From Stenotrophomonas sp. ZAC14D1_NAIMI4_1 (GTDB lineage Bacteria; Pseudomonadota; Gammaproteobacteria; Xanthomonadales; Xanthomonadaceae), in the NCBI RefSeq assembly GCF_003086775.1, contig NZ_CP026001.1, positions 1,700,407-1,764,406 on the forward strand: a DNA stretch of 64,000 nt, written 5' to 3'. Below the pieces are notes generated by a model, which was given only the letters and a program-made list of their open reading frames with translations, had not been told where the DNA came from and made no database searches. This document shows, one piece after another, positions 1 to 64,000 of this stretch (position 1 is its first letter; every line of letters begins with the position of its first letter). The position numbers and the translations under genes were made by a program.

Positions 1-1602
1 CTGGTCAACGACGGCTTCGTCGACCCGCAGCCGCGCGCCGCCGTGGTGCTGCCGCTGACCATCCTCGGCCTGTTCCTGATGCGCAGCCTGGCCACCTGGG
101 TCAGCGACTACACGCTGGCCAAGACCGGCCGCAGCGTGGTGCGTGACCTGCGCGAGCAGGTCCTGGACAAGTACCTGCACCTGCCGTCCTCGCACTTCGA
201 TACCGAAGCGACGCCGGTGATGGTCAGCCGCCTGAACTTCGATACCGAGCAGGTCACCCAGGCCAGTGCGGATGCACTGAAGACCATGGTGGCCGACACC
301 CTGACCATCATCGCCATGCTGGTGGTGATGCTGCAGATGAGCGTCAAGGTGACCCTGGCCATGCTGCTGGTGGTGCCGCTGATCGGCGCCATCGTGTCCT
401 ATGTGGGCAAGCGCTACCGGCGCATCAGCCGCGGCATCCAGGATGGCATGGGCACCATGGCGCAGACCGCCGAGCAGTCGCTGGCCGCGCAGCAGGAAGT
501 GAAGGTGCACGGCACCCAGCAGCACGAGATCAGTCGCTATTCGCGCCTGGCCAACCGCATGCTGGCGCTGAACATGAAGGTCGAAGTGACGCGCGCGGCC
601 GCCTCCAGCGTGGTCCAGTTCCTCGCTGCGCTGGCGCTGGCGGTCATCGTCTGGGTGTCCACCCGCGAAGCGCTGGCCGGCAAGCTCAACGCTGGCCAGT
701 TCATGGGCCTGATGACCTCGATGATGGCCATCATTCCGTCGCTGCGCCGCCTGACCAGCGTGCAGACCTCGATCTCGCGTGGCGTGGCCGCCGCCGAGCG
801 CCTGTTCGGCATCATCGACATGCCGGTCGAGCGCGACGCCGGCCGCACGCCGCTGCAGCGCGCCCGCGGTGAGCTGGCCTTCGAGCACGTCATGCTGCGC
901 TACCGCGCCGACAGTGGCATCGCCCTGGATGACATCAGCTTCGTCGCGAAACCCGGTACGGTCACCGCCATCGTCGGTCGTTCCGGCAGCGGCAAGACCA
1001 GCCTGATCCGCCTGGTGCCGCGCTTCTACGAGCCCAGCGGCGGCCTCATCACCCTGGATGGCGTGGCCCTGGACGACTACGCACTGGCTGACCTGCGCCG
1101 CCAGGTGGCCATGGTCGGGCAGAAGGTCATGCTGTTCGACGACACCATCGCCGCCAACATCGCCTATGGCATGGAAGCGACCGAGGAGCAGATCCGTGCG
1201 GCGGCCGAGGCGGCCAATGCCTGGGAGTTCATCGCACGCATGCCGCAGCAGCTGCAGACCCCGGTGGGCGAGAACGGTGCGCTGCTGTCCGGTGGCCAGC
1301 GCCAGCGCCTGGCGATCGCCCGCGCGATCCTGCGCGATGCGCCGATCCTGATCCTGGATGAGGCCACCGCGGCGCTGGACAACGAATCCGAACGCCTGGT
1401 GCAGGACGCCCTGCAGCGCCTGATGCCCGAGCGCACTACGCTGGTGATCGCGCACCGCCTGTCCACCATCGAACACGCCGACCAGGTGCTGGTGATGGAC
1501 CACGGCCGCATCGTCGAGCGTGGCACCCACAAGGAACTGCTGGAGATGGGTGGCCTGTACCAGCACCTGCACAGCATGCAGTTCCGCGAAAGGCAGGACT
1601 GA
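1..1602 (+). CDS. msbA: Lipid A export ABC transporter permease/ATPase MsbA (5' end outside window)
   Basis: Homodimeric ABC exporter that flips lipid A-core across the inner membrane. The frame is open from base 1, so the true start lies upstream. The membrane domain is followed by a nucleotide-binding domain with Walker A GRSGSGKT (about 976-1000), signature LSGGQ (about 1284-1298), Walker B ILILDEA (about 1345-1365) and the H-loop IAHRL (about 1447-1461). Its TGA shares one base with the lpxK ATG, so the two are probably translationally coupled; msbA-lpxK-kdsB is a familiar LPS gene order in gammaproteobacteria. A generic type-1 ABC exporter is the alternative, but the neighbours favour MsbA. 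Confidence 0.93.
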
Positions 1603-2621
1603 TGGCAGGCAAGGGTACCCAGACCCCGCCGTACTGGTACGACGGCAGCCCGGTTCCATTGCCGATGCGGCTGCTGGCACCGGTCTACGCCGGCGTGGCC
1701 GCCCTGCGCCGGCGCCTGTACCGCAGGGGCTGGTTCAAGCGCCATGCGCTGCCGGTGCCGGTCATCGTGGTCGGCAACATCACCGCCGGTGGCACCGGCA
1801 AGACGCCGCTGACCATCGCCCTGGTCGAGCGCCTGCGCGCGGCCGGCTGGAAGCCGGGCGTGGCCAGCCGCGGCTACGGCCGTGAAGAGGCGGACAAGGC
1901 GCGCTGGGTCGAGGCCGATACGCCGACCGCGCTGGGCGGTGACGAGCCGGTGCTGATCGCGTGGAAGACCGGCGTGCCGGTGCGCGTGGACAGCGACCGC
2001 GTGGCTGCCGGCAAGGCACTGATCGCGGCTGGCTGCGATGTCATCGTCTGCGATGATGGCCTGCAGCACTACCGCCTGCAGCGCGACATCGAGATCGAAG
2101 TCATCGATGCGCAGCGCCGCTACGGCAATGGCCGGATGATCCCCGCAGGGCCGCTGCGCGAGCCGGTCAGCCGCGCCGACGAATGTGATTTCCGCGTGGT
2201 CAACCTCGGCCAGGCCGATGAAGCCACCGCCGCCCAGGCCTGCGGCTTCGGCCAGTGGCCGATGGCCCTGCACATCGACAGCGCGCAGCCGCTGCCCGGT
2301 GGCCGCCCGCGACCGCTGGCGTACTTCGCCGGCCAGCGCGTGCATGCCGTGGCCGGCATCGCCAACCCGCAGCGCTTCTTCGACATGCTGCGCGCGCGCG
2401 GCATCGGGGTGGTGCCGCATGCCTTCGCCGACCACCAGGTCTACCAGCCGCAGGACCTGTCCTTCGGCAGCCAGTTGCCGGTACTGATGACCGAAAAGGA
2501 TGCGGTGAAGTGCCGCGCCTTCGGCAATGACTGGCACTACGCGGTGCCGCTGCGTGCAGAGCTGCCGGCCGCCTTCTGGGTGGCGCTGACCGACCGCCTG
2601 GACAAGCTGCGCCCGAACTGA
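1602..2621 (+). CDS. lpxK: Tetraacyldisaccharide 4'-kinase LpxK
   Basis: Phosphorylates the 4' position of the lipid A disaccharide precursor at the inner membrane (Raetz pathway). 339 residues, normal for the family. A P-loop [11 protein letters not shown] lies at residues 59-69, following a hydrophobic, basic N-terminus expected to sit on the membrane, and the conserved DDGLQH lies at 151-156. The ATG overlaps the msbA stop by one base. A 75-bp gap separates it from kdsB. Confidence 0.96.
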
Positions 2622-2696
2622 GCGGCCGCGCGGCGCTTGCAATCGCCCGCCGCCGGCCGCATTCCTGCTGTATCGCGCCTGCCGAGTACCGCCCGC

Positions 2697-3470
2697 ATGA
2701 CTGAATTCGTCGTTGCCATCCCGGCCCGCTATGCTGCCTCGCGGCTGCCGGGCAAACCGCTCCGCCTGCTGGGCGGCGAGCCGCTGGTGCTGCACGTGGC
2801 GCGCCGCGCGCTGCTGGCCGGTGCCCGCGAAGTCTGGGTGGCCACCGATGACACGCGCATCGCCGATGCGCTGGATGGCCTGGCCGAGGTGAACGTGGCA
2901 ATGACCGCGGTCAGCCACGCGTCCGGTACCGACCGCCTGGCCGAGTGCGCGCGCATCGCCGGCTGGTGCGACGAAACGGTGGTGGTCAACCTGCAGGGCG
3001 ATGAGCCGTTCGCCCCGGCGGCCGGCATCCGGGCGGTGGCCGAGGCGCTGGTCGAAGGCGATGCGCCGATGTCGACCCTGGCCACGACCGTCGAGGATGC
3101 CCACACGCTGTTCGACCCGAACGTGGTCAAGCTGGTACGCAACGTGCGCAACGAGGCGATGTATTTCAGCCGCGCGCCGATCGCCTGGCATCGCGATGGC
3201 TTCGCGCGCAGCCGCGAGGCGCTTCCGGAAGGGCATCGCTGGCTGCGCCACATCGGCATCTATGGCTATCGCGCCGGCTTCCTGCAGCAGTTCGCGGCGA
3301 TGCCGCCGGGCCAGCTCGAGCAGGTCGAGGCGCTGGAACAGCTGCGCGTGCTGGAAGCCGGTTTCCCGATCAGCGTGGCGATCTCGCCCGAAGCCTTCCC
3401 GCCGGGCATCGACACGCCCGAAGACCTCGCCCGTGCCGAGGCCCTGCTGCAGTCCATGGCTGCGCGATGA
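2697..3470 (+). CDS. kdsB: 3-deoxy-manno-octulosonate cytidylyltransferase KdsB
   Basis: Activates Kdo to CMP-Kdo for LPS inner-core assembly in the cytoplasm. 257 residues. The nucleotide-binding N-terminus [14 protein letters not shown] is at residues 8-21 and NLQGDEPF at 98-105. The frame stays open 60 bases further upstream, but ATG 2697 gives the conserved N-terminus directly. The stop overlaps the next start by 4 bp (ATGA). Confidence 0.96.
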
Positions 3471-3955
3471 ACCTGCTGGTGGTCTGCCTGGGCAACATCT
3501 GCCGCTCGCCGATGGCCGAGGGCGCGCTGCGTGCCCGCCTGCAGGCCTCGCCGCTGGCCGGCCGGGTGCAGGTCGATTCGGCTGGCACCGGCGACTGGCA
3601 TGTGGGTGAGCCGCCTGATCGCCGCGCCATTGCCTGCGCGGCCGGCCATGGCGTGGACATCGCCGGCCTGCGGGCGCGCCAGCTGCAGCCCGGGGATTTT
3701 GAGCGCTTCGACTGGATCCTCTGCGCCGACGAAACCAACCTGCGCGACGCCGCGCGGCTGGCCACGGCCGCCCAGCGCGGGCGCCTGTCGCTGTACCTGC
3801 CATGGTCGGGCGGGCAGGGCGCGCAGGCGATTCCTGATCCATACACCGGTGGCAAGGACCATTTCGAGCAGGTCTGGGCGATGGTCGACCAGGCGGCGCA
3901 GCGTGCCGTGGCACGACTGTTGCATGACGCCGACTCCGGCATAATCAGACCATGA
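3467..3955 (+). CDS. Low-molecular-weight protein-tyrosine phosphatase
   Basis: 162 residues with the P-loop CLGNICRSP at the N-terminus (Cys7 nucleophile and Arg13 of CX5R) and the late acid motif IPDPYTGG (Asp124). Such phosphatases act on cytoplasmic tyrosine kinases and on arsenate; in bacteria they often control polysaccharide export. Here it overlaps kdsB and the following gene by 4 bp each, placing it in the LPS/housekeeping operon. The physiological substrate cannot be told from sequence. Confidence 0.93.
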
Positions 3956-5364
3956 ACGCACAGCCTGTCCAGGACCTGCCCGAGTTTGCCACCTGGCTCA
4001 ATGCCGCCCCCTGCACCCTGACCGAACTGCGCGGCCGGCCGGTCGCGCTGCTGTTCGTCAATGCCGCATCGGCCTGGAGCATGCAGCGGCTGGCCGAGTT
4101 CGGCCAATGGCTGTCACGCAACCCCGGGCGCCTGCAGCCACTCGTACTGCACGTACCGCGCTTTGATTTCGAGCGCGACGCCGGCGCGGCCTTGAAGCTG
4201 CTGCGCAGGCAGGGCCTGTCGATGCCGGCACTGCTGGATGCCGACTGGGATGGCTGGCGCCGCTTTGGCGTGACGTCCTGGCCGACCGTCATCCTGCTTG
4301 ACGCGCAGGGCCGCGAGCAGCAGCGCCTGGTCGGCCTGGGCGCGCCGGGTGAGCTGGAGCGTGCCTTGAACGATCTCTGCGAAGGCGCACCGCCGGCGCC
4401 GTCGCGGGGCGGCAGCGAACTGCATCCCGAACTGCCTCATCCGTTGCGTTTTCCGGCGGGCCTGGCGGTCAACCGTGATCGCCTGTACATCGCCGACAGT
4501 GGCCGCCACCGCATCCTGGAATGCAGCCACGGCGGGCGCGTGCTGCGCCAGTTCGGGCTGGGCACCGCTGATTTCATGGACGGCAACCTGGCCGAAGCCG
4601 CGTTCCACCGCCCGCAGGGGCTGGTGCTCGAGCGCGAGTCGCTGTACGTGGCCGACACCGGCAACCACGCGGTCCGGCGCATCAACCTGGCGACCGGCCA
4701 GGTCGATACGCTGTGCGGCAATGGCCGCCCCGGCACGCCCGTCGAGGGCCCGGTGGCGCAGCCGCGGCAGGTGGCGCTGGACCATCCAGTGGGCCTGGCC
4801 ATCGCCGACAACCAGCTGCATATCGCCATGGCCGGCGACAACCGGCTGTGGAGCTTCCACCTGGGCCTGCGCAGCCTCCAATGGCGTGCCGGCAGCGGCG
4901 CCATCGACGAGCGCGACGGCAGCGGGCACATGGCCGCCTTCGCCCAGCCGACCGGCCTGGCGGTGGTGCAGCAGGTGCTGTACGTGGCCGATGCGCTGGG
5001 ATCCTCGATCCGCGCGGTGCAGCTGCGTGGCGATCTCGTGCAGACCTTGGTCGGGCAGGGCACCTGGCGCTTCGGTGCCGAAGACGGCCCGCGCGGGCAG
5101 GCCAGCCTGCAGTACCCGCAGGCCATCGCGTTGAGCCCGGACGCACCCGTGCTGTGGATCGCCGACACCGGCAACGGCCGCCTGCGCACCCTGCGCCTGG
5201 GCGGCGGCGATCTGGTCACCCAGCCCCTGCCGCGCCGCCTGCATGGCCCGGCGGGCCTGGCGGTGGGCGCCGGTGCGGTGTGGATTGCCGAGACCGACGC
5301 GCACGCCGTGCTGCGTTTCGACCCGGACAGCGGCGTGCTCAGCGAAGTGCCGATCAGCGAATGA
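3952..5364 (+). CDS. Thioredoxin-fold plus NHL-repeat protein
   Basis: 470 residues. Residues 1 to about 140 read as a thioredoxin-like fold (VALLFVNAASAW, then SWPTVILLDAQG with the cis-Pro). From about 165 on, repeated NHL/beta-propeller motifs appear (for example LYIADSGRHRILE, LYVADTGNHAVRRI, LWIADTGNGRLR). The layout resembles NHLRC2-type proteins. The expected CxxC is missing: the position reads SAWSM, so redox chemistry is doubtful and a binding role more likely. No signal peptide is seen. It overlaps uvrC by 4 bp. Confidence 0.85.
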   Translation: MNAQPVQDLPEFATWLNAAPCTLTELRGRPVALLFVNAASAWSMQRLAEFGQWLSRNPGRLQPLVLHVPRFDFERDAGAALKLLRRQGLSMPALLDADWDGWRRFGVTSWPTVILLDAQGREQQRLVGLGAPGELERALNDLCEGAPPAPSRGGSELHPELPHPLRFPAGLAVNRDRLYIADSGRHRILECSHGGRVLRQFGLGTADFMDGNLAEAAFHRPQGLVLERESLYVADTGNHAVRRINLATGQVDTLCGNGRPGTPVEGPVAQPRQVALDHPVGLAIADNQLHIAMAGDNRLWSFHLGLRSLQWRAGSGAIDERDGSGHMAAFAQPTGLAVVQQVLYVADALGSSIRAVQLRGDLVQTLVGQGTWRFGAEDGPRGQASLQYPQAIALSPDAPVLWIADTGNGRLRTLRLGGGDLVTQPLPRRLHGPAGLAVGAGAVWIAETDAHAVLRFDPDSGVLSEVPISE

Positions 5365-7205
5365 CCGACGTCACCGCCCCGGCCTTCGACGGCAAGGCCT
5401 TCGCGGCCCAGTTGAGCACCGCACCCGGCGTCTACCGCATGTATGCGGCTGACGACACCCTGCTGTACGTGGGCAAGGCGCGCGCGCTGCGCAACCGCGT
5501 CGGCAGCTACTTCAACGGCAGCCCGAAGAACGCGCGCATCATGTCGATGCTCTCGCAGATCGCGCGCATGGACGTGACCGTCACGCGCTCGGAAGGCGAG
5601 GCGCTGCTGCTGGAAAACCAGCTGATCAAATCGCTGTCGCCGCGCTACAACGTGTCCCTGCGCGACGACAAGACCTACCCGCATGTGCTGCTGACCCGCG
5701 AGGATTGGCCGCGCATCGCCCTGCACCGCGGCCCGCGCGCCATTCCCGGCCGCTACTTCGGGCCGTACCCGGGCGTTACCGCGGTGCGCGAGACGCTGAA
5801 CCTGATGCACAAGCTGTTCAAGCTGCGCAGCTGCGAGGACAGCGTTTTCCGCAACCGTTCGCGGCCCTGCCTGCAGTACCAGATCGGCCGCTGCAGCGCG
5901 CCTTGCGTGGACCTGGTACCGGCACAGGAATACGCCGAATCGGTGCGCCGCGCCACGCTGTTCCTGGAAGGCAAGAGCGACGAGCTGACCCGCGAGCTGG
6001 GCGAGCAGATGCAGGGCGCCAGCGAGGCGCTGGAGTTCGAGCAGGCCGCGCGCCTGCGTGACCTCATCGCTTCGCTGCGCAGCATGCAGACCCGCCAGTA
6101 CGTGGATGGCCGCGCCGCCGACCTGGACGTGCTGGCGGTCGCCATGCAGGGCACGCAGGCCTGCGTGCTGCTGCTGGCCTTCCGCGATGGACGCAACCTC
6201 GGCACCCGCCCGTTCTTCCCGCGTACCAATGGCGAGGACAGCCCGGAAGAGGTACTGGCCGCGTTCGTGTCGCAGTACTACATCGAATTCGAGCCGCCGC
6301 GCGAGATCCTGCTGGATCGGCAGATTCCCGACGCCGACCTGCTGGTGGCCGCACTCTCTGCCTCGGCCGAGCGCAAGGTGCAGCTGAAGTGGAACGTGCG
6401 TGGCGAGCGCGCCGGCTACCTGGAGCTGGCCAGCCGCAACGCGCAGCTGACCCTGGCCACCGAACTTAACAGCCGCAACGCGCAGCACGCGCGCAGCGAG
6501 GCCCTGCGCGAGATGCTGGGCCTGGCCGAGCCGGTCAAGCGGGTGGAGTGCTTCGATATCAGCCACACCATGGGCGAAGCCACCGTGGCCTCGTGCGTGG
6601 TGTTCGATGCCGCCGGCCCGGTGCGTGCGCAGTACCGCCGTTTCAACATCAGCGGCATCGAGCCCGGCGATGATTACGCCGCCATGCACCAGGCCATCGA
6701 CCGCCGTTTCCGCCGTGCGGTGGAAGAGCAGGGCGTGCTGCCCGACGTGCTGCTGATCGACGGTGGCGCCGGCCAGCTGGCCCAGGCGCAGGCCGCCCTG
6801 GCCGACCTGGGCGTGGAAGGGGTGCTGCTGGTGGGCGTGGCCAAGGGCGTGGAGCGCCGTGCAGGCCACGAAGCACTGGTGATGCCCGATGGCCGCGAGC
6901 TGCGTCCGGGCGCGGCCAATCCTGCGCTGCAGTTCATCCAGCAGGTGCGCGACGAAGCGCACCGCTTCGCCATCACCGGCCACCGCGGCCGCCGGCAGAA
7001 GGCCCGCATGACCAGCAAGCTGGAAGACATCCCCGGCATCGGCCCGCGCCGGCGTGCCAGCCTGCTCAAGCATTTCGGCGGCCTGGTCGGCCTGAAAGCC
7101 GCCGGTGAAGCGGAAATCGCCAAGGTCGAAGGCATCAATGATGCCCTCGCCGCACGCATCTACGCTAACCTGCACGGGTTGGCCACGCCTGACCCGGCCG
7201 AGTAG
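5361..7205 (+). CDS. uvrC: Excinuclease ABC subunit UvrC
   Basis: Makes both incisions in nucleotide excision repair after UvrAB damage recognition. 614 residues. The GIY-YIG nuclease domain is at the N-terminus (GVYRMY from 23, LLYVGKA about 34-40), then a UVR segment (LEFEQAARLRDLI), the RNase H-like nuclease half, and a C-terminal helix-hairpin-helix region (IPGIGPRRRASLLKHFGG). ATG 5361 overlaps the upstream stop by 4 bp and gives the standard N-terminus. Confidence 0.97.
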   Translation: MTDVTAPAFDGKAFAAQLSTAPGVYRMYAADDTLLYVGKARALRNRVGSYFNGSPKNARIMSMLSQIARMDVTVTRSEGEALLLENQLIKSLSPRYNVSLRDDKTYPHVLLTREDWPRIALHRGPRAIPGRYFGPYPGVTAVRETLNLMHKLFKLRSCEDSVFRNRSRPCLQYQIGRCSAPCVDLVPAQEYAESVRRATLFLEGKSDELTRELGEQMQGASEALEFEQAARLRDLIASLRSMQTRQYVDGRAADLDVLAVAMQGTQACVLLLAFRDGRNLGTRPFFPRTNGEDSPEEVLAAFVSQYYIEFEPPREILLDRQIPDADLLVAALSASAERKVQLKWNVRGERAGYLELASRNAQLTLATELNSRNAQHARSEALREMLGLAEPVKRVECFDISHTMGEATVASCVVFDAAGPVRAQYRRFNISGIEPGDDYAAMHQAIDRRFRRAVEEQGVLPDVLLIDGGAGQLAQAQAALADLGVEGVLLVGVAKGVERRAGHEALVMPDGRELRPGAANPALQFIQQVRDEAHRFAITGHRGRRQKARMTSKLEDIPGIGPRRRASLLKHFGGLVGLKAAGEAEIAKVEGINDALAARIYANLHGLATPDPAE

Positions 7206-7222
7206 AGAGAGAAGCAAGCCGC

Positions 7223-7849
7223 ATGAAGTTGACCCTGCCCACCTGGCTGACGTTGTTGCGGATCGTGATGATCCCGGTGCTGGTGCTGGTGTTCTACCTG
7301 CCCTACACCTGGACCAATTTCGCATCCGCGGCGATCTTCGGCCTGGCCGCCATCACCGACTGGCTCGATGGCTGGATCGCGCGGCGGTACAAGCTGGAAT
7401 CGGCGTTCGGCGCCTTCCTCGATCCGGTGGCGGACAAGTTGATGGTGGCCGTGGCGCTGTTCCTGATCGTGCAGGGCCACCCGACGCCGTGGATGGCGTT
7501 CTGGGCGGCGGTGATCGTCGGCCGCGAAATCGCGGTGTCGGCGCTGCGCGAGTGGATGGCCGAGCTGGGCCAGCGCGCCAAGGTGCGCGTGGCGATGATC
7601 GGCAAGGTGAAGACCACCGCGCAGATGGTCGCGCTGCTGTGCCTGCTGTATTCGGTGGCGCCGAACGTGCCGGTCAACGACATCTGGATGGGCCCGCCGG
7701 TGTTCCATATCGGCGACTGGACCCTGGCCATCGCCGCGGTGCTGACCCTGTGGTCGGGCCTGCAGTACCTGCATGCCGCCTGGCCGAGCCTGCGCGAAGA
7801 CGAGCGCGCCGCGCGCGAGCGTTCGCGGCAGAAGAAGCTGGGCAACTGA
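7223..7849 (+). CDS. pgsA: CDP-diacylglycerol-glycerol-3-phosphate 3-phosphatidyltransferase PgsA
   Basis: Inner-membrane enzyme that makes phosphatidylglycerol phosphate. 208 residues with several membrane segments. The CDP-alcohol phosphotransferase motif DGx2ARx8Gx3Dx3D runs from Asp49 to Asp71 with all key residues present. It lies 17 bp after uvrC, a pairing common in gammaproteobacteria, and is the last gene of the cluster before a repeat-rich intergenic region. Confidence 0.96.
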   Translation: MKLTLPTWLTLLRIVMIPVLVLVFYLPYTWTNFASAAIFGLAAITDWLDGWIARRYKLESAFGAFLDPVADKLMVAVALFLIVQGHPTPWMAFWAAVIVGREIAVSALREWMAELGQRAKVRVAMIGKVKTTAQMVALLCLLYSVAPNVPVNDIWMGPPVFHIGDWTLAIAAVLTLWSGLQYLHAAWPSLREDERAARERSRQKKLGN

Positions 7850-7905
7850 GCTCCGGGGGCGGATCCCTTTCCGCAGGAAAGGGCTATGACCCCATGGTCG
7901 CTCCC

Positions 7906-7928
7906 ATCCGCGCATGGCGCGGATCTAC
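7906..7928 (-). repeat. SMAG/REP-like palindrome, copy 1
   Basis: Perfect 7-bp stem ATCCGCG/CGCGGAT around CATGG, followed by CTAC (GTAG on the minus strand). Confidence 0.75.
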
Positions 7929-7995
7929 TGGGGTATGCCACCCCGGGGTCGGATCCCTTTCCACAGGAAAGGGCTATGACCCCATGGTCGCCCCC

Positions 7996-8018
7996 ATCCA
8001 CGCATGGCGTGGATCTAC
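7996..8018 (-). repeat. SMAG/REP-like palindrome, copy 2
   Basis: Stem ATCCACG/CGTGGAT around CATGG, followed by CTAC. Both arms differ from copy 1 by a compensating base change, which points to selection for the hairpin. The minus-strand gene at 8015-8296 takes its TAG stop from this GTAG. Confidence 0.75.
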
Positions 8019-8296
8019 TGGGGTATGCCGTCTTCGACGTGTACATGGTCCATTGATGCGGATGTAAATCCGCCAATGAAATGCGCTTCGCGATGCTCTG
8101 GGCGCTTGGGTGCAAAGGCGCCTGATCGGAGCGCCCAGTCGTACGCGCCTTCATTCAACGGATAGCAGGTGAGCACCCCTGTCAGCGCGTGCTTGGCCGC
8201 CCATGACAGGCCGGCCTCACGATTGCCAAAGACGCCCCCGGCGAAGCGCGCGCCTGCGCCGTGGAAGACCCAGATCTCAGTGGGTTCGGTGTTGAT
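8015..8296 (-). pseudogene. DUF7710-like small protein gene with ATC in place of its start codon
   Basis: A 93-codon open frame on the minus strand reads from NTEPTEIWVFHGAG through FIGGFTSASMDHVHVEDG and stops in the SMAG hairpin. The WVFHG start, the central LTGVLTCYPLNEGAYDWA and the C-terminal GGFTSA fit small DUF7710-type proteins as I know them. The codon where ATG belongs is ATC (8294-8296), yet a GAGG ribosome site (8304-8307) sits 7 bases upstream of it, and the frame above has a stop before any usable start. Either the start was lost by a G-to-C change or ATC is used weakly. Function unknown. Confidence 0.6.
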
Positions 8297-8373
8297 GTTC
8301 GCGCCTCGGCTGGATGTACACCGGCATGGATACTACATGTCGGTCGCTTCGCGAAGCCCCCTGAAAAAACCGC

Positions 8374-8401
8374 TTGACGCCATTCCCAGAACAGGTAGAA
8401 T
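8374..8401 (+). promoter_or_regulatory. Promoter of the first tRNA-Gly gene
   Basis: TTGACG (8374-8379), 16-bp spacer, TAGAAT (8396-8401), ending 12 bp before the tRNA. The match to the sigma-70 consensus is good. Confidence 0.65.
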
Positions 8402-8413
8402 TTCGCCTCCCAA

Positions 8414-8489
<76 letters not shown>

Positions 8490-8497
8490 GATTCAAG

Positions 8498-8525
8498 AAA
8501 AACGCTCCCGAAAGGGAGCGTTTTT
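8498..8525 (+). terminator. Rho-independent terminator after tRNA-Gly copy 1
   Basis: AACGCTCCC, GAAA loop, GGGAGCGTT, then a T-run. The A-run on the other side could make it work for the minus-strand Rrf2 gene as well. Confidence 0.9.
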
Positions 8526-8547
8526 CGTTGTGCGGTTACGCCGCCCC

Positions 8548-9108
8548 TCAATCCCCATCCTGTGCCGACGTCCGCGAACGCATGCCGGTGATGCGTGCTT
8601 CTTCGCGTGCCACCTGGCGGTCGGCAAACCACTCCTGCACGTCGCCTGCAAAGCTTGCCGGCCGCCCTTTGCCCTGCACGCCTTCGGCAATCGAGGCCAG
8701 GCTGGAACGCGCCAGTTCCTCGCGCATGGCCTTCTGCGCATTGATCATCACCGCATGGATGCCGCACACCCCGCGGTTGGCCCAGCGCGGTGGACTGCCA
8801 TCGAACAGCGCGCAGCGCCCACGGATTTCCTGGCAGTCGAACAGCGCTTTCTGGCCTTCCACCGCATCGACGACATCCAGCACGCTGATGTCTTCAGGCG
8901 CACGCGCCAACTGGTAACCACCGCGGATGCCACCGGTGGACTCGACGATGCCGGCCTTTTCCAGCTTGGGGAAGATCTTGGCCATGAAGGCCGCCGGCAC
9001 GCCCTGCAGTTCGGCAAGGTCGCGGCTGCTTGGGCGCTGCTCCAGCGGCGGGACCAGCCAGAGCAGGCAGTGAAGGGCGTACTCGACGCCCGTTCCAATG
9101 TGGGCCAT
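8548..9108 (-). CDS. Rrf2-family transcriptional regulator
   Basis: 186 residues. An N-terminal winged helix (residues 2-85; GTGVEYALHCLLWL, IVESTGGIRGGYQLAR recognition wing) is followed by the three cysteines (Cys92, Cys99, Cys115) that in IscR/NsrR relatives hold an Fe-S cluster. A redox, iron or nitric-oxide signal is therefore plausible but not proven. ATG 9108 gives the family N-terminus; the frame above it is non-coding. It is divergent from a flavoprotein gene at 9393, and a repeated ATAACGCGGACT element between them is the likely operator. Confidence 0.9.
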   Translation of the reverse strand: MAHIGTGVEYALHCLLWLVPPLEQRPSSRDLAELQGVPAAFMAKIFPKLEKAGIVESTGGIRGGYQLARAPEDISVLDVVDAVEGQKALFDCQEIRGRCALFDGSPPRWANRGVCGIHAVMINAQKAMREELARSSLASIAEGVQGKGRPASFAGDVQEWFADRQVAREEARITGMRSRTSAQDGD

Positions 9109-9126
9109 GGGAGCGGTCCAGAAAAA

Positions 9127-9139
9127 TATAACGCGGACT
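9127..9139. promoter_or_regulatory. Candidate Rrf2 operator at its own promoter
   Basis: ATAACGCGGACT lies 19 bp upstream of the Rrf2 start and overlaps a TATA-rich minus-strand -10 region. The same 12-mer occurs at 9276-9287, in the palindrome before the flavoprotein gene. Confidence 0.5.
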
Positions 9140-9274
9140 ATAGAGGCCTGAGTTACCCGCCGCAAGCGCATGGAGCGCCGTCCAGTGCATTGATTTCATT
9201 GGCGTTATGCCTGTGGAAGGGGCGTGTGGGGTTGCCCGCTGTCCTGAACGGCGGCCGCCACCGCGCTTGCGTGG

Positions 9275-9305
9275 CATAACGCGGACTCATATGATCCGCG
9301 TTATG
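9275..9305. promoter_or_regulatory. 31-bp palindrome over the flavoprotein promoter
   Basis: Perfect 11-bp arms CATAACGCGGA/TCCGCGTTATG enclose a second palindrome, TCATATGA. A plausible promoter, TTGCGT (9268-9273), 16-bp spacer, TATGAT (9290-9295), is covered by it. With the half site at 9127 it looks like an operator of the divergent Rrf2 regulator. Confidence 0.55.
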
Positions 9306-9392
9306 TGGTGCGCCGGCGCAGCACATCCCCGTGCCCCTGCCGCCTGCGCATCGGGCTGCATGACCCCTCGTTTCCCATAAGGATTTCTTTCC

Positions 9393-10604
9393 GTGTCCCA
9401 ACGCATTCTTGTCATCGGCGCTGGCTTTGCCGGCATGTGGAGCGCGCTCGCCGCTGCCCGTCTTCTCGACCAGGCCGCGCGCCGTGATGTTGAGATCGTG
9501 CTGGTTGCACCGTCCCCTGAACTGCATGTGCGCCCGCGCCTGTACGAGAAGGGGCCCGAGCGCATGAAGGCGCCGCTGCAGGCGATCTTCGATGCGGTGG
9601 GCGTCCGTTACCTTGCCGGGCGCGTCGAGCACATCGACGTCGGCAAGCAGCAGGTGCAGGTGGTGGGCGCGGCGGCCGATGCGGCAGCGCAGACGCTGCA
9701 CTACGACCGCCTGGTGCTTGCTGCCGGCAGCCGCCTGAACTGCCCGCCGATTCCTGGCCTGCAGCAGCATGCGTTCAACGTCGACCAGATCGCCGATGCA
9801 GCGCGCCTGCAGGCGCACCTGGAGGGCCTCGGCGAGCGCACGCAGAGCGCGGCGCGCAACACGGTGGTGATTGCAGGCGCAGGCTTCACCGGCATCGAAA
9901 CCGCCGCCGAAATGCCGGCGCGCCTGCGCGACGTGCTGGGTGCCGATGCTGCAGTGGACGTCATCATGGTCGAGCGTGCCGATGCGTTGGGTCCCGACCT
10001 GGGCGAAGGCCCGCGGCCGGTCATCACCCAGGCCCTGACCGAGCTGGGCGTGTCCTGGCGGCTGGGTTCGGGCGTGGCCAGCGTGGATGCGGATGGCGTG
10101 ACGCTGGAAAACGGTGAGCGCATCGACGCCGCAACCGTCATCTGGACCGCCGGTGCACGTGCCAGCGCGCTGACCGCGCAGATCCCCGGCCAGCACGACG
10201 CTGTGGGTCGCCTGCACGTAGACCGCACCCTGAAGGCGAAGGGTGTCGACGCGGTGTTTGCCACCGGCGACTGCGCGCATGCTGCCACCGACGACGACGG
10301 CAACGTCGCGATGATGTCCTGCCAGCACGCGATGAACCTGGGGCGCTCCGCCGGCCACAACGCCGCCGCTGACCTGCTCGGGGAGGCGATGATTGACTAT
10401 GCGCAGCCCAAGTACGTGACCTGCCTGGATCTGGGCCCGTGGGGTGCTGTCTACACCGAAGGTTGGGACCGACAGGTAGTGCTGTCCGGTGCCGAAGCCA
10501 AGGCGCTCAAGACCCGCATCAACACCGAATGGATCTATCCGCCCACGGGCGAGCGTGCGGAGATTCTTGCGTCGGCCGACCCGCTGCGGATCGTGGTTGC
10601 CTGA
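9393..10604 (+). CDS. FAD-dependent NADH dehydrogenase-like oxidoreductase
   Basis: 403 residues, GTG start. Two Rossmann motifs: GAGFAG (9-14, FAD) and GAGFTGIE (from 162, NAD(P)H), plus the late FAD motif FATGDCAH near 289. This is the layout of type II NADH dehydrogenases and related membrane-associated quinone or carotenoid-linked flavoproteins. There is no clear transmembrane segment. It stands alone, divergent from the Rrf2 gene. The electron acceptor cannot be assigned. Confidence 0.85.
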   Translation: MSQRILVIGAGFAGMWSALAAARLLDQAARRDVEIVLVAPSPELHVRPRLYEKGPERMKAPLQAIFDAVGVRYLAGRVEHIDVGKQQVQVVGAAADAAAQTLHYDRLVLAAGSRLNCPPIPGLQQHAFNVDQIADAARLQAHLEGLGERTQSAARNTVVIAGAGFTGIETAAEMPARLRDVLGADAAVDVIMVERADALGPDLGEGPRPVITQALTELGVSWRLGSGVASVDADGVTLENGERIDAATVIWTAGARASALTAQIPGQHDAVGRLHVDRTLKAKGVDAVFATGDCAHAATDDDGNVAMMSCQHAMNLGRSAGHNAAADLLGEAMIDYAQPKYVTCLDLGPWGAVYTEGWDRQVVLSGAEAKALKTRINTEWIYPPTGERAEILASADPLRIVVA

Positions 10605-10765
10605 TGTCGCAGTGAGCTGCCGAGTGCAACGCCCGCGCCAACGGGCGTTGCGCTTCCGGTGCGTTGCGCGCCGTGGAGCGCTTCATCCCCACTTCACCGG
10701 CACTCCATGGCCCCGCCACGCGCGCAGGCCACGCTGCATCTTCGTTCCCCTATGGTGATGCTGCG

Positions 10766-11875
10766 ATGCCCCACATGTCCTCCGCCTACGACCACGATCT
10801 GGTCATCGTCGGCGCAAGCTTTGCCGGTGCGGCCTGTGCATTGGCCGCAGCGCAGTACGGTCTTCGCGTCTGCGTGCTTGAACGCAAGGCAGACCCCGGC
10901 GAGCGCCTGCACACCACCGGCATCGTGGTGAAGGAGGCGATGGAACAGACCTGGCTGGGCCACATTCCCGATCACCTGGTGCAGCGCGTCGCGCGCGTGC
11001 GCCTGTATGCGCCCAACCTGCGCAGCGTGCAGCTGCAGGCGCCGGGCTACTACTTCCTCACCACTGACACCCCGAACCTGATGCGCTGGCTCGCTGCCGA
11101 GCTGCGTGCCAGTGGTGTCGATCTGCGCCTGCAGCAGTCCTTCCGCCAGGCCGAAGTCGATGGCGATGGCTGGCAGGTGGAGGGGGCAGGGCGGTGTGCC
11201 TATCTGGTCGGTGCCGATGGCGCCCGTTCGCGCGTGGCCCGGCGCACCGGCCTGGGCCAGGTGCGCGACCACCTCCATGGCGTCGAGCGTGAATTCGACG
11301 GGCTGCAGCTGGCGCGGGGCGATGCGCTGCATTGTTTCGTCAGCAGGCGCTATGCGCCGGGCTACATCGGTTGGGTCGCACAGAACCCTGCCGGTGTACA
11401 GGTGGGTCTCGCCCTGCGCCATCAGCCGATGCAGGCGCGGGTGCCGGAGATCGATGGCTTCATCGAACACGTGCGCGACATCGTCGGCATCGCGCCGTCC
11501 TTGAAGCCGTCGTCCACCCGCGCCGGGCTGGTGCCCTGCGGCCTGCCGGATGGACCGATCACCGGCCCCCGTCTGGTCCTGACCGGAGATGCGGCCGGCA
11601 TCGTCTCGCCGCTGTCGGCCGGCGGCATCCATTCATCGTGGCGTCACGGCTGGGCGGTCGGTGATGCCATCGGCCGGCACCTGCGTGGCAAAGGACCGCC
11701 CGCCGAACAGGTGGCACGCCGGGTGGCACCCACCTTCCGCCGCAAGCGCGTGCTGCGCTGGGCGATGGACCACCTGCAGCAGGACTGGCCGGTCGACGCG
11801 CTGCTGCGCACGGCAACGATGCGGCGCGTCGCCGAGCAGATCTACTTCCACCAGCGCGGGGTGCGGGCTGACTGA
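10766..11875 (+). CDS. Geranylgeranyl reductase-like FAD-dependent oxidoreductase
   Basis: 369 residues from ATG 10766 (an ATG three codons later is possible). The N-terminal FAD motif is DLVIVGASFAGAACALAAA; the FAD pyrophosphate motif LVLTGDAAGIVSPLSAGGI lies near residue 275. This matches the geranylgeranyl-reductase/halogenase-like flavoprotein superfamily. The substrate is unknown. The 160-bp gap before it shows no terminator, so it may be cotranscribed with the flavoprotein upstream. Confidence 0.82.
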   Translation: MPHMSSAYDHDLVIVGASFAGAACALAAAQYGLRVCVLERKADPGERLHTTGIVVKEAMEQTWLGHIPDHLVQRVARVRLYAPNLRSVQLQAPGYYFLTTDTPNLMRWLAAELRASGVDLRLQQSFRQAEVDGDGWQVEGAGRCAYLVGADGARSRVARRTGLGQVRDHLHGVEREFDGLQLARGDALHCFVSRRYAPGYIGWVAQNPAGVQVGLALRHQPMQARVPEIDGFIEHVRDIVGIAPSLKPSSTRAGLVPCGLPDGPITGPRLVLTGDAAGIVSPLSAGGIHSSWRHGWAVGDAIGRHLRGKGPPAEQVARRVAPTFRRKRVLRWAMDHLQQDWPVDALLRTATMRRVAEQIYFHQRGVRAD

Positions 11876-11890
11876 CACGCTGGGCGACGC

Positions 11891-12217
11891 TCAGGCGGTG
11901 GGTGGTGTCGCCCTGATCTTTGCCAGGCCCTTGACCAGCGACTTGATGTTCTCGGGGTCGCCGCCGCGATCCAGGCGGTCGGACCAGCGCGCGAAGTACT
12001 CACGGAACAGCCGGTTGCCGTCATCGGTGAGGTTGTCATTCGTGACCTGGAAGGTCTCGTTCAACGATCCATCGGCGTTGTAGGGGGATTCCAGCAGCAG
12101 CTCGTTGTCCACCAGAAAACGCATCAGGACTTCGGTCATCTGGGTGACGAGGCGGCGGTAGTCTGCGTTCTTGCTGCGCGCAAGCATGGCAGGGTAGGTG
12201 TATCTGATGATGATCAT
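11891..12217 (-). CDS. Uncharacterised small protein
   Basis: 108 residues from the chosen ATG; the frame is open further upstream and ATG 12187 is also possible, so the start is uncertain. Acidic, helical, soluble, with a core LVTQMTEVLMRFLVDNELL and a C-terminal helix SLVKGLAKIRATP. I do not recognise a family. It follows the TPR-like gene by 20 bp on the same strand and probably shares its mRNA. Confidence 0.6.
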   Translation of the reverse strand: MIIIRYTYPAMLARSKNADYRRLVTQMTEVLMRFLVDNELLLESPYNADGSLNETFQVTNDNLTDDGNRLFREYFARWSDRLDRGGDPENIKSLVKGLAKIRATPPTA

Positions 12218-12237
12218 GATCGTGATGCTGCGGACGC

Positions 12238-12699
12238 TCAGCCTGCAGGCCTGCTGCGCCGCGCCTTTTCTTCCTTGTAGAAGGTCACATACCGGCGTTC
12301 CATCTCCTTGAACGTCCGGTTCCCGCCCCGTGCTTCGGCGCGCGCGAACCATTCGAAGGCCTGTTCAAGGTCGCCCATCTCGTAGTGCGCCTCGCCAACA
12401 TCGCTGAGCACCTTGTGTGACTTCGGCGAGCCGACCTTGAGCACCTGCTCGCTCCAGGCCAGTGCCAGCGGGTAGTCGCCCTGCCGGAACGCGATGGCGC
12501 GCAGGCGATCGGTGACGAACAGCCCGGGCATCTGCCATTGCTGCCAGTTCTCAGGAAACTGTTCCCACACCGCCAGGAATCCAGTGCGCGCCTCGTCGAG
12601 ACGGCCACGGAAATAGTGGGCTTCGGCGGCTTCTTCCAGAGCCATCAATGCGGCACCGCCGTCGGGCAGTGTCTGGTACATCTCGAAATCGGGTTGCAT
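12238..12699 (-). CDS. TPR-like helical-repeat protein
   Basis: 153 residues. ATG 12699 was chosen because AAGGAGG stands 8 bases upstream. Helix pairs of TPR type can be seen (EEAAEAHYFRGRLDEARTGF; HKVLSDVGEAHYEMGDLEQAFEWF), so a protein-binding role is likely. The C-terminus is basic (EEKARRSRP). Partners unknown. Confidence 0.7.
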   Translation of the reverse strand: MQPDFEMYQTLPDGGAALMALEEAAEAHYFRGRLDEARTGFLAVWEQFPENWQQWQMPGLFVTDRLRAIAFRQGDYPLALAWSEQVLKVGSPKSHKVLSDVGEAHYEMGDLEQAFEWFARAEARGGNRTFKEMERRYVTFYKEEKARRSRPAG

Positions 12700-12842
12700 G
12701 ACCGAGGCCTCCTTGGCGGGGGTCAATGAAAACAGGGGGGCGGGCATCACCGCGCCTCGCCCTCCGGGGCGATACCGTAACACCTGGCAGGGGGCTGGCC
12801 CGCCCGTGATGGACCCATGTTCAGGTTTGGCGGAGAAAGAGG

Positions 12843-12872
12843 TTGACGGTCCCGTCCAATCTCGGCAGAATG
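12843..12872 (+). promoter_or_regulatory. Promoter of the second tRNA-Gly gene
   Basis: TTGACG (12843-12848) with an AGAATG -10 about 18 bp downstream. The 31-bp leader that follows contains a TTCGAC/GTCGAA hairpin and is repeated before copy 3. Confidence 0.55.
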
Positions 12873-12903
12873 GCGCTCCTTCGACGCAGGTCGAACGGAA
12901 TCT

Positions 12904-12979
<76 letters not shown>

Positions 12980-12989
12980 GATCAGGAAG

Positions 12990-13014
12990 AACGCTCCCGC
13001 AAGGGGGCGTTTTT
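12990..13014 (+). terminator. Terminator after tRNA-Gly copy 2
   Basis: AACGCTCCC, GCAA loop, GGGGGCGTT, T-run. It is nearly the same as the terminator after copy 1. Confidence 0.88.
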
Positions 13015-13022
13015 CGTTTGCG

Positions 13023-13391
13023 TCAGATCTTTTTGCCGGCGGCTGCACGGGGCGCTCCCGTGCGCACGCTGCACCACGTGCGTACGTCCGTGCGGTCGAA
13101 GCCCCGGCACGCGTTCTTCTGTGCGATGTACACGTACGGGGCGTCGGCCCGGTAGGTGAAGTGGTAGTAGTAGGTCTGGTCCTTGCCGTACAGCCAGGCA
13201 TTGGAGGAGCCATCACTGATCACGTACGGTTCGAAGAAGAAGATCGACGACGGTTCGGGAATGAAGTTGCTCCTGTCCATCATCAGCATCATTGCGTTCG
13301 ATATCAGCTGGGTCGAAAGGCAGGCTGCGAGCGCGCATGCGGCCAGTACCAGGCCTATGGCGGTGGCCGCATGGCGTCGTGCCGCGCTCAC
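13023..13391 (-). CDS. Small putative lipoprotein
   Basis: 122 residues from GTG 13391, whose GTGA overlaps the stop of the upstream gene. The hydrophobic N-terminus ends in a lipobox-like ALAAC, so an envelope lipoprotein is likely; the mature part is polar and aromatic (YYYHFTYRADAPYVYI) with two further cysteines. No family recognised. Last of three small envelope genes lying between tRNA-Gly copies 2 and 3. Confidence 0.7.
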   Translation of the reverse strand: MSAARRHAATAIGLVLAACALAACLSTQLISNAMMLMMDRSNFIPEPSSIFFFEPYVISDGSSNAWLYGKDQTYYYHFTYRADAPYVYIAQKNACRGFDRTDVRTWCSVRTGAPRAAAGKKI

Positions 13392-13840
13392 GGTGAAGGG
13401 GCTTCGGGTGCGGTGGAAGCGCGGCCGCGAAGCGCCTGCCAGAGGGTGATCGAGGACACCACGCACAGGGCCAGGAACAGGCTCAGATCCAGCAGCAGCA
13501 ACCACAGCAGGTGCGTGCCGTAGACCGGGGATTGATGCATCGCGCCCATCGCCAACGGTAACGACCACGCCAGCAGCAGCGCGAAGGCGATCAGCAGGCG
13601 CAGCCAGAGCCGACGCCATCGCCATGGGCGCACGATCAGCGTGACAACAGCGATTTCGACCGTGCTCATCACGGCGAAGAGCGCGACTGCGCGGATGGGG
13701 TAGGGCTGCACTTCGCCGGGTTCCAGCCAGCGCTGCATCCAGTAGTCGGTCTGCGTGCCGGCATGAATCAGCGCGGCCATCACCACCAGCCAGATCGTGG
13801 CTGCCGCCAGGTAGTACCACCGGGTGTTGCGATCAATCAT
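13388..13840 (-). CDS. Small integral membrane protein
   Basis: 150 residues from ATG 13840. Four hydrophobic segments are visible (YYLAAATIWLVVMAALIHAG, AVALFAVMSTVEIAVVTLIV, LLIAFALLLAWSLPLAM, LLWLLLLDLSLFLALCVV). Family not recognised. It overlaps the neighbours on both sides (8 bp and 4 bp), so the three genes form one operon. Confidence 0.72.
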   Translation of the reverse strand: MIDRNTRWYYLAAATIWLVVMAALIHAGTQTDYWMQRWLEPGEVQPYPIRAVALFAVMSTVEIAVVTLIVRPWRWRRLWLRLLIAFALLLAWSLPLAMGAMHQSPVYGTHLLWLLLLDLSLFLALCVVSSITLWQALRGRASTAPEAPSP

Positions 13841-14237
13841 GCATGGACTCCTTGCTCGTGCTGCAGGCCGTGGCGCGCGCGGCGAAGCGTGCGCTGGCGG
13901 CGATCGCGGCCAATGCGAGCACACCCGGGCCGACGGTGAAGTACAGCATGCGCAGCGGATTGTTGTGCATCAGCGTCCAGCCTGCGAATGCGAGCGGGAT
14001 GGCCAGCACCATCAGCTTGGCTGCAAGCGGCCGCAGTATGGCGACCAGCGGCTGCGCGCCGAGGAACAGCACGAACGCGTAGTACTGCGCGAGGCCCAGG
14101 CCGACATTGCCGTGCGAGCTGAAACCGACATGGTTGCCGTACCAGGTCATGCCCAGTGGCATCAGCGTCCAATAGAGCGCGGCCACCAGCAGGTGCAGCA
14201 GCAGGGAGATCAGCAAAGGCTTGCCGTGCAGGAACAT
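13833..14237 (-). CDS. Small integral membrane protein, first gene of the envelope trio
   Basis: 134 residues from ATG 14237; a GTG at 14291 is an alternative. Hydrophobic segments include LLISLLLHLLVAALYWTLM, AQYYAFVLFLGAQPLVAIL, LMVLAIPLAFAGWTLM and VLALAAIAASARFAAR. Function unknown. The convergent tRNA-Gly copy 3 lies 130 bp away. Confidence 0.7.
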   Translation of the reverse strand: MFLHGKPLLISLLLHLLVAALYWTLMPLGMTWYGNHVGFSSHGNVGLGLAQYYAFVLFLGAQPLVAILRPLAAKLMVLAIPLAFAGWTLMHNNPLRMLYFTVGPGVLALAAIAASARFAARATACSTSKESMHD

Positions 14238-14302
14238 GGGCGCTGGCGTCCGGGCGGGGCAGGGTACCCCACCGCACCAGGCCCGGATCACCGTGTGTGA
14301 AG

Positions 14303-14335
14303 ACTGTTGACGGCGTGAAGGAATTTGGACACAAT
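14303..14335 (+). promoter_or_regulatory. Promoter of the third tRNA-Gly gene
   Basis: TTGACG with a CACAAT -10 about 17 bp downstream, just before the leader shared with copy 2. Confidence 0.6.
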
Positions 14336-14367
14336 AGCGCTCCTTCGACGCAGGTCGAACGGAATCT

Positions 14368-14443
<76 letters not shown>

Positions 14444-14452
14444 GATTCTACA

Positions 14453-14475
14453 GGGCCCCGGTAGGGGCCTTGTTT
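14453..14475 (+). terminator. Terminator after tRNA-Gly copy 3
   Basis: GGCCCC, GGTA loop, GGGGCC, then TTGTTTTT. Unlike those of copies 1 and 2 in sequence. Confidence 0.8.
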
Positions 14476-14585
14476 TTCTCCCGCCACGGCAAGGCGGGGC
14501 ACGTTGGGCCACAAGGCTTTGCGCGCAGTCAGAAAGGTGAAATCGCTGGTGTGTGTTCCGGATTTCCGGTACCATGGCGGCTTAC

Positions 14586-14661
<76 letters not shown>

Positions 14662-14727
14662 TGTTTCGACAAGCCCCATCGCGGGGTTTTGTCATGTCAG
14701 GGGCATCGTTCCTGGCCGCGGTACGTT

Positions 14728-14801
14728 GGCCTCATGGCAGAGTGGCTATGCACCGGATTGCAAATCCGTTTACAGCGGTTCGATTCCGCTTGAGGCCTCC
14801 A
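14728..14801 (+). tRNA. tRNA-Cys (GCA), prophage integration site
   Basis: 74 nt with CCA. Acceptor GGCCTCA/TGAGGCC, anticodon GCA, TTCGATTCC T-loop. From the anticodon stem to the 3' end the sequence recurs at 58058, so the gene was rebuilt by the prophage: the 5' part is host DNA and the 3' part comes from the phage att core. Confidence 0.98.
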
Positions 14802-14803
14802 AT
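14754..14803 (+). repeat. attL core
   Basis: 50 bases identical to attR, beginning CGGATTGCAAATCCG and ending GCCTCCAAT. Covers the tRNA-Cys anticodon stem to CCA plus AT. Confidence 0.95.
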
Positions 14804-15096
14804 CAAACCCCTGATTTATCAGGGGTTTTTCTTTGCTCGAAATATCTCGCGCGGTGGAGAAACGCGTGTTTCGGGCCCAAAATTGACGCTCTGCCAGCTG
14901 TTCTAACGTGGCAAACTCACGTAAACATGATAGAAGTGCGATTACGTCAGTTGAGCTAATCGCTTGCGCTTTGGCATGAAAGGCCGATGCTGGTGGTCAG
15001 CACACGACTTCAGTTGCGTCCGTTGGCGGGGCGGTTGCTTGAGTGGACTCATTGAAGCAGTATCCATCTACGAGTAGACAAGGACACTGTCGATAG
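14804..15096. other. Phage left-end non-coding segment
   Basis: About 290 bp without a convincing gene. It holds the phage-supplied terminator and the leader of the first cargo gene. An inverted repeat CCATCTA (15065-15071)/TAGATGG (15094-15100) includes the ATG at 15097 and could hide it in a stem. Confidence 0.5.
14806..14830 (+). terminator. Phage-supplied terminator for tRNA-Cys
   Basis: AACCCCTGA, TTTA loop, TCAGGGGTT, T-run, placed directly after the rebuilt tRNA-Cys. It replaces the host terminator now found beyond attR. Confidence 0.88.
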
Positions 15097-15684
15097 ATGG
15101 ACCACCTGGCTGCAATTGACCTCGGGCTCTCGGGCAGAGTCGCCCACGACAAAATCGCAAGGAAAGTATTTCTAACGTATCCGACTCAGGCATTTGTCGG
15201 CAACGAAGAACTGCAGTATGAGATCCTCAACGAAGTCGCAGAGCAATGGGCTGTGCCCATTACTAGTATCCATGTGTGCGGATCCGCGAAGCTGGGAGTT
15301 AGCATACACAAAGCTCGCGCCTTCGTCGCGGGACAGTCTGATTTGGATCTTGCAATCATCGATGAGAGACTTTTCATAGGTTATATGGAAGCGGTCCTGA
15401 ACTTGACTAAAGGCTACACCGATGGGTCGCGGTTCCCATTGGTAAAGGGAGTTAGTTACAAGGAGCAGTACCTTGCCTATGTCGCCAAGGGTATGCTTAG
15501 GCCTGATCTGATGCCGGTATCCGAAATGCGGGCGGAATGGACGAATTTCTTTGGCAGGTTGAGTGCGAAACATAATAGGGAATTTAAGTCGATCTCCGCG
15601 ATGATCTATCTATCTGAACGATTTTTTGAATCTAAACAGCGATCTGTCATCCGTGGGCGGGTTGGTATGGGAGTGGTAAAGTGA
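15097..15684 (+). CDS. Nucleotidyltransferase-like protein of a cargo operon
   Basis: 195 residues. The polymerase-beta-type nucleotidyltransferase signature is visible as CGSAKLGVS (Gly62-Ser63) followed by SDLDLAIID (Asp82, Asp84), though the gap between GS and the DxD pair is wide. The C-terminal half is helical and basic. Clearly AT-richer than the phage backbone, a sign of separate transfer. Its TGA overlaps the GTG of the DUF262 gene by 4 bp, so the two products are probably made in fixed ratio and act together. Location between attL and integrase is typical of accessory cargo. Substrate unknown; a toxin, defence or signalling role is inference. Confidence 0.72.
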   Translation: MDHLAAIDLGLSGRVAHDKIARKVFLTYPTQAFVGNEELQYEILNEVAEQWAVPITSIHVCGSAKLGVSIHKARAFVAGQSDLDLAIIDERLFIGYMEAVLNLTKGYTDGSRFPLVKGVSYKEQYLAYVAKGMLRPDLMPVSEMRAEWTNFFGRLSAKHNREFKSISAMIYLSERFFESKQRSVIRGRVGMGVVK

Positions 15685-16748
15685 TTGAATACAAAGTCCG
15701 TTCGGTTTCTCTTTTAAATCTGATCAACGATATTCGTAATCGTAGGTTGATCCCTGATGCTTATTTTCAGCGGAATCTTGTTTGGCGGGATGTGCATAAG
15801 CGGGAGTTCATCGAAACCATCTTGAAGGGCTATCCATTCCCGCAAATCTTCATTTCTAAGGGCAAGGTTGACGTTGAAGAGATGTCGACTGTCTCATGTA
15901 TTGTTGATGGGCAGCAGCGTTGTAACGCCATAGAGGCGTACATTTCTGAGCAGTTTGAAGTTGGGGGGAGAACATTCTCTAACCTTACAGATGAAGAAAA
16001 GTCAGCATTTCTCAAATATGACGTTCCGGTAATTGAGCTTGATTTGGAAAATGATGACCCCAAGGTTCAGGAGATCTTTCAGCGCATTAACCGGACTTCA
16101 TCTTCGCTGACGTCGATCGAGAAGCTGGCGTCGCAGTATTCCACTTCAGAATTTATGCTGGTTGGTAAACTGCTGGTCGATCAAGTAAGCCTCAAAGCTT
16201 CGGCAGACGAAGATTTCAGGGAGGATCCTAATATTCCCGAAGATTTCTATAACTGGGCTGCCAAGCAGAAAGTTAAGTCGATTCAAAAGTTGATGAGTGA
16301 GAAGGGCGTCTTTAGTTATCAGGAAATAGCTAGAAAGACGAATTTGATGCACATTTTGAACGTCATGGCCACCTTGCTTGCCGGATACTCGAATCGAAAC
16401 GAGAAGGCAAACGATTTGCTCGACGACTACGCACTCTCATTTGGTGAGCGCGATAATGTGGTTAGGCAAATTGAGGCAGCGGCTGAATTGATTCTTTCGC
16501 TTGGTTTCAAGGGTAAATCTTATTGGCTTAATAAGGCGAATGTTTTCACTCTTCTTATTGTCATTGCGAGTATTCAGGTTAATGGTGGAAAGTTGGATAA
16601 GGAGCGCGTTGCGCACGCATTGAAGGAATTCGAGGCAGAGCTTCCGGCCGACTACAAGCTCTCTGCAACTGAAGCAGTGAACGGTACAAAGGCTAGGCAG
16701 CTGCGCGGAGAGTACATCTCGGAAGTGTTGCTGAAAACGCTTAGTTGA
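15681..16748 (+). CDS. DUF262 (ParB/GmrS-like) domain protein
   Basis: 355 residues, GTG start overlapping the upstream stop. Residues 1 to about 150 carry the DUF262 pattern: IPDAYFQRNLVW (25-35), a helix EFIETILKGYPFPQI, IVDGQQR (74-80) and FQRINRTSSSLTSIEKLAS. DUF262 domains are found in GmrSD-type and SspE-type phage-defence nucleases or NTPases, where DGQQR is the active-site motif. No HNH (DUF1524) domain can be seen at the C-terminus (about 160-355, all-helical), so the effector must differ from GmrD. AT-rich like its partner. Confidence 0.82.
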   Translation: MIEYKVRSVSLLNLINDIRNRRLIPDAYFQRNLVWRDVHKREFIETILKGYPFPQIFISKGKVDVEEMSTVSCIVDGQQRCNAIEAYISEQFEVGGRTFSNLTDEEKSAFLKYDVPVIELDLENDDPKVQEIFQRINRTSSSLTSIEKLASQYSTSEFMLVGKLLVDQVSLKASADEDFREDPNIPEDFYNWAAKQKVKSIQKLMSEKGVFSYQEIARKTNLMHILNVMATLLAGYSNRNEKANDLLDDYALSFGERDNVVRQIEAAAELILSLGFKGKSYWLNKANVFTLLIVIASIQVNGGKLDKERVAHALKEFEAELPADYKLSATEAVNGTKARQLRGEYISEVLLKTLS

Positions 16749-16890
16749 ATATTCTAGAGTGCGTTTTCCTGTTGATGGAAATTTTCGCTGTCTGCGGCTG
16801 AAGGGCTTCCCTGATAGATCATTGCGATCAGGGGAGCGATGCGCCCCAGCCTCTGGTATGGTTTCTAGTATCGAATTCACGTGAGCGACC

Positions 16891-18006
16891 ATGGCGACGA
16901 AAAGGCGAAGGGGGAGCTCGTGGCAATTCACCATTCGACGAGCAAAGGTGCTTCCTCAGCCAGTTTATCTGACGTTTAGCTCTGAGGCGGAGGGTGATGA
17001 ATATGTGCGGAGACTTGAGGCGCTTCTTGATCGGGGAGTCGTTCCCGACGAGCTTCTGAACACTAAGGCGGCGGCGAAAGATCTGCGTGGCCAGGTCAGT
17101 GAATACCGGGGTGCGCAGCATATCTCGCTGGATGATGAGCAGTTACTGCCAGTGTTGCTGTCGCGGTTGCCGATAGGTATCACGCTTCCGCAGCTCACCT
17201 TTACCTGGGCCACCGACTGGGTCACCACAATGAAGCGCGAGCAGAACCTCGCGCCATCCACCATTCGGCATTACGTGGGGGCGTTGTCGCGGGCTCTCGA
17301 CTGGCTGGCCGCTCACGGTGCGCTGCCCATGAATCCGCTTCGTCTCCTGCCGCGCGGTTATTCGACGTACACGCCCGACGACAAGGTGGCTGTGGCGAAA
17401 ATCGATGGGCACGCGAAAAATGATCAGGAGCGCGATCGCCGGCTAGAAGAGGGCGAGGAAGCTCGCATTCGAGAGATCATGGCTGGGGCTAAGCCCGAGG
17501 GCCGCCAGAGAGCGCTGGATCTTCCACAGCGTGATGCGCTTGTGCTGATGTTCGAGATGGCGCTGGAAACGGCCATGCGCATGCGGGAGATCTACACGCT
17601 GGAGCACAGCCAGATAGATGTTGCGCGCCGCACGATCTTCCTGGACAAGACAAAGAACGGGAGCAAGCGCCAGGTGCCGATGACGTCGGTGCTGCTAGCC
17701 AAGCTCGCGGCGTACAAGGGTGACTTCGGCGGGCGGTTGTTTCCGTTCTGGGAGGGCGAGCGTAGCCCGCTGGCTCTGCGCCGTGTTTCGAGCAAGCTCT
17801 CGCGCCAATTCGAGCGCATCTTCGTTGCGGCGGGCTGCGCGGACCTTGGCTTCCACGATCTGCGCCACGAAGCAACAAGCCGACTCTATGAGAAGACCAC
17901 GCTGACGGACATCAAGATAGCGAGCATCACAGGGCATCGCGATCCGCGGCAGCTAAAGCGATACGCCAACCTGCGTGCCTCGGACTTGGCCGATCAGCTC
18001 TGGTGA
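16891..18006 (+). CDS. Tyrosine-type phage integrase
   Basis: 371 residues. Core-binding domain about 95-165; catalytic domain from about 190 with Arg230 (TAMRMREI), Lys near 255, HDLRH (His322, Arg325), GHR (His349) and the nucleophile Tyr358 in LKRYANL. All key residues are present, so it should be active at the tRNA-Cys att site. Unusually it lies about 2 kb from attL, with the cargo operon in between. It converges with the next gene, overlapping by 13 bp. Confidence 0.96.
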   Translation: MATKRRRGSSWQFTIRRAKVLPQPVYLTFSSEAEGDEYVRRLEALLDRGVVPDELLNTKAAAKDLRGQVSEYRGAQHISLDDEQLLPVLLSRLPIGITLPQLTFTWATDWVTTMKREQNLAPSTIRHYVGALSRALDWLAAHGALPMNPLRLLPRGYSTYTPDDKVAVAKIDGHAKNDQERDRRLEEGEEARIREIMAGAKPEGRQRALDLPQRDALVLMFEMALETAMRMREIYTLEHSQIDVARRTIFLDKTKNGSKRQVPMTSVLLAKLAAYKGDFGGRLFPFWEGERSPLALRRVSSKLSRQFERIFVAAGCADLGFHDLRHEATSRLYEKTTLTDIKIASITGHRDPRQLKRYANLRASDLADQLW

Positions 18007-18347
18007 TCGGCTTGCTCGTAGGCCCGTAGGTCAGGAGGCGTGATGCGCCGCGCCTTGCCTTTGCGCTTGGGGGGGGAGCCTGCGGGGGCGTTGGCGGCCG
18101 GCTGGTTGCCGGTCGCTGACTTCTTCCGTTCGGCTGCCTGCCGGCGACCTTCTGAGCGGAGGAAGTCGATCAGATCCTCGCGGAGCATGACGGTGTGCTT
18201 CTGATTCAGGCGCACGGCCGGCACTTCACCTTTGTCCACCAGGTCTTTCATCGCCTCTAGTCCAAGACGCATCATCCTAGCTGCGCCTTCAAGGCCCAGC
18301 GTATCGTCAGATTCTGACGGCAGGGGCCACCGCTGCTGATCAGCCAT
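17994..18347 (-). CDS. Small DNA-binding protein, probable excisionase/AlpA-like
   Basis: 117 residues from ATG 18347; an upstream ATG at 18392 is possible. Residues about 15-65 look like a MerR/AlpA-type winged helix (EGAARMMRLGLEAMKDLVDKG, VMLREDLIDFLRSE), followed by a basic Lys/Pro/Ala-rich tail. Placement beside the integrase suggests a directionality factor. The first gene of the left arm read on the minus strand. Confidence 0.6.
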   Translation of the reverse strand: MADQQRWPLPSESDDTLGLEGAARMMRLGLEAMKDLVDKGEVPAVRLNQKHTVMLREDLIDFLRSEGRRQAAERKKSATGNQPAANAPAGSPPKRKGKARRITPPDLRAYEQADHQS

Positions 18348-18411
18348 AAATGCGCACCGTTGCACTTTGCCACATGGCAGAATTTCGTCCACGCCATAGG
18401 GGGATCAAGGA

Positions 18412-19056
18412 ATGAGCATGCTGGACGCGCTTAGCCAATGCTGGTGGTTGGGAAGCAAGTGCATCCCGGAGTGGGAAGCTTGGGCAGTCGCCGCCGCAGT
18501 TTTTGGTGGGGCCGGAAGTTGGATTGCTGCTGCTGTTACTTACTGGGCTGTAGTTCTTCCTATCAAGCGCAGGAAGGGGGAGGACCATGCAGTTGCATCG
18601 GCTGCAATGGAGGATTTTGCCGGCGATTTGATTGATCTTCGAGAAAGGATGGGGGTGGTGAGTCTGACCCTTAATTTTGTCAAACCGGATGGTGATGCAG
18701 CTCGAAACAACGCTCGTGTTCGCGGACTCAGTAGGCCGGTGTCCGTTCCGGTGCTCAAGGCAACACCTGAAACGCTGCCTCTTGTTCATGGATTGAACCG
18801 GCTCAGGCGAGCGATAGGCCGATGGAATGAAACTGTTTCGACATTTGATCTCACCTATGATCCCGAGCTTGGCTCTCAGTTTCTCGAGTACGAAGTCGAT
18901 GAATTGAACAGCCGACACGCTGCATTGATGCATGAGATTCGAGTAGTCGCTGCACTGATAAGACCGTTTGCGAATGATTCCGCGGAAGACCTTGATAGGG
19001 TTATCTACAGTGGCGACGGCTTTCTTCCTTTGCCCCAACCGCCTGATATTTGGTAG
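18412..19056 (+). CDS. Phage membrane protein of unknown function
   Basis: 214 residues. One long hydrophobic stretch near the N-terminus (AWAVAAAVFGGAGSWIAAAV, then TYWAVVLPI) with a basic RRK after it, and a soluble, partly helical C-terminal part. Looks like an inner-membrane anchored protein. It faces against the surrounding minus-strand genes and is somewhat AT-rich, so it may be an independently expressed lysogenic gene. No family recognised. Confidence 0.6.
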   Translation: MSMLDALSQCWWLGSKCIPEWEAWAVAAAVFGGAGSWIAAAVTYWAVVLPIKRRKGEDHAVASAAMEDFAGDLIDLRERMGVVSLTLNFVKPDGDAARNNARVRGLSRPVSVPVLKATPETLPLVHGLNRLRRAIGRWNETVSTFDLTYDPELGSQFLEYEVDELNSRHAALMHEIRVVAALIRPFANDSAEDLDRVIYSGDGFLPLPQPPDIW

Positions 19057-19060
19057 AAGG

Positions 19061-19843
19061 TCAGCCACTGCCCACCGCCCGGCTGTTGATCAGCGGCAGC
19101 CAGCCGACCGGCACGCCCTTGCCTTCGGTGAAATGGTCGTGTGTCCAGCACCAGCCTGCGAACCGCCAGCCGGTCCTTTCGTCCTCGCCTAGGTAGTTGT
19201 CGTTGCACGCGCCGATGGTCCACGCCGGCTTTGCGGTGTCCTCGGTGGCGTTATCTTCGAACTGCACCAGAAGGCGGACCATGGTTCCATCGCGTGGCGC
19301 GGTGTCCATCGCACGTGGCTCCACGTCGTCGGCTTGCGCGAGCGGGATGGGGTAGAGCGGGATCGGCGCCTCATTGTCGTCGCAGTGGGCAGCTGCTTCG
19401 CTGAATGTGGGATAGAGCATTGGCTCATCGTGGTGTGTCGCCCACGCAGCCGGCTCCTGCCCCATCTGGTGCTCACGGCCAACGGTCAAGGAATCCCTGA
19501 CAAGTGCGTGCACCGGCGGGCGGGCGGCGAGCGCGGCTTCAAGCATGGCACGCACCATGGTCGGGATATGCACGGCGCCATCGATCCCGTATGCAGTCAG
19601 GATGCCGATTACTTTGCTGTCGCAATCGAGAACGCCTGCCAGCGTCTCTCTGGTTACGGCCTGGAGTGCGGCCATTACCATTTGGTCCGTTACCAATGCA
19701 TCCACCTGACCGGCCCGGGAGGGCTGCATCCCCTTCACCCTCTCCGTCAGCTCCATCAGGGTCAGGCCCGGCTGGCCGAACAGGATCTGGGCCATTTTTG
19801 CGACAAGGCGCTGGGCGGCACCGTCTGCCATAGAGGTGTTCAT
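19061..19843 (-). CDS. Phage early protein of unknown function
   Basis: 260 residues from ATG 19843, overlapping the upstream stop by 4 bp. Helical N-terminal half; the C-terminal third has the pattern MDTAPRDGTMVRLLVQF ... TIGACNDNY ... GWRFAGWCWTHDHF ... PVGWLPL, a DUF551-like layout common in phage accessory proteins. Last gene of the minus-strand early operon. Function unknown. Confidence 0.72.
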   Translation of the reverse strand: MNTSMADGAAQRLVAKMAQILFGQPGLTLMELTERVKGMQPSRAGQVDALVTDQMVMAALQAVTRETLAGVLDCDSKVIGILTAYGIDGAVHIPTMVRAMLEAALAARPPVHALVRDSLTVGREHQMGQEPAAWATHHDEPMLYPTFSEAAAHCDDNEAPIPLYPIPLAQADDVEPRAMDTAPRDGTMVRLLVQFEDNATEDTAKPAWTIGACNDNYLGEDERTGWRFAGWCWTHDHFTEGKGVPVGWLPLINSRAVGSG

Positions 19844-20547
19844 GCGCGGGCCCCCATCGTTTCGAGAGCGGCGATAGCCAAGGGCCGCACAAACCACGCA
19901 GCCAGGCCGTCCTCCGTCTCGCCCAGCCACACCAGGCGCCAGTCAGGCCCCGGCGCCTCCGGGTTCCAGTCGATCATCCGCTGGGTGTTGGCGTAGACAC
20001 CGGTACCGACGGATTCCTCCTCGAACTCTGCCTCCACCACGACCAGGTCAAATCCTTGCGCGTAGAACAGCGGCAGGAGGGACGATTCGCGGCCATCAGC
20101 CCACGCAGGCACATCCGGATGGCACATGACTTCGCCATGGCCGTCCCGCGCCGGCAGCCGTGCAGGGTCATACAGTCCGCGCCACGGATCTGCCGGATCG
20201 ACGCCGGTACCAGTCTGGCCGCGCACCAGCTGCAGCAGCTGCGAGGCCTGCGCCAGCCGGGCCTTGGTGATATCGCAGAGCGGCGCGTCGCCTTCTTGGA
20301 AGCTGCTGCGGAGCGCGTTGTACCAAGCCGCCACCGGTGCCTCGAATACGCGCAGATCCTGCACGCGAGGAAGCCGGGCATACAGGTCGAGCAGCGCGGT
20401 CGCGGCCTGTGCCAGAGGAACCGCCTTTGCAGCGTTGGGAATCCACACCGCCTCAACGGCGATTGCCTCCAGGGTGCGGACGGCCTCGCGCAGCTCAGGG
20501 CACGCGTAGGCGATGGGGAACTCTTTCGTCTGTTGGGTCGCGGTCAT
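19840..20547 (-). CDS. Phage early protein of unknown function
   Basis: 235 residues from ATG 20547. N-terminal helical half (REAVRTLEAIAVEAV, LAQAATALLDLYARL); C-terminal half beta-rich and tryptophan-containing (DWRLVWLGETEDGLAAWFVRPL). Overlaps the next gene by 4 bp. Not recognised. Confidence 0.72.
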   Translation of the reverse strand: MTATQQTKEFPIAYACPELREAVRTLEAIAVEAVWIPNAAKAVPLAQAATALLDLYARLPRVQDLRVFEAPVAAWYNALRSSFQEGDAPLCDITKARLAQASQLLQLVRGQTGTGVDPADPWRGLYDPARLPARDGHGEVMCHPDVPAWADGRESSLLPLFYAQGFDLVVVEAEFEEESVGTGVYANTQRMIDWNPEAPGPDWRLVWLGETEDGLAAWFVRPLAIAALETMGARA

Positions 20548-20558
20548 TGGGGTTCCTG

Positions 20559-20936
20559 CTAGAAGTCGACGTCGGTGTTGACGAATGCGCCGCCCAGCGG
20601 CGCGAGGTTGGGCTCTGCTGCAGCGCCAGCCGGGCGAGGGGGGATCGGCCCTCCGCGGCGGTACCGGCGGTGGGGATCGGTCGCGTATCGACCATCGTTC
20701 AGGCGGATCACCTGGTACTGCGGGAACGCGTCCGCCGGCAGGTAGGCTCTGGCCTCCGCAATGAGGCCGATGTAGCGCTCCTGCCACTCCGCGGGCATCG
20801 ACTGCAGGGTCCGCCGGGTAATCACGTGGTACGCGGCGCGGGACTGTCCGAATGCCTGGTGAGCAGGGCCGGTCGCGTAAAGCACTTTCCGGGCCGTTGC
20901 AGCGTCGGTGGAGCGGTCTGTGGAAGGGGCGCTCAT
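20559..20936 (-). CDS. Phage early protein of unknown function
   Basis: 125 residues. Contains a helical segment (WQERYIGLIAEARAYL) and a polar Pro/Arg-rich C-terminal region (DPHRRYRRGGPIPPRP). It sits 5 bp after its upstream neighbour, in the same operon. No family recognised. Confidence 0.68.
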   Translation of the reverse strand: MSAPSTDRSTDAATARKVLYATGPAHQAFGQSRAAYHVITRRTLQSMPAEWQERYIGLIAEARAYLPADAFPQYQVIRLNDGRYATDPHRRYRRGGPIPPRPAGAAAEPNLAPLGGAFVNTDVDF

Positions 20937-20941
20937 CGAGG

Positions 20942-21445
20942 TCAGTCCGCGTTTTGGACGGACAAGCGATCCATGTAACCGCCGTGGTTGGCGGCATGGC
21001 GGCTCAAGGTGGGGCGCAGCGGCGTGGTGCCCAGCTGTTCGATACGCCCGCCGTTGGCGCGGAACGCGGCCAGATCCTCGGCCAGCTGGTCGCGCTCGTA
21101 ATCCTTGTGCCGCACGGTGGTCGATGCATCACTCGCGCGGCCGTTCTCGGGCAGCGCCGTGACCAGGGCGCGGAACGTCCGTCGTTCGCGGGGTGCGGCC
21201 GCGTGCAGCGGGGCAATGGCGTGCTGTACGTGGCCTGCAAGGCGCCAGATGCCGGTGCGTCCGGAGCGCGCGCAGGTAGCCTGGCCACTGCGCGCCAAGC
21301 CGGTCAGCGTGTGGCTGATAACGTGGCTCGACTCGTTGATGCGTCCGATGGTCCTCAGCTGCTCAATCGTTGCGCCCTGCGGGAACTGCGCAAGGGCCTT
21401 GCGCACCAGGTCGGCGCGGCCGGTGTGCTGGGGGCGAGGACTCAT
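20942..21445 (-). CDS. Phage early protein, possible winged-helix
   Basis: 167 residues. Residues 10-75 resemble a small winged helix (VRKALAQFPQGATIEQLRTI, SHVISHTLTGLARSG, GRTGIWRLAG), so DNA binding is plausible. The C-terminal segment HKDYERDQLAEDLAAFRANGG is helical and charged. Overlaps the following start by 4 bp. Confidence 0.68.
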   Translation of the reverse strand: MSPRPQHTGRADLVRKALAQFPQGATIEQLRTIGRINESSHVISHTLTGLARSGQATCARSGRTGIWRLAGHVQHAIAPLHAAAPRERRTFRALVTALPENGRASDASTTVRHKDYERDQLAEDLAAFRANGGRIEQLGTTPLRPTLSRHAANHGGYMDRLSVQNAD

Positions 21446-21681
21446 GCGCGCGCCCCAGCAACCATCTGGCGCATCGCGCTGCCCAAGTGCAGCACGCGCG
21501 ACGACTGATGCGCGACGGCATCGGCGTTGTTGGTCAGCACCAAGGTGTCGTCCAACGGGTAGGCGGTGTGCCCATCCCAGTCGTCCACCACGTCCTTCAT
21601 GCCGAAGTGTTCGCGCAGCTCCTGCGCGTTGGCGGTTTTGCCGCAGCGTTTCGGTCCATAGATCACGACAGAGCGGCTCAT
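21442..21681 (-). CDS. Small P-loop protein
   Basis: 79 residues. Starts with VVIYGPKRCGKT, a Walker A motif, then a short domain with DDTLVLTNN in a Walker-B-like place. Too short for a full ATPase; possibly a minimal nucleotide-binding phage protein. Coupled to both neighbours by 4-bp overlaps. Confidence 0.72.
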   Translation of the reverse strand: MSRSVVIYGPKRCGKTANAQELREHFGMKDVVDDWDGHTAYPLDDTLVLTNNADAVAHQSSRVLHLGSAMRQMVAGARA

Positions 21682-22004
21682 GCGTGGATTCCTTTCGTGC
21701 TGCGCGTAGCGCGGTTGTTGGGGGAGATCGACCGGACGCGCACGCCCTGTCGGTCGAGCCAGCGGTGTGCGGCCTGAGCGGCCAGACGGTTGAGGGGGAA
21801 GGTCGTGCCGCCCAAGCGCAGCGAGTTGTGCGATACCCCCACGCTCCGGCTGGCGCTGGCGGCGAGCTTCGTGAGCGACTGGCGGGGTGCGGCGGTGTAC
21901 AGCCCGGCCCAGATCCAGCCCTGGCACACCATCAGCACCAGCGACTCGCCCTGGTGGCCAGTGGCGAACTGCTGCTCGACCGGGAGGGTTGCTGCAGCGC
22001 TCAT
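21678..22004 (-). CDS. Phage early protein of unknown function
   Basis: 108 residues. Basic C-terminal half (RWLDRQGVRVRSISPNNRATR) after a hydrophobic middle (LVLMVCQGWIWAGLYTAAP). No family recognised. Overlaps the genes on either side by 4 bp. Confidence 0.65.
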   Translation of the reverse strand: MSAAATLPVEQQFATGHQGESLVLMVCQGWIWAGLYTAAPRQSLTKLAASASRSVGVSHNSLRLGGTTFPLNRLAAQAAHRWLDRQGVRVRSISPNNRATRSTKGIHA

Positions 22005-22273
22005 GCGGACAGCGCCAGGTCGCGGGCCTTGGCAATCTCGGCCTCGGCAGCGGCAAGGCCGGCGGCGGTCAAGGTCGCCGTGCGCGGAAGCTCCGGATCG
22101 TCGAAGCGCATCAGGACTCGCTCATCCAGCCAGTTCATGACGCGGCGGGTGAAGACCTTCTCCGGTCGGTTGTTGGGTGCGAAGCCCGCGCGGGTGCGGT
22201 GAAGCGCGTGGTCCGAAGCGGCATGCGCTGCCAGCAGCGCTGCGCGTTCTTTCGGCTTGAGTGCGGCGGCCAT
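22001..22273 (-). CDS. Phage early protein of unknown function
   Basis: 90 residues, helical and basic (LKPKERAALLAAHAASDHAL, EKVFTRRVMNWLDERVLMRF). The repeated short helices fit a DNA- or protein-binding adaptor, but no family is recognised. Confidence 0.65.
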   Translation of the reverse strand: MAAALKPKERAALLAAHAASDHALHRTRAGFAPNNRPEKVFTRRVMNWLDERVLMRFDDPELPRTATLTAAGLAAAEAEIAKARDLALSA

Positions 22274-22287
22274 GGCGTGTCTCCTGG

Positions 22288-22608
22288 TCAGGCTGCGATG
22301 GAGGTGGAAGGGGCGGTTGAAGCGAGTTCGGCCAGCACTTCGCCGCGGTGGCGGGCGAGGTGGGAGATCGGAATGCGGTAGTGCGCCAAGGTGCTGTCGG
22401 TCCAGCGCAGCTCGGCCAGCGCGGCGCGGTCGTAGGGAACCGGCCGGGTAGCAATGCCGCAGCGGTGGCACTCGATGTGCACCAGGTCGGGGCAGGCCGT
22501 GCCGAGGCGATGCCCGGTGGGCGCGCCGCTGGTGGTGACGATCTGCGGCCGGTGGCCGTGGCCACAGGAGGGAACCGATGCAGGCAGCGGGCGTGAGGTC
22601 TGGCGCAT
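22288..22608 (-). CDS. Small Cys/His-containing phage protein
   Basis: 106 residues. CGHGH near 15 and IECHRCG near 47 could form a zinc site (CxH and CxxC). The C-terminal half is helical. The gene starts 2 bp after the stop of the 49-residue membrane peptide gene. Confidence 0.65.
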   Translation of the reverse strand: MRQTSRPLPASVPSCGHGHRPQIVTTSGAPTGHRLGTACPDLVHIECHRCGIATRPVPYDRAALAELRWTDSTLAHYRIPISHLARHRGEVLAELASTAPSTSIAA

Positions 22609-22610
22609 GC

Positions 22611-22760
22611 TCAGCCCCTCACCGAACTGCTGGCTGCCCAGCGGGCCTTCGCGGCATCGTGGTAGGCATGGGCGCTGCGGATCTCGGCGATGCGCAGCGG
22701 CACGACGACGGCGGCCAGAAGCCCAACTGCGAGCCAGGTGATGCGGAGACGGCGTTTCAT
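22611..22760 (-). CDS. 49-residue single-pass membrane peptide
   Basis: Reads MKRRLRITWLAVGLLAAVVV and continues with a polar tail to SSSVRG. One N-terminal transmembrane helix after a basic cap (N-in). Coupled to its upstream neighbour by an ATGA overlap (22757-22760) and 2 bp from the next gene, so it belongs to the operon despite its size. Confidence 0.68.
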   Translation of the reverse strand: MKRRLRITWLAVGLLAAVVVPLRIAEIRSAHAYHDAAKARWAASSSVRG

Positions 22761-22981
22761 GCCCGCACCTCAGCCGACAGATCCCGCGAACAGGCTTCCA
22801 GGCGAAGGCTTGCCATGCCCATGCGGCGCGAGCGGCGCAGCTGGTTGCGGCTGTGTTCGCCCTTGCTGCGGGTCCACAGGGTCCGGGCGGTGCTGTGATC
22901 GCGGGCCGCCAGCGCCAGCAGGGCCTTGACGGCCAGCAGCGGCAGCAGGGTTGGGCTCGGATCGGCGTGGCGATGAGACAT
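22757..22981 (-). CDS. First gene of the leftward early operon, unknown function
   Basis: 74 residues from ATG 22981. Helical and rich in Arg/Ala (TLLPLLAVKALLALAARDH, NQLRRSRRMGMASLRLEA). Probably a small DNA- or RNA-binding protein. It lies 128 bp from an operator-covered promoter at 23110-23138. Confidence 0.65.
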   Translation of the reverse strand: MSHRHADPSPTLLPLLAVKALLALAARDHSTARTLWTRSKGEHSRNQLRRSRRMGMASLRLEACSRDLSAEVRA

Positions 22982-23109
22982 GGCGCGCTCCTGGTTAAGA
23001 GAGGGCGCCGGCGGGTCATCTGCCGTGGGGAGCGGCTGCGGCAAGGAGGGGAGGCCCGGGCCGCTTGGCAACCCGCCGGTCGCCCGCCGGTGGGGTGCCG
23101 GCGGAGCAA

Positions 23110-23153
23110 TTTATCCCACAGCTAAATTCTCAATGCAATAGCTGACAGCTAAA
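23110..23153. promoter_or_regulatory. Leftward early promoter and repressor operators
   Basis: On the minus strand TTGCAT (23138-23133), a 17-bp spacer and GATAAA form a promoter for the gene at 22981. The element TTTATCCCACAGCTAAA (23110-23126) overlies it and, inverted, matches the rightward operator at 24706-24722 in 15 of 17 bases. A second site, TAGCTGACAGCTA (23139-23151), is a perfect TAGCTNNNAGCTA dyad also found at 24658-24670. Confidence 0.65.
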
Positions 23154-23227
23154 TTTATTCGCGAGGGCTGAAAACGGACGGGACACCCCGGATAATTCCC
23201 GGGCATATCAGGGCCAGGGAGGCTGCG

Positions 23228-23764
23228 ATGTTCGGCAGATTGTTGGTGTTAGGGGTTGCGCTTTTGGTTTCGCCTTGGGCTTCGGCGCAGGTCTTCAAGT
23301 GCAAGGGGGCAAACGGAGAGACTGTCTACTCGCAGGACCCCTGTGCCGCAGGAGCTGCACCCATGAAGTTGCGGTCCAACCGCGCGTCAACAGAAAGCGC
23401 GGGCGAGGCTGCCAATCGTGCCGCCGTTTACCAGACGACAGAGCTTGCGGATGCAGGCATAACAGAACGGAACTGCCTGTCCTCGGAGCAGAACAGGATC
23501 TACGGCCCGGTGAACGCGCGCGGGCAGGATGCATCGCGTGAGATTGCATCCCTCAACAGGCAGCTGGCCGGTGCGCGGAATAACCTTGCCGGCGCTACCT
23601 ATGCGTCAGGATTGCGCGCGCAGATCGCAAGCCTGCAGCAAACCCAAGCGGCGGATAGGGCCTCGGCAGACAGCCAGATGGCGGAAGCCAGAAGGCGATG
23701 CGGTGATGCTCGCAGTGAGCGTGAGCGCGCCACGCGGGAGAAGTACTCAGCCGGTGGTAAATGA
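23228..23764 (+). CDS. DUF4124 secreted protein, relative of the host gene at 59805
   Basis: 178 residues. Signal peptide (LLVLGVALLVSPWASA, cleavage after ASA about residue 20), then DUF4124-type VFKCKGANGETVYSQDPC and a coiled-coil C-terminal half (about 95-178) with Cys pairs. It aligns from end to end with the N-terminal half of the host protein at 59805 (shared SQDPC, PMKLRSNRA, RIYGP). GGGAGG lies 7 bp before the ATG. Periplasmic; function unknown, possibly an envelope-altering lysogeny gene. Confidence 0.85.
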   Translation: MFGRLLVLGVALLVSPWASAQVFKCKGANGETVYSQDPCAAGAAPMKLRSNRASTESAGEAANRAAVYQTTELADAGITERNCLSSEQNRIYGPVNARGQDASREIASLNRQLAGARNNLAGATYASGLRAQIASLQQTQAADRASADSQMAEARRRCGDARSERERATREKYSAGGK

Positions 23765-23806
23765 TAGGAGTGGGCGCCAGGTGCGCCCACTGATCACGGC
23801 TCTCGG

Positions 23807-24178
23807 TCAGACGTCTTGTATCGAAACATCCCTGATGAAGCCGGCTTCATCCAAGGGGACACCTTCCATGCAGCATTCCCTGGCAGCCTCCATTTCCCGA
23901 TGCAGCTGCACCAGCGCATCGTTTTCCAGGCAGTCGATGCCAGGCGTGTTGAACGTTGCCTGATCGATCAAGCAGCCCAGGTTGTAGTGATCGCGCAGCC
24001 AGCGGATGCGGCGGAGGATGCTGTCTCGCGTCACGTTATCGATGGTTGATGGCTTCGGCGCTGCGACCACGCGCAGCTTGGGCTTCTGCCCGTCACGCCT
24101 TGCGACGCGCTGGGCGATCACCTGCGCCAATGCCTCGAGTGTCCCCGCGGCTGGGGGCTCCTTCTTTTGGTTCTCCAT
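23807..24178 (-). CDS. Phage protein of unknown function downstream of the repressor
   Basis: 123 residues from ATG 24178. Basic N-terminal half (QRVARRDGQKPKLRV) and an acidic helical C-terminal half (ENDALVQLHREMEAARECCM). It overlaps the repressor gene by 86 bp, so it is likely expressed with it during lysogeny. Family not recognised. Confidence 0.68.
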   Translation of the reverse strand: MENQKKEPPAAGTLEALAQVIAQRVARRDGQKPKLRVVAAPKPSTIDNVTRDSILRRIRWLRDHYNLGCLIDQATFNTPGIDCLENDALVQLHREMEAARECCMEGVPLDEAGFIRDVSIQDV

Positions 24179-24647
24179 CCTTCTCCCTGAGCCTTTGCGC
24201 AAGCGCCTTGCTGAAATCAATCAGGTTGTCAGGGGTTACCGTGGCCTCGCCTCGGTGATAGAGGTACTCGTAGGCATAAGCCAGTGGCGTACCGTCGTCC
24301 TCATTGCTGAAGTCATCAATTCCAAGGTTGGCGAAGGTGAGCCTGACGAGCCTGATCGCGGAGGCGATGATCTCAGGGTCGATTCGCAGATCCTGAGAAC
24401 CAGCAGTAGCGGCATCGACAGCAGCGTCTTCAGGCCTGGGCTGATCCAACCAGCCGTGTGACAACCCCGCTGCGCGTTCGATCTTGCGTGCGACGTCGTC
24501 GCCGAGCTTCTTCCCGCCCAGTAGCTGATTCAGGTAGGAGGGCGCCATATCCAGATGGATGGCGATCGCCTTCTGCGTGCCGAGCTGCGGCTTGAGCGTG
24601 GCAACCAAGGCCTGAAGGTTGAGGTGTCTGGCGGTTATGGCGTCCAT
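24093..24647 (-). CDS. Phage repressor (C1-like, HTH)
   Basis: 184 residues from ATG 24647. N-terminal helix-turn-helix (about 12-65: TQKAIAIHLDMAPSYLNQLLGGKKLGDDVARKIERAAG, quoted in parts as TQKAIAIHLDMAPSYLNQLL). The C-terminal part is not a LexA-like S24 peptidase: no Ser/Lys catalytic motif is seen, so induction may not be by RecA-driven autocleavage. Divergent from the Cro-like gene with shared operators between; the expected master repressor of lysogeny. Confidence 0.82.
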   Translation of the reverse strand: MDAITARHLNLQALVATLKPQLGTQKAIAIHLDMAPSYLNQLLGGKKLGDDVARKIERAAGLSHGWLDQPRPEDAAVDAATAGSQDLRIDPEIIASAIRLVRLTFANLGIDDFSNEDDGTPLAYAYEYLYHRGEATVTPDNLIDFSKALAQRLREKDGEPKEGAPSRGDTRGIGAGDRPARRKA

Positions 24648-24657
24648 CCGGGAAGCG

Positions 24658-24730
24658 TAGCTACTAGCTAAACACCGTTGTTTCGCCACCAGCTTGACAA
24701 CGGGCTTTAGCTGCGGGCTAAATACTAGCC
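24658..24730. promoter_or_regulatory. Divergent switch region with operators
   Basis: Two dyads: TAGCTACTAGCTA (24658-24670) and TTTAGCTGCGGGCTAAA (24706-24722). The rightward promoter reads TTGACA (24694-24699) with TAAATA (24719-24724) in the -10 place, so the second dyad covers the -10. Start of transcription would fall near 24731, only about two bases before the ATG at 24733. Confidence 0.68.
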
Positions 24731-24732
24731 CT

Positions 24733-24969
24733 ATGGACCTACTCACCTTCATTTCGGATCCCGAACGTAAGCGGCGCCTCGCTGCCCTGACCGGCAGTTC
24801 TGAGGGTTACCTGTGGCAGTGCGCGACCGGATGGAGGAAAAAGAAGCCCAGCCCGGCCTTGGCGAGAAAGATTCAGGAGGCATCGGTCGAGATCGGTGGC
24901 GAGCTCGGGTGCGAGCCGTTGGCTCTTGCTGCAATCCGCCCCGACATCTGGCCGGCTGAGACGGCATGA
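24733..24969 (+). CDS. Cro/YdaS-like regulator
   Basis: 78 residues. A compact HTH (RKRRLAALTGSSEGYLWQCA, then KKKPSPALARKIQEAS) of the YdaS/Cro kind. First gene of the rightward operon. No ribosome site is seen before the ATG and the promoter is so close that the message may be leaderless. Confidence 0.78.
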   Translation: MDLLTFISDPERKRRLAALTGSSEGYLWQCATGWRKKKPSPALARKIQEASVEIGGELGCEPLALAAIRPDIWPAETA

Positions 24970-25175
24970 AGTGCTCTGGATGCACGAGCTTGGCGTACAG
25001 GGGCGAACAGTACCGCCACCACGCCACCGATGCCGGTTGCAGCGTCATAGGCGCGGAGAGCGGTGAAGTGCATGCGCTGCGGGAAGCTGATGATCTCTGC
25101 CATGCCGGTAATGTTGCGCCGGCTGCCACCCGCCTTCCCACGATGAATGGTGCAGCGTTTCAGGGGGAAGCATGA
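24966..25175 (+). CDS. Small Cys-containing phage protein
   Basis: 69 residues. Both ends show ATGA 4-bp overlaps with neighbouring genes, a strong hint that it is real. It starts MKCSGC and carries five cysteines in all. The opposite strand holds a competing 76-residue frame (24873-25103), so the call is not firm. Function unknown. Confidence 0.5.
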   Translation: MKCSGCTSLAYRGEQYRHHATDAGCSVIGAESGEVHALREADDLCHAGNVAPAATRLPTMNGAAFQGEA

Positions 25176-25702
25176 CCTGCCTTCGCTCTGACCTGTACTG
25201 GCGCGACGCGCTGCACAGCGCTGTGGCCCGTGCCCCAGGTGGTCTGCAGGATGCCGCGGCCCACATCAGCAAGCGCAGAGGAAGGTCGATCTCGACCGAA
25301 ACGCTGCGCAAGAAACTGCGAGGCATTGATGGCGAGTCTATCTCCATGGAGATGGCCGAGATCCTGACCGACTACCTGCAGCAGTTCGTGGTGACGCAGG
25401 ACATTGCCACCGACTGGGTTTGCTCGCTCGCAGGCCAGTACGACCTGATGGTCGACTACGTCCCGCCGCCGCCCGAGGGTGGCTGGCCCAACGAACTGGC
25501 CGCGATCCAGGCAAAGCTGCTGGAGCTGCACAAGCTGACAGGTGCGCTGGCCGGTGCAGGTATCGACGCGCTGGCAGACCAGCGCTTGACCATCCCCGAG
25601 GCCGATCGAATCCAGGACCTGTCGCGCGACGTGCGCAGGCTCTGCTACCGCCTCGAGCGCAACGCCTGCCGTGCTGCTGGTCAGCAGGGGACGGAGGACT
25701 GA
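25172..25702 (+). CDS. CII-like phage regulatory protein
   Basis: 176 residues. Residues about 10-75 (RDALHSAVARAPGGLQDAAA, STETLRKKLRGIDGESISME, EILTDYL) match the CII-type regulator family of phages (phage_CII). The C-terminal part is helical. In lambda CII turns on repressor and integrase promoters; the position after Cro fits that role. Confidence 0.72.
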   Translation: MTCLRSDLYWRDALHSAVARAPGGLQDAAAHISKRRGRSISTETLRKKLRGIDGESISMEMAEILTDYLQQFVVTQDIATDWVCSLAGQYDLMVDYVPPPPEGGWPNELAAIQAKLLELHKLTGALAGAGIDALADQRLTIPEADRIQDLSRDVRRLCYRLERNACRAAGQQGTED

Positions 25703-25703
25703 C

Positions 25704-25925
25704 GTGGCAACTCACCACGCCCATCGATCCCGGTATCGACGGCGTGGCATAGCCAGCGCGTCTGCACGGCAGGCGATGGAACTGGCGGCCTTGGCACTGA
25801 CAGATGCGGTGCCCGGGTTGATTGGTGAAGAAGCATTGGCAGAGCGCGAGCGCATCCGCCAAGAAACCGAACGTAGAGACAGCGCCCAGCGCCAGCTCGA
25901 TGAAGGAGGTATCCGTTGGGTGTGA
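25704..25925 (+). CDS. Small phage protein
   Basis: 73 residues from GTG 25704, one base after the CII-like stop; upstream ATG 25671 lies inside that gene. Basic N-terminus, then an acidic helical region (LAERERIRQETERRDSAQRQ). Function unknown. Confidence 0.55.
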   Translation: MATHHAHRSRYRRRGIASASARQAMELAALALTDAVPGLIGEEALAERERIRQETERRDSAQRQLDEGGIRWV

Positions 25926-26128
25926 ATCAATGTCTGCATCAGGCCCTACTGATTGCACGTCAGCCACGCGAGCAGTGGCGCGCACAGATCGAGCAGATCC
26001 CAGAAGCCTGCCAGGCACCTGGTGTTTGCACGGGGCGCGAGGGCTGCCGGCAGCGAGTCGCTGATTACCTGCGGGTGCAGTGGCTGATGATCGAGCGCCG
26101 CGAAGCCGCAGCTGGGAGGCGTCGCTGA
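25922..26128 (+). CDS. Small Cys-rich phage protein
   Basis: 68 residues from GTG 25922 (GTGA overlap); TTG 25916 is an alternative. Four cysteines (QCL, EAC, GVC, EGC) followed by RQRVADYLRVQWL. Could bind a metal. It shares one base with the primase start. Unknown function. Confidence 0.58.
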   Translation: MNQCLHQALLIARQPREQWRAQIEQIPEACQAPGVCTGREGCRQRVADYLRVQWLMIERREAAAGRRR

Positions 26129-27189
26129 TGGCGAACAGCCACGTGGACACTGATGCAATCCGCCAGTCTGCGGATATCGCTGAAGTCGTCGGCCGCTACG
26201 TCAAGCTCAGGCCTGCCGGTCGGGGCGAGTACAGCGGGCTGTGCCCCTTCCACGATGAGTCATCGGCGAGCTTCACGGTCAATGAGATCAAGGGTTTCTA
26301 CCACTGCTTTGGCTGTGGCGCGCATGGTGATGTGATCGGCTTCCTTGTGCAGCACCTGCAGGTCGGTTTCCTTGAGGCTTGCTCCCAGCTCACCGGCGGG
26401 CAGCTGGGTGTTGCAGCTGAACGAGAGAAGCTCCCCAGCCAAGAGTTGCTGCGGGTGAAGTGGGTGCCGATTCTGCCTGTCCCGGATGACGCGCCGTCGC
26501 TGCTGACCGACAGCGGCTGGACGGTGCCGATCTGGAACGCCAAGCGCGACAAGCTCCGTCGAATGAAGCCAGCAAGGGTGTTTCCCTACCGCAATGCGGA
26601 GGGGCAGACCCTCGGCTACGTGCTGCGCTGTGAGTTCGTTGACCGCGACAGCCGCAAGCTGAAGAAGTGGACGCCCCAAGTGACCTGGTGCGTCGGACCT
26701 GACGGCCAGAAGCAATGGTGCCTTGAGAGCTTCCCTGGTGTGCGGCCGCTGTATGGGCTGGATGCCTTGGCCGCGAAGCCCGAAGCGCCGGTGCTGATTG
26801 CGGAAGGAGAGAAGTGTCGGGACGTGGCGGCGCGCGCGTTCCCTGGATACGCGGCAATCAGTTGGTCAGGGGGCGGCAAGGCAGTCACGAAAGCGGACTG
26901 GTCGCCTCTGGCTGGCCGGGACTGTGTCCTCTGGCCCGACGCCGACAATCCGGGGCGGCAGGCAATGCTGGGGTGGAGGAATGACGCTGAGCAGTTCAAG
27001 CCGGGTGTCGCCCAGCTGCTGAAGCGTGCAGGCGCCAAGTCAATCCGCTTCGTGGATGTGACGGGCCAGCCCGATGGCTGGGACATCGCAGATGCACTGG
27101 AGCGTGATGGCTGGTCACCTCGGCAGCTTGCGGCCTGGGCAGCAAACCGCGTGATTGAACTTGACGTGGTGGCCGCCAATGGCGCGTGA
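26128..27189 (+). CDS. Phage primase with CHC2 zinc finger and TOPRIM domain
   Basis: 353 residues. DnaG-type zinc finger at the N-terminus: CPFHDE (Cys39, His42) and CFGC (Cys60, Cys63), preceded by IAEVVGRYVKL. A TOPRIM region follows (VLIAEGEKCRDVAARAFP, then CVLWPDADNPGRQA with the acidic pair). Makes RNA primers for phage DNA replication together with the VapE-type protein downstream. Confidence 0.92.
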   Translation: MANSHVDTDAIRQSADIAEVVGRYVKLRPAGRGEYSGLCPFHDESSASFTVNEIKGFYHCFGCGAHGDVIGFLVQHLQVGFLEACSQLTGGQLGVAAEREKLPSQELLRVKWVPILPVPDDAPSLLTDSGWTVPIWNAKRDKLRRMKPARVFPYRNAEGQTLGYVLRCEFVDRDSRKLKKWTPQVTWCVGPDGQKQWCLESFPGVRPLYGLDALAAKPEAPVLIAEGEKCRDVAARAFPGYAAISWSGGGKAVTKADWSPLAGRDCVLWPDADNPGRQAMLGWRNDAEQFKPGVAQLLKRAGAKSIRFVDVTGQPDGWDIADALERDGWSPRQLAAWAANRVIELDVVAANGA

Positions 27190-27364
27190 CAGGAGGCTGG
27201 AAGAACATCTGCTGCACTCCGACGCCAAGCTTGCCCGTGCCTACCGGCTGGCTGCGCAGGCGGCACTGGAAAACCCACATGAGCACTCCAGGCGCTTGCG
27301 CCGGGAGCGGGCAAGAGAATACCTGCGCCTGGCGCGGGGCTACGAAAAGGCAATGCGGCAATGA
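27179..27364 (+). CDS. Small helical phage protein
   Basis: 61 residues from ATG 27179, overlapping the primase end. All-helical and very basic (RLEEHLLHSDAKLARAYRLA, RRLRRERAREYLRLARGYEK). It may bridge primase and helicase; unknown. Confidence 0.6.
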   Translation: MARDRRLEEHLLHSDAKLARAYRLAAQAALENPHEHSRRLRRERAREYLRLARGYEKAMRQ

Positions 27365-28758
27365 GCGTGGGGACAAGGCGCAGGATGACGGTGATCGATG
27401 GTGGCGGCGCGCCACCGCCAGGCGATGGCGGGGTAGATCCCGATGCCTGGAAGTCGAACCTCACCAGAAATCGAGACGGCAACGTCGAGGGGACGCTGCA
27501 CAACCTGATCCTGATCATGGAAAACGATGATCGGTTGAGGGGGCTGTGGTGGCTCAACGACTCCAGCAATCAGGTGAAGCTGCACAGAGATCCGCCGTGG
27601 ACGGGCGGCAGCCGGGATGAGTTCATCGACTCGGATGCCTACGAGCTGGCGGCCTGGCTGCAGCACCCGGACCGTTACTGGATGAAGTGCAGCGATGACC
27701 TGGTGTTGAAGGCGGTCATCGCCGTCGCACGCCGGCACCGCCGTCATCCCATCAAGGATTACCTCGGTGCTTTGGAATGGGATGGGGTACCCCGCGTCGA
27801 GCGGATGCTCGTTGAGCTGTTCGGCGCGGCGGACAATGCCTACAGCCTGCGCGCAGCGCAGTGCTTCATGGTAAGTGCCGTGGCACGCATCCTGTGGGTA
27901 GACGCCAAGCAGCCCAGCGTGGGCGCACAGGTGGACTTCATGCTGGTCCTGGAAGGTGAGCAGGGCAAGCGGAAGTCCAGCGCCCTGCGCGCGATCTTTG
28001 GCAGCGAATGGTTCGTCGAGACCAGCGAATCTCCCAGCAGCAAAGACTTCTACCAGGTCATCCAAGGGGCGTGGGGCGTCGAGATTGGCGAGATGGACTC
28101 GTTCTCGAAGGCAGACGTGACCAGCGTAAAGACCGCCATCACCAGGCGCGTGGACAAGTTCCGCGCGCCCTATGAGCGTGTGCCCCGGTCCTACCGCCGC
28201 GAATGCGTGTTCGCTGGCACCACGAACGAGCATCAGTACCTGCGCGACCCTACCGGTGGCCGGCGCTTCCTCCCCGTGCGAACGGACGGGGACGTGCAGA
28301 TCGCACAGATCGCAACACTGCGCGACCAGCTCTGGGCCGAGGCTGTGACCATGTTCGACGCTGGGTTCGAGTGGTGGGAGCTGCCGGCCGATGCGAAGGA
28401 AGAGCAGGCCAGCAGGTACGTGGGCGACAGCTGGGAGGGCAGGGTTGAGCAATGGCTCGACGTTCGGATGGAGCCGAGCAAGTACCCGATACGCCTGGCG
28501 ATGGCGTCGGAGATCGACTGGGCAACCACGGACAACCTGCTGACGTACGCCATCGGCTTGGACCCCGGAAAGCACGGCAAGCCCGAGCAGATGCGGGTGG
28601 CGGCCATCATGAAGACGCTGGGCTGGGAGCAGCAGCGCAGGCGCTGGCCCGATGGTGGGCGAGAGCCACGGTGGTTCAGGCCTGGTCTCACGATTGATGA
28701 CTGGCTGGCAACCGCTCAGCGGTCAAGGCAGGAGGCCCGCAGTGGACCTGACTTCTGA
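27361..28758 (+). CDS. VapE-type virulence-associated/replicative helicase protein
   Basis: 465 residues. P-loop LEGEQGKRKSS (about 198-207), then an AAA+ core with EIGEMDSFSK (Walker B-like), SYRRECVFAGTTNEHQYLRD (sensor) and GGRRFLPV (Arg finger). This is the VirE/VapE family that works with a primase in phage and island replication. Overlaps the upstream gene by 4 bp. Confidence 0.9.
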   Translation: MSVGTRRRMTVIDGGGAPPPGDGGVDPDAWKSNLTRNRDGNVEGTLHNLILIMENDDRLRGLWWLNDSSNQVKLHRDPPWTGGSRDEFIDSDAYELAAWLQHPDRYWMKCSDDLVLKAVIAVARRHRRHPIKDYLGALEWDGVPRVERMLVELFGAADNAYSLRAAQCFMVSAVARILWVDAKQPSVGAQVDFMLVLEGEQGKRKSSALRAIFGSEWFVETSESPSSKDFYQVIQGAWGVEIGEMDSFSKADVTSVKTAITRRVDKFRAPYERVPRSYRRECVFAGTTNEHQYLRDPTGGRRFLPVRTDGDVQIAQIATLRDQLWAEAVTMFDAGFEWWELPADAKEEQASRYVGDSWEGRVEQWLDVRMEPSKYPIRLAMASEIDWATTDNLLTYAIGLDPGKHGKPEQMRVAAIMKTLGWEQQRRRWPDGGREPRWFRPGLTIDDWLATAQRSRQEARSGPDF

Positions 28759-29158
28759 CCAGACCTCCCCGGCTCCGTCCACACCCGTCCAAACCACTGA
28801 CCAGACCTGCCGCCTACTGCGCCAGCGCCGTCCCGACCGTCCACACCTTTTCTCGCGCGCGTACATGTACCGACACACCGGCTCACTTCTCAATCACTCA
28901 AATCAAAAAAATAGGTGTGGACGGTATGGACAGTATGGACGGCTTAGAAACGGCGCGGGTTTTGAGCGTCCAGACCCGCATTGATGGTTGGGACGGTCGG
29001 GACAGCCAGCATGTTCCACGCGAATCATCGTTTGGGTCATCAGGCGGGTGGGGCAGGGGGGTGGGGGCAGGTCGATGGGTCCTCCCCAGCCTCAGATTCC
29101 ACGGGTATTCGGTCGCGCAATTTGTGCCTAGTCATGAAGCATTTCCAAGGGGGTTGTA
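28759..29158. other. 400-bp non-coding region, probable cos/packaging or origin site
   Basis: No convincing gene. It lies directly before the Nu1-like gene, where lambda has cos. A 13-bp inverted repeat (ACCGTCCACACCT, 28836-28848, and its complement at 28913-28925) flanks an AT-rich stretch with a T-run and A-run. TGACCAGACCT occurs twice near 28756 and 28799, GTCCACACC repeats, and GTATGGAC is repeated after 28921. Candidate terminase (cosB/R-like) or origin sites. Confidence 0.5.
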
Positions 29159-29692
29159 GTGGTTTCTGATCTGAGCAGCCCGATGAAACAGGGCGCCTTC
29201 GGGGATCTGGTGGGCATTTCCCAGCAGGCAGTCAGCGACCTGGTGCGTCGTGGCGTACTGGCAGATGGTGCTGCCGGCGATGAGTGGCTGCTTGCCTACT
29301 GCGACCACCTGCGAGAGGTCGCTGCGGGCCGCGGCGGCGAGGCGGGCAAGGATCTGACCGCCGAACGAGCCCGGCTGGCGCGTGAGCAGGCTGACCGCTT
29401 GGCGATGCAGAACGCTGTGACCCGGGGCGAGCTGGCGCCGGCGCATCTCATGGAGCAGGTGCTGTCGAAGGTTGGCGCGCGGGCGGGTCGCATCCTTGAG
29501 ACGATCCCGGGCACGCTGCGCCGCCGGCTTCCGCAGTTGAAGGCAGCAGATGTCGAGGTCGTGGCTCAGATTGTCGCCAAGGCGCGGAACCTCGCCGCGT
29601 CGATGCGCCTGGCTGACGTGGATGCCGATGATGACGCGGATGAGGACGTGGCCACGGTGACGCCGGTGGATGCAGAGGATCAAGGCGAATGA
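29159..29692 (+). CDS. Terminase small subunit, Nu1-like
   Basis: 177 residues, GTG start. Winged HTH of Nu1 type at the N-terminus (GDLVGISQQAVSDLVRRGVL), then a charged coiled coil (LTAERARLAREQADRLAM) and an acidic tail (DVDADDDADEDVATV). Recognises packaging DNA and brings it to the large subunit. Overlaps the large subunit gene by 4 bp. Confidence 0.88.
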   Translation: MVSDLSSPMKQGAFGDLVGISQQAVSDLVRRGVLADGAAGDEWLLAYCDHLREVAAGRGGEAGKDLTAERARLAREQADRLAMQNAVTRGELAPAHLMEQVLSKVGARAGRILETIPGTLRRRLPQLKAADVEVVAQIVAKARNLAASMRLADVDADDDADEDVATVTPVDAEDQGE

Positions 29693-31785
29693 CGCTTCTT
29701 CGTGGAATCGATGCAAGCCAGCTGCAGGCCGTGGAGCGGCATCTCCAGCGCGGGCTCGCATCCTGGGCGGTTCAGGAGCCGATCACGCTGGAAGCCTGGG
29801 CTCGGGAGCACTTCTATCTCTCCGCCGAATCGAGCTACGTCGAGCAGAAGTGGACTCCGTGGCCGTTCCAGCGCGGCATGATGGCGGTGATCAGCAACGA
29901 TGACGTGGCTGAGGTCTCGGTGAAGAAGTCGGCGCGTGTTGGCTACACCAAGATCCTGCTCGCCTTCCTTGGCTACAACGCAGAGCACCGCCGCCGTAAC
30001 CAGTGCATCTGGCAACCCACCGACGATGACTCCGACGATTTCGTGAAATCAGAGTTGGAGCCGATGCTGCGCGACGTGGAATGCATGCGCGCAGTATTCC
30101 CGGCCTACCTGGCCCGGCACAAAGACAACACGCTGCAGCAGAAGAAGTTCATCGGCTCGTTGCTGCGCGTGCGCGGTGGCAAGGCCGCGAAGAACTACCG
30201 TCGTATCTCCGTGGATGTCGCGTTGCTGGATGAGCTTGATGCCTTCGACAACGACATCGATAAGGAGGGCGCGCCGGACTCGCTGGCGGCCAAGCGTCTG
30301 GAAGGTGCGACCTTCCCCAAGCTGGTGGCTGGGAGCACCCCGAAGCTCAAGGGCTTCAGCCTGGTGGACACTCGCTACTCGCAGGCGGATGAGCGATTCA
30401 CCTATCAGGTGCGCTGCCCGCAGTGCGATGCCTTCCATGCGCTGACCTGGGGTGGCAAGGACGAAGCGCACGGGTTCAAGTTCGAGCGCGATGCAGATCG
30501 TGGCGTCGTTCACGTGTACCACCTCTGTCCGCACTGCACCTACCCGATGACGCAGGGTGAGTACCTGCTGGCCGCTGAGCAGGGAGAATGGGTTAACTCG
30601 CGCGGTGACATCTGGCTCCGCGCCGATGGCCGTTTCACCACGCCAGACGACCAGGTAGTCCCGGCCCCTCGGCATGTGGCGCTTCACATCTGGACCGCGT
30701 ACAGCCCGGCGGTCGCCTGGCAGCAGATTGTCCGCGAGTTCTTGGAGGCGTACGCCAAGCACCAGGAGGGTGACGACAGCAAGCTGAAAGCGTGGACCAA
30801 CACGACTCTTGGTGAGACCTGGGAGGGAGAGGTCGAGCGGACCGATGCCGATGAGCTGGCTAACCGGGCGGAACCATTCCCGCTGAAGACGATGCCGCGG
30901 GACTGTTTGCTGCTCCTGTGTGGCATGGATACCCAGGACAATCGGCTTGAGGCCGGCATATGGGGCGTGGGGCGGGGTGGTCAGATGTGGACCATCGACC
31001 ACCGCGTGTTCTTCGGCAACCCCGCCAAGATGGAAGTCTGGAACGAGGCGGAGGCGTTCTTGCGCGAGCAGGAATACACTCACGCCGGCGGCCGGGCGCA
31101 GCGGATCTACGCCACTGCCATCGACTCCGGTGGTCACCACGCTGACGCTGTGTATGCGTTCGCGCACAAGCTGAAGGCGCTGCGTGTGTATGCCGTCAAG
31201 GGTTACAGTGGCCAGGAGCGGTCCATTGAGAATGGCAACAGCCGTGTGAGCTACCGCTTCAACGGCCGCATCGAGAAGCACGGGCCAGTGCTCTGGCACG
31301 TGGGTACGAACCTCGCAAAGGACAGGTTCCAGTCGAGGCTGGACGTCGCCACCCCGGGGCCTGGCTATGTGCACCTCTCCAATCAGCTCTCGCCCGAGTG
31401 GTTCAAGCAGCTGGCGGGCGAGATCCGTGCGACGCGGAGGATGAAGGGCGGGTCTGAGTCCAGGTGGACTGCTACGCGAAAGCGGATCGAGGTCAAGGAC
31501 TGCCTGACCTACGAGATATGGCTGGAGGAACGGCTCGATCTGTGGGGGCCCAAAAAGGCGAAGTGGTGGGATCAGTTGGAGGAGCAGGTGCAGCCTGAGA
31601 ACGATTTGTTCAGCCTTCCGCCTGCTGCGGACGTTCCCGCAGTTGGGGCTGTCGTTGCTGTGCCTGTGAGGCCAGTGGCACAGGTCGAGAAGAAGCCCTC
31701 GCCGGCGCCCGTGCGAGTGGCGCGCGATTCCCGTGAAACGTCGCGCGACGACTTCGGGTCGAGCGGTTGGAGCAGCCGCCTATGA
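29689..31785 (+). CDS. Terminase large subunit, GpA family
   Basis: 698 residues. ATPase half with the P-loop variant KSARVGYTK (80-88) and Walker B LLDELDAF (about 182-189), then a CPQC/CPHC zinc pair (near 243 and 282) and the C-terminal endonuclease half. Lambda gpA type, so cos packaging is expected. Translocates DNA into proheads and cuts concatemers. Confidence 0.95.
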   Translation: MTLLRGIDASQLQAVERHLQRGLASWAVQEPITLEAWAREHFYLSAESSYVEQKWTPWPFQRGMMAVISNDDVAEVSVKKSARVGYTKILLAFLGYNAEHRRRNQCIWQPTDDDSDDFVKSELEPMLRDVECMRAVFPAYLARHKDNTLQQKKFIGSLLRVRGGKAAKNYRRISVDVALLDELDAFDNDIDKEGAPDSLAAKRLEGATFPKLVAGSTPKLKGFSLVDTRYSQADERFTYQVRCPQCDAFHALTWGGKDEAHGFKFERDADRGVVHVYHLCPHCTYPMTQGEYLLAAEQGEWVNSRGDIWLRADGRFTTPDDQVVPAPRHVALHIWTAYSPAVAWQQIVREFLEAYAKHQEGDDSKLKAWTNTTLGETWEGEVERTDADELANRAEPFPLKTMPRDCLLLLCGMDTQDNRLEAGIWGVGRGGQMWTIDHRVFFGNPAKMEVWNEAEAFLREQEYTHAGGRAQRIYATAIDSGGHHADAVYAFAHKLKALRVYAVKGYSGQERSIENGNSRVSYRFNGRIEKHGPVLWHVGTNLAKDRFQSRLDVATPGPGYVHLSNQLSPEWFKQLAGEIRATRRMKGGSESRWTATRKRIEVKDCLTYEIWLEERLDLWGPKKAKWWDQLEEQVQPENDLFSLPPAADVPAVGAVVAVPVRPVAQVEKKPSPAPVRVARDSRETSRDDFGSSGWSSRL

Positions 31786-32111
31786 GCAACTCGCGTGACA
31801 TTGACGCGGCGGAGCAGCTGCGTCGGCTGGTGGTCCGCGGGATTGTCGAGCAGACGGGTCTGAACGAGGAGCACGCCATGCCCTACGCGACGGCGGTGAT
31901 GACCGTTCTGCAGACTGAGTACGGTGGTGAGCGCCTGCACATCCCTAAGGCTGCCGCGCAGGACAAGCCGTGCTCACGAGTGGAGGTGATTCGCACGGAG
32001 CTGGCTGAAGGCCAGGACTGGCGACTGGTCTGCCGCCGGCACGGTGTATCGCGAGCCGCGTTGTATCGAATGTTCCCGGGTGGACTGCCGAAACCGTCCA
32101 GAGTCGGCTGA
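31782..32111 (+). CDS. Mor-family transcriptional regulator
   Basis: 109 residues from ATG 31782 (4-bp overlap with terminase). The N-terminal helix/strand part (AAEQLRRLVVRGIVEQTGL) and C-terminal HTH (DWRLVCRRHGVSRAALYRMF) fit the Mor/C activator family of Mu-like phages. Its position inside a lambda-like head operon is unusual. Two dyads at 32122-32226 just after it may be its targets. Confidence 0.75.
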   Translation: MSNSRDIDAAEQLRRLVVRGIVEQTGLNEEHAMPYATAVMTVLQTEYGGERLHIPKAAAQDKPCSRVEVIRTELAEGQDWRLVCRRHGVSRAALYRMFPGGLPKPSRVG

Positions 32112-32121
32112 CGAATCCGGA

Positions 32122-32226
32122 GGCCGTCTCACCTTCTGGCAAAGATTGAGACGGCCGTCTTGTAAGTGTCTGATTCTACGAAGCGCTGCGCGGTGGTCGT
32201 CTCACTTCGCTGGTAACGGTTGAGAC
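32122..32226. promoter_or_regulatory. Two GTCTCA/TGAGAC dyads before the head operon
   Basis: Dyad 1: perfect 10-bp arms GGCCGTCTCA (32122-32131) and TGAGACGGCC (32147-32156) around a 15-base loop. Dyad 2: GTCTCA (32199-32204) and TGAGAC (32221-32226) with a 16-base centre; the centres are similar (CTGGCAAAGAT and CTGGTAACGGT). Operators for the Mor-like protein, or paired attenuators. Confidence 0.5.
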
Positions 32227-32249
32227 AGCTCCGTCTCCAAACTAGTTCC

Positions 32250-32468
32250 ATGCCGACGCCCGCTCAAACCATGCTGGATATGTACCTGGCCGCCGAAGTG
32301 GCGGTACTGCAGGGACAGTCGTTCCGCATGGGCGAGCGGCAGTTGAACCGCGCGGACCTGGCGGAGATCCGCGCAGGCCGCCGCGAATGGGAGGCCAAGG
32401 TGAGCATGCAGGCGCGAGGCGGTAGCCGCGTATCTGTGGCGCTTGCAGACTTCCGGGGGCGTGAGTGA
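32250..32468 (+). CDS. gpW-like head-tail joining protein
   Basis: 72 residues from ATG 32250. Two helices flanking a small beta hairpin (MLDMYLAAEVAVLQGQSFRM, ADLAEIRAGRREWEAKV) resemble lambda gpW, and it stands in the gpW place between terminase and portal. Ends in a GTGA overlap with the portal. Confidence 0.78.
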   Translation: MPTPAQTMLDMYLAAEVAVLQGQSFRMGERQLNRADLAEIRAGRREWEAKVSMQARGGSRVSVALADFRGRE

Positions 32469-33991
32469 ACCGTCTTGACCGTGCGATTGCTGCCGTAGCG
32501 CCCAGCTGGGGTGCGAAGCGTGCAATGGCGCGTGCGCGCATTGCGGCCTACAGCAGCGCTTACGACGGTGCCACGCCCAGCCGCCTGCGAGAGGCCGCGC
32601 GTGAATTTGGCTCCGGTAACACGGCGGTGGCTAGCGGTGCGACTCGCATCCGCACCCAGGCGCGGCACCTCGACCGTAACCACGACATCGTGGTCAACGG
32701 CTTTAATCAGATGGTCCAGAACGTGATCGGGCGCGATGGCATCGGCATCGAGCCGCAGCCGCGCGACGCGAACGGGAACATCGTGGAATCCCTGGTCGAT
32801 CAGATTGCCCCGCTGCTGCGGGACTTCTGGAAGCGCCCGGAGGTCACCTGGTGCCATGACTTCGGCGCGGCACAGCGCCTGATGACCCGGACCCTGTTCC
32901 GCGACGGAGAGGTTCTTTACCAGGATCTGATCGGGCCGGTCCCTTATCTCGACCATGGCACCGTTGTGCCCTACAGCATCGAGATGATGGAGCCTGATCT
33001 TCTGCCGATGGATCTCAACGATCCCGGCCGGAACATCCTGCAGGGCGTGGAGCGAAACGCATGGAATCGCCCCATCGCGTACCACCTGTACAAACAGCAT
33101 CCCGGCGACCCGAACGCGATCATGCCGGAGGTGAAGCGCGTGAGCGCTGACTTCGTCCACCACGCCAAGATGGTGGATCGCATCGGCCAGGTGCGCGGTG
33201 TCAGTTTGCTGGCGTCAGTCCTGACCCGCTTGGATGACCTGAAGGACTACGAGGAATCCGAGCGCGTCGCCGCCAAGATCGCGGCCAGCATGGCTGCCTT
33301 CATCATCAAGGGTGATGCGCAGAGCTACGGCGAGAACGAGACGGTGCCGGAACGCAGGACCATGCGCTTCCAGCCCGGCATGGTGTTCGATGACCTGGTG
33401 AAGGGTGAGAGCGTTGGTACCGTCGATACCAATCGCCCCAACCCCAACCTGGAGACCTACCGAAACGGGCAGCTGCGTGCTGTAGCCGGCGGTATGCGGG
33501 TTTCGTTCTCGTCGCTGTCGAAGAACTACAACGGCACATATTCCGCGCAGCGGCAGGAGCTGGTTGAGCAGTACGGCGCATACGGTGTTCTGGCCTATGA
33601 GGTTATCTCGCAGATCGTGCGGCCGATCTACGAGCGCTTCATCCAGGCTGCAATTGCCTCCGGCGCTCTGGTCGTTCCGAGCGGCGTTTCGTTGACCACG
33701 ATCACCGATGCGATGTACATGCCGCCTGTGATGCCGTGGATCAACCCGGTCCATGAAGCGACCGGCCTTCGCATGATGATCCGCGCCGGAATCCGCTCGC
33801 TCACGTCGGTCATCAGCGAGCGAGGCGGTCGCATGTACGACACGCTGGAAGAGATCCGCAACGAACGTAAGTGGGCGCGTGACCTTGGAATCACCTTGGA
33901 CAGCGATCCAGGCCAGGTGAGTGACGCCGGCGTGGCCCAGGCCAACCCTGATGCCAGTTCCATTCCAACCACTTCTGAGGATGTGCAATGA
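32465..33991 (+). CDS. Portal protein, lambda gpB family
   Basis: 508 residues, GTG start. The N-terminal segment RARIAAYSSAYDGA, the RHLDRNHDIVVNGFNQMVQN region and the later SLSKNYNGTYSAQRQELVEQ motif are those of lambda-type portals. Forms the dodecameric DNA gate at one capsid vertex. Confidence 0.94.
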   Translation: MNRLDRAIAAVAPSWGAKRAMARARIAAYSSAYDGATPSRLREAAREFGSGNTAVASGATRIRTQARHLDRNHDIVVNGFNQMVQNVIGRDGIGIEPQPRDANGNIVESLVDQIAPLLRDFWKRPEVTWCHDFGAAQRLMTRTLFRDGEVLYQDLIGPVPYLDHGTVVPYSIEMMEPDLLPMDLNDPGRNILQGVERNAWNRPIAYHLYKQHPGDPNAIMPEVKRVSADFVHHAKMVDRIGQVRGVSLLASVLTRLDDLKDYEESERVAAKIAASMAAFIIKGDAQSYGENETVPERRTMRFQPGMVFDDLVKGESVGTVDTNRPNPNLETYRNGQLRAVAGGMRVSFSSLSKNYNGTYSAQRQELVEQYGAYGVLAYEVISQIVRPIYERFIQAAIASGALVVPSGVSLTTITDAMYMPPVMPWINPVHEATGLRMMIRAGIRSLTSVISERGGRMYDTLEEIRNERKWARDLGITLDSDPGQVSDAGVAQANPDASSIPTTSEDVQ

Positions 33992-36300
33992 ATCACCTCA
34001 CCCGCAACGTCATGGCAGCGGCGCTTGGCGCCGTCCTGGCTGCGACCTTCGCATTCGACGCAAGCGACATCGAGGCTCTGCAGCCGGAGGCGAAGGGAAA
34101 ATCGGTCCTCGCGCTGAACACCACCAGCGGCGGTGAGGCCGAGCTGCTGATCTATGGCCCAATCGGCGATTACTTTTGGGGTGAGGGCGTCACTGCTGCC
34201 AGCGTGGTTGAGCAGCTGGCCGGGACGACTGCAAGCGTGATCAACGTTCGCATCAACTCCGATGGTGGCGTGGTCACCGATGGGCTGGCCATCTACAACG
34301 CCCTGAAGCAGCACCCGGCGACGATCAACGTCACCGTGGACGGTGTTGCAGCCAGCATCGCCAGCCTGATCGCCATGGCTGGCAGCTCCCGCCGCATGCA
34401 TGAGAACACGATGCTGATGCTGCACGGCCCGCAGGGCGGTGGCTGGGGCTTCGCTGGCGACCTGCGCGAGCGGGCCGATCAGATCGATGTGTATGGGCGC
34501 CAGATGCTGGTGACGTACTCGGGCCGCGCCAAGAACCCGGCCGACATCGAGACGATGCTTACCGATCGCAAGGACCACTGGCTTACCGCGGCCGAGGCGC
34601 TTGCGTTGGGCCTGATCAGCGAAGTCATTCCCGACGTGCAGCCCGAGCCTGCGGACTCCGTAGCGGCAGCAGCGCTGCTGTCCTATGTGAGCGCGATCTC
34701 CGGGACTGAGGGCGCCGTGCATGCCCTGCTGCGCAAGCACATCCAGGCAACCACCACCGCTTCAGCCTTCGCCTCGCTCCGCGAGGTTCACCAGCGGGCC
34801 GTTGTGGCCCACCTTGAGGAAACCAGCATGAAACAGCAGTGCCAACTGATCATGGCGCAGGCGGGCACCGCTCCGGCTGCACCGGCCCTCGCCGCTCCTG
34901 TATCGCCCGCATCCGCTACTCCGGCTCCGCCGGTCGCGGCCGCTCCTGTCGTGGCTGCTCCGCTGGCCCCGGGCGCCACGGTCGAGCAGGTGATGGCGGC
35001 CATCTCGGCCCGCAACACGGCCATCCGCACCGTTTTCGCTGGCTTCCGTGAGGTCAGCGGCGTCCAGGCACTGGAGGCCGAGTGCCTGGCCGATGCGGCG
35101 ATTACCGAGGATGTCGCCCGCGGCAAGCTGCTGGCGAAGCTGGCGGCCGGTGGGCAGCCGCTGGCCGGCAACTTCAGCTCCAGCATCACCGACGTGGTGC
35201 CGGAGGAAGACAACCTGCGCCGTGCCCAGGTCAACGCGCTGCTCGCCCGTGCCGGCGTGCTGACCGGTGCTGAAGCCGAGACTGCCCGCAACGGGAACCC
35301 CTTCACGCACACCACGCTGATGGCGCTGGCCGAGCGCTCCCTGATCCAGGCCGGCGTGAACACCCGTGGCATGGACCGTGAGCAGATGGCGCGCCGCGTT
35401 CTGGCTGTGCAGACCACCAGCGACTTCCCCGTTCTGCTGGAGAACGTGCTGCACCGGGTGCTGGTTGGCGCCTACAACCTGCAGCAGTTCACCTGGACCC
35501 GCTTCTGCGCCACCGGCACGCTGTCCGACTACCGCCCGCACAGCCGCTACCACCTGTCGTCGTTCTCCGACCTGAAGCCGGTCAACGAAGCGGGCGAGTA
35601 TGAGAACGGCGTGCTGGGTGATGGTGAAGCCGAGACCATCAAGGGTGCCCGCAAGGGACGCATCCTGCAGATCACCCCGGAAGTGCTGGTGAACGATGAC
35701 CTGGGCGCGTTCGTTCGCATCACCACGGCGCTGGGCCAGGCTGCAGGCCGCACCATCGAAAAGGACGTCTATGACGTTCTGAAGCAGAACGACGGGCTGG
35801 GCCCGGTCATGAAGGACGGGAACACCCTGTTCCACGCCTCCCACGGCAACATCACCGCCGGTGCTGCCGTCTCGGTCGATTCCTTCGACGCGATGCGTCA
35901 GCTGATGGCGCTGCAGATGGACCCGGGTGGCAACGACTACTTGGACATCTCGCTGTCGCGCTTCTTGGGCACGGTGGCCATGCACGGCCGCGCGACCCTG
36001 GTGAACAACAGCGAGTACAACCCGGACGTGACCGGTCGGTTCCAGGTCAACAACACCTCGCGCGCAACCTTCAGCGACATCATCACCTCCCCGCGCCTGG
36101 GTACCGGCAAGGGCTGGTATGGCTTCGCTGATCCGAACGTGGAGCCGGTGATCGAAGTCGCCTTCCTCAATGGCGTGCAGACGCCGGTGCTGGAGCAGGA
36201 GACCAACTTCCGGACTGACGGACTCAGCTGGAAGGTCGTCCATAAGTACGGCGTGGGTGCAGTGGGCTGGCGCGGCGCAGCCTACAACCCGGGCGAGTAA
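33988..36300 (+). CDS. Fused ClpP-like prohead protease and major capsid protein
   Basis: 770 residues. Residues about 45-220 are a ClpP/S49-like serine protease (nucleophile Ser123 in GVAASIASL, His146 in MLHGP). An Ala/Pro-rich linker (about 290-335) leads to a C-terminal capsid domain (about 340-770; e.g. ITPEVLVNDDLGAFVRI, LDISLSRFLGTVAMHG). The maturation protease must release the capsid domain; the linker is the likely scaffold and cleavage zone. Fusion of this kind replaces the separate protease, scaffold and capsid genes of lambda. Confidence 0.92.
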   Translation: MNHLTRNVMAAALGAVLAATFAFDASDIEALQPEAKGKSVLALNTTSGGEAELLIYGPIGDYFWGEGVTAASVVEQLAGTTASVINVRINSDGGVVTDGLAIYNALKQHPATINVTVDGVAASIASLIAMAGSSRRMHENTMLMLHGPQGGGWGFAGDLRERADQIDVYGRQMLVTYSGRAKNPADIETMLTDRKDHWLTAAEALALGLISEVIPDVQPEPADSVAAAALLSYVSAISGTEGAVHALLRKHIQATTTASAFASLREVHQRAVVAHLEETSMKQQCQLIMAQAGTAPAAPALAAPVSPASATPAPPVAAAPVVAAPLAPGATVEQVMAAISARNTAIRTVFAGFREVSGVQALEAECLADAAITEDVARGKLLAKLAAGGQPLAGNFSSSITDVVPEEDNLRRAQVNALLARAGVLTGAEAETARNGNPFTHTTLMALAERSLIQAGVNTRGMDREQMARRVLAVQTTSDFPVLLENVLHRVLVGAYNLQQFTWTRFCATGTLSDYRPHSRYHLSSFSDLKPVNEAGEYENGVLGDGEAETIKGARKGRILQITPEVLVNDDLGAFVRITTALGQAAGRTIEKDVYDVLKQNDGLGPVMKDGNTLFHASHGNITAGAAVSVDSFDAMRQLMALQMDPGGNDYLDISLSRFLGTVAMHGRATLVNNSEYNPDVTGRFQVNNTSRATFSDIITSPRLGTGKGWYGFADPNVEPVIEVAFLNGVQTPVLEQETNFRTDGLSWKVVHKYGVGAVGWRGAAYNPGE

Positions 36301-36308
36301 CCGGCTAC

Positions 36309-36336
36309 GCAGCTGCGGCGCTCCTGCCGCAGCTGC
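36309..36336 (+). terminator. Hairpin after the capsid gene
   Basis: Perfect 10-bp stem GCAGCTGCGG/CCGCAGCTGC with an 8-base loop and no T-run. It may protect the mRNA or attenuate read-through. Confidence 0.4.
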
Positions 36337-36382
36337 GGTCTCCGACTTCATCCATGCAAGACGCCAACTGAGGACCATCGTC

Positions 36383-36742
36383 ATGGCGAAGAACTACAAG
36401 TTCCCGGGTGCAGTGATCGATATCACCGCAGCCACCAACCTGGTCAGTGGCCAGGCATCCATCGTTGGCAAGCTGCTGGCGGTCGCGCTGGTGGACATTT
36501 CTGCTGGCGCCAAGGGTAGTGCCCAGATCGAGGGCGTGTTCGAACTGCCGAAGCTTGCCAGCGCCAACATCCTCGAAGGTGCCGGCCTGACCTGGGACGC
36601 CCAGGCCGGTCAGCTGATCGTGAGCGGCGCCGATGCTGGCGACCTGGAGAACTGCGCGGTGGCCGTCGCCGTCGCTGGTACCGGCACGGCAACCGTGTTC
36701 GCAAAGCTGACCCCGGGCTCCGGCTCGTTGAAGTCGGCGTAA
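36383..36742 (+). CDS. DUF2190-type capsid decoration protein
   Basis: 119 residues. Small all-beta domain of the DUF2190 family (FPGAVIDITAATNLVSGQAS, AVALVDISAGAKGSAQIEGV). Such proteins bind the outside of the capsid as cement. It follows the capsid gene, as expected. Confidence 0.85.
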   Translation: MAKNYKFPGAVIDITAATNLVSGQASIVGKLLAVALVDISAGAKGSAQIEGVFELPKLASANILEGAGLTWDAQAGQLIVSGADAGDLENCAVAVAVAGTGTATVFAKLTPGSGSLKSA

Positions 36743-36749
36743 GTCTTGG

Positions 36750-36797
36750 CCGGCACCGCTCACATACGCCCGGGTGGCGTGGGCGGTGCCGGTTCTT
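36750..36797 (+). terminator. Hairpin between head and lysis genes
   Basis: 10-bp arms CCGGCACCGC (36750-36759) and GCGGTGCCGG (36783-36792), then TTCTTCC. A weak terminator or processing site. Confidence 0.45.
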
Positions 36798-36820
36798 CCA
36801 CAGCGACAACGGGGGATCGC

Positions 36821-37252
36821 ATGGGCACCACCAGCACGCCGCGCGGCGTACGCAACAACAATCCTGGCAACATCGACCGCACCAGCACGCCGTGGCAGGG
36901 TGAGGATCGGTCCGCCGCGGCAATCGCCCGCGAGCAGCGCTTCTGCGTGTTCCTGACCCCGCAGGCCGGGTTCCGCGCCCTGGCGAAAACCCTGCTCACC
37001 TACCAGCGCAAGCACGGCCTGCGCACGGTGAAGGAGATCATCGGGCGCTGGGCCCCGCCGGTGGAAAACAACACCGGTGCCTATGTCCAGCAGGTTGCCA
37101 CTGCCGTGGGCGTCGCGCCCTCGGAAGTCATCCGCCTGGACAACGCGGTCACCCTGAGCCGTATGGCTACCGCTATCGCCAGGCACGAAAACGGCGGCAT
37201 GTACTGGCGGCAGGATGTGATCGACGCCGGCGTAGCCGAGGCGCTGCGCTGA
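36821..37252 (+). CDS. Endolysin/lytic murein-degrading protein (P5-like)
   Basis: 143 residues from ATG 36821. Starts GVRNNNPGNIDR, typical of phage muralytic structural protein P5 and related endolysins, and continues LTPQAGFRALAKTLLTYQRK and MATAIARHENGGMYW. No signal peptide, so it would need a holin. It is followed directly by holin- and spanin-like genes. Confidence 0.8.
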   Translation: MGTTSTPRGVRNNNPGNIDRTSTPWQGEDRSAAAIAREQRFCVFLTPQAGFRALAKTLLTYQRKHGLRTVKEIIGRWAPPVENNTGAYVQQVATAVGVAPSEVIRLDNAVTLSRMATAIARHENGGMYWRQDVIDAGVAEALR

Positions 37253-37593
37253 TGGTCGGCGGCGGCGTTACCGCCCAAGCGCCTTGGTGGGCGGCCGGGA
37301 GCGTCGTCGCGCTCTGGTTGTTCCGGGAGGTGTGGACGGCACTGCTGGCGCGTCGTAAAGACCGCACCGAAACCGATGCCAACGTGGATCTGCTCAATGG
37401 GCTCATCCAGCGCGTGAAGTCGCTGGAAGAGTCGCAGGCTCAGACGACGATGAAGCTCACTGAAGAGATCAAGCTGCGCATGACCGCGCAAGAGCAGGCC
37501 CACCGGCTGCGGTTGCGGATCATGTCGCTGGAGGCGGCGATGCGCGGAGTTGGTGCGGTCATCCCCCCCGAAGACCCGGTGGAATCAGCATGA
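37252..37593 (+). CDS. Holin-like membrane protein with coiled coil
   Basis: 113 residues. One hydrophobic segment (APWWAAGSVVALWLFREVWT) followed by a long coiled coil (DLLNGLIQRVKSLEESQAQ ...). One-base overlap with the endolysin and 4-bp overlap with Rz. Position makes a class III holin or holin accessory plausible, but no test of this is possible from sequence. Confidence 0.6.
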   Translation: MVGGGVTAQAPWWAAGSVVALWLFREVWTALLARRKDRTETDANVDLLNGLIQRVKSLEESQAQTTMKLTEEIKLRMTAQEQAHRLRLRIMSLEAAMRGVGAVIPPEDPVESA

Positions 37594-38081
37594 TCCGCGC
37601 CCTCATCGTCGCCATCCTCCTGCTGCTGGCCGTCGTCGTATGGCAGCGCGGATCGGTCTCCAGCGCACACCGTGCGGCTGACCAGGCTGCGTCGAGCCGT
37701 GATGCCATGGAAGGCGAACGGGACGCAGCCCGCGCTGAGGCTGATGCCGTGGCCGTAACCCTTAAGGCCGAGCGCGGCAGCGCTGCCGCCGCGAACGCCC
37801 TGGCTTCCCAGTACGAAAAGGAAAAGAGCGATGCACAGAAAGCATCTGATCGCCTTGTTGCTGATCTGCGCGCTGGGAACCAGCGCCTGCACCAGCGCTG
37901 GCAAGCATCCGTCGCCACCGCAGAGCTGTCCGCGGCCGCCGCTGCCGCCAGCCAGCCTGATGGTCGAGCCGACGACCGAATTGAAAGTGCGGGTCGAGCT
38001 GTTGGCGCCGCCGCCCAGTGCGACGCCCAGGTGAGGGGCCTGCAGGCGTATGCGCTTCTGTGTTCGGGAGGTGCCCGGTGA
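37590..38081 (+). CDS. Rz-like inner-membrane spanin
   Basis: 163 residues. N-terminal anchor (LIVAILLLLAVVVW), then a long periplasmic coiled coil (about 30-120). With the outer-membrane lipoprotein encoded inside it in another frame it forms the spanin complex that fuses the membranes at lysis. Confidence 0.83.
   Translation: MIRALIVAILLLLAVVVWQRGSVSSAHRAADQAASSRDAMEGERDAARAEADAVAVTLKAERGSAAAANALASQYEKEKSDAQKASDRLVADLRAGNQRLHQRWQASVATAELSAAAAAASQPDGRADDRIESAGRAVGAAAQCDAQVRGLQAYALLCSGGAR
37831..38034 (+). CDS. Rz1-like outer-membrane spanin nested in Rz
   Basis: 67 residues in the +1 frame relative to Rz and wholly inside it. Signal sequence KHLIALLLICALGTSAC with Cys20 as the lipobox cysteine, then a proline-rich mature part (KHPSPPQSCPRPPLPPASL). 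The embedded, Pro-rich lipoprotein design is that of lambda Rz1. Confidence 0.85.
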   Translation: MHRKHLIALLLICALGTSACTSAGKHPSPPQSCPRPPLPPASLMVEPTTELKVRVELLAPPPSATPR

Positions 38082-38401
38082 GCGAACGTGACTTCCTACG
38101 CCAGATGGACGCAACCATTCATGGCGCGCTGGCAATCGCAGGCATGGTTTCCACCGCCACGGTCAAGTCGGCGAAGTCCGGCGCCTTGACTGAGGGTGTG
38201 CGGATCTACATCGACCGGGATGTGGAGACCATCGGCGATCTGCAGCAGTTCGTTGCTGGCCGCGTAGAGGTTGTCTACCTGCGAGCCGATGTCGATCCCG
38301 AGCAAGGTGATCGCTTGGAGGTAGCTGGGGAGGCCTTCGTGAACGTGAAGAAGCTCAGTGACGACGGCTCCCGCAGCCGGTGGCTGGTGCGCCGTGCCTG
38401 A
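38078..38401 (+). CDS. Head-tail joining protein (FII-like)
   Basis: 107 residues from GTG 38078 (GTGA overlap). Small beta-rich protein (TEGVRIYIDRDVETIGD, GRVEVVYLRADV) in the place of lambda gpFII. Probably completes the head-tail interface. Family match is modest. Confidence 0.62.
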   Translation: MSERDFLRQMDATIHGALAIAGMVSTATVKSAKSGALTEGVRIYIDRDVETIGDLQQFVAGRVEVVYLRADVDPEQGDRLEVAGEAFVNVKKLSDDGSRSRWLVRRA

Positions 38402-38882
38402 GCTGGCAGAGCCCCTCTCCTGGCAGCTGGTCGAGTTCTTGCGCGATCGCGTGAAGCTGATCCGCACCTCGGCCGGATTCCGCACCGATATTGGGAGCGG
38501 GCTGATCGTGGTGGACGATGATGAGGTGCCCGAGGACCAGTACGAGCCTGCCACCGTCATCTCGGTCCAGCAGCTCTCGCGGAGTGGCGGCGGTAGCGCC
38601 CAGGCCAGCTCCGACGCCGCTATCACCATCGAGTTCGAAGTTCCTCGCGGGAGTGGTCGGGAGAACCCACGGCTGCTGGTTCACCGTGCCAGGCACGACC
38701 TGATCCGCGCTCTGACGCTGAACGCCAAGATGCTGCCGATAGGCGTCACCGCCTTCGAACTGCTGACAACCCAGATGGCAACCCTGGAAGACGACGCAGG
38801 GCACTCCGCCGTCGTCGCTCAGATCACCGCGCGGGCTGGTCTGACCGAGACCTTCGAGCCCGTCCCCAACCCGAACCCGTAG
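38394..38882 (+). CDS. Minor tail protein (U/terminator-like)
   Basis: 162 residues from GTG 38394. Alpha/beta layout (LVEFLRDRVKLIRTSAGF, VISVQQLSRSGG, ARHDLIRALTLNAK) fits tail terminator or completion proteins, and it stands before the tail tube gene. Overlaps the upstream gene by 8 bp. Confidence 0.6.
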   Translation: MPELAEPLSWQLVEFLRDRVKLIRTSAGFRTDIGSGLIVVDDDEVPEDQYEPATVISVQQLSRSGGGSAQASSDAAITIEFEVPRGSGRENPRLLVHRARHDLIRALTLNAKMLPIGVTAFELLTTQMATLEDDAGHSAVVAQITARAGLTETFEPVPNPNP

Positions 38883-38892
38883 GAGCAACACC

Positions 38893-39693
38893 ATGGCACA
38901 GCCCAAAGTCCGCAAGTTCGCAGGTGATCTGCGTTTCTGGGAGCACGGCGCGAACGGCGTCCGCATTCCCGTCATCCCCGAGCCGGCCGACAAGTTCGGT
39001 AACCAGCCGCTGGAACAGTCGTCGCTGACGTTCAGCTATGAAGCCGGCGACTCGGTGGAGATCAAGAGCAAGCGCCGTGATGCGCGCTATCAGCAGATCA
39101 TCCACAAGGACTCCAACCCTGGTGTCACCAGCGTGTCCATCACCGCGCTGGAAGTGCCGACCGCAATCCTGGCCCGCATGCTGTACGGCACCCTGGTGGC
39201 CACCCAGGTCGCCGCCGGTACCGCCACCGACGTGTCCGTGACCGTGGGTAACGTGGATACGCCGGTCAAGCTGCCGCACAACTTCCTGCTGGCCGACACC
39301 GCGCCGGTCTTCAAGAAGGGTGCCGACAACCTGGTGGAAGGCACCGACTACACCCTCGATTCGGTGCATGGCCTGTTGATCCCGAAGCCCGGCGGCGCGC
39401 TGCAGGCAGGCAACACCGTGGTGGCCAACTACACCTACGACGCCTATCTGGAAACCGCCATCAGCGGCGGCACCACGCCCAGCAAGTCCTTCCAGATCCT
39501 GGGCGATATGCAGGACCGCATCAGTGGCGATGAAGGCCTGCTGACGATCCCGAACGTCGACCTGACCGTGGATGGCGATGTGGACTGGTTCAGCGATGAG
39601 CCGATCCAGGTGACCCTGACCGGGCCGGTGATCTTCCAGTCCGGCGAGGCCGATCTCTACACCTTCAAGATCGCGGCGCAGTCGGCGGACTGA
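38893..39693 (+). CDS. Major tail tube protein
   Basis: 266 residues, beta-rich, with tube-like features (SSLTFSYEAGDSVEIKSKRR, VTSVSITALEVPTAILARML, VNYTYDAY-type strands). Position directly before minor tail and tape-measure genes supports the call. A 10-bp hairpin follows. Confidence 0.75.
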   Translation: MAQPKVRKFAGDLRFWEHGANGVRIPVIPEPADKFGNQPLEQSSLTFSYEAGDSVEIKSKRRDARYQQIIHKDSNPGVTSVSITALEVPTAILARMLYGTLVATQVAAGTATDVSVTVGNVDTPVKLPHNFLLADTAPVFKKGADNLVEGTDYTLDSVHGLLIPKPGGALQAGNTVVANYTYDAYLETAISGGTTPSKSFQILGDMQDRISGDEGLLTIPNVDLTVDGDVDWFSDEPIQVTLTGPVIFQSGEADLYTFKIAAQSAD

Positions 39694-39716
39694 GCGGGCT
39701 GTTGACCTCGGCAAGG

Positions 39717-39741
39717 GGAGGGCGCCTGTGTGGCGCCCTCC
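39717..39741 (+). terminator. Hairpin after the tail tube gene
   Basis: Stem GGAGGGCGCC/GGCGCCCTCC, 5-base loop, no T-run. Likely lowers expression of the genes after the abundant tube protein. Confidence 0.5.
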
Positions 39742-39764
39742 TGGGATGAATCAGGAAGGGCTTC

Positions 39765-40415
39765 GTGGCATCCAATCGCGCCAACAACCTGCTCAAGTAC
39801 TACGTCAGCGGCCGTCGCGCGAAGGGCTTCCACGGCCTGACCGACCTGGCTGGCGAAGTGCTGAACCGCTACGACCTGTCGGTGCAGCGAGCTTTCATCG
39901 GTCTGCAGCGCCGCGCCGGGCCGGCTACTACGCAGGAAGTCCGTGCCTCCTACAACATCCGCGCTTCTGCCCTCCGTGGGAAGTACCGGGTGGAGACGGG
40001 TGAGCGGGGCTACAGCAAGGGCAAGCGCGGCAGGGATGACTTCCTGGCGATCTGGGCCAGCACCCGGCAGATCTCGCTGATCGAGTTCGGTGGCCGCTGG
40101 ACCGGCCGCAAGTCCAAGGGCGCCACGGCCAGCATCGGCCTTGGCGAAGCGAAGACCTACGACGGTGCCTTCATTGCAACGATCAAGGGCCGCAAGGCCA
40201 TCCGCGTGCGCAGTTGGGACCGTGCCACGCAGAAGCGCCACGGCCGCGGTCCGGTTCGCATCCTTCGCGGGCCCAGCCCCTTCGAGATGCTCTCCGGCGC
40301 TGACGGCAACAGCCGTGCACTCACCGCACGGCGTCGGCTGATGGACCGGCTGCACACCACCTACGTGACTGAATTGCGCCGCCAGTGGCGCATCAACGGA
40401 AGCTCCAATGGCTGA
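39765..40415 (+). CDS. Minor tail protein Z-like
   Basis: 216 residues, GTG start. Strongly basic (about SKGKRGRDDFLAIWASTRQI, GGRWTGRKSKGATAS, RAIRVRSW-type stretches); resembles prophage minor tail protein Z (GPZ). It takes the place normally held by the frameshifted tail-assembly chaperone pair, which I do not see here. Overlaps the tape-measure start by 8 bp. Confidence 0.65.
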   Translation: MASNRANNLLKYYVSGRRAKGFHGLTDLAGEVLNRYDLSVQRAFIGLQRRAGPATTQEVRASYNIRASALRGKYRVETGERGYSKGKRGRDDFLAIWASTRQISLIEFGGRWTGRKSKGATASIGLGEAKTYDGAFIATIKGRKAIRVRSWDRATQKRHGRGPVRILRGPSPFEMLSGADGNSRALTARRRLMDRLHTTYVTELRRQWRINGSSNG

Positions 40416-43400
40416 TCGGCTGGAAGAGGCAATTCGGGTTGTCATCGAAACCCAAGGCCGTGAGGGCGTAGACGACCTGCGCGCGGCGTTCGGCGAACTG
40501 GGCGACGTGTCGGTCGAGACCGCCGGCAAGGCCTCCAAGCTGCTCGACTCGCTCACCGGGCTGAACGCGGCGGCAGCGAAGGCGGATGCCTTCGAAGGCA
40601 TGCTGACCGACCTTGCAGAACTGGAAAAGCAGTTCGGGGAGAACCAGCAGGCTGCCCTGTCGCTCAGCCTCGGCATCGGCGAGATGGACAAACCATCGCG
40701 TGAGGTGCTGGCTGCCCAGCGCGAGCTGCGCAAAGAGGGCGAGCGGCTGCAGAAGGCGCTCACCGAACAGTGGGACGCGGTTGCCAAGGCTGATACCGAA
40801 CTTTCCGCGCTGGGCGTCAACACGGCCAACCTGGCCGACCACCAGCAGCGCCTACGTGTGGAAGCCACCCGCAGCGCGGCCGCCCTTACCGAGCAGGCCC
40901 GCGCCGCTGCGGCCGAGGCCGAGGCCGGGCGCCGCCGCAAGCAGCAGATCGAGGAAGGCGAGGCCGCGTTCCGGAAGCAGGCCAACACCAGCAGGGCGGC
41001 TGCGAAGTCGTTGGCCGAATACCGCGAGCGCGCCGCTGATGCTGCCGCCGGCAGCGGCGAATTGGCCTCTGCCACCGAGAGCACGGTCAGCTGGTTCGGA
41101 AAGCTGAAAGCGGCTGTCATCGGAGCTGCAGCGTTCATTGGTTTGAGCCGCGTGGTCGATGGCATCAAGGCCATCGTCAAGGAAGGAAGCGACGCCGAGC
41201 AGGAGGTCGGCCAGCTGGAGGCAGCGTTGCTGGCGACAGGGCGAGCCGGTGAATTCACCGCGCAGAGCTTGGCTGCCATGCGCAAGGAGCTTCAGGGTGG
41301 ACTCTTTGACGATGGAGAGATCAGCGCTGCCCAGGTGCGCCTGCTGTCCTACACCAACATCGTGGGCGAGCAGTTCCCCGCGGCGATGCAGGTCACTATC
41401 GACCAGGCTGAACGCCTGAAAATCTCCTTGGAGTCGTCGGCCGAGACCGTTGGCAAGGCTCTGCAAACGCCGTCCAAGGCGATGGAGAGCCTGAGCAAGC
41501 AGGGGTTCACGCTGGATGACAGCCAGAAAGCGCTGATCAAGAGCCTGGAGGCAACCGGCCAGGTGGCCAAGGCGCAGGGGATCATCCTCGATCTGCTGGC
41601 CGAGTCCTACGGCGGCGCGGCGGCGGCCGCGAAGGTGGGCACCATTGCCGGCCTGTGGAAGACCGCCACTGATCGCTTCAAGGACTGGAAGCAGGAAGTC
41701 GCCGACCAGGGCGTGCTGACCTACTTCAAGGAACAGCTCACCACCCTGCTGGGGACGCTGGATCGACTGGCCGCCGATGGCAGCCTGTCGCGCTGGGCCA
41801 AGCAGACCGCGCAGGCCATCATCACCATGGCCGAGGCGGTGAAGGGCGCGACGCAGTGGGTGGTGGACCACGCTCGCGTGATCGGGCTGATGGCAGCCGC
41901 CTACGCCCAGTTCAAGATCGTCGGTGCGCTGGTCCAGCTGAACGCCTGGCGTGCTGGACTGATCGCGGCCACGAATGCCCAGATCGCCAACAACGCCGCA
42001 GTTGCCAGTGGCGGGCGAGGCATTACCCGGTTCGGCGCGCTGTTGCGCGGCCTGCCGAAGGCCGTGCCCATCACCGTGGCGGTGCTGGGGCTGGAAGCGG
42101 CCATTGGTGGCCTGGACGCTCTCAAGATCGTCGCCCAGGACATCTGGAAGCATCACGACCCGGCCCTGAAGCGCGCGGGTGAGGCGCAGCGTGCGTACAT
42201 CAACCAGGTGCGCGACTCGGCGACACAGCTGCGGCAGCAGTCGTTGGAGTTCATCGCCTATCGTGACGTGGTCATCAAGTCGGCCGAGGAAGTCTCCAAG
42301 CTGGGAGAGGCCGAGCGGCTGGCCTACGAAAAGCGCTTGGCGGGGCTTGAGCAGTACCTGACCGCTCAAGAAGGCTTCCTGCTGATGCAGCAGAAGTCCG
42401 GCATGGCGACGGCGGAGCAGTTGCAGCAGCTGGGCCAGGTGACGCAGCAGCTGCTGGACGTATCGACCGGATTCGCCGCGCTGCGAACAGGCGTCCAGAC
42501 TGCCGCCGATGCGATGAAAAACGGTATCGGCGGCGCGGCGCAGCAGGTTGTGACGCAGCTCGAAGGCATCGGCAGCAACGCCAAGCTGGCGAACGAGTCC
42601 ATCCAGAAGATGTTCTCCGGGCTCAACTTCGCCGACACGGCCACCCTTGCCTCCGTAGGCGAGGCCTTGGGCTTCATTGCCACCCAAGGTGGCGCAGCAG
42701 AGCGCAACGTGCGTGACGGGCTGCTGGCGACGCTGCAGCAGCTGTCGGGCGAAGAGCTGGCCCGGTTCCAGGGCGCTGCCCAGGCGGCGTTCGACTCGTT
42801 GCCGCAGGCGGCCGTGAATGCTGCGGCAGTGCTGCAGACCACCTTGCTGGCGGCGATGACCAAGCTCGGCGTGGCCTCGGGCCAGCTGGGGGTCAGCTTC
42901 ACCCAATCAGGCCGGGACGCCATTTCCGCCTTCGGCGCCGTCACCGAGAACGCGGTGGCTACGGGCACCCAGATCGAGGCGGCCTTCAAGGCGGCGCTGG
43001 GTAATGTTGCCACGCTGGATGAAGCGCGCGCGCTGGGCAACCTGCTGCAGGCAGCCGGCGAGCAGGGGCGGGTAGGCTTCGACTCTGCTGCACGAGCAGC
43101 CTCCGCGCTGCGTGCCCGCCTGCGGGAGATCGAGGCAGGCCTGAATCCACTGACTGATGAGTTCCAGCGGCTGGGGATCCAGTCCCAGCAGTCGCTGAAC
43201 GCTGCGCGCGATTCAGCTTGGGAAGCGTTCGAGACCATCCGTAAGGGCGCTGCGAACGGCAAGGCCTCGGTCGAGGATGTTCGTCGTGCCTTCCGTGCTT
43301 ACGCCGACACGGCGAAAGCCGCCGTGGCAGACAGCGATGCCTGGCGGCGCGCTCAAGTGGAGTCCCAGCTGGATGTTCAGGGCGCCATCTATGAGACCGG

Positions 43401-44154
43401 CGAAGCAATGGGTGAGCTTGGTGCCAAGGGCGAGTCGGCTCTGGGCCGTGTTGAACAGGGGGCGCAGAGGGCTTCTGGTGCACTGCGTGACGTCAAGCAG
43501 GCATCTGACGAAGCCAGCAGTGGCGTGGATCAAGTCGCGGCGAGTGCGTCCAGTGCGGGCGGTAGCCTGGAAAGCGCATCCAGCGCCGCCGGCGGGTTCT
43601 CTCTCAATATGGGTGAGATCTCGGAACACACCAGGGATCTGCTTGCTCAGATGAACGGGCCGAATGGCCTGCAGCAGTTCGCCAACGTCTGGAACGCGCT
43701 GTTCGAGCAGCGACAGGATCTGGCGAAATACACCGAGGAGCAGAAGAAGCTGCTGGACGGCATGGAAGAGGTATCCGGTAAGCGGAAGGAGCTGTCCGAG
43801 CGCTTTGACATGGTTGGAGCGAGCGAGCTGGACGCCATCGTGCAGCTGGAAAACCAGATCGAGTCCAAGCGGCTGGAAAAGGAGCGGGCTGCAAAGCAGG
43901 CGGCCGAAGACCGCCGCCGCGCCGCCCTTGCTGAGGCTGAGGCGCAGGCCAAGGCAGACGCCTCCCGCATCCAGGCCGGCGACAACAAGGAACAGGTTCT
44001 GACCATCGACTGGAAGGCTCCCAGCAAGGAAGTGGTGGCCGGTGCCACTGCGGCCGAGATCCAGCAGGCGGAGCGCATTGCTGGCCTGGTCGCACCGATC
44101 GTGCTTCGCAGAATCGAGCGCAGCCGCGCGGTCTCGGTAAGGGGCGCCCGATGA
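40408..44154 (+). CDS. Tail tape-measure protein
   Basis: 1248 residues, long helical/coiled-coil protein with Ala/Glu/Gln-rich segments throughout, hydrophobic stretches in the middle (AAFIGLSRVVDGIKAIV; VIGLMAAAYAQFKIVGALVQ; AVPITVAVLGLEAAIGGL) and a charged C-terminal coil (QIESKRLEKERAAKQAAEDR). At about 1.5 angstrom per residue it predicts a tail near 190 nm. It sets tail length and takes part in DNA ejection. Confidence 0.93.
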   Translation: MADRLEEAIRVVIETQGREGVDDLRAAFGELGDVSVETAGKASKLLDSLTGLNAAAAKADAFEGMLTDLAELEKQFGENQQAALSLSLGIGEMDKPSREVLAAQRELRKEGERLQKALTEQWDAVAKADTELSALGVNTANLADHQQRLRVEATRSAAALTEQARAAAAEAEAGRRRKQQIEEGEAAFRKQANTSRAAAKSLAEYRERAADAAAGSGELASATESTVSWFGKLKAAVIGAAAFIGLSRVVDGIKAIVKEGSDAEQEVGQLEAALLATGRAGEFTAQSLAAMRKELQGGLFDDGEISAAQVRLLSYTNIVGEQFPAAMQVTIDQAERLKISLESSAETVGKALQTPSKAMESLSKQGFTLDDSQKALIKSLEATGQVAKAQGIILDLLAESYGGAAAAAKVGTIAGLWKTATDRFKDWKQEVADQGVLTYFKEQLTTLLGTLDRLAADGSLSRWAKQTAQAIITMAEAVKGATQWVVDHARVIGLMAAAYAQFKIVGALVQLNAWRAGLIAATNAQIANNAAVASGGRGITRFGALLRGLPKAVPITVAVLGLEAAIGGLDALKIVAQDIWKHHDPALKRAGEAQRAYINQVRDSATQLRQQSLEFIAYRDVVIKSAEEVSKLGEAERLAYEKRLAGLEQYLTAQEGFLLMQQKSGMATAEQLQQLGQVTQQLLDVSTGFAALRTGVQTAADAMKNGIGGAAQQVVTQLEGIGSNAKLANESIQKMFSGLNFADTATLASVGEALGFIATQGGAAERNVRDGLLATLQQLSGEELARFQGAAQAAFDSLPQAAVNAAAVLQTTLLAAMTKLGVASGQLGVSFTQSGRDAISAFGAVTENAVATGTQIEAAFKAALGNVATLDEARALGNLLQAAGEQGRVGFDSAARAASALRARLREIEAGLNPLTDEFQRLGIQSQQSLNAARDSAWEAFETIRKGAANGKASVEDVRRAFRAYADTAKAAVADSDAWRRAQVESQLDVQGAIYETGEAMGELGAKGESALGRVEQGAQRASGALRDVKQASDEASSGVDQVAASASSAGGSLESASSAAGGFSLNMGEISEHTRDLLAQMNGPNGLQQFANVWNALFEQRQDLAKYTEEQKKLLDGMEEVSGKRKELSERFDMVGASELDAIVQLENQIESKRLEKERAAKQAAEDRRRAALAEAEAQAKADASRIQAGDNKEQVLTIDWKAPSKEVVAGATAAEIQQAERIAGLVAPIVLRRIERSRAVSVRGAR

Positions 44155-44567
44155 GCCGGGTCGTGCTTGCCGGGGTCGAGCTGCCGGCGGACCTGCAGTG
44201 GACCGATGAGTTCACCGCGTGGCGCATCGGGCAACAGGTCCGTACCAGCCTGAGCGGGGCGCTGATCGTGCAGGAGTCGGCGAGACAGTCCGGTCGGCCG
44301 ATCACCCTGCAAACCACCCGCGATGGCCAGGCGTACGTCGGTCCGGTGCAGCTGGATGTGCTGCGCCAGCTGCAGGAGCTGAGCGGGCAGCTGCAGGTTG
44401 CCCCGATGACGCTGACCCTGCCGGCGCACAACGGCGGCGACCGCACCTTCCAGGTCCGGTGGCGCCGGACCGATGGTGCCGCCGTGGAGGCTGATCCCTG
44501 CCGATTCGCGGTGCCGGCGCTCGATGCCGACTACTTCTCCATCACCCTTCGCCTTATGACGGTCTGA
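44151..44567 (+). CDS. Minor tail protein
   Basis: 138 residues, beta-rich, 4-bp overlap with the tape measure. Contains LPADLQWTDEFTAWRIGQQV and a C-terminal strand pair (FSITLRLMTV). It stands in the place of distal-tail proteins, but no family match is clear. Confidence 0.6.
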   Translation: MSRVVLAGVELPADLQWTDEFTAWRIGQQVRTSLSGALIVQESARQSGRPITLQTTRDGQAYVGPVQLDVLRQLQELSGQLQVAPMTLTLPAHNGGDRTFQVRWRRTDGAAVEADPCRFAVPALDADYFSITLRLMTV

Positions 44568-44570
44568 CCA

Positions 44571-47500
44571 ATGACGATCCTTGCAACTGATATCAAGATG
44601 CGCCAGTCGCAGCGCCTGACCGACAACCCGGATGGCGGAGGCCGTATGGTCCAGGCCGAGATCATCGACGGGGCCATGAACAACCTGTTCCCCGACATCG
44701 GCGATGAAGAGCGGACTACCGGCCGTTCCACGCTGCGCAAGATGTTCGTCCACGTGGACACCCCGGGTCCGGACGTACTGAAGGATGCGATCGCGGTGCT
44801 GATCGACCCGCCATCCGACTCGCGCGTGACGGTGACCATGTTCGCTACCGGCTCCTACAGCGACGTGCGTTTGGACGCCAAGAACCGCGTGGAGAGCTAT
44901 ATCACCCGCGGCACCGAATCGCGGTTCATTCTGCTGGGCGACCACTTCATCGGCCAGATGACTATCCAGGTTTACACCACGAAGGATGCGCCGAGCCCGG
45001 ACATCAACGACAACCTGAGCCTGCTGACGGCGGCTGCCTCGGGCCGCGACCTGGGGGAGCAGTACGTACGGGTGAAGAACGTGCTCTCTCGGACAACGCG
45101 GACTTTCACTGATGACCAAGGCGCCTTCGAGCGGGATGTCCTGGTGATCGAGCTGGTCAACGCGCTGCTGCTCAACTTCTACGGCCAGGAAGTCATCCGC
45201 TACTCGGCCACGAAGCCAGGCACCCGGGTGTATGAGACCAATGTGGTCGACGCAACCAGCTATCACAGCGTGAAACGGCTCACGGCTGTCGGGAAGCCCG
45301 GCGACCTGTCGGTACAGATCGACTCGCCCTATGTGCCGATCGTCCCCACCTCCACCGCTGAGACGGCCGTGAGCGACGTGCTGGCCGGCATGGGTACGCT
45401 GAGCCATGTTCCCTCGGGTCCGGCAAACAGCCTGGCGCTGAATTTCAGCAGCGACTTCATGGCGGGCGTTGCAGTAACCCGCTTTTTGGGCACGGGCATG
45501 GCTGTGGGAAGTGTGAAGGTGCTGGTCGGCAGCAGCGAGCTGGCGGATGACGGCACTGGTGGCTTGGCATCTTCCGCTGTGACGCCTTGGGCGGGCAGTG
45601 TCGATTACCAGTCCGGTGCAGTATCGCTGGTTCACGCCACCGGTGCGGGCAGCACCAGCGTCACCATCACCGCGACGCCCGCTGGCACCATTCCCATGCA
45701 GGGCTTCACCGATGAGGTCGCGGTGACGCAGAACAATCAAGGCATGGTTTGGCTGACGCAGCTTGAGCCGCTGCCGGCGCCAGGCACCGTAGTTGTGGAC
45801 TACCGTGCTCTCGGGCGCTGGTACCGTCTGACCGATAATGGCCGCGGCCAGCTTATTGGCAAGCCGGGGCAGGGCAGCGGCACCGTTAACTACGTGACCG
45901 GCTCTCTGGTGCTGACCACAGGAGCGCTGCCCGACCTGGACAGCAGCATCATCTCTGCGTGGGGCACCTCGACAATTGCGGAGGCCCGCGCGGGTGACGC
46001 CAACATCCAGCCTCCTGCGCTGCGGTTCCTGCTGGGGCACTCCGGCGCGACACCTGGCACCGTGCGCCTTACCGTGCGGGTGGGCGGCGCTGATGTGAGC
46101 GTGATCGACGATGGCATCGGTGGCCTGCTCATCGCCGGGCAGCTTCGTGGCTCGGTCGTCTATGCTACCGGCGAATGCCTGCTGCAGCTGGAGACGCTGC
46201 CGGACGCCAACACCCAACTGGCGGTCAAGTACGACTGGGCAGAGTCGCTTCACGCCGCGCCGCAGCCCGCGCCAGACGGCAACGGGCTGGTGTCCTTCAG
46301 CCTGCCGCAGGGGCCGGTCAGGCCGGGCTCGTTGATGCTGGACTGGGTCATCACCGTGATGCGGGACGCCTACGATCTGGCCTCCGCGCCCCAGCCCATG
46401 CGCGTTATCGCCAAGGACGACGGCAACGGCAACCTGGTGGCAGTCTCGGTGGGCGACACAGCGGCGACCACGGCGCTGGGAGCCGTCGACTACAGCACCG
46501 GCGTGGTGACCCTGCAGGCCGGCAAGTTCATGGTCCGCCAGGTGTCCTACCCGCAATACGAGCTGCGCTCGGGAAGACTGAAGGTGGTGGGCTATGGCCG
46601 CGTGGACGTGCTGGCGCAGTTCTCGGCCGGCACCCTGGTCTCCGCTGGCTGGACGCTCGCGAGCGCGGGAGCCGAATCGGCAGAAGAATCGCTGCAGCTT
46701 CCGCCGGTGTCTCTGCAGCTGACGCCGACCATCAGCGACAGCATCGTGCCTGGCAGCGTGAGGTTTACCTTCCGTGGCCGTACCTACGTGGATCGCAACG
46801 GCGGCCTCTATCACACCGTCGATCCGCTGACCGGGGCGGGTGTTTACGCTGGCACCATCGACTACAGCGCCGGCGTAGTGAGCCTGACCCAGTGGCTGGC
46901 TGGTGGCGCCAACAGCGTGCAGATCCAGTCGCTGCTGACGCGCATCGGTGACCCCGGCGTTGCCAACAGCTTCTTCCGCGCGCCAGGGTCGCCGTTGCGG
47001 CCGGGTATGTTTACGCTGCGAGCTAACCGGCTGGACGGCGAGCTGCTCACGGCGACGGCCGACATCAACGGCAGGATTTCCGGTACCCAGATCCGGGGTT
47101 CCGTGGATTGGGAGAGCGGTGTTGCCAAGGTGCAGTTTGGTCAGTTGGTGCCAGTGGCTGGCAATGAAGGCCAGCCCTGGTTCGATCCTGATCTGGTAGA
47201 GGGCGACCAGATCTGGCGGCCGGGGCTGGTCAAAGCAGGATCGATCTACATGGGCGCGGTGGTCTATCGCTCGATCCCGCTTTCGGAGGTCGTCATCGGC
47301 CTGTCGTCCGTTCGGTTGCCCAGCGATGGCCGCGCCCCGGCGTTCAAGCCTGGGCAGACCGTTCTGATTCACCACACCGCAAAGCATGTGGTGGCCTCGC
47401 CGCAGGCAAACCAGGCGGTTTCGTTCGGCCGAGGGAGGGTGGCTGCAATCGAGGTTCGCGACGCGCTCGGCGCACCAGTGGATGCGGCGTGGTTCGTGGC

Positions 47501-48173
47501 GGACCTCGACCTGGGCACGCTCAAGTTCAGTGATCCCCTGAACCTCTCTGCCTATGCGCTGCCCATCACGATCAGTGATCGCGTGGAGGACCGTCGGCTG
47601 GTGGTGCAGGCGCAGATCACGGGTGAGATCGAGATCAACACTGGCCTGACTCATGACTATCCGGTTGGCGAGTCGATGATCAGCACTGCGCTTCGCCTGG
47701 GCGAGGCGAATGGCTCGCTGGACCTGCAGGCGCGAGTGGTGAGCCTGTTCGATCAGGCAGCCTGGTCGAACGTGTGGGCGGATCTGCCTTCCGGGAGCGT
47801 GGCGCCGGGCACCTACAACGACACTGACTATCCTCTGGTGGTTACCAATGCGGATGCGATCACTGAGCGCTGGGCTGTGCGGTTCACGTCCGCTACGCAG
47901 TTCGAGCTGATCGGTGAGACGGTCGGTGTGATCGCCACTGGCGCGACGACCTCGGACCTCGCGCCGGTAAATCCGCGAACCAATCAGCCGTACTTCCTGA
48001 TGCGAAAGGAGGGCTGGGGCGGCGGCTGGTCCACCAACAACGTAGTGCGCTTCAACACGGTGGGTGGGCTGGCTCCCGTGTGGATGATTCGCACGACGTT
48101 GCCGGGCACTCCGGAGGGCGCGACAGACTCAACTCGACTGCAAGTCGTCGGCAATGTGGCGGGGGAGCAATAA
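44571..48173 (+). CDS. Large repeat-containing tail protein
   Basis: 1200 residues. After a unique N-terminal part (1 to about 330) six copies of a GxVDYxTGxVxL motif recur near residues 343, 437, 527, 638, 762 and 844, each about 90-125 residues apart, so the middle is a string of similar beta domains. Probably a tail-tip or side-fibre component that reaches the cell surface. No enzymatic motif is seen. Confidence 0.7.
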   Translation: MTILATDIKMRQSQRLTDNPDGGGRMVQAEIIDGAMNNLFPDIGDEERTTGRSTLRKMFVHVDTPGPDVLKDAIAVLIDPPSDSRVTVTMFATGSYSDVRLDAKNRVESYITRGTESRFILLGDHFIGQMTIQVYTTKDAPSPDINDNLSLLTAAASGRDLGEQYVRVKNVLSRTTRTFTDDQGAFERDVLVIELVNALLLNFYGQEVIRYSATKPGTRVYETNVVDATSYHSVKRLTAVGKPGDLSVQIDSPYVPIVPTSTAETAVSDVLAGMGTLSHVPSGPANSLALNFSSDFMAGVAVTRFLGTGMAVGSVKVLVGSSELADDGTGGLASSAVTPWAGSVDYQSGAVSLVHATGAGSTSVTITATPAGTIPMQGFTDEVAVTQNNQGMVWLTQLEPLPAPGTVVVDYRALGRWYRLTDNGRGQLIGKPGQGSGTVNYVTGSLVLTTGALPDLDSSIISAWGTSTIAEARAGDANIQPPALRFLLGHSGATPGTVRLTVRVGGADVSVIDDGIGGLLIAGQLRGSVVYATGECLLQLETLPDANTQLAVKYDWAESLHAAPQPAPDGNGLVSFSLPQGPVRPGSLMLDWVITVMRDAYDLASAPQPMRVIAKDDGNGNLVAVSVGDTAATTALGAVDYSTGVVTLQAGKFMVRQVSYPQYELRSGRLKVVGYGRVDVLAQFSAGTLVSAGWTLASAGAESAEESLQLPPVSLQLTPTISDSIVPGSVRFTFRGRTYVDRNGGLYHTVDPLTGAGVYAGTIDYSAGVVSLTQWLAGGANSVQIQSLLTRIGDPGVANSFFRAPGSPLRPGMFTLRANRLDGELLTATADINGRISGTQIRGSVDWESGVAKVQFGQLVPVAGNEGQPWFDPDLVEGDQIWRPGLVKAGSIYMGAVVYRSIPLSEVVIGLSSVRLPSDGRAPAFKPGQTVLIHHTAKHVVASPQANQAVSFGRGRVAAIEVRDALGAPVDAAWFVADLDLGTLKFSDPLNLSAYALPITISDRVEDRRLVVQAQITGEIEINTGLTHDYPVGESMISTALRLGEANGSLDLQARVVSLFDQAAWSNVWADLPSGSVAPGTYNDTDYPLVVTNADAITERWAVRFTSATQFELIGETVGVIATGATTSDLAPVNPRTNQPYFLMRKEGWGGGWSTNNVVRFNTVGGLAPVWMIRTTLPGTPEGATDSTRLQVVGNVAGEQ

Positions 48174-48174
48174 G

Positions 48175-49170
48175 ATGGCAAAAGTTTATATGAGCACCGA
48201 CAGCGGTGCTCCGCAGCTCTCCGGCCAACCTGGTAGTTTGGTTTCCTTGCTGGATGCTGTGCTTGTTGACGGCTACGGTGTCGGGGTTGAACGAAAGGAC
48301 GGTGCAGGGTGGACGAAGGAATTCACCGGAGCGAATAAGCGGGTTTATCGCAATAGTCCGGTTTCTGGAACAGGCTTTCACCTTCAGGTGGATGACCCGG
48401 GCGCCGCGGGAAACGCGGGATACGCTTTCGTAAGAGGCTTCTCGGCGATGACTGGGTTCGACAATGGTCAGAACCCGACCCCTTCTTTTGCCTCCAATGC
48501 GAATGGCGTCGTCGTCGCCAAGTCGTCTGCTTTGGACGGAAACTCGCGTAGATGGCTGATCGTGGCCGACGAAAGAATCATCTATCTGTTCGTCAACCCT
48601 TGGCCGGCGGCAAACAACTATCACCCGTACTTCTTTGGGGATTTCATTTCCTACAAGGCGGGGGACACTGCCAACTGGTGCATCGCATCGAACGGGCTTG
48701 CATCGTTCGCATCAAACATTGACTTGGACCAGTACATCTTTACGACGCTCAATTCCTATGGCGCTATGGACGGCAGTCGGCCCGCACTGTTCCTGCCCAC
48801 AACCGTCGCCAGTCCGACGCAGGCTGCACCTGGCTACTTGGTGGGCGGCTATCGCCAGGGCAGTTACTCAGCTTGGGGCGGGGATAGCTTCTATTCTGTC
48901 ACCTACCCTGATCCCATCAGTCAGGGTTTGTTGTTCAGCGCCGTCCAGATTTTCGAAACGGGCACTCGGCCCAGGGGCCAGCTCCCCGGAATCATTGTGC
49001 CTCTGCATAACCGTCCCTTTCCGGCCTTGGTCAGCCAGGCTGCGGGCCAAGGCATGGGGGGCGCTACGTCGCTGTTTCCAGTCAACTTCGTCGCTTGGAT
49101 CTATTCTGGTGCCGGTGTAAGTCAGGAGGGGCAGGTCATCTTTCAGCAAGGGGGTGACTGGTGGCAGTGA
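48175..49170 (+). CDS. Tail protein of unknown function
   Basis: 331 residues. Gly/Ser/aromatic-rich, beta-like, N-terminus VYMSTDSGAPQLSGQPGSLV, middle RRWLIVADERIIYLFVNPW. Fits a distal tail or receptor-contact protein. Somewhat AT-richer than the genes before it, as adsorption genes often are. Confidence 0.65.
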   Translation: MAKVYMSTDSGAPQLSGQPGSLVSLLDAVLVDGYGVGVERKDGAGWTKEFTGANKRVYRNSPVSGTGFHLQVDDPGAAGNAGYAFVRGFSAMTGFDNGQNPTPSFASNANGVVVAKSSALDGNSRRWLIVADERIIYLFVNPWPAANNYHPYFFGDFISYKAGDTANWCIASNGLASFASNIDLDQYIFTTLNSYGAMDGSRPALFLPTTVASPTQAAPGYLVGGYRQGSYSAWGGDSFYSVTYPDPISQGLLFSAVQIFETGTRPRGQLPGIIVPLHNRPFPALVSQAAGQGMGGATSLFPVNFVAWIYSGAGVSQEGQVIFQQGGDWWQ

Positions 49171-49496
49171 ATGGTCGAGAGATCGCGCGTGTCAGATGCT
49201 CCACTGGCAGCAGATGGGCGGGCCTTGGTTTTCTCGCTGGCAGTGCGCCAGTGTCAAGTGATCCTGACGCTCCAGATGGTCGGTTGCGGATATTGAACCA
49301 ACCCGCCATTGGCAGAATCATGGTTCTGGATCGCCGTACGTTTGAAGTAATTGCAACGACTCGATCTCGGCCAGACGGCACCTGGCGGGTCGACCGAATC
49401 ATGCTCGGCATGCAGCTCCTGGTAGTGGGCTTAGACGATCGCGGAAACGTGAACGCTGCTGTGCAGGACTGGGTCGTGCCGGCCCCAATGGAGTAA
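49161..49496 (+). CDS. Small tail-associated protein
   Basis: 111 residues from GTG 49161; GTG 49167, giving a 4-bp overlap, is equally possible. Beta-rich with an Ig-like or carboxypeptidase-regulatory-like middle (GRIMVLDRRTFEVIATTRSR, GTWRVDRIMLGMQLLVVGLD). Function unknown. Confidence 0.6.
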   Translation: MAVNGREIARVRCSTGSRWAGLGFLAGSAPVSSDPDAPDGRLRILNQPAIGRIMVLDRRTFEVIATTRSRPDGTWRVDRIMLGMQLLVVGLDDRGNVNAAVQDWVVPAPME

Positions 49497-49499
49497 GCC

Positions 49500-51311
49500 G
49501 TGGCTGGGACGGACGGAAAGTTTGTAGGCCTGAGCCTGGGAACCCTCAAGCTGCCAGCCGGCCAGTGGATTGGCCTCAACCTAGGGGTTGATGATGGCAG
49601 CGAGCTTCCTGAGCCAGTGATCCGTGGGATTCGCCATTCGGCTTTAATGCCGTGGCGACGGGCCGACCAGCATCGAAGGGTGGTGCGCTTCGGTTGGAGC
49701 GAGTCGGGCCGGGTTACCCCAAGTCTTGGCATCTCTTGGCATAGCTCCAAGCCGTTGTGGCAGTCAGCTGGGGTCGCGTGGAACACGGCCCCTGTCTTGC
49801 GCGGTGACCGTCAGTTGTTGTGGAGCCAGGCTATGGGATCGGCTGCAGCCATATGCTCGTTGGGGTGGGGGTCTCTAGGGCTGGCTGAGCGTAGCCAGCA
49901 GGTTCGATGGCGCCAAGTGAGCGCCACCGTGACTGAGGGAACTGCTGTGGCGTGGCGATCTCTTGCCTTGGCCGCTGCGGCTAGTGGCTTCACTTGGCGC
50001 GGGAGCACTCGGCTTGTTGCCGCCAGAGTGTCAGCTATGTGGATGCGTCCGTCGTTGTCTAGACGGTTTGCCCGATTGCCATGGGGTCCAGCGGAGGGAA
50101 TTCCGTGGGGCGTGCGCCCGAGGCCGGGTCCTGGACCAGATCCGGAGCCGGAGAATCCGTTTCCCAAAGGCAATGAGATTGGTCTGAACCTCGGATGCCC
50201 GGTTGTCGGCGCCCTCCGTTCGGTTCCCCTGAATCTTGGCGTCGCCGCTTGCTATGTGGTGCGTCCCCAACGTAGGACCCATGTCGTGATCAACACGATT
50301 TCTTTTGTCCGCCTCCCTGATCGCGCGCCTATCGAGGTCGTGCGGATCTCGCTCAGCTCCAGTCGCAGCACTTGGGGGTGGACCTTCGACATCGAGCTGG
50401 CAGACCCGCAGCAGCTGGCGCTGCTGAAGCCTACTGCCGCCGGACCCAGGCAGTTTGAGGTCACGCTCAATGGCTACGTCTGGACGGGCATCATCGAGAG
50501 CTTCCAGAAGCAGCGGGAGTTCAGTGGCGGCGGCGTGCGACTAAGCGGTCGCTCGCGCACCGCGTTGCTGGCCGCGCCGTACGCGCCGGCTCGGGTCAAG
50601 GCCACGACCGAAGACCGCAGCATGGCGCAGCTGGTCGCCGAGGAGCTCGCCGATACGGGCTTCACCAGCGAATACGACACCGTCGACTGGAACGTTCCGG
50701 CAGGTGCTTGGTTCTATGACGCCAGCACGCCGCTGGATGCCATCAGCGCTCTCGCAGAGGCAGGCGGGGGTGTCGTACAGTCGGACCCTGCCGCCCTCGC
50801 TATGCGTGTCCGTGCGGCCTATCCGGTGAGTCCTTGGGATTGGCGCACCACGCCGCCGGACCACGTGCTGCAGGAGGACATCGTGCTTACGGAGAGCCTG
50901 CAGATGCGCAGCGCGCCGCTGTACGACGCCGTTGTGGTGACTGGCGAGCTGGCCGGCAAGGGTGTCACCTGCAAGGTGCGCAGGTCGGGAGAAGAAGGGC
51001 GGCTCTATGCCCAGCAGGTCAGCAGCCCGCTGATCACGGTGCCTGCGGCCGGCGCGGAGCGAGGTAGGAACGTCCTCTGCGATCGCGGCGAGCAGGCGGC
51101 CGTCGACCTGACGGTGCCGCTGTTCGCGCAGCCGCTCAAGGCCGGGCAGGTCGGGCTGGTGCTTCCGCTGGACCTGGTTGAAGTGGTCGGTGCTGACGGA
51201 ACCTGGCACGGGCAGTGCGAGTCGCTGCGGATCGAGGTTTCGGCCGACGACCAGGCCGTGGTGATCGAACAGACAGCAACCCTGGAGAGGCACTACACCG
51301 ATGCGGACTGA
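49500..51311 (+). CDS. Tail hub-like protein with Trp-rich N-terminal extension
   Basis: 603 residues, GTG start. Residues 1-205 hold a series of short Trp-containing segments (for example GISWHSSKPLWQSAGVAW, QVRWRQVSATV, GTAVAWRSLALAA). A Pro-rich linker (RPRPGPGPDPEPENPFP) at about 205-222 leads to a hub-like C-terminal domain (260-603; FVRLPDRAPIEVVRISLSSS, TFDIELADPQQLALLKPTAA). Likely part of the tail tip. Confidence 0.68.
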   Translation: MAGTDGKFVGLSLGTLKLPAGQWIGLNLGVDDGSELPEPVIRGIRHSALMPWRRADQHRRVVRFGWSESGRVTPSLGISWHSSKPLWQSAGVAWNTAPVLRGDRQLLWSQAMGSAAAICSLGWGSLGLAERSQQVRWRQVSATVTEGTAVAWRSLALAAAASGFTWRGSTRLVAARVSAMWMRPSLSRRFARLPWGPAEGIPWGVRPRPGPGPDPEPENPFPKGNEIGLNLGCPVVGALRSVPLNLGVAACYVVRPQRRTHVVINTISFVRLPDRAPIEVVRISLSSSRSTWGWTFDIELADPQQLALLKPTAAGPRQFEVTLNGYVWTGIIESFQKQREFSGGGVRLSGRSRTALLAAPYAPARVKATTEDRSMAQLVAEELADTGFTSEYDTVDWNVPAGAWFYDASTPLDAISALAEAGGGVVQSDPAALAMRVRAAYPVSPWDWRTTPPDHVLQEDIVLTESLQMRSAPLYDAVVVTGELAGKGVTCKVRRSGEEGRLYAQQVSSPLITVPAAGAERGRNVLCDRGEQAAVDLTVPLFAQPLKAGQVGLVLPLDLVEVVGADGTWHGQCESLRIEVSADDQAVVIEQTATLERHYTDAD

Positions 51312-51534
51312 TCTATGGGACCAGTTCGGCGACCTGGTTGGCGGCAGCCCGCGGCTGATCGCCACCGTCACCGCGCACAACTCTGATGGCACCAGCAGCC
51401 TGACCACCTACGACGGCGTGCAGATGCGCGCCTTCGGGCAGCTGCCATTGTCGCTGCCCTACAACGTGTGGGTGCGTGGCGGCCGGCTGATTGAGGCTGC
51501 GCCAAACCTCCCGCTCTACGAACTGACCGTCTAA
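51301..51534 (+). CDS. Small tail protein
   Basis: 77 residues, overlapping the hub gene by 11 bp. Beta-rich (RLIATVTAHNSDGTSSLTTY, VWVRGGRLIEAAP). Probably the last gene of the tail operon. Confidence 0.65.
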   Translation: MRTDLWDQFGDLVGGSPRLIATVTAHNSDGTSSLTTYDGVQMRAFGQLPLSLPYNVWVRGGRLIEAAPNLPLYELTV

Positions 51535-51545
51535 AGAAACAGGGC

Positions 51546-51577
51546 ACTGCCCGGGCGCCGGCAAGCGCCCGGGCAGT
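51546..51577 (+). terminator. Strong hairpin at the end of the tail operon
   Basis: Perfect 13-bp stem ACTGCCCGGGCGC/GCGCCCGGGCAGT with a 6-base loop but no T-run after it. It marks the boundary between tail genes and the accessory block. Confidence 0.6.
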
Positions 51578-51680
51578 ACCTCAACACAGGTGATCTCAGC
51601 ACCTGGCATTGGCCGCGTCCCTGTCGCCCTCGAGAGCGGCTGGGATTGTCGGACCTACCCATCGCAAAACCTGAGATCCC

Positions 51681-52472
51681 ATGACCAAGCCCATCATTTC
51701 CTGGCCGGGCGGCAAGCGCCGGCTCCTGAAGCACCTGTATCCACACTTCCCTGAGCACGACTGTTACGTGGAGGCATTCGCCGGCGGCGCCGCCTCGCTG
51801 CTTATGCGCCCATATCCAGCGTCGACGGAAGTACTCAACGACATCAACGGCGACCTGGTCGGGCTGTATCGCTGCGTCCGGCATCACCTGGACGAATTTG
51901 TGCGGATGTTCCGCTGGTCGCTGGTGTCGCGGCAGATGTTCGAGTGGGCGCAAATGGAGCGTCCCGAAACCCTGACCGACATCCAGCGGGCGGCCCGCTT
52001 CTACTACCTGCAGAAGCTGGCATTTGGCGGCAAGGTGCAGGGGCAGACCTTCGGTGTGGTGACCACGGGCGGCCCGCGGTTCAACCTGCTGCGGATCGAG
52101 GAAGAGCTCAGTGCGGTCCACCTGCGCCTGGCCAACACCATCATCGAATGCCTGCCTTGGCAGGACTGCGTGCGCCGGTATGACCGGCCCGGCACGCTGT
52201 TCTACCTGGACCCGCCGTACTGGGAGACAGAGGGCTACGGCGTCGACTTCCCCTTCAGTGAGTACGAGGCGATGGCGGGGCTGATGCGTAGTGCTGCTGG
52301 CCGGTTCGTGGTCTCGATCAACGACCACCCGCAGATCCGGGAGGTGTTCGCCGGGTTCGACCTGGTCCCTCTGCAGCTCGACTACACGATTGGCGGCGGG
52401 CAGGGCCGGGGGCGCAAGTTCGGCGAGCTGATCATCAAGAGCTGGGATGATAGGCAGGCGGCCCTGCTGTAG
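51681..52472 (+). CDS. DNA adenine methylase (Dam/M.MboI type)
   Basis: 263 residues. SAM site SWPGGKRRLL (7-16) and EAFAGGAASL, catalytic DPPYW (177-181): the alpha-class N6-adenine layout. Orphan: no restriction gene beside it. It probably protects phage DNA from host restriction or changes regulation. A good start with the standard SWPGGK N-terminus. Confidence 0.92.
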   Translation: MTKPIISWPGGKRRLLKHLYPHFPEHDCYVEAFAGGAASLLMRPYPASTEVLNDINGDLVGLYRCVRHHLDEFVRMFRWSLVSRQMFEWAQMERPETLTDIQRAARFYYLQKLAFGGKVQGQTFGVVTTGGPRFNLLRIEEELSAVHLRLANTIIECLPWQDCVRRYDRPGTLFYLDPPYWETEGYGVDFPFSEYEAMAGLMRSAAGRFVVSINDHPQIREVFAGFDLVPLQLDYTIGGGQGRGRKFGELIIKSWDDRQAALL

Positions 52473-52475
52473 CGG

Positions 52476-53141
52476 TCAGGCGACAGGGTCTAGCAACCCC
52501 TCGGCGTTGTTGCGAGGGGTGTTGACCGCCCGGCTGACACGGTACGCCTCCATGGCGGGCGTCTGGCTCGCCAGCAGCATCGCCATGGCGTCCTCCGCAC
52601 TGGCTGCTATCCAGTCATCGATCTGGCCGGCCTGCAGCCACACCGGCATGCGGTCGTGGATATCCGCAGAGACGCCGCTGCTGTCGCCTGTGATGATGGT
52701 GAAGGTGCCCAGGTTGCCATCGGGCAGTAGCGGGCTGGTGTCTTCCCAGAGGCCGGCCGCCAGCAGCGGGCCGGCGGCGTGGATGAACCACGGATCCTTT
52801 TTCCCGTCCTCTGGGCTCACCGACCATTCGTAGTACCCGGCCATGGGTATGACGCAACGGCGCTTCTTGAAAGCCGTGCGGAATGCCGGCTTGGTGGCCA
52901 CCGTCTCGATGCGGGCATTGATGGTCGAGCCCTGCAGGCCCTTGGCCTTGGCCCAGAAGGGCAGGAGGCCCCAAGCCAGCCGGGTGGCGTGGCGGCCTTC
53001 GCCGCGATCGAGGATTACCGATGCCCGCTGGGTAGGGGCCAGATTGAAGCTCGGCTGGATCTCGGCCAGGCCCGGGGCAAGGTCCGCCAGACCGGGCTGG
53101 CCAAAGTCGACAACGGGGAGCTGAACGAATCTTCCGCACAT
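52476..53141 (-). CDS. SOS response-associated peptidase family protein (SRAP/YedK-like)
   Basis: 221 residues. Begins MCGRF so that Cys2 becomes N-terminal; the catalytic set Asn75 (INARIET), Glu105 (YYEW) and His near 162 (DIHDRMPVWL) is complete. YedK/HMCES caps abasic sites in single-stranded DNA by a thiazolidine bond. A phage copy could guard replicating DNA. It faces the methylase gene with a 3-bp gap. Confidence 0.93.
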   Translation of the reverse strand: MCGRFVQLPVVDFGQPGLADLAPGLAEIQPSFNLAPTQRASVILDRGEGRHATRLAWGLLPFWAKAKGLQGSTINARIETVATKPAFRTAFKKRRCVIPMAGYYEWSVSPEDGKKDPWFIHAAGPLLAAGLWEDTSPLLPDGNLGTFTIITGDSSGVSADIHDRMPVWLQAGQIDDWIAASAEDAMAMLLASQTPAMEAYRVSRAVNTPRNNAEGLLDPVA

Positions 53142-53187
53142 GGCTGCAGACTACGCCTGAAGTGTAAGTCAGCGCATGACTCCTTCA

Positions 53188-53207
53188 GATTACCCCCTGG
53201 CGTAATC
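53188..53207. promoter_or_regulatory. Dyad between SRAP and BLUF genes
   Basis: GATTAC/GTAATC arms around an 8-base centre in the 150-bp divergent region. Possible operator for either gene. Confidence 0.35.
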
Positions 53208-53291
53208 ACCCCAAAGGAACATTCGCTCCCGTCCTAAGTGGTACGGTGCGTTGACTGAACCGGGGGGATCTTTGCTAAGGAGAAGCATCAA

Positions 53292-53741
53292 ATGCCCATC
53301 AGGGCGGTTGTCTACGTAAGTGAGGCGGGTCCCGCAATTGCGGGCGACAGGTTTGGCCTACATAGCGAGAAGCTGGACTCTCTAGTAGACGACGCGGCAC
53401 GTTTTAACCGAGGCGCAGGTGTCACAGGCGTTCTTTTGTTCGATGGAGACAGATTCTTCCAGTACATGGAAGGCCCGGAGGATGGCCTATCGGTTGCTTA
53501 TTCCCGAGTCCTGGGTGCAACCAGCCACAGCGGGATTGTGGAGCTGCAACGGGCCAGGGTGGGGCAGCGGCGTCTGCCATTCTGGCCGATGAAGTGGCTC
53601 CCTGTGGATTCTCAGGAACTGAGGCGCATAGCCCATGCGGATTGGACAAAGTTCAACCAGCGTGGGGAGGCCGAAGGTACTAAGCCGACGGCCATGGATC
53701 TTTTGGTCGCACTGGTTGAGCCCCACGCCAGGGTGGCCTAG
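53292..53741 (+). CDS. BLUF-domain blue-light photoreceptor
   Basis: 149 residues, nearly all one BLUF domain (residues 3-105). The flavin-site residues can be placed by analogy with AppA (Tyr21, Asn45, Gln63, Trp104, Met106): Tyr8, Asn39, Gln57, Trp98 and Met100, with the Asn-Gln, Gln-Trp and Gln-Met spacings (18, 41, 43) exactly kept. No output domain is fused, so signalling must be through a partner or through the short C-terminal helix. AAGGAG lies upstream of the ATG. A light sensor in a prophage is unusual; a link to lysis-lysogeny or host behaviour is inference only. Confidence 0.9.
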   Translation: MPIRAVVYVSEAGPAIAGDRFGLHSEKLDSLVDDAARFNRGAGVTGVLLFDGDRFFQYMEGPEDGLSVAYSRVLGATSHSGIVELQRARVGQRRLPFWPMKWLPVDSQELRRIAHADWTKFNQRGEAEGTKPTAMDLLVALVEPHARVA

Positions 53742-54013
53742 GTCTGCTCACTGGGCTCGCCTATTTGCTCCGTTAGGACTGTGAGTGCTTGCTGGAACGC
53801 GGCGGCGAAAAGTTCGCCGCCGTCCTGACGGTGCTTCGCCGCAATACTGGGTAGAAGGTGTTTCCACGCGTCGGAGAGCTGCGCGCGGGCCGGGTGAGTC
53901 GCTAGAGAAAAGCGTAAGCCGTACTCCAGCGCCTTCAGATAGGCACGCTGAGCTTCCAGTTCTGCCTCGCAGGCCTGCAGGCGGTCGGCAAGTTGATTCA
54001 AGGCGGGTGTCAT
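53738..54013 (-). CDS. Small coiled-coil phage protein
   Basis: 91 residues from ATG 54013. N-terminal coiled coil (LADRLQACEAELEAQRAYLK), helical C-terminus (LFAAAFQQALTVLTEQIGEP). Overlaps the BLUF stop on the other strand by 4 bp. Unknown. Confidence 0.65.
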   Translation of the reverse strand: MTPALNQLADRLQACEAELEAQRAYLKALEYGLRFSLATHPARAQLSDAWKHLLPSIAAKHRQDGGELFAAAFQQALTVLTEQIGEPSEQT

Positions 54014-54074
54014 GGCGGGCTCGACTAGAGCATGAATAGAAGTGATAGTCCGCGCAGGCAACTAGGCAGGCGCC

Positions 54075-54689
54075 ATGAGCATCCTGAACGTAATGCTTTC
54101 CCCAGATCAACTATTGGTTGCTGTAGATACCTTGGCTGAGGACTCGCGGACGGGTGCCAAGTCGGCCGGCGCGAAGTTGCTTCTTATCCCCCAGCACAAC
54201 CTGGTGCTGGCCAGCCGTGGCAGCGCGCTATTCTTCCTCAGAATCTACGAGCTGGCCCTGCAGGCAAGCTTCCGCGCGGACTTCACCATGGAGCAGCTCG
54301 GCAGGGAGCTTGGCTTAGTCGTTGACCAGCTGTGGCCGGCCTACGAGAAGGCCGCGCTGGAGGCCGGTATCGCACCATCAGCTATAGGGACCGAGCTCGT
54401 GCTGGGCGGGTGGTCGCCGCAGGCGAACCGTATGGTGGCCACGGCATATGCCAAAAGCGTCAGCGAGGCTCCTGCTCGAGTGCAGCCGCTTCTCGGCGGA
54501 CTCGCTTCCCCTGGTGAGCCATTGCGGGGAAGGCCGGATAGCTTCGCGCCTGAGGATGTGTTGGCAGCAGGACGATCTCAGGCGGCTTGGCTGAACAACG
54601 CTTGCGGGAAGCAGGTTGCCGGTGGCCGATTGCTTGCTGCCCAGGTGCGCATTTCGGGCACTGTGATTTCCGATCTAGGGGCCATATAG
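54075..54689 (+). CDS. Phage protein of unknown function, possibly Ntn-hydrolase fold
   Basis: 204 residues. The opening pattern ILNVMLSPDQLLVAVDTLAE, followed by KLLLIPQHNLVLASRGSALF and a helix pair, resembles proteasome/HslV-like Ntn folds, but there is no N-terminal Thr/Ser nucleophile in the usual place. The likeness is weak. Confidence 0.65.
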   Translation: MSILNVMLSPDQLLVAVDTLAEDSRTGAKSAGAKLLLIPQHNLVLASRGSALFFLRIYELALQASFRADFTMEQLGRELGLVVDQLWPAYEKAALEAGIAPSAIGTELVLGGWSPQANRMVATAYAKSVSEAPARVQPLLGGLASPGEPLRGRPDSFAPEDVLAAGRSQAAWLNNACGKQVAGGRLLAAQVRISGTVISDLGAI

Positions 54690-54893
54690 GTCGTGAGGAT
54701 CAATTCCTGCCCGGACCAGCATGCGGTCACGTCGCAACTGTTCGGCCCATTCTGCCCAGATATGCGCCCCTGGCACATGAGTGTTGGCGCCACATGCCGG
54801 GCAGGTAAGCTGAACGCCCGTGGGAAGTTCTTCAAGTCCCAAGCCGTGAGAAAGCTTTGACTCGTTTCTGCAGACTTGGCATCTGCAAATCAT
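54675..54893 (-). CDS. Small zinc-ribbon protein
   Basis: 72 residues from ATG 54893; an earlier ATG at 54974 would add 27 residues. Two CxxC knuckles (CQVC near 5-8, CPAC near 33-36) form a zinc ribbon; a helical C-terminal tail follows (WAEWAEQLRRDRMLVRAG). Overlaps the convergent gene by 15 bp. Function unknown. Confidence 0.62.
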   Translation of the reverse strand: MICRCQVCRNESKLSHGLGLEELPTGVQLTCPACGANTHVPGAHIWAEWAEQLRRDRMLVRAGIDPHDLYGP

Positions 54894-55065
54894 TGCCTTG
54901 ATGCCATCAAGGCTGCCATTGGCGCGCAGCAAAGCATAGATCCTAAGGATCCGGAACGAAGTACAGGTGGTCATGGGGTCCAGCCAATTTGGGGCTGGAC
55001 ACGGGCGAGAGGGATATCCCGCCGGAGAAGAGCCAAGAGACAGCAGTCTCGCACGTTGGGGTGAA

Positions 55066-55635
55066 ATGTTCATCAAGGGCCGACGCCCCGTTCGCAGGAT
55101 CTGCGACGGCCGCGCGTATGCTGCCGCCATGCTTCCTTCCCTCGGCTACCAAGGATTTCGTACCGCCCCCATCCCGTCCGGCTGGGTGCAGATGGGCGAG
55201 CGCTGGGCGCTGTGGTGGAACGGGCGCGAGGTGGCCAGCGTCACCCCGACGCGCGAGGGTGGCTATCGTCTCCATCTGAACGCCCTGAAGATGTGGCAGA
55301 CCAAGAACGCCCGGGTCGCCAGCATCCGACAGGGCAAGCGCTTCGCCGAGCGCTGGTGCGCCGCTAGGCTGTTTCCGGACCTGCCTCTGCGAGAGGCGGT
55401 CGTCCGCCTGACCGACAGCACGCCGATCCAGCCGGCACCGCCGTTGCCAGGCCTTCCGCCGACCCGCGAACAGCAGCTGCAGGCCCAGCGCTTGGATGAG
55501 GCGGCTGCAGCTGCATCCGCTCGGGTGTTCGCAGCACTGGAGCCGATCCGGCCGCCGGCAGTCACCAAGCCCAGGGCGAAAGATCCGATGAAGGCGAGGG
55601 TGAGGGTGGGTCTGAGGCGGCCAACTCAAGGGTAA
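55066..55635 (+). CDS. Phage protein of unknown function
   Basis: 189 residues from ATG 55066 (ATG 55129 is an alternative). Core with GWVQMGERWALWWNGREVAS and GYRLHLNALKMWQTK, then AERWCAARL, an Ala/Pro-rich segment and a basic tail. Not recognised. Confidence 0.65.
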   Translation: MFIKGRRPVRRICDGRAYAAAMLPSLGYQGFRTAPIPSGWVQMGERWALWWNGREVASVTPTREGGYRLHLNALKMWQTKNARVASIRQGKRFAERWCAARLFPDLPLREAVVRLTDSTPIQPAPPLPGLPPTREQQLQAQRLDEAAAAASARVFAALEPIRPPAVTKPRAKDPMKARVRVGLRRPTQG

Positions 55636-55731
55636 GGCCGGGAGCCTCAATGCCTTTGGCATGGGGCAATTTCGCCGCTAATGCGCTATAAGCTACGGCG
55701 CGATAACGCATGGAAGTGCCAAGGGGGCGCA

Positions 55732-56772
55732 ATGGAAATCAAGGGTGCGGTTGTTCACAAGCTTGGCAAGGATCAGCATTCGTCCGGCCCAGGGAGCGTG
55801 CAGGTACATCTGCGCGATAATCCATTGCCGCTCGATGGCACGCTTACGTCCGTCTGCTCACAGACTTTGAATCTCTTCCAGCGCAAAGGCAATAACACCG
55901 GAACATTTGGTGTCGATGTGGATATCCATAGGTTCCCTGTGCGCGTCGGAGAGTTTGTACGTTCACAGTTGACCTTCAGTGAATTTACCGCCCATGTGGT
56001 CAAGATCATCGGCGACAAAATGGAGCAGGCTCCTCTTTCAAATGGTGGGCACGCCTTCTTCGTTCACTACACTTCGGGTGGTGATGAGTTCCTGTTGATC
56101 GCGATGCTTAAACTGCGCGAGGGCGCTGGCATCGATGAGATTAGTTTGGATCTGATGCCGACGTTGGTTATCGATACCGATAAGCTGCATGAGGCCGCAA
56201 GGCTTAATGTCTCGAGGTGGCAATTCGGCGACGAGCCTTACCTCACTTTTATCAAGGGTCGTGGAGCCGATGAGGTCACCGCCTATTTCCGAGAGGCACT
56301 CTCTTGCGTCGTTTATACGAGTAGTAGGCATCACACCTCACAGATGATCGCTGCGGCTGGTGCATATGTTGCGGATTTGCCGCTGCTTGACCAGGAGTCT
56401 AAGAAGAAGGTGTGGACTGATGTAAGAGAGCGCCTTTTTGACTGTTTCTCATCAAACAAGGAAGAGGTGGTTCTGGCCGCAATTGCAGTGGCAGTAGATC
56501 CTCTGCAGCCTCATTTGTTTGAAGAGTACGTCACGACTGGGGCGGGGGCGAGCACGTATCAGGTCAGCCATCAGTTCAAGCCTGATAGGACGACCTATAG
56601 CAGTTTGCGTCGTATTCGTGGGAAAATGGGTACCGTAGCGGTAGCTTTCGAGGTCGAGGATGTGCGGCAGGGGCGCGTTGCATATGACGAAAATAGCGAT
56701 GCCCTTCTGATTTTCGGACCCTCTGCAGAGTTGAAGAAGGAAATCGAGGACAATGTCACACCTGGTTCCTGA
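55732..56772 (+). CDS. NdpA/YejK-type nucleoid-associated protein, cargo gene
   Basis: 346 residues from ATG 55732, with AGGGGGC just before it. The NdpA pattern is visible: VVHKLGKD at the start, LNLFQRKGNNTGTFG, GGHAFFVHYTSGGDEFLLI, and the later ADEVTAYFREALSCVVY. Family members bind DNA or associate with the nucleoid; their exact work is unsettled. The gene is AT-richer than the phage backbone and overlaps the membrane protein gene by 20 bp, so they form a unit at the attR end. A defence or exclusion role is inference. Confidence 0.85.
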   Translation: MEIKGAVVHKLGKDQHSSGPGSVQVHLRDNPLPLDGTLTSVCSQTLNLFQRKGNNTGTFGVDVDIHRFPVRVGEFVRSQLTFSEFTAHVVKIIGDKMEQAPLSNGGHAFFVHYTSGGDEFLLIAMLKLREGAGIDEISLDLMPTLVIDTDKLHEAARLNVSRWQFGDEPYLTFIKGRGADEVTAYFREALSCVVYTSSRHHTSQMIAAAGAYVADLPLLDQESKKKVWTDVRERLFDCFSSNKEEVVLAAIAVAVDPLQPHLFEEYVTTGAGASTYQVSHQFKPDRTTYSSLRRIRGKMGTVAVAFEVEDVRQGRVAYDENSDALLIFGPSAELKKEIEDNVTPGS

Positions 56773-57949
56773 TGATGCTCAGTCTGCGGCCATATGGCTT
56801 CTAGATCAGCTGGAAGAAGTACAGCCTTCGGATTTGGATGACGCTTTACTGCAGGGTCGTCTTTCCCGAGGTCACGACTTCTTAGGTGTCGTCGAGCGCT
56901 TGGCTCAGGTCGCACCGCGACTTGTATGGGCCGCTGAGGAGCGAGGGCGTCTTATTACGTTCACTCCTCAGAATGCAGGCGTGTATACGTCGCTGTCGGA
57001 GTTCTTGTCCGCCAGCGTGAGTCATCGGAGAACCGTTCCCGCCCGTTTCTTCATCCGTGATAGTCGGTATTTCGGGCCCGGGGTGCGCAACGAGGCTCCG
57101 GCCGACGTCGCAAGCTATTACGACATGATCTGCTTGGCCGAAATAGTAAGGAACGTAGCGGATTATCCTTCCGCAGCGGATAGGTTTGCCAATTTTGTTG
57201 TACGGCCGGATGCGAAGTTTCGTGTAGAGATGGATTTCTCAGCTACGGATTTGGTTCCCATTATGGGGATTGAAGAGTTTTCATCGGGCTTTCTTCTTTC
57301 TGATTTTCACGTAGATGAGAAGCGGGCGATCGTGCGGGATTGCTTGGCCGATTTGGCAAAGGGCATGACTACGGTCCCGCTCGTTGTAGTGGCCCGTGGA
57401 TTCGATGCGGTGATGAAGAACGCTCAGGCTTCCTACGCTTTGCTACTGTCAAAGTTCTCTGCGGCATCCGTTCAGAAAGAAGTGGATAAACAGAATTTGG
57501 AGGATACGCTGCGCCTCAATAAGACCTTCTCTGAAATTCAGAACCAGCTCCTAGCACTGCCCGCGGCGCTTCTCGTTGCCGGCGCCGCCTTCGAGACGGG
57601 CAAGGTCTATAAGAATGCGGCCATTTTTCTTGGTGTGGCTATATTTGTGGTCCTTATGTTTCTACTGATTAGGAATCAGAAAAATTCTGTGTCTGCAATC
57701 AGTGCGGAAATTGCACTTCGGAGAGCCAATCTTGAGGGTCAGCCAGACGCCGTTGCGGCAATGTACATCCCCGCTTTTTCCGCCTTGGAGAGGCGAGTCA
57801 ACACCCAGCAAAGAACGCTGAATGTGGTGCTCGCCCTATCGGCACTGGTCTTCTTCTTTGCTGCTTATGCATCCCTGGATAGCGCCTTGGAGGGCGGCCT
57901 CAGCGACGCTGGTCTGGCACTAGTGAAGCTCGCATTCTGTTGGCACTGA
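56753..57949 (+). CDS. Membrane protein paired with NdpA, cargo gene
   Basis: 398 residues. A soluble N-terminal part of about 260 residues, then membrane segments LALPAALLVAGAAFETG, AAIFLGVAIFVVLMFLLI (about 265-303) and, after a helical stretch, LNVVLALSALVFFFAAYASL (about 362-381). No family recognised. AT-rich, last gene before attR. A cytosolic sensor domain joined to a membrane domain is the design of many abortive-infection effectors, but that is inference. Confidence 0.72.
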   Translation: MSHLVPDDAQSAAIWLLDQLEEVQPSDLDDALLQGRLSRGHDFLGVVERLAQVAPRLVWAAEERGRLITFTPQNAGVYTSLSEFLSASVSHRRTVPARFFIRDSRYFGPGVRNEAPADVASYYDMICLAEIVRNVADYPSAADRFANFVVRPDAKFRVEMDFSATDLVPIMGIEEFSSGFLLSDFHVDEKRAIVRDCLADLAKGMTTVPLVVVARGFDAVMKNAQASYALLLSKFSAASVQKEVDKQNLEDTLRLNKTFSEIQNQLLALPAALLVAGAAFETGKVYKNAAIFLGVAIFVVLMFLLIRNQKNSVSAISAEIALRRANLEGQPDAVAAMYIPAFSALERRVNTQQRTLNVVLALSALVFFFAAYASLDSALEGGLSDAGLALVKLAFCWH

Positions 57950-58057
57950 GGTTCGGTGTGAACGGGAAAAGGTTAGGGAAAAGAAAAAATCAAGTGCCAA
58001 GAAGTGGCGTGGCGGGTGTCGTGCAATTTTAAGCTGTTGATTTATATGGATTCTAGG
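57950..58057. other. Phage right-end non-coding segment
   Basis: 108 bp without a gene between the last cargo gene and attR; AT-rich with A-runs (GGGAAAAGAAAAAATC). No terminator hairpin is apparent. Confidence 0.5.
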
Positions 58058-58107
58058 CGGATTGCAAATCCGTTTACAGCGGTTCGATTCCGCTTGAGGC
58101 CTCCAAT
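58058..58107 (+). repeat. attR core
   Basis: 50 bases identical to attL. Here only the 3' part of tRNA-Cys is present; the 5' half is missing, so no tRNA is made. Confidence 0.95.
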
Positions 58108-58110
58108 TGA

Positions 58111-58138
58111 AAAGCCCTGACTCCGGTCAGGGCTTTTT
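58111..58138 (+). terminator. Original host terminator of tRNA-Cys
   Basis: AAAGCCCTGA, CTCCGG centre, TCAGGGCTTTTT. It sits right after the att core, as it did behind tRNA-Cys before integration. Confidence 0.88.
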
Positions 58139-58226
58139 CTTTGCGCGGCCCCCTGCCAAACCGCACTGCTGGCCCGCAGCCGCCCCTGCTAACGTCCGCC
58201 TTCACACTCAGCAAGAGGGGCATGCA

Positions 58227-58793
58227 GTGCGCGCAATGGCAATCCGGCAGGCGATCTACATTCCCCTCGGCGCGATGTTCGCCGCAATCGCGTTCGGCTT
58301 CACCGTGCCCGGTTACAGCTCGCTGTCGCAGCACCTCAGCGAAATGGGGTTGATGCCAGGCCTGCCGGCAAACACGTTGACGGCCTGTATCGCGGTCAAT
58401 GGCGCGGCCATCATCGTCTTCAGTCTTGCGCTGCTGGGCTGGGGCCGCCGCTTCGCACTCACCGCGCTCACGTCCCTCCTGTTCGGCGTGGCCATGCTCA
58501 GCAACGGGGTGTTCACTACGGGCAGCCCGCTGCATGGCATGTATTCCATCGGCATTTTTTCCATCCTGACGCCGCTGTTGTTCCTGGTCGAACTCGGGGC
58601 TGATGCCTCCCGGCGCATCGCCTGGGTTGCGCGCGCGACCTCGCTGCTGGGGATGCTCTATCTGTGGTTGATGCTGTCCGGCTTCGATCCGCAGCCCTGG
58701 CATGGGCTGACCCAGCGCATCGCGTTGCTGCCTGCATTTGGCTGGTACACCTTTGCAGCGCTGGAACTGAGACGGGTGTTCGGGAACACCTGA
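58227..58793 (+). CDS. DUF998-like integral membrane protein
   Basis: 188 residues from GTG 58227, chosen for the AGAGGGG ribosome site 6 bp upstream (ATG 58236 is an alternative). About six hydrophobic segments (YIPLGAMFAAIAFGFTVPGY, ACIAVNGAAIIVFSLALLGW, LTALTSLLFGVAMLSNGVF, FSILTPLLFLVELG, SLLGMLYLWLMLSG, ALLPAFGWYTFAALELRR). Resembles DUF998 membrane proteins. Function unknown. Confidence 0.75.
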   Translation: MRAMAIRQAIYIPLGAMFAAIAFGFTVPGYSSLSQHLSEMGLMPGLPANTLTACIAVNGAAIIVFSLALLGWGRRFALTALTSLLFGVAMLSNGVFTTGSPLHGMYSIGIFSILTPLLFLVELGADASRRIAWVARATSLLGMLYLWLMLSGFDPQPWHGLTQRIALLPAFGWYTFAALELRRVFGNT

Positions 58794-58818
58794 TGCCGTG
58801 TCTGGTTACACTCGGGGC

Positions 58819-59760
58819 ATGAACCAGATCGACAACTTCCGCGGCGCACTGCTCGGACTGGCCTGCGGCGATGCCGTCGGCACCACGGTGGAGTTCAAGC
58901 CGCGAGGCAGTTTCAGCCCGCTCACCGACATGGTTGGCGGTGGCCCGTTCAACCTGGCGCTGGGGCAGTGGACCGACGATACGTCGATGGCGATGTGCCT
59001 GGCCGAAAGCCTGGTGCGTCGTGACGAATTCGATGCACACGACCAGATGACCCGCTATGCCAACTGGTACCGCAACGGCTACTGGAGCGCGACCGGCGAG
59101 TGCTTTGATATCGGCATGGCCACGCGCGCGGCCATCGACCAGTTCCTGCTCAGTGGCGAGCCGCTGTCGGGCAATGAAGACCCGCGCAGTGCCGGCAACG
59201 GTTCGATCATGCGCCTGGCACCGGTGGTGCTGCGCTATGCAGGAATGCCGGAACTGCCGGCGATGGCCGAGCTGGGTTCGCGCACGACCCATGCCGCGCG
59301 CGAATGCCTGGATGCCTGCCGCTTGCTGGCTGCTGCGATCGAGCGCGCGCTGGACGGGCAATCGAAGCAGGCGGTACTGGACCTGCGTGACATCCCGGTG
59401 CAGGGCGAGCGCCTGCAGCAGATCGCCGCGGGACACTACCAGCACGCAAGCCGTGAGCAGATCCGCGGCAGTGGCTATGTCGTGGACAGCCTGGAGGCGG
59501 CGCTCTGGTGCTTCCACCAGCACGACAGTTTCGCCGCTGCGGTGCTGGAAGCGGCCAACCTCGGTGACGATGCCGATACCACCGCCGCGGTGCTCGGCCA
59601 GTTGGCCGGCGCCTTCCATGGCGCTGCGGGCATCCCCGCGCACTGGCTGCAGGTGCTGGCCATGCGCGCGGAAATCCAGGTGCTGGCGGACGCGTTGTAT
59701 GAACGGAACCGCGTTGCACGGGCCGGCCAGGGCTTTGCCGCTGCCGGGAATCCGTCGTAG
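58819..59760 (+). CDS. ADP-ribosylglycohydrolase family protein
   Basis: 313 residues from ATG 58819. Family motifs are complete: GLACGDAVGTTVEF, QWTDDTSMAMCLAESL (metal-binding Thr-Asp-Asp), and NLGDDADTTAAVLGQLAGAF near the C-terminus. Removes ADP-ribose from arginine or other acceptors in the cytoplasm. The true substrate is not known. Confidence 0.93.
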   Translation: MNQIDNFRGALLGLACGDAVGTTVEFKPRGSFSPLTDMVGGGPFNLALGQWTDDTSMAMCLAESLVRRDEFDAHDQMTRYANWYRNGYWSATGECFDIGMATRAAIDQFLLSGEPLSGNEDPRSAGNGSIMRLAPVVLRYAGMPELPAMAELGSRTTHAARECLDACRLLAAAIERALDGQSKQAVLDLRDIPVQGERLQQIAAGHYQHASREQIRGSGYVVDSLEAALWCFHQHDSFAAAVLEAANLGDDADTTAAVLGQLAGAFHGAAGIPAHWLQVLAMRAEIQVLADALYERNRVARAGQGFAAAGNPS

Positions 59761-59804
59761 CGTAATCGCCAGCGGGCCGGCATGGCCACGGACAGGAGGT
59801 CTGG

Positions 59805-60911
59805 ATGAACGTGAAAACGGGTATTGGCCTGGCGCTGCTGTTGCTGGCACCGCTGGCTTCGGCGCAGGTCTACAAGTGCAAGGGGTCGTCGGGCGAGACG
59901 ATCTATTCGCAGGATCCCTGCGGTGCGGGCAGCGAGCCGATGAAACTGCGCTCCAACCGCGCTGCCTCCGAGAGCGCGGGCGAAGCATCCAACCGCGCGG
60001 CGGTGTATCGCACCACCGGCATGAGCGATGCGGGCATCGCCGAGCGCAACTGCCTGCAGGGCGAGCAGTCGCGCATCTATGGTCCGCTCGAGTCGCGCAC
60101 GCAGGCGGTCAACCGTCAGGTGGCCGAGCTGGACCGGCAGTTGGCAGCCGCCCGCAGCACACCGCCGGATGCGGGCGGCACGCTGCCCAATGCGACCCTC
60201 GAGTCGGGCATCCGTGCGCAGATTTCCAGCCTGCAGCAGTCATTGAGTTCGGAGCGGGTCGCCGCCGATGCGCAGATGTCCACGGCACGCGATCGCTGTG
60301 CGTCCGTGCGCCGTGACCAGGAAGACCGGGTGCAGCAGCAATACGCCGCGCCAGAAGCCAACGCGTACTCAGACTGCGCCGGGGCGTCCTGCATCCGGTA
60401 CCCGCTGCTCCAACGGGTAGCTGACGCCGGGTGTGGGTTCGGTATTGCGAAGCTGGTCGGCGCTGGAATCCAGCCCCAGCACCGCATCCAAGTGCGGGGC
60501 CAGCAGGCGGGTGAGCTGGCCGCGTCACCAATCTCAAACCGGGACGACATGAGAAGGGGGTATGGTCGAGGTTCGGTCTTCGGGAGCAGCAATGGCACGC
60601 AGGGACATGCAACACCGCATGCAGCACGCGGCAGGCCAGCGATGAGCAGATCCTCCGCGGATGTGCGCTGGCTGACATTCCGGCTCAAGAACGGTCAGTC
60701 GATCGGGCCGGATCAACTGAAGGACGGCTGGGTGATCGCCGCCGAAACGCGCCATTGCGGCGTGCGCCGCGAGCGCATCGAGGGCTCGGGCGTGGTCTAC
60801 GCCCTGTATGGCCCCTCCGACCTCGCATCACCGCGCCGCGCTGAACTGCGCATGCGCGATTTCCTGATGCGCTCGGGTTACACCTTCACCATGGGCACGC
60901 TGGGCGGCTGA
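59805..60911 (+). CDS. Host DUF4124 protein, read through into a downstream frame
   Basis: 368 residues. Residues 1-185: signal peptide (GLALLLLAPLASA), DUF4124 core VYKCKGSSGETIYSQDPC, coiled-coil tail. This part aligns with the whole prophage protein at 23228, which ends where this one runs on. Residues 186-280 have atypical composition and lie antisense to a methyltransferase relic (60369-60540). Residues 280-368 (MSRSSADVRWLTFRLKNGQS onward) look like an independent small protein. The original stop was probably lost in a deletion or rearrangement; whether the fusion is made is uncertain. Confidence 0.7.
   Translation: MNVKTGIGLALLLLAPLASAQVYKCKGSSGETIYSQDPCGAGSEPMKLRSNRAASESAGEASNRAAVYRTTGMSDAGIAERNCLQGEQSRIYGPLESRTQAVNRQVAELDRQLAAARSTPPDAGGTLPNATLESGIRAQISSLQQSLSSERVAADAQMSTARDRCASVRRDQEDRVQQQYAAPEANAYSDCAGASCIRYPLLQRVADAGCGFGIAKLVGAGIQPQHRIQVRGQQAGELAASPISNRDDMRRGYGRGSVFGSSNGTQGHATPHAARGRPAMSRSSADVRWLTFRLKNGQSIGPDQLKDGWVIAAETRHCGVRRERIEGSGVVYALYGPSDLASPRRAELRMRDFLMRSGYTFTMGTLGG
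60369..60540 (-). pseudogene. Relic of a class I SAM-dependent methyltransferase gene
   Basis: On the minus strand one frame reads GQLTRLLAPHLDAVLGLDSS, then ADQLRNTEPTPGVSYPLEQR, and stops at 60369. This is motif I (GxGxGQLTRLLAPHF..V.GLD.S..QL) and the next strand of Trans-aconitate/ubiE-like methyltransferases, without start, without the preceding glycine loop and without the rest of the domain. It lies antisense to the host DUF4124 read-through. Confidence 0.6.
60562..60645 (+). CDS. Possible 27-residue leader peptide gene
   Basis: Begins at ATG 60562 after AGAAGGGGGT, reads MVEVRSSGAAMARRDMQHRM and ends in an ATGA overlap with the ATG at 60642. Its good ribosome site and coupling suggest that the gene at 60642 has its own translation start. 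Weak evidence otherwise. Confidence 0.3.
   Translation: MVEVRSSGAAMARRDMQHRMQHAAGQR
60642..60911 (+). CDS. Small protein likely encoded separately from the DUF4124 read-through
   Basis: 89 residues if translation starts at ATG 60642, in the same frame as the larger frame starting at 59805. Compact sequence (VRWLTFRLKNGQSIGPDQLK, RIEGSGVVYALYGPSDLASP, FLMRSGYTFTMGTLGG). Family not recognised. Listed apart because composition and the upstream signals suggest an independent gene. Confidence 0.45.
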   Translation: MSRSSADVRWLTFRLKNGQSIGPDQLKDGWVIAAETRHCGVRRERIEGSGVVYALYGPSDLASPRRAELRMRDFLMRSGYTFTMGTLGG

Positions 60912-60939
60912 CGCCGCCCGTTGCGGTCACTCCACTGCC

Positions 60940-61704
60940 TCAGGGCCGCACGGTCAGCACCTGGCCGATGCTGCCGATCGGGCCGCGTTCGTCGTGCAGC
61001 ACCGTGCTGGTCAGGCCGATGCCTTCGCTGCCGAACGAGACCGAGGTGTCGAAGCCCAGCCAGTCGCCCTGCGGCGTGCCGAACAGGTGCACGGTCAGGT
61101 CGAGGTTGGGGAAGGCGATCTCCTTCGGGTCGGCGCGCACGGCCATGCCGTTGGACAGGTCGAACAAGGTGGCGGCACGTGCCAGCGGGCTCACCGTCTC
61201 GCCATCCAGCAGCGGCTGCTTCGCGCGTGCCCAGTAGGTCGCACGGCCGGGGCCCTGGTCATCACGGCGGATCTGCACGTTCTGGATGAAGCCGCCCGGC
61301 CACACCGTCGCCGGGTCCCATTCGGGCATGGTGTCTGCGGCGGCGATCCGCGCCAGCGGCGCGCCGGCAATGGCGGCGGTATCGTTCGGGCGCATCAGCC
61401 ACGCACGCACGCGCAGGGCCGCACGGCCCTGGTGGCTGAGGGTGGCTTCGACCAGCTCGATGGTGCGGCCACCGCGCAGCACCTGCACGTGTGCGTCCAT
61501 CGCTTCGATCGGAATGGTGCCGAGGATGTCGTAGGACAGGCGGCCGATCAGGAAGCCGTGGCCACGCGCGGCGGCATCACGCTCAAGATGGTGGGCGAGC
61601 AGGCCCATCGCCGGTGCGATGTGCTGCTCGTGGGTGTTCCAGGCGCCACCCACGTGTGCGGTGGGCAGGTAGCGGGTGTCGCTCAGTCGTTCAAAGAAGG
61701 CCAT
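60940..61704 (-). CDS. Acyl-CoA thioesterase family protein (double hotdog)
   Basis: 254 residues from ATG 61704; the frame above it is non-coding. Two hotdog halves: the first with THVGGAWN-like start (TAHVGGAWNTHEQHIAPAMG) and GRLSYDILGTIPIEAMDAHV, the second with GLTSTVLHDERGPIGSIGQV typical of TesB-like thioesterases. Hydrolyses acyl-CoA; chain preference unknown. Confidence 0.85.
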   Translation of the reverse strand: MAFFERLSDTRYLPTAHVGGAWNTHEQHIAPAMGLLAHHLERDAAARGHGFLIGRLSYDILGTIPIEAMDAHVQVLRGGRTIELVEATLSHQGRAALRVRAWLMRPNDTAAIAGAPLARIAAADTMPEWDPATVWPGGFIQNVQIRRDDQGPGRATYWARAKQPLLDGETVSPLARAATLFDLSNGMAVRADPKEIAFPNLDLTVHLFGTPQGDWLGFDTSVSFGSEGIGLTSTVLHDERGPIGSIGQVLTVRP

Positions 61705-61799
61705 CGGTTCACGGGGCAGTGGAATGGGATGCGCGGCGCGCTGTGCGCCGAACCGCCATCGTAGCGCCGCGCCCGCAGCCTCGCCTGCGCGCGAACGCC

Positions 61800-62879
61800 T
61801 CAACGCGCAGCGGCCGCCTTCAACGCATCCAGCACCTGTGCACCGGAAAAGCCGCAATGCCCTTCGCCGGCGAGAGGCAGCACGCGCAGTTTCGCGGCAC
61901 TGCCCGCACGCGCCGCCTGTTGCGGATACACCGCCTGCATGCGCGGCACGATGGTTGGATCGTCGTGGTTGAACTGGATCACCAGCGGCTTCTGCAGGGT
62001 GCCGCTCAAGGCCAGCCGCTCGCGCACGTAGGCTTGCCCTGCCGCGCTGGCCTGCAACCGCTGCACGCCCGCGTTGAAGGCGGCATCGTCACCGAAGCCG
62101 CTGTAGACCGTGCCGACGTTGCCGGCCGGCATGCCGGCGGCGCGCTGCGCCAGTTCGTGCAGGACCAGTGCGTGCAGGCTGATCACACCGGCCAGTGCAT
62201 CGGGCGCCACCTGCAGGCGGGTGGCCAGCTGTGCGGCAGCTGCCGGCCGGGTTGCCAGCGCGGTGGCAATGCCCTGGTACAACGCCATCTGTGGCAGCGC
62301 AGCGGCCTCGCGCGAGACCAGGCCGCCTGCAGGCAGGCCGTCGGCCTTGGGAAAGAAGTAATCAAAGGCCACCAGGGTGGTCAGCAGATCCTCGGCCAGC
62401 GCTTCGCCCGGCAGGTTGGCCCCACACAGCGAAATGCCGCCGTCATAGGCCTGCGGATGCTGTTCCAGGCTGGCTACGGTGACCGCGCCGCCCATCGAGA
62501 AGCCGAGCATCCACGTCCTGCGCACCGGCTTCAGTTCGGCCAGCGTGTGCTGGCGCAGGCGTTCCATGTCGGCCACCGCGTCGGCCACCGCCCAGCCCTG
62601 GCTGGAATAGGCGCTCTGCGCGACCGCGTAACCCGCATCCAGCAGCGCCTGGGTGCTGTCGGCAGCGGCCATCGGCGTCGCGCGCGGCACGCCGACCGGT
62701 TCGTAGCCATGGGCCAGCATCACCAGCTCGCCGTTCCAGTGCGTGGGTACATCCAGCCGCCATGGCGCGCCCTGCAGTTCGCCGTTGAGCGAGCGTGGCG
62801 CAGGCGGGGCGGCGGCGTGCAGTGCGGTCGTGGGCAGCAACAGGCCGATGGCCAAGGCCAGTAGAAGCAGCAGGCGCAT
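61800..62879 (-). CDS. Secreted alpha/beta hydrolase
   Basis: 359 residues from ATG 62879. Signal peptide (LLLLLALAIGLLLPTTALHA). Nucleophile elbow GFSMGG (after RRTWML), acid region FNHDDPTIVP, late His in EGHCGF: a complete triad for a lipase/esterase-type hydrolase. Periplasmic or secreted. Substrate unknown. Confidence 0.85.
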   Translation of the reverse strand: MRLLLLLALAIGLLLPTTALHAAAPPAPRSLNGELQGAPWRLDVPTHWNGELVMLAHGYEPVGVPRATPMAAADSTQALLDAGYAVAQSAYSSQGWAVADAVADMERLRQHTLAELKPVRRTWMLGFSMGGAVTVASLEQHPQAYDGGISLCGANLPGEALAEDLLTTLVAFDYFFPKADGLPAGGLVSREAAALPQMALYQGIATALATRPAAAAQLATRLQVAPDALAGVISLHALVLHELAQRAAGMPAGNVGTVYSGFGDDAAFNAGVQRLQASAAGQAYVRERLALSGTLQKPLVIQFNHDDPTIVPRMQAVYPQQAARAGSAAKLRVLPLAGEGHCGFSGAQVLDALKAAAAR

Positions 62880-62966
62880 CGCGTTCGTCCTTGCAGGAAT
62901 GTGCCGAGCATAGGCGCAGCCCCTGCGGTGCGCGCGCTGCACTGCGACAGCACGCGCATGCCGGGC

Positions 62967-63875
62967 TCAGGCCGGCTGCTGGCCGGTCGCGGTTTCGATG
63001 AGCGTATGGCGGAAGGTTTCCACCAGCGGCCGCAGGTTGATGCGGTGCCAGGCGGCCCACAACGGCGTGCGGTAGCTGAACCACGGCAGCTCGCGCAGTA
63101 CCACGCCGGCCGGTGCCTGGTGGTCCAGGCTGCGCTGCAGGGTGGTCAGGCCCAGCCCGGCAGCCACCAGGCCGAGCGCGGCCAGTGGCTCGCTGGCTTC
63201 CATGGCGATGCTCGGGGTGAAACCGGCCTTCGCGCAGGCGGCGATGAAAGTGTCGTGGCGCAGCGCGCTTTCCTTGTGCATCACCCCGATCCACTGCTGG
63301 CTGGCCAGGTCATCGGGTGTGATCTGCTCGGCACTGGCGAGGGGATGTCCCGCGGGCAGGGCCAGCAGCATCGGGTCGTTCAGCACCTGCGTGGCCTGCA
63401 GATCAGGATCGTCGAACGCGGGCGGTTCGCAGACCAGGGCGATGTCCAGGCTGCGCTGGCGCAGGCCTTCCAGCTGCACGTCCGATTGCTGGTTGTACAG
63501 GGCGATATGCACGGCCGGGCGATCGCCGCGCAGCGCGCGCAGGGCGGTGGGCAGTACGCCCGAGTGCATGGCGTATTCCAGGTAGCCGATGCACAGGCCG
63601 CCCTCGTCGCCCCGGCCCAGGCGCCGGGCCAGCGACTCCAGCCGGTTGGCGTGGGTCAGCAGGGCCCGCGCCTCCGCCAGGAAGGTACGGCCATCGGCCG
63701 TCAGGCGGATGCGCTGCTGCGAGCGCTCGAACAGCTGCAGCTCCAGCCGTTCCTCCAGCTGGGCGATCTGGCGGCTGAGCGGGGACTGGGAAATGTGCAG
63801 GCGCTCGGCGGCGCGGCCGACGTGTTCATCTTCGGCGACAGCCACGAAGTAGCGAAGTTGGCGGAGATCGAGCAT
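62967..63875 (-). CDS. LysR-family transcriptional regulator
   Basis: 302 residues. N-terminal winged HTH (RQLRYFVAVAEDEHVGRAAE, LHISQSPLSRQIAQLEERL) and the usual effector-binding domain (about 90-295). Divergent from the gene at 63979; an inverted repeat overlapping its own start region is the probable operator. Inducer unknown. Confidence 0.94.
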   Translation of the reverse strand: MLDLRQLRYFVAVAEDEHVGRAAERLHISQSPLSRQIAQLEERLELQLFERSQQRIRLTADGRTFLAEARALLTHANRLESLARRLGRGDEGGLCIGYLEYAMHSGVLPTALRALRGDRPAVHIALYNQQSDVQLEGLRQRSLDIALVCEPPAFDDPDLQATQVLNDPMLLALPAGHPLASAEQITPDDLASQQWIGVMHKESALRHDTFIAACAKAGFTPSIAMEASEPLAALGLVAAGLGLTTLQRSLDHQAPAGVVLRELPWFSYRTPLWAAWHRINLRPLVETFRHTLIETATGQQPA

Positions 63876-63924
63876 AAGACCGTCCGGGACTCAAGATTGG
63901 AAAATTATGTCTTGGACAGTCTTA
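63875..63924. promoter_or_regulatory. Inverted repeat in the LysR divergent region
   Basis: TAAGACCGTCC (63875-63885) and GGACAGTCTTA (63914-63924) are complementary except for one base, with an AT-rich centre. A candidate LysR binding region for autoregulation and control of the gene at 63979. Confidence 0.5.
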
Positions 63925-63978
63925 CCGGGCAAGCCTAGCCTGTGCCTCAACCTCAACAACCTCCCCAAGAGGACCCCC

Positions 63979-64000
63979 ATGAGCATCAATGAACTGCTGG
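63979..64000 (+). CDS. Start of a gene leaving the window
   Basis: Only MSINELL can be read, preceded by AAGAGGA at a proper distance. Divergent from the LysR gene, so probably its target. Identity unknown. Confidence 0.6.

Follow-up and report, generated by a model that had tools for sequence, protein, structure and literature searches.

A nucleotidyltransferase gene paired with a DUF262 gene in a Stenotrophomonas prophage: a putative two-gene anti-phage cassette

Introduction

Proteins with a DUF262 domain are parts of several described anti-phage systems. As reported in the relevant sections of PMC10952713, SspE hydrolyses NTPs through its DUF262 part, the activity of BrxU is promoted by NTPs, and the resistance conferred by Menshen and Dazbog is lost when the DUF262 gene is mutated or deleted. 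Small nucleotidyltransferases are in turn represented by MNT-HEPN pairs, for which the corresponding part of PMC3710099 gives the nucleotidyltransferase as the proposed antitoxin of HEPN. Anti-phage hotspots were located, in the passages of Rousset et al. (PMC9122126) that deal with them, between psu and int in P4-like satellites, between gpA and gpQ in P2-like phages and between the cI repressor and the integrase in Vibrionaceae P2-related phages.

In the present study a gene pair was analysed that combines a nucleotidyltransferase with a DUF262 protein. It lies in the window, by which the whole stretch of 64,000 nucleotides under analysis is meant, from Stenotrophomonas sp. ZAC14D1_NAIMI4_1 (source genome of 4.70 Mb in a single contig). 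The original prediction, made from this stretch of DNA, had described an AT-rich cargo operon of a prophage and read it as a defence or superinfection-exclusion module.

Results and Discussion

The features of the locus are as follows.

14754..14803, + strand: attL, an exact direct repeat of 50 bp that lies in tRNA-Cys (14728-14801)
15097..15684, + strand: nucleotidyltransferase-like gene, ATG start, 195 aa, minimal and without a family name
15280..15285, + strand: GS motif, nucleotidyltransferase residues 62-63
15340..15348, + strand: DxD motif (DLD), nucleotidyltransferase residues 82-84
15499..15507, + strand: RPD motif, candidate third carboxylate, nucleotidyltransferase residues 135-137
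15681..16748, + strand: DUF262/GmrSD_N (ParB/Srx-like NTPase) gene, GTG start, 355 aa, with a helical C-terminal part and without HNH
15906..15920, + strand: DGQQR nucleotide-pocket motif, DUF262 residues 76-80
16891..18006, + strand: prophage tyrosine integrase (PF00589, E 1.1e-18), the next gene downstream of the pair
58058..58107, + strand: attR, an exact copy of attL

Both predicted reading frames were recovered as + strand genes with a four-base overlap (GTGA). The prophage is integrated at tRNA-Cys and bounded by the exact 50-bp repeat of attL and attR, and the pair occupies the slot between attL and the integrase, so that its placement as cargo was confirmed. The GC content is 0.497 in the nucleotidyltransferase gene, 0.451 in the DUF262 gene and 0.467 in the pair together, compared with 0.606 in the integrase and 0.643 in the prophage backbone (18007-55680), in agreement with the lower GC that had been claimed. 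When sliding windows of 1652 bp were stepped by 50 bp along the prophage, 8 of 834 had a GC content as low as that of the pair or lower, and these are probably the ones covering the pair itself. A pattern scan returned a single promoter-like site, which is on the minus strand, and a single terminator-like hairpin, directly 3' of the tRNA at 14805-14828; shuffles gave more of both.

Further elements were observed at the two borders. Just inside attR lies a second AT-rich unit of two overlapping + strand genes (55681-56772 and 56753-57949, GC 0.531), perhaps a second cargo cassette; its first product is an NA37 nucleoid-associated protein (PF04245, E 3.6e-44), and its second, of 398 aa, looks membrane-bound by eye and has no Pfam match. 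Four tRNA-Gly(GCC) genes (at 8414, 12904, 14368 and 14586) stand in a stretch of 6.3 kb that directly precedes the prophage.

The DUF262 protein matches PF03235 GmrSD_N (E 1.8e-21) and has no Pfam match to DUF1524/HNH, and its DGQQR motif is kept in 40/40 paired loci. Its structural model corresponds to BrxU in the ParB/Srx-like NTPase domain and the helical part but lacks the HNH nuclease (VIA-align): the alignment covers BrxU residues 1-422 and ends before the nuclease residues D474/H475. Thus, the DGQQR motif and the missing HNH partner domain noted beforehand were both borne out, the latter by the domain search as well as by structure prediction and fold comparison. The NTPase domain with DGQQR is shared with the type IV restriction systems GmrSD, BrxU and SspE, whereas the DUF1524 HNH nuclease is not, and membership in GmrSD was ruled out on the missing DUF1524.

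Among the PADLOC models, the best match of the protein was NsnA (E 6.3e-19, covering residues 2-145 of 355), which like NsnB we take to be a Menshen protein; NsnA is likewise DUF262-only and of similar length, and it matched 17/17 DUF262 relatives scanned. However, the partner in Menshen is the OLD-type ATPase NsnB and that in the window is a nucleotidyltransferase; Menshen membership was rejected, because neither gene of the window pair matches NsnB, the genes adjoining the DUF262 gene being those of the nucleotidyltransferase and the integrase. PD-T4-2 also has a DUF262-only protein A, which is matched by the window protein (E 1.3e-7) and by 17/17 relatives, but the alignment is confined to residues 22-90 of the window DUF262 protein and the nucleotidyltransferase matches no PD-T4-2 model.

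In the nucleotidyltransferase, the signature GS...DxD that had been recognised is present at residues 62-63 and 82-84, with 18 residues separating S63 from D82, a spacing that is probably longer than usual. Both elements are kept in 39/39 scorable rows of the alignment, fragment row L032 (split over two frames) being set aside, so that neither this signature nor DGQQR is lost in relatives. RPD is present in 29/40 rows, four more (L023, L025, L026, L038) have an acidic residue at or next to its place, and seven (L033, L034, L073-L076, L085) have no counterpart. The AlphaFold model (pLDDT 84, pTM 0.83) resembles a minimal Pol-beta-like fold, and the best among the weak structural matches is the MNT chain 8xeh_E (VIA-align). 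GS...DxD is the active-site motif of the Pol-beta-type nucleotidyltransferase superfamily; the third motif, RPD, is not universal, and the fold matches are weak. Searches of Pfam, NCBIfam, PHROGs and PADLOC assigned the protein to no family above the cut-off; PADLOC gave E 0.017 and worse on 17 relatives, and PDB sequence searches returned nothing, or E 0.099 and worse. A Pfam match to Flexi_CP_N (E 0.074) was dismissed as it looks like chance.

These data also bear on a signalling pair with a CBASS-like logic built from new parts, in which the nucleotidyltransferase would produce a nucleotide that acts as a signal by binding to the ParB-like pocket of the DUF262 protein and switching it on. 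Cyclases were matched twice in PADLOC, but both matches are weak and each came from 1/17 members (best E 0.025); moreover, the nucleotidyltransferase, at about 200 aa, falls below the CD-NTase chains compared (300-374 aa), and Pfam detects no cyclic-nucleotide receptor domain in the pair. We consider such signalling very improbable.

The predicted co-occurrence of the two genes held in a neighbourhood survey, in which 40 loci remained after removal of repeats (L001, L002, L022 (= L003), L008-L021, L023-L034, L038, L065, L073-L076, L079, L084, L085, L087 and L088), all with the short nucleotidyltransferase directly 5' of DUF262; 39 are distinct, L073 and L074 having an identical nucleotidyltransferase. 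They come from Proteobacteria, Cyanobacteria, one Planctomycetota MAG and proviruses. The survey started from the nucleotidyltransferase, except for L038, which was found from the DUF262 side. Whole-genome samples gave nucleotidyltransferase matches in 7/297 genomes of the family, 2/369 of the class, 3/398 of the phylum and 5/299 of the order, counts that include the genome of the window each time as well as the longer type described below. A genome_contigs search yielded 11 nucleotidyltransferase loci, plasmids contributed relatives as well, and a DNA search of E. coli with the pairs of two relatives was positive in 1/5426 genomes. Zero matches were obtained in the phage record collection with two nucleotidyltransferase queries and in viral_contigs with the single sequence from the window; relatives were therefore reached with alignments, successive viral_contigs searches giving 12 loci, then five that were all repeats, then 15 of which seven were new.

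Where measured, the intergenic distance is at most 12 bp or the genes overlap. The nearest relatives of the window pair (L087, L088, L023, L024, L025) share 35-43% identity in the nucleotidyltransferase and about 49-55% in DUF262. The distance matrices of the two proteins correlate with r 0.95 over 30 pairs, a value reached in 0/5000 permutations, which fits inheritance of both genes as one unit, without proving contact. Chance adjacency was ruled out, because DUF262 adjoins the short nucleotidyltransferase in 40/41 loci, while the DUF262 profile has matches in only 68/297 genomes of the family, mostly one per genome. The exception is the Aliarcobacter plasmid L067 (3941-6600), where the gene after a remote homologue (profile E about 1e-20) encodes a DUF4365 protein in place of DUF262.

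Longer nucleotidyltransferase-like enzymes of 350-439 aa (L004-L007) were set apart as another family, with no DUF262 match within the 3-kb stretches examined; counting them too, adjacency amounts to 40/45. In this family, L005 has a DUF6932 match in its C-terminal part, and a neighbouring ORF is Fic-like by eye in L004 and L006, that of L006 being without a Pfam match. Among the paired loci, a C5 cytosine DNA methyltransferase gene (PF00145) overlaps the nucleotidyltransferase start in L085 in an operon-like manner (3691-5459), and the pair in L076 has a KAP-family NTPase gene about 0.5 kb further downstream (7049-8788). L073 and L074 are metagenomic contigs with different flanks, in which DUF262 is alike over the first 150 residues and not identical in full; perhaps they reflect a recent movement of the cassette.

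Thirty DUF262 loci were taken from the family, four of which carry a nucleotidyltransferase partner, and neighbours were inspected for 13 of the remaining 26. According to Pfam, a HEPN gene lies downstream of DUF262 in five of these (L046, L049, L050, L053, L057), in L042 a RelA_SpoT-domain protein follows (1435-3497), possibly forming another two-gene defence pair, and in L045 the adjacent gene encodes an AAA protein, which is NsnB in PADLOC (E 1.7e-82). Candidate partners with an RNxxxH-type motif and no Pfam match were seen in L039 and L059; by eye L040 and L043 are like L039, and L047 is like L045, while L041 has no clear partner among its neighbours. In L066, an E. coli phage record, the integrase has next to it DUF262 and a second protein, which contains an RNACAH motif and has no Pfam match. 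Since sister DUF262 loci carry HEPN, RelA/SpoT and NsnB-type neighbours, DUF262-only proteins are a module occurring with different partners, the nucleotidyltransferase being one of them. The HEPN and RelA/SpoT pairs of the same bacterial family resemble the window pair in placing a DUF262-only protein beside one effector-like gene, but differ in the type of partner and in its position, downstream in these and upstream in the window.

The order of the two genes recalls a toxin-antitoxin system, in which DUF262 would be the effector, toxic or cutting DNA, and the nucleotidyltransferase encoded upstream its antitoxin, acting by nucleotidylation or binding until infection breaks the hold. As in MNT-HEPN, where the cited part of PMC3710099 provides the precedent, the gene of a small nucleotidyltransferase stands first and that of the partner second; a REase_II match and the overlap of a DNA methyltransferase gene with the pair in L085 also lend it some weight. 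In contrast to MNT-HEPN, the partner is DUF262 and not HEPN (40/40 paired loci), and the nucleotidyltransferase has about 200 aa versus 104 in the MNT chain 8xeh_E. Furthermore, Pfam detects no nuclease domain in the DUF262 protein, and its sister proteins adjoin a separate effector-like partner (HEPN, RelA/SpoT or OLD-type ATPase), which leaves the toxin-antitoxin arrangement conceivable, if somewhat doubtful.

Matched by gene order, relatives of the pair occupy all three kinds of hotspot described in the passages of Rousset et al. (PMC9122126). In L027 the pair lies between the integrase and, one ORF further, a Psu-like protein; in L023 and L024 it lies between repressor and integrase, L024 having one extra ORF before the pair (PHROG annotation in each case); and in E. 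coli strain 1500 it has the replication endonuclease gene on one side and the portal gene on the other. An integrase is situated at most about 0.8 kb from the pair in 6/6 viral loci with listed ORFs (L023, L024, L025, L027, L029, L032), which are six of the 12 loci from the first viral_contigs search and do not give an unbiased rate; in L025 it is on the strand opposite to the pair. In L026 an endolysin is present and no integrase was noticed among the annotated ORFs. With the integrase of the window as query, only that of L029 was found besides its own.

A role outside defence, as a lysogeny or addiction cassette stabilising the prophage or as a gene pair of general fitness value, would agree with the absence of an obvious mobile element around L022 (8 kb flanks) and around L087 and L088 (about 1.5 kb flanks only). 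Such a role is nevertheless quite improbable, because relatives are found in published anti-phage hotspots of three kinds and because the DUF262 protein is akin to the DUF262 parts of defence systems.

No name for the pair was found in PADLOC-DB 2.0.0 (2023; later names are possible) and, among the matches listed, no description in open-access literature on DUF262/GmrSD with nucleotidyltransferase, NTase or HEPN, in keeping with its presumed position outside named systems. The pair is likewise not described in the partial texts of PMC10952713, PMC3710099, PMC12409362, PMC13119452, PMC8565348, PMC12839542 and PMC9122126. Judged by its genes, we rate it as a putative DUF262-based two-component defence cassette, unnamed so far, for which a recent name is possible.

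Conclusions

The pair very probably serves defence of some kind, as a compact two-gene anti-phage cassette carried on a prophage. This reading was strengthened because relatives reside in three kinds of hotspot and sister DUF262 proteins have defence-type partners, although the pairing is not universal, as the DUF4365 neighbour in L067 illustrates. A division of labour is suggested by comparison with the HEPN, RelA/SpoT and OLD-type partners: DUF262 would be the sensor and switch, and the nucleotidyltransferase the component that acts on a host target and stops growth. We give this proposal slightly less than an even chance. The ParB/sulfiredoxin-like pocket of DUF262 would bind and hydrolyse NTP, and the protein would recognise a sign of infection, perhaps phage DNA, and then release or activate the small nucleotidyltransferase. 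The latter may put a nucleotide on a host target, most plausibly an RNA, for example tRNA, or else on a protein or small molecule, whereupon growth would stop and a competing phage would be unable to multiply. This favoured reading rests on gene order, pairing, co-divergence, motifs, predicted folds, hotspots and the change of partner in sister systems.

A more far-reaching proposal is an unnamed, widespread class of phage immunity based on mutual control, by nucleotide transfer, between a ParB/Srx-type NTPase and a minimal nucleotidyltransferase, either onto DUF262 or through a diffusible nucleotide. It would be one branch of a larger, modular DUF262 family with interchangeable partners (nucleotidyltransferase, HEPN RNase, RelA/SpoT, OLD-type); we regard this proposal as rather unlikely.

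Defence annotation will easily overlook the cassette, because the nucleotidyltransferase has no family above the cut-off and is a hypothetical protein in two public annotations (a Cronobacter plasmid and E. coli 1500). Since an E. coli homologue occupies a P2-type hotspot, the cassette can be studied in a laboratory strain. The occurrence of DUF262 with varied partners also opens a route to learning what DUF262-only proteins detect and whether the outcome depends on the partner.
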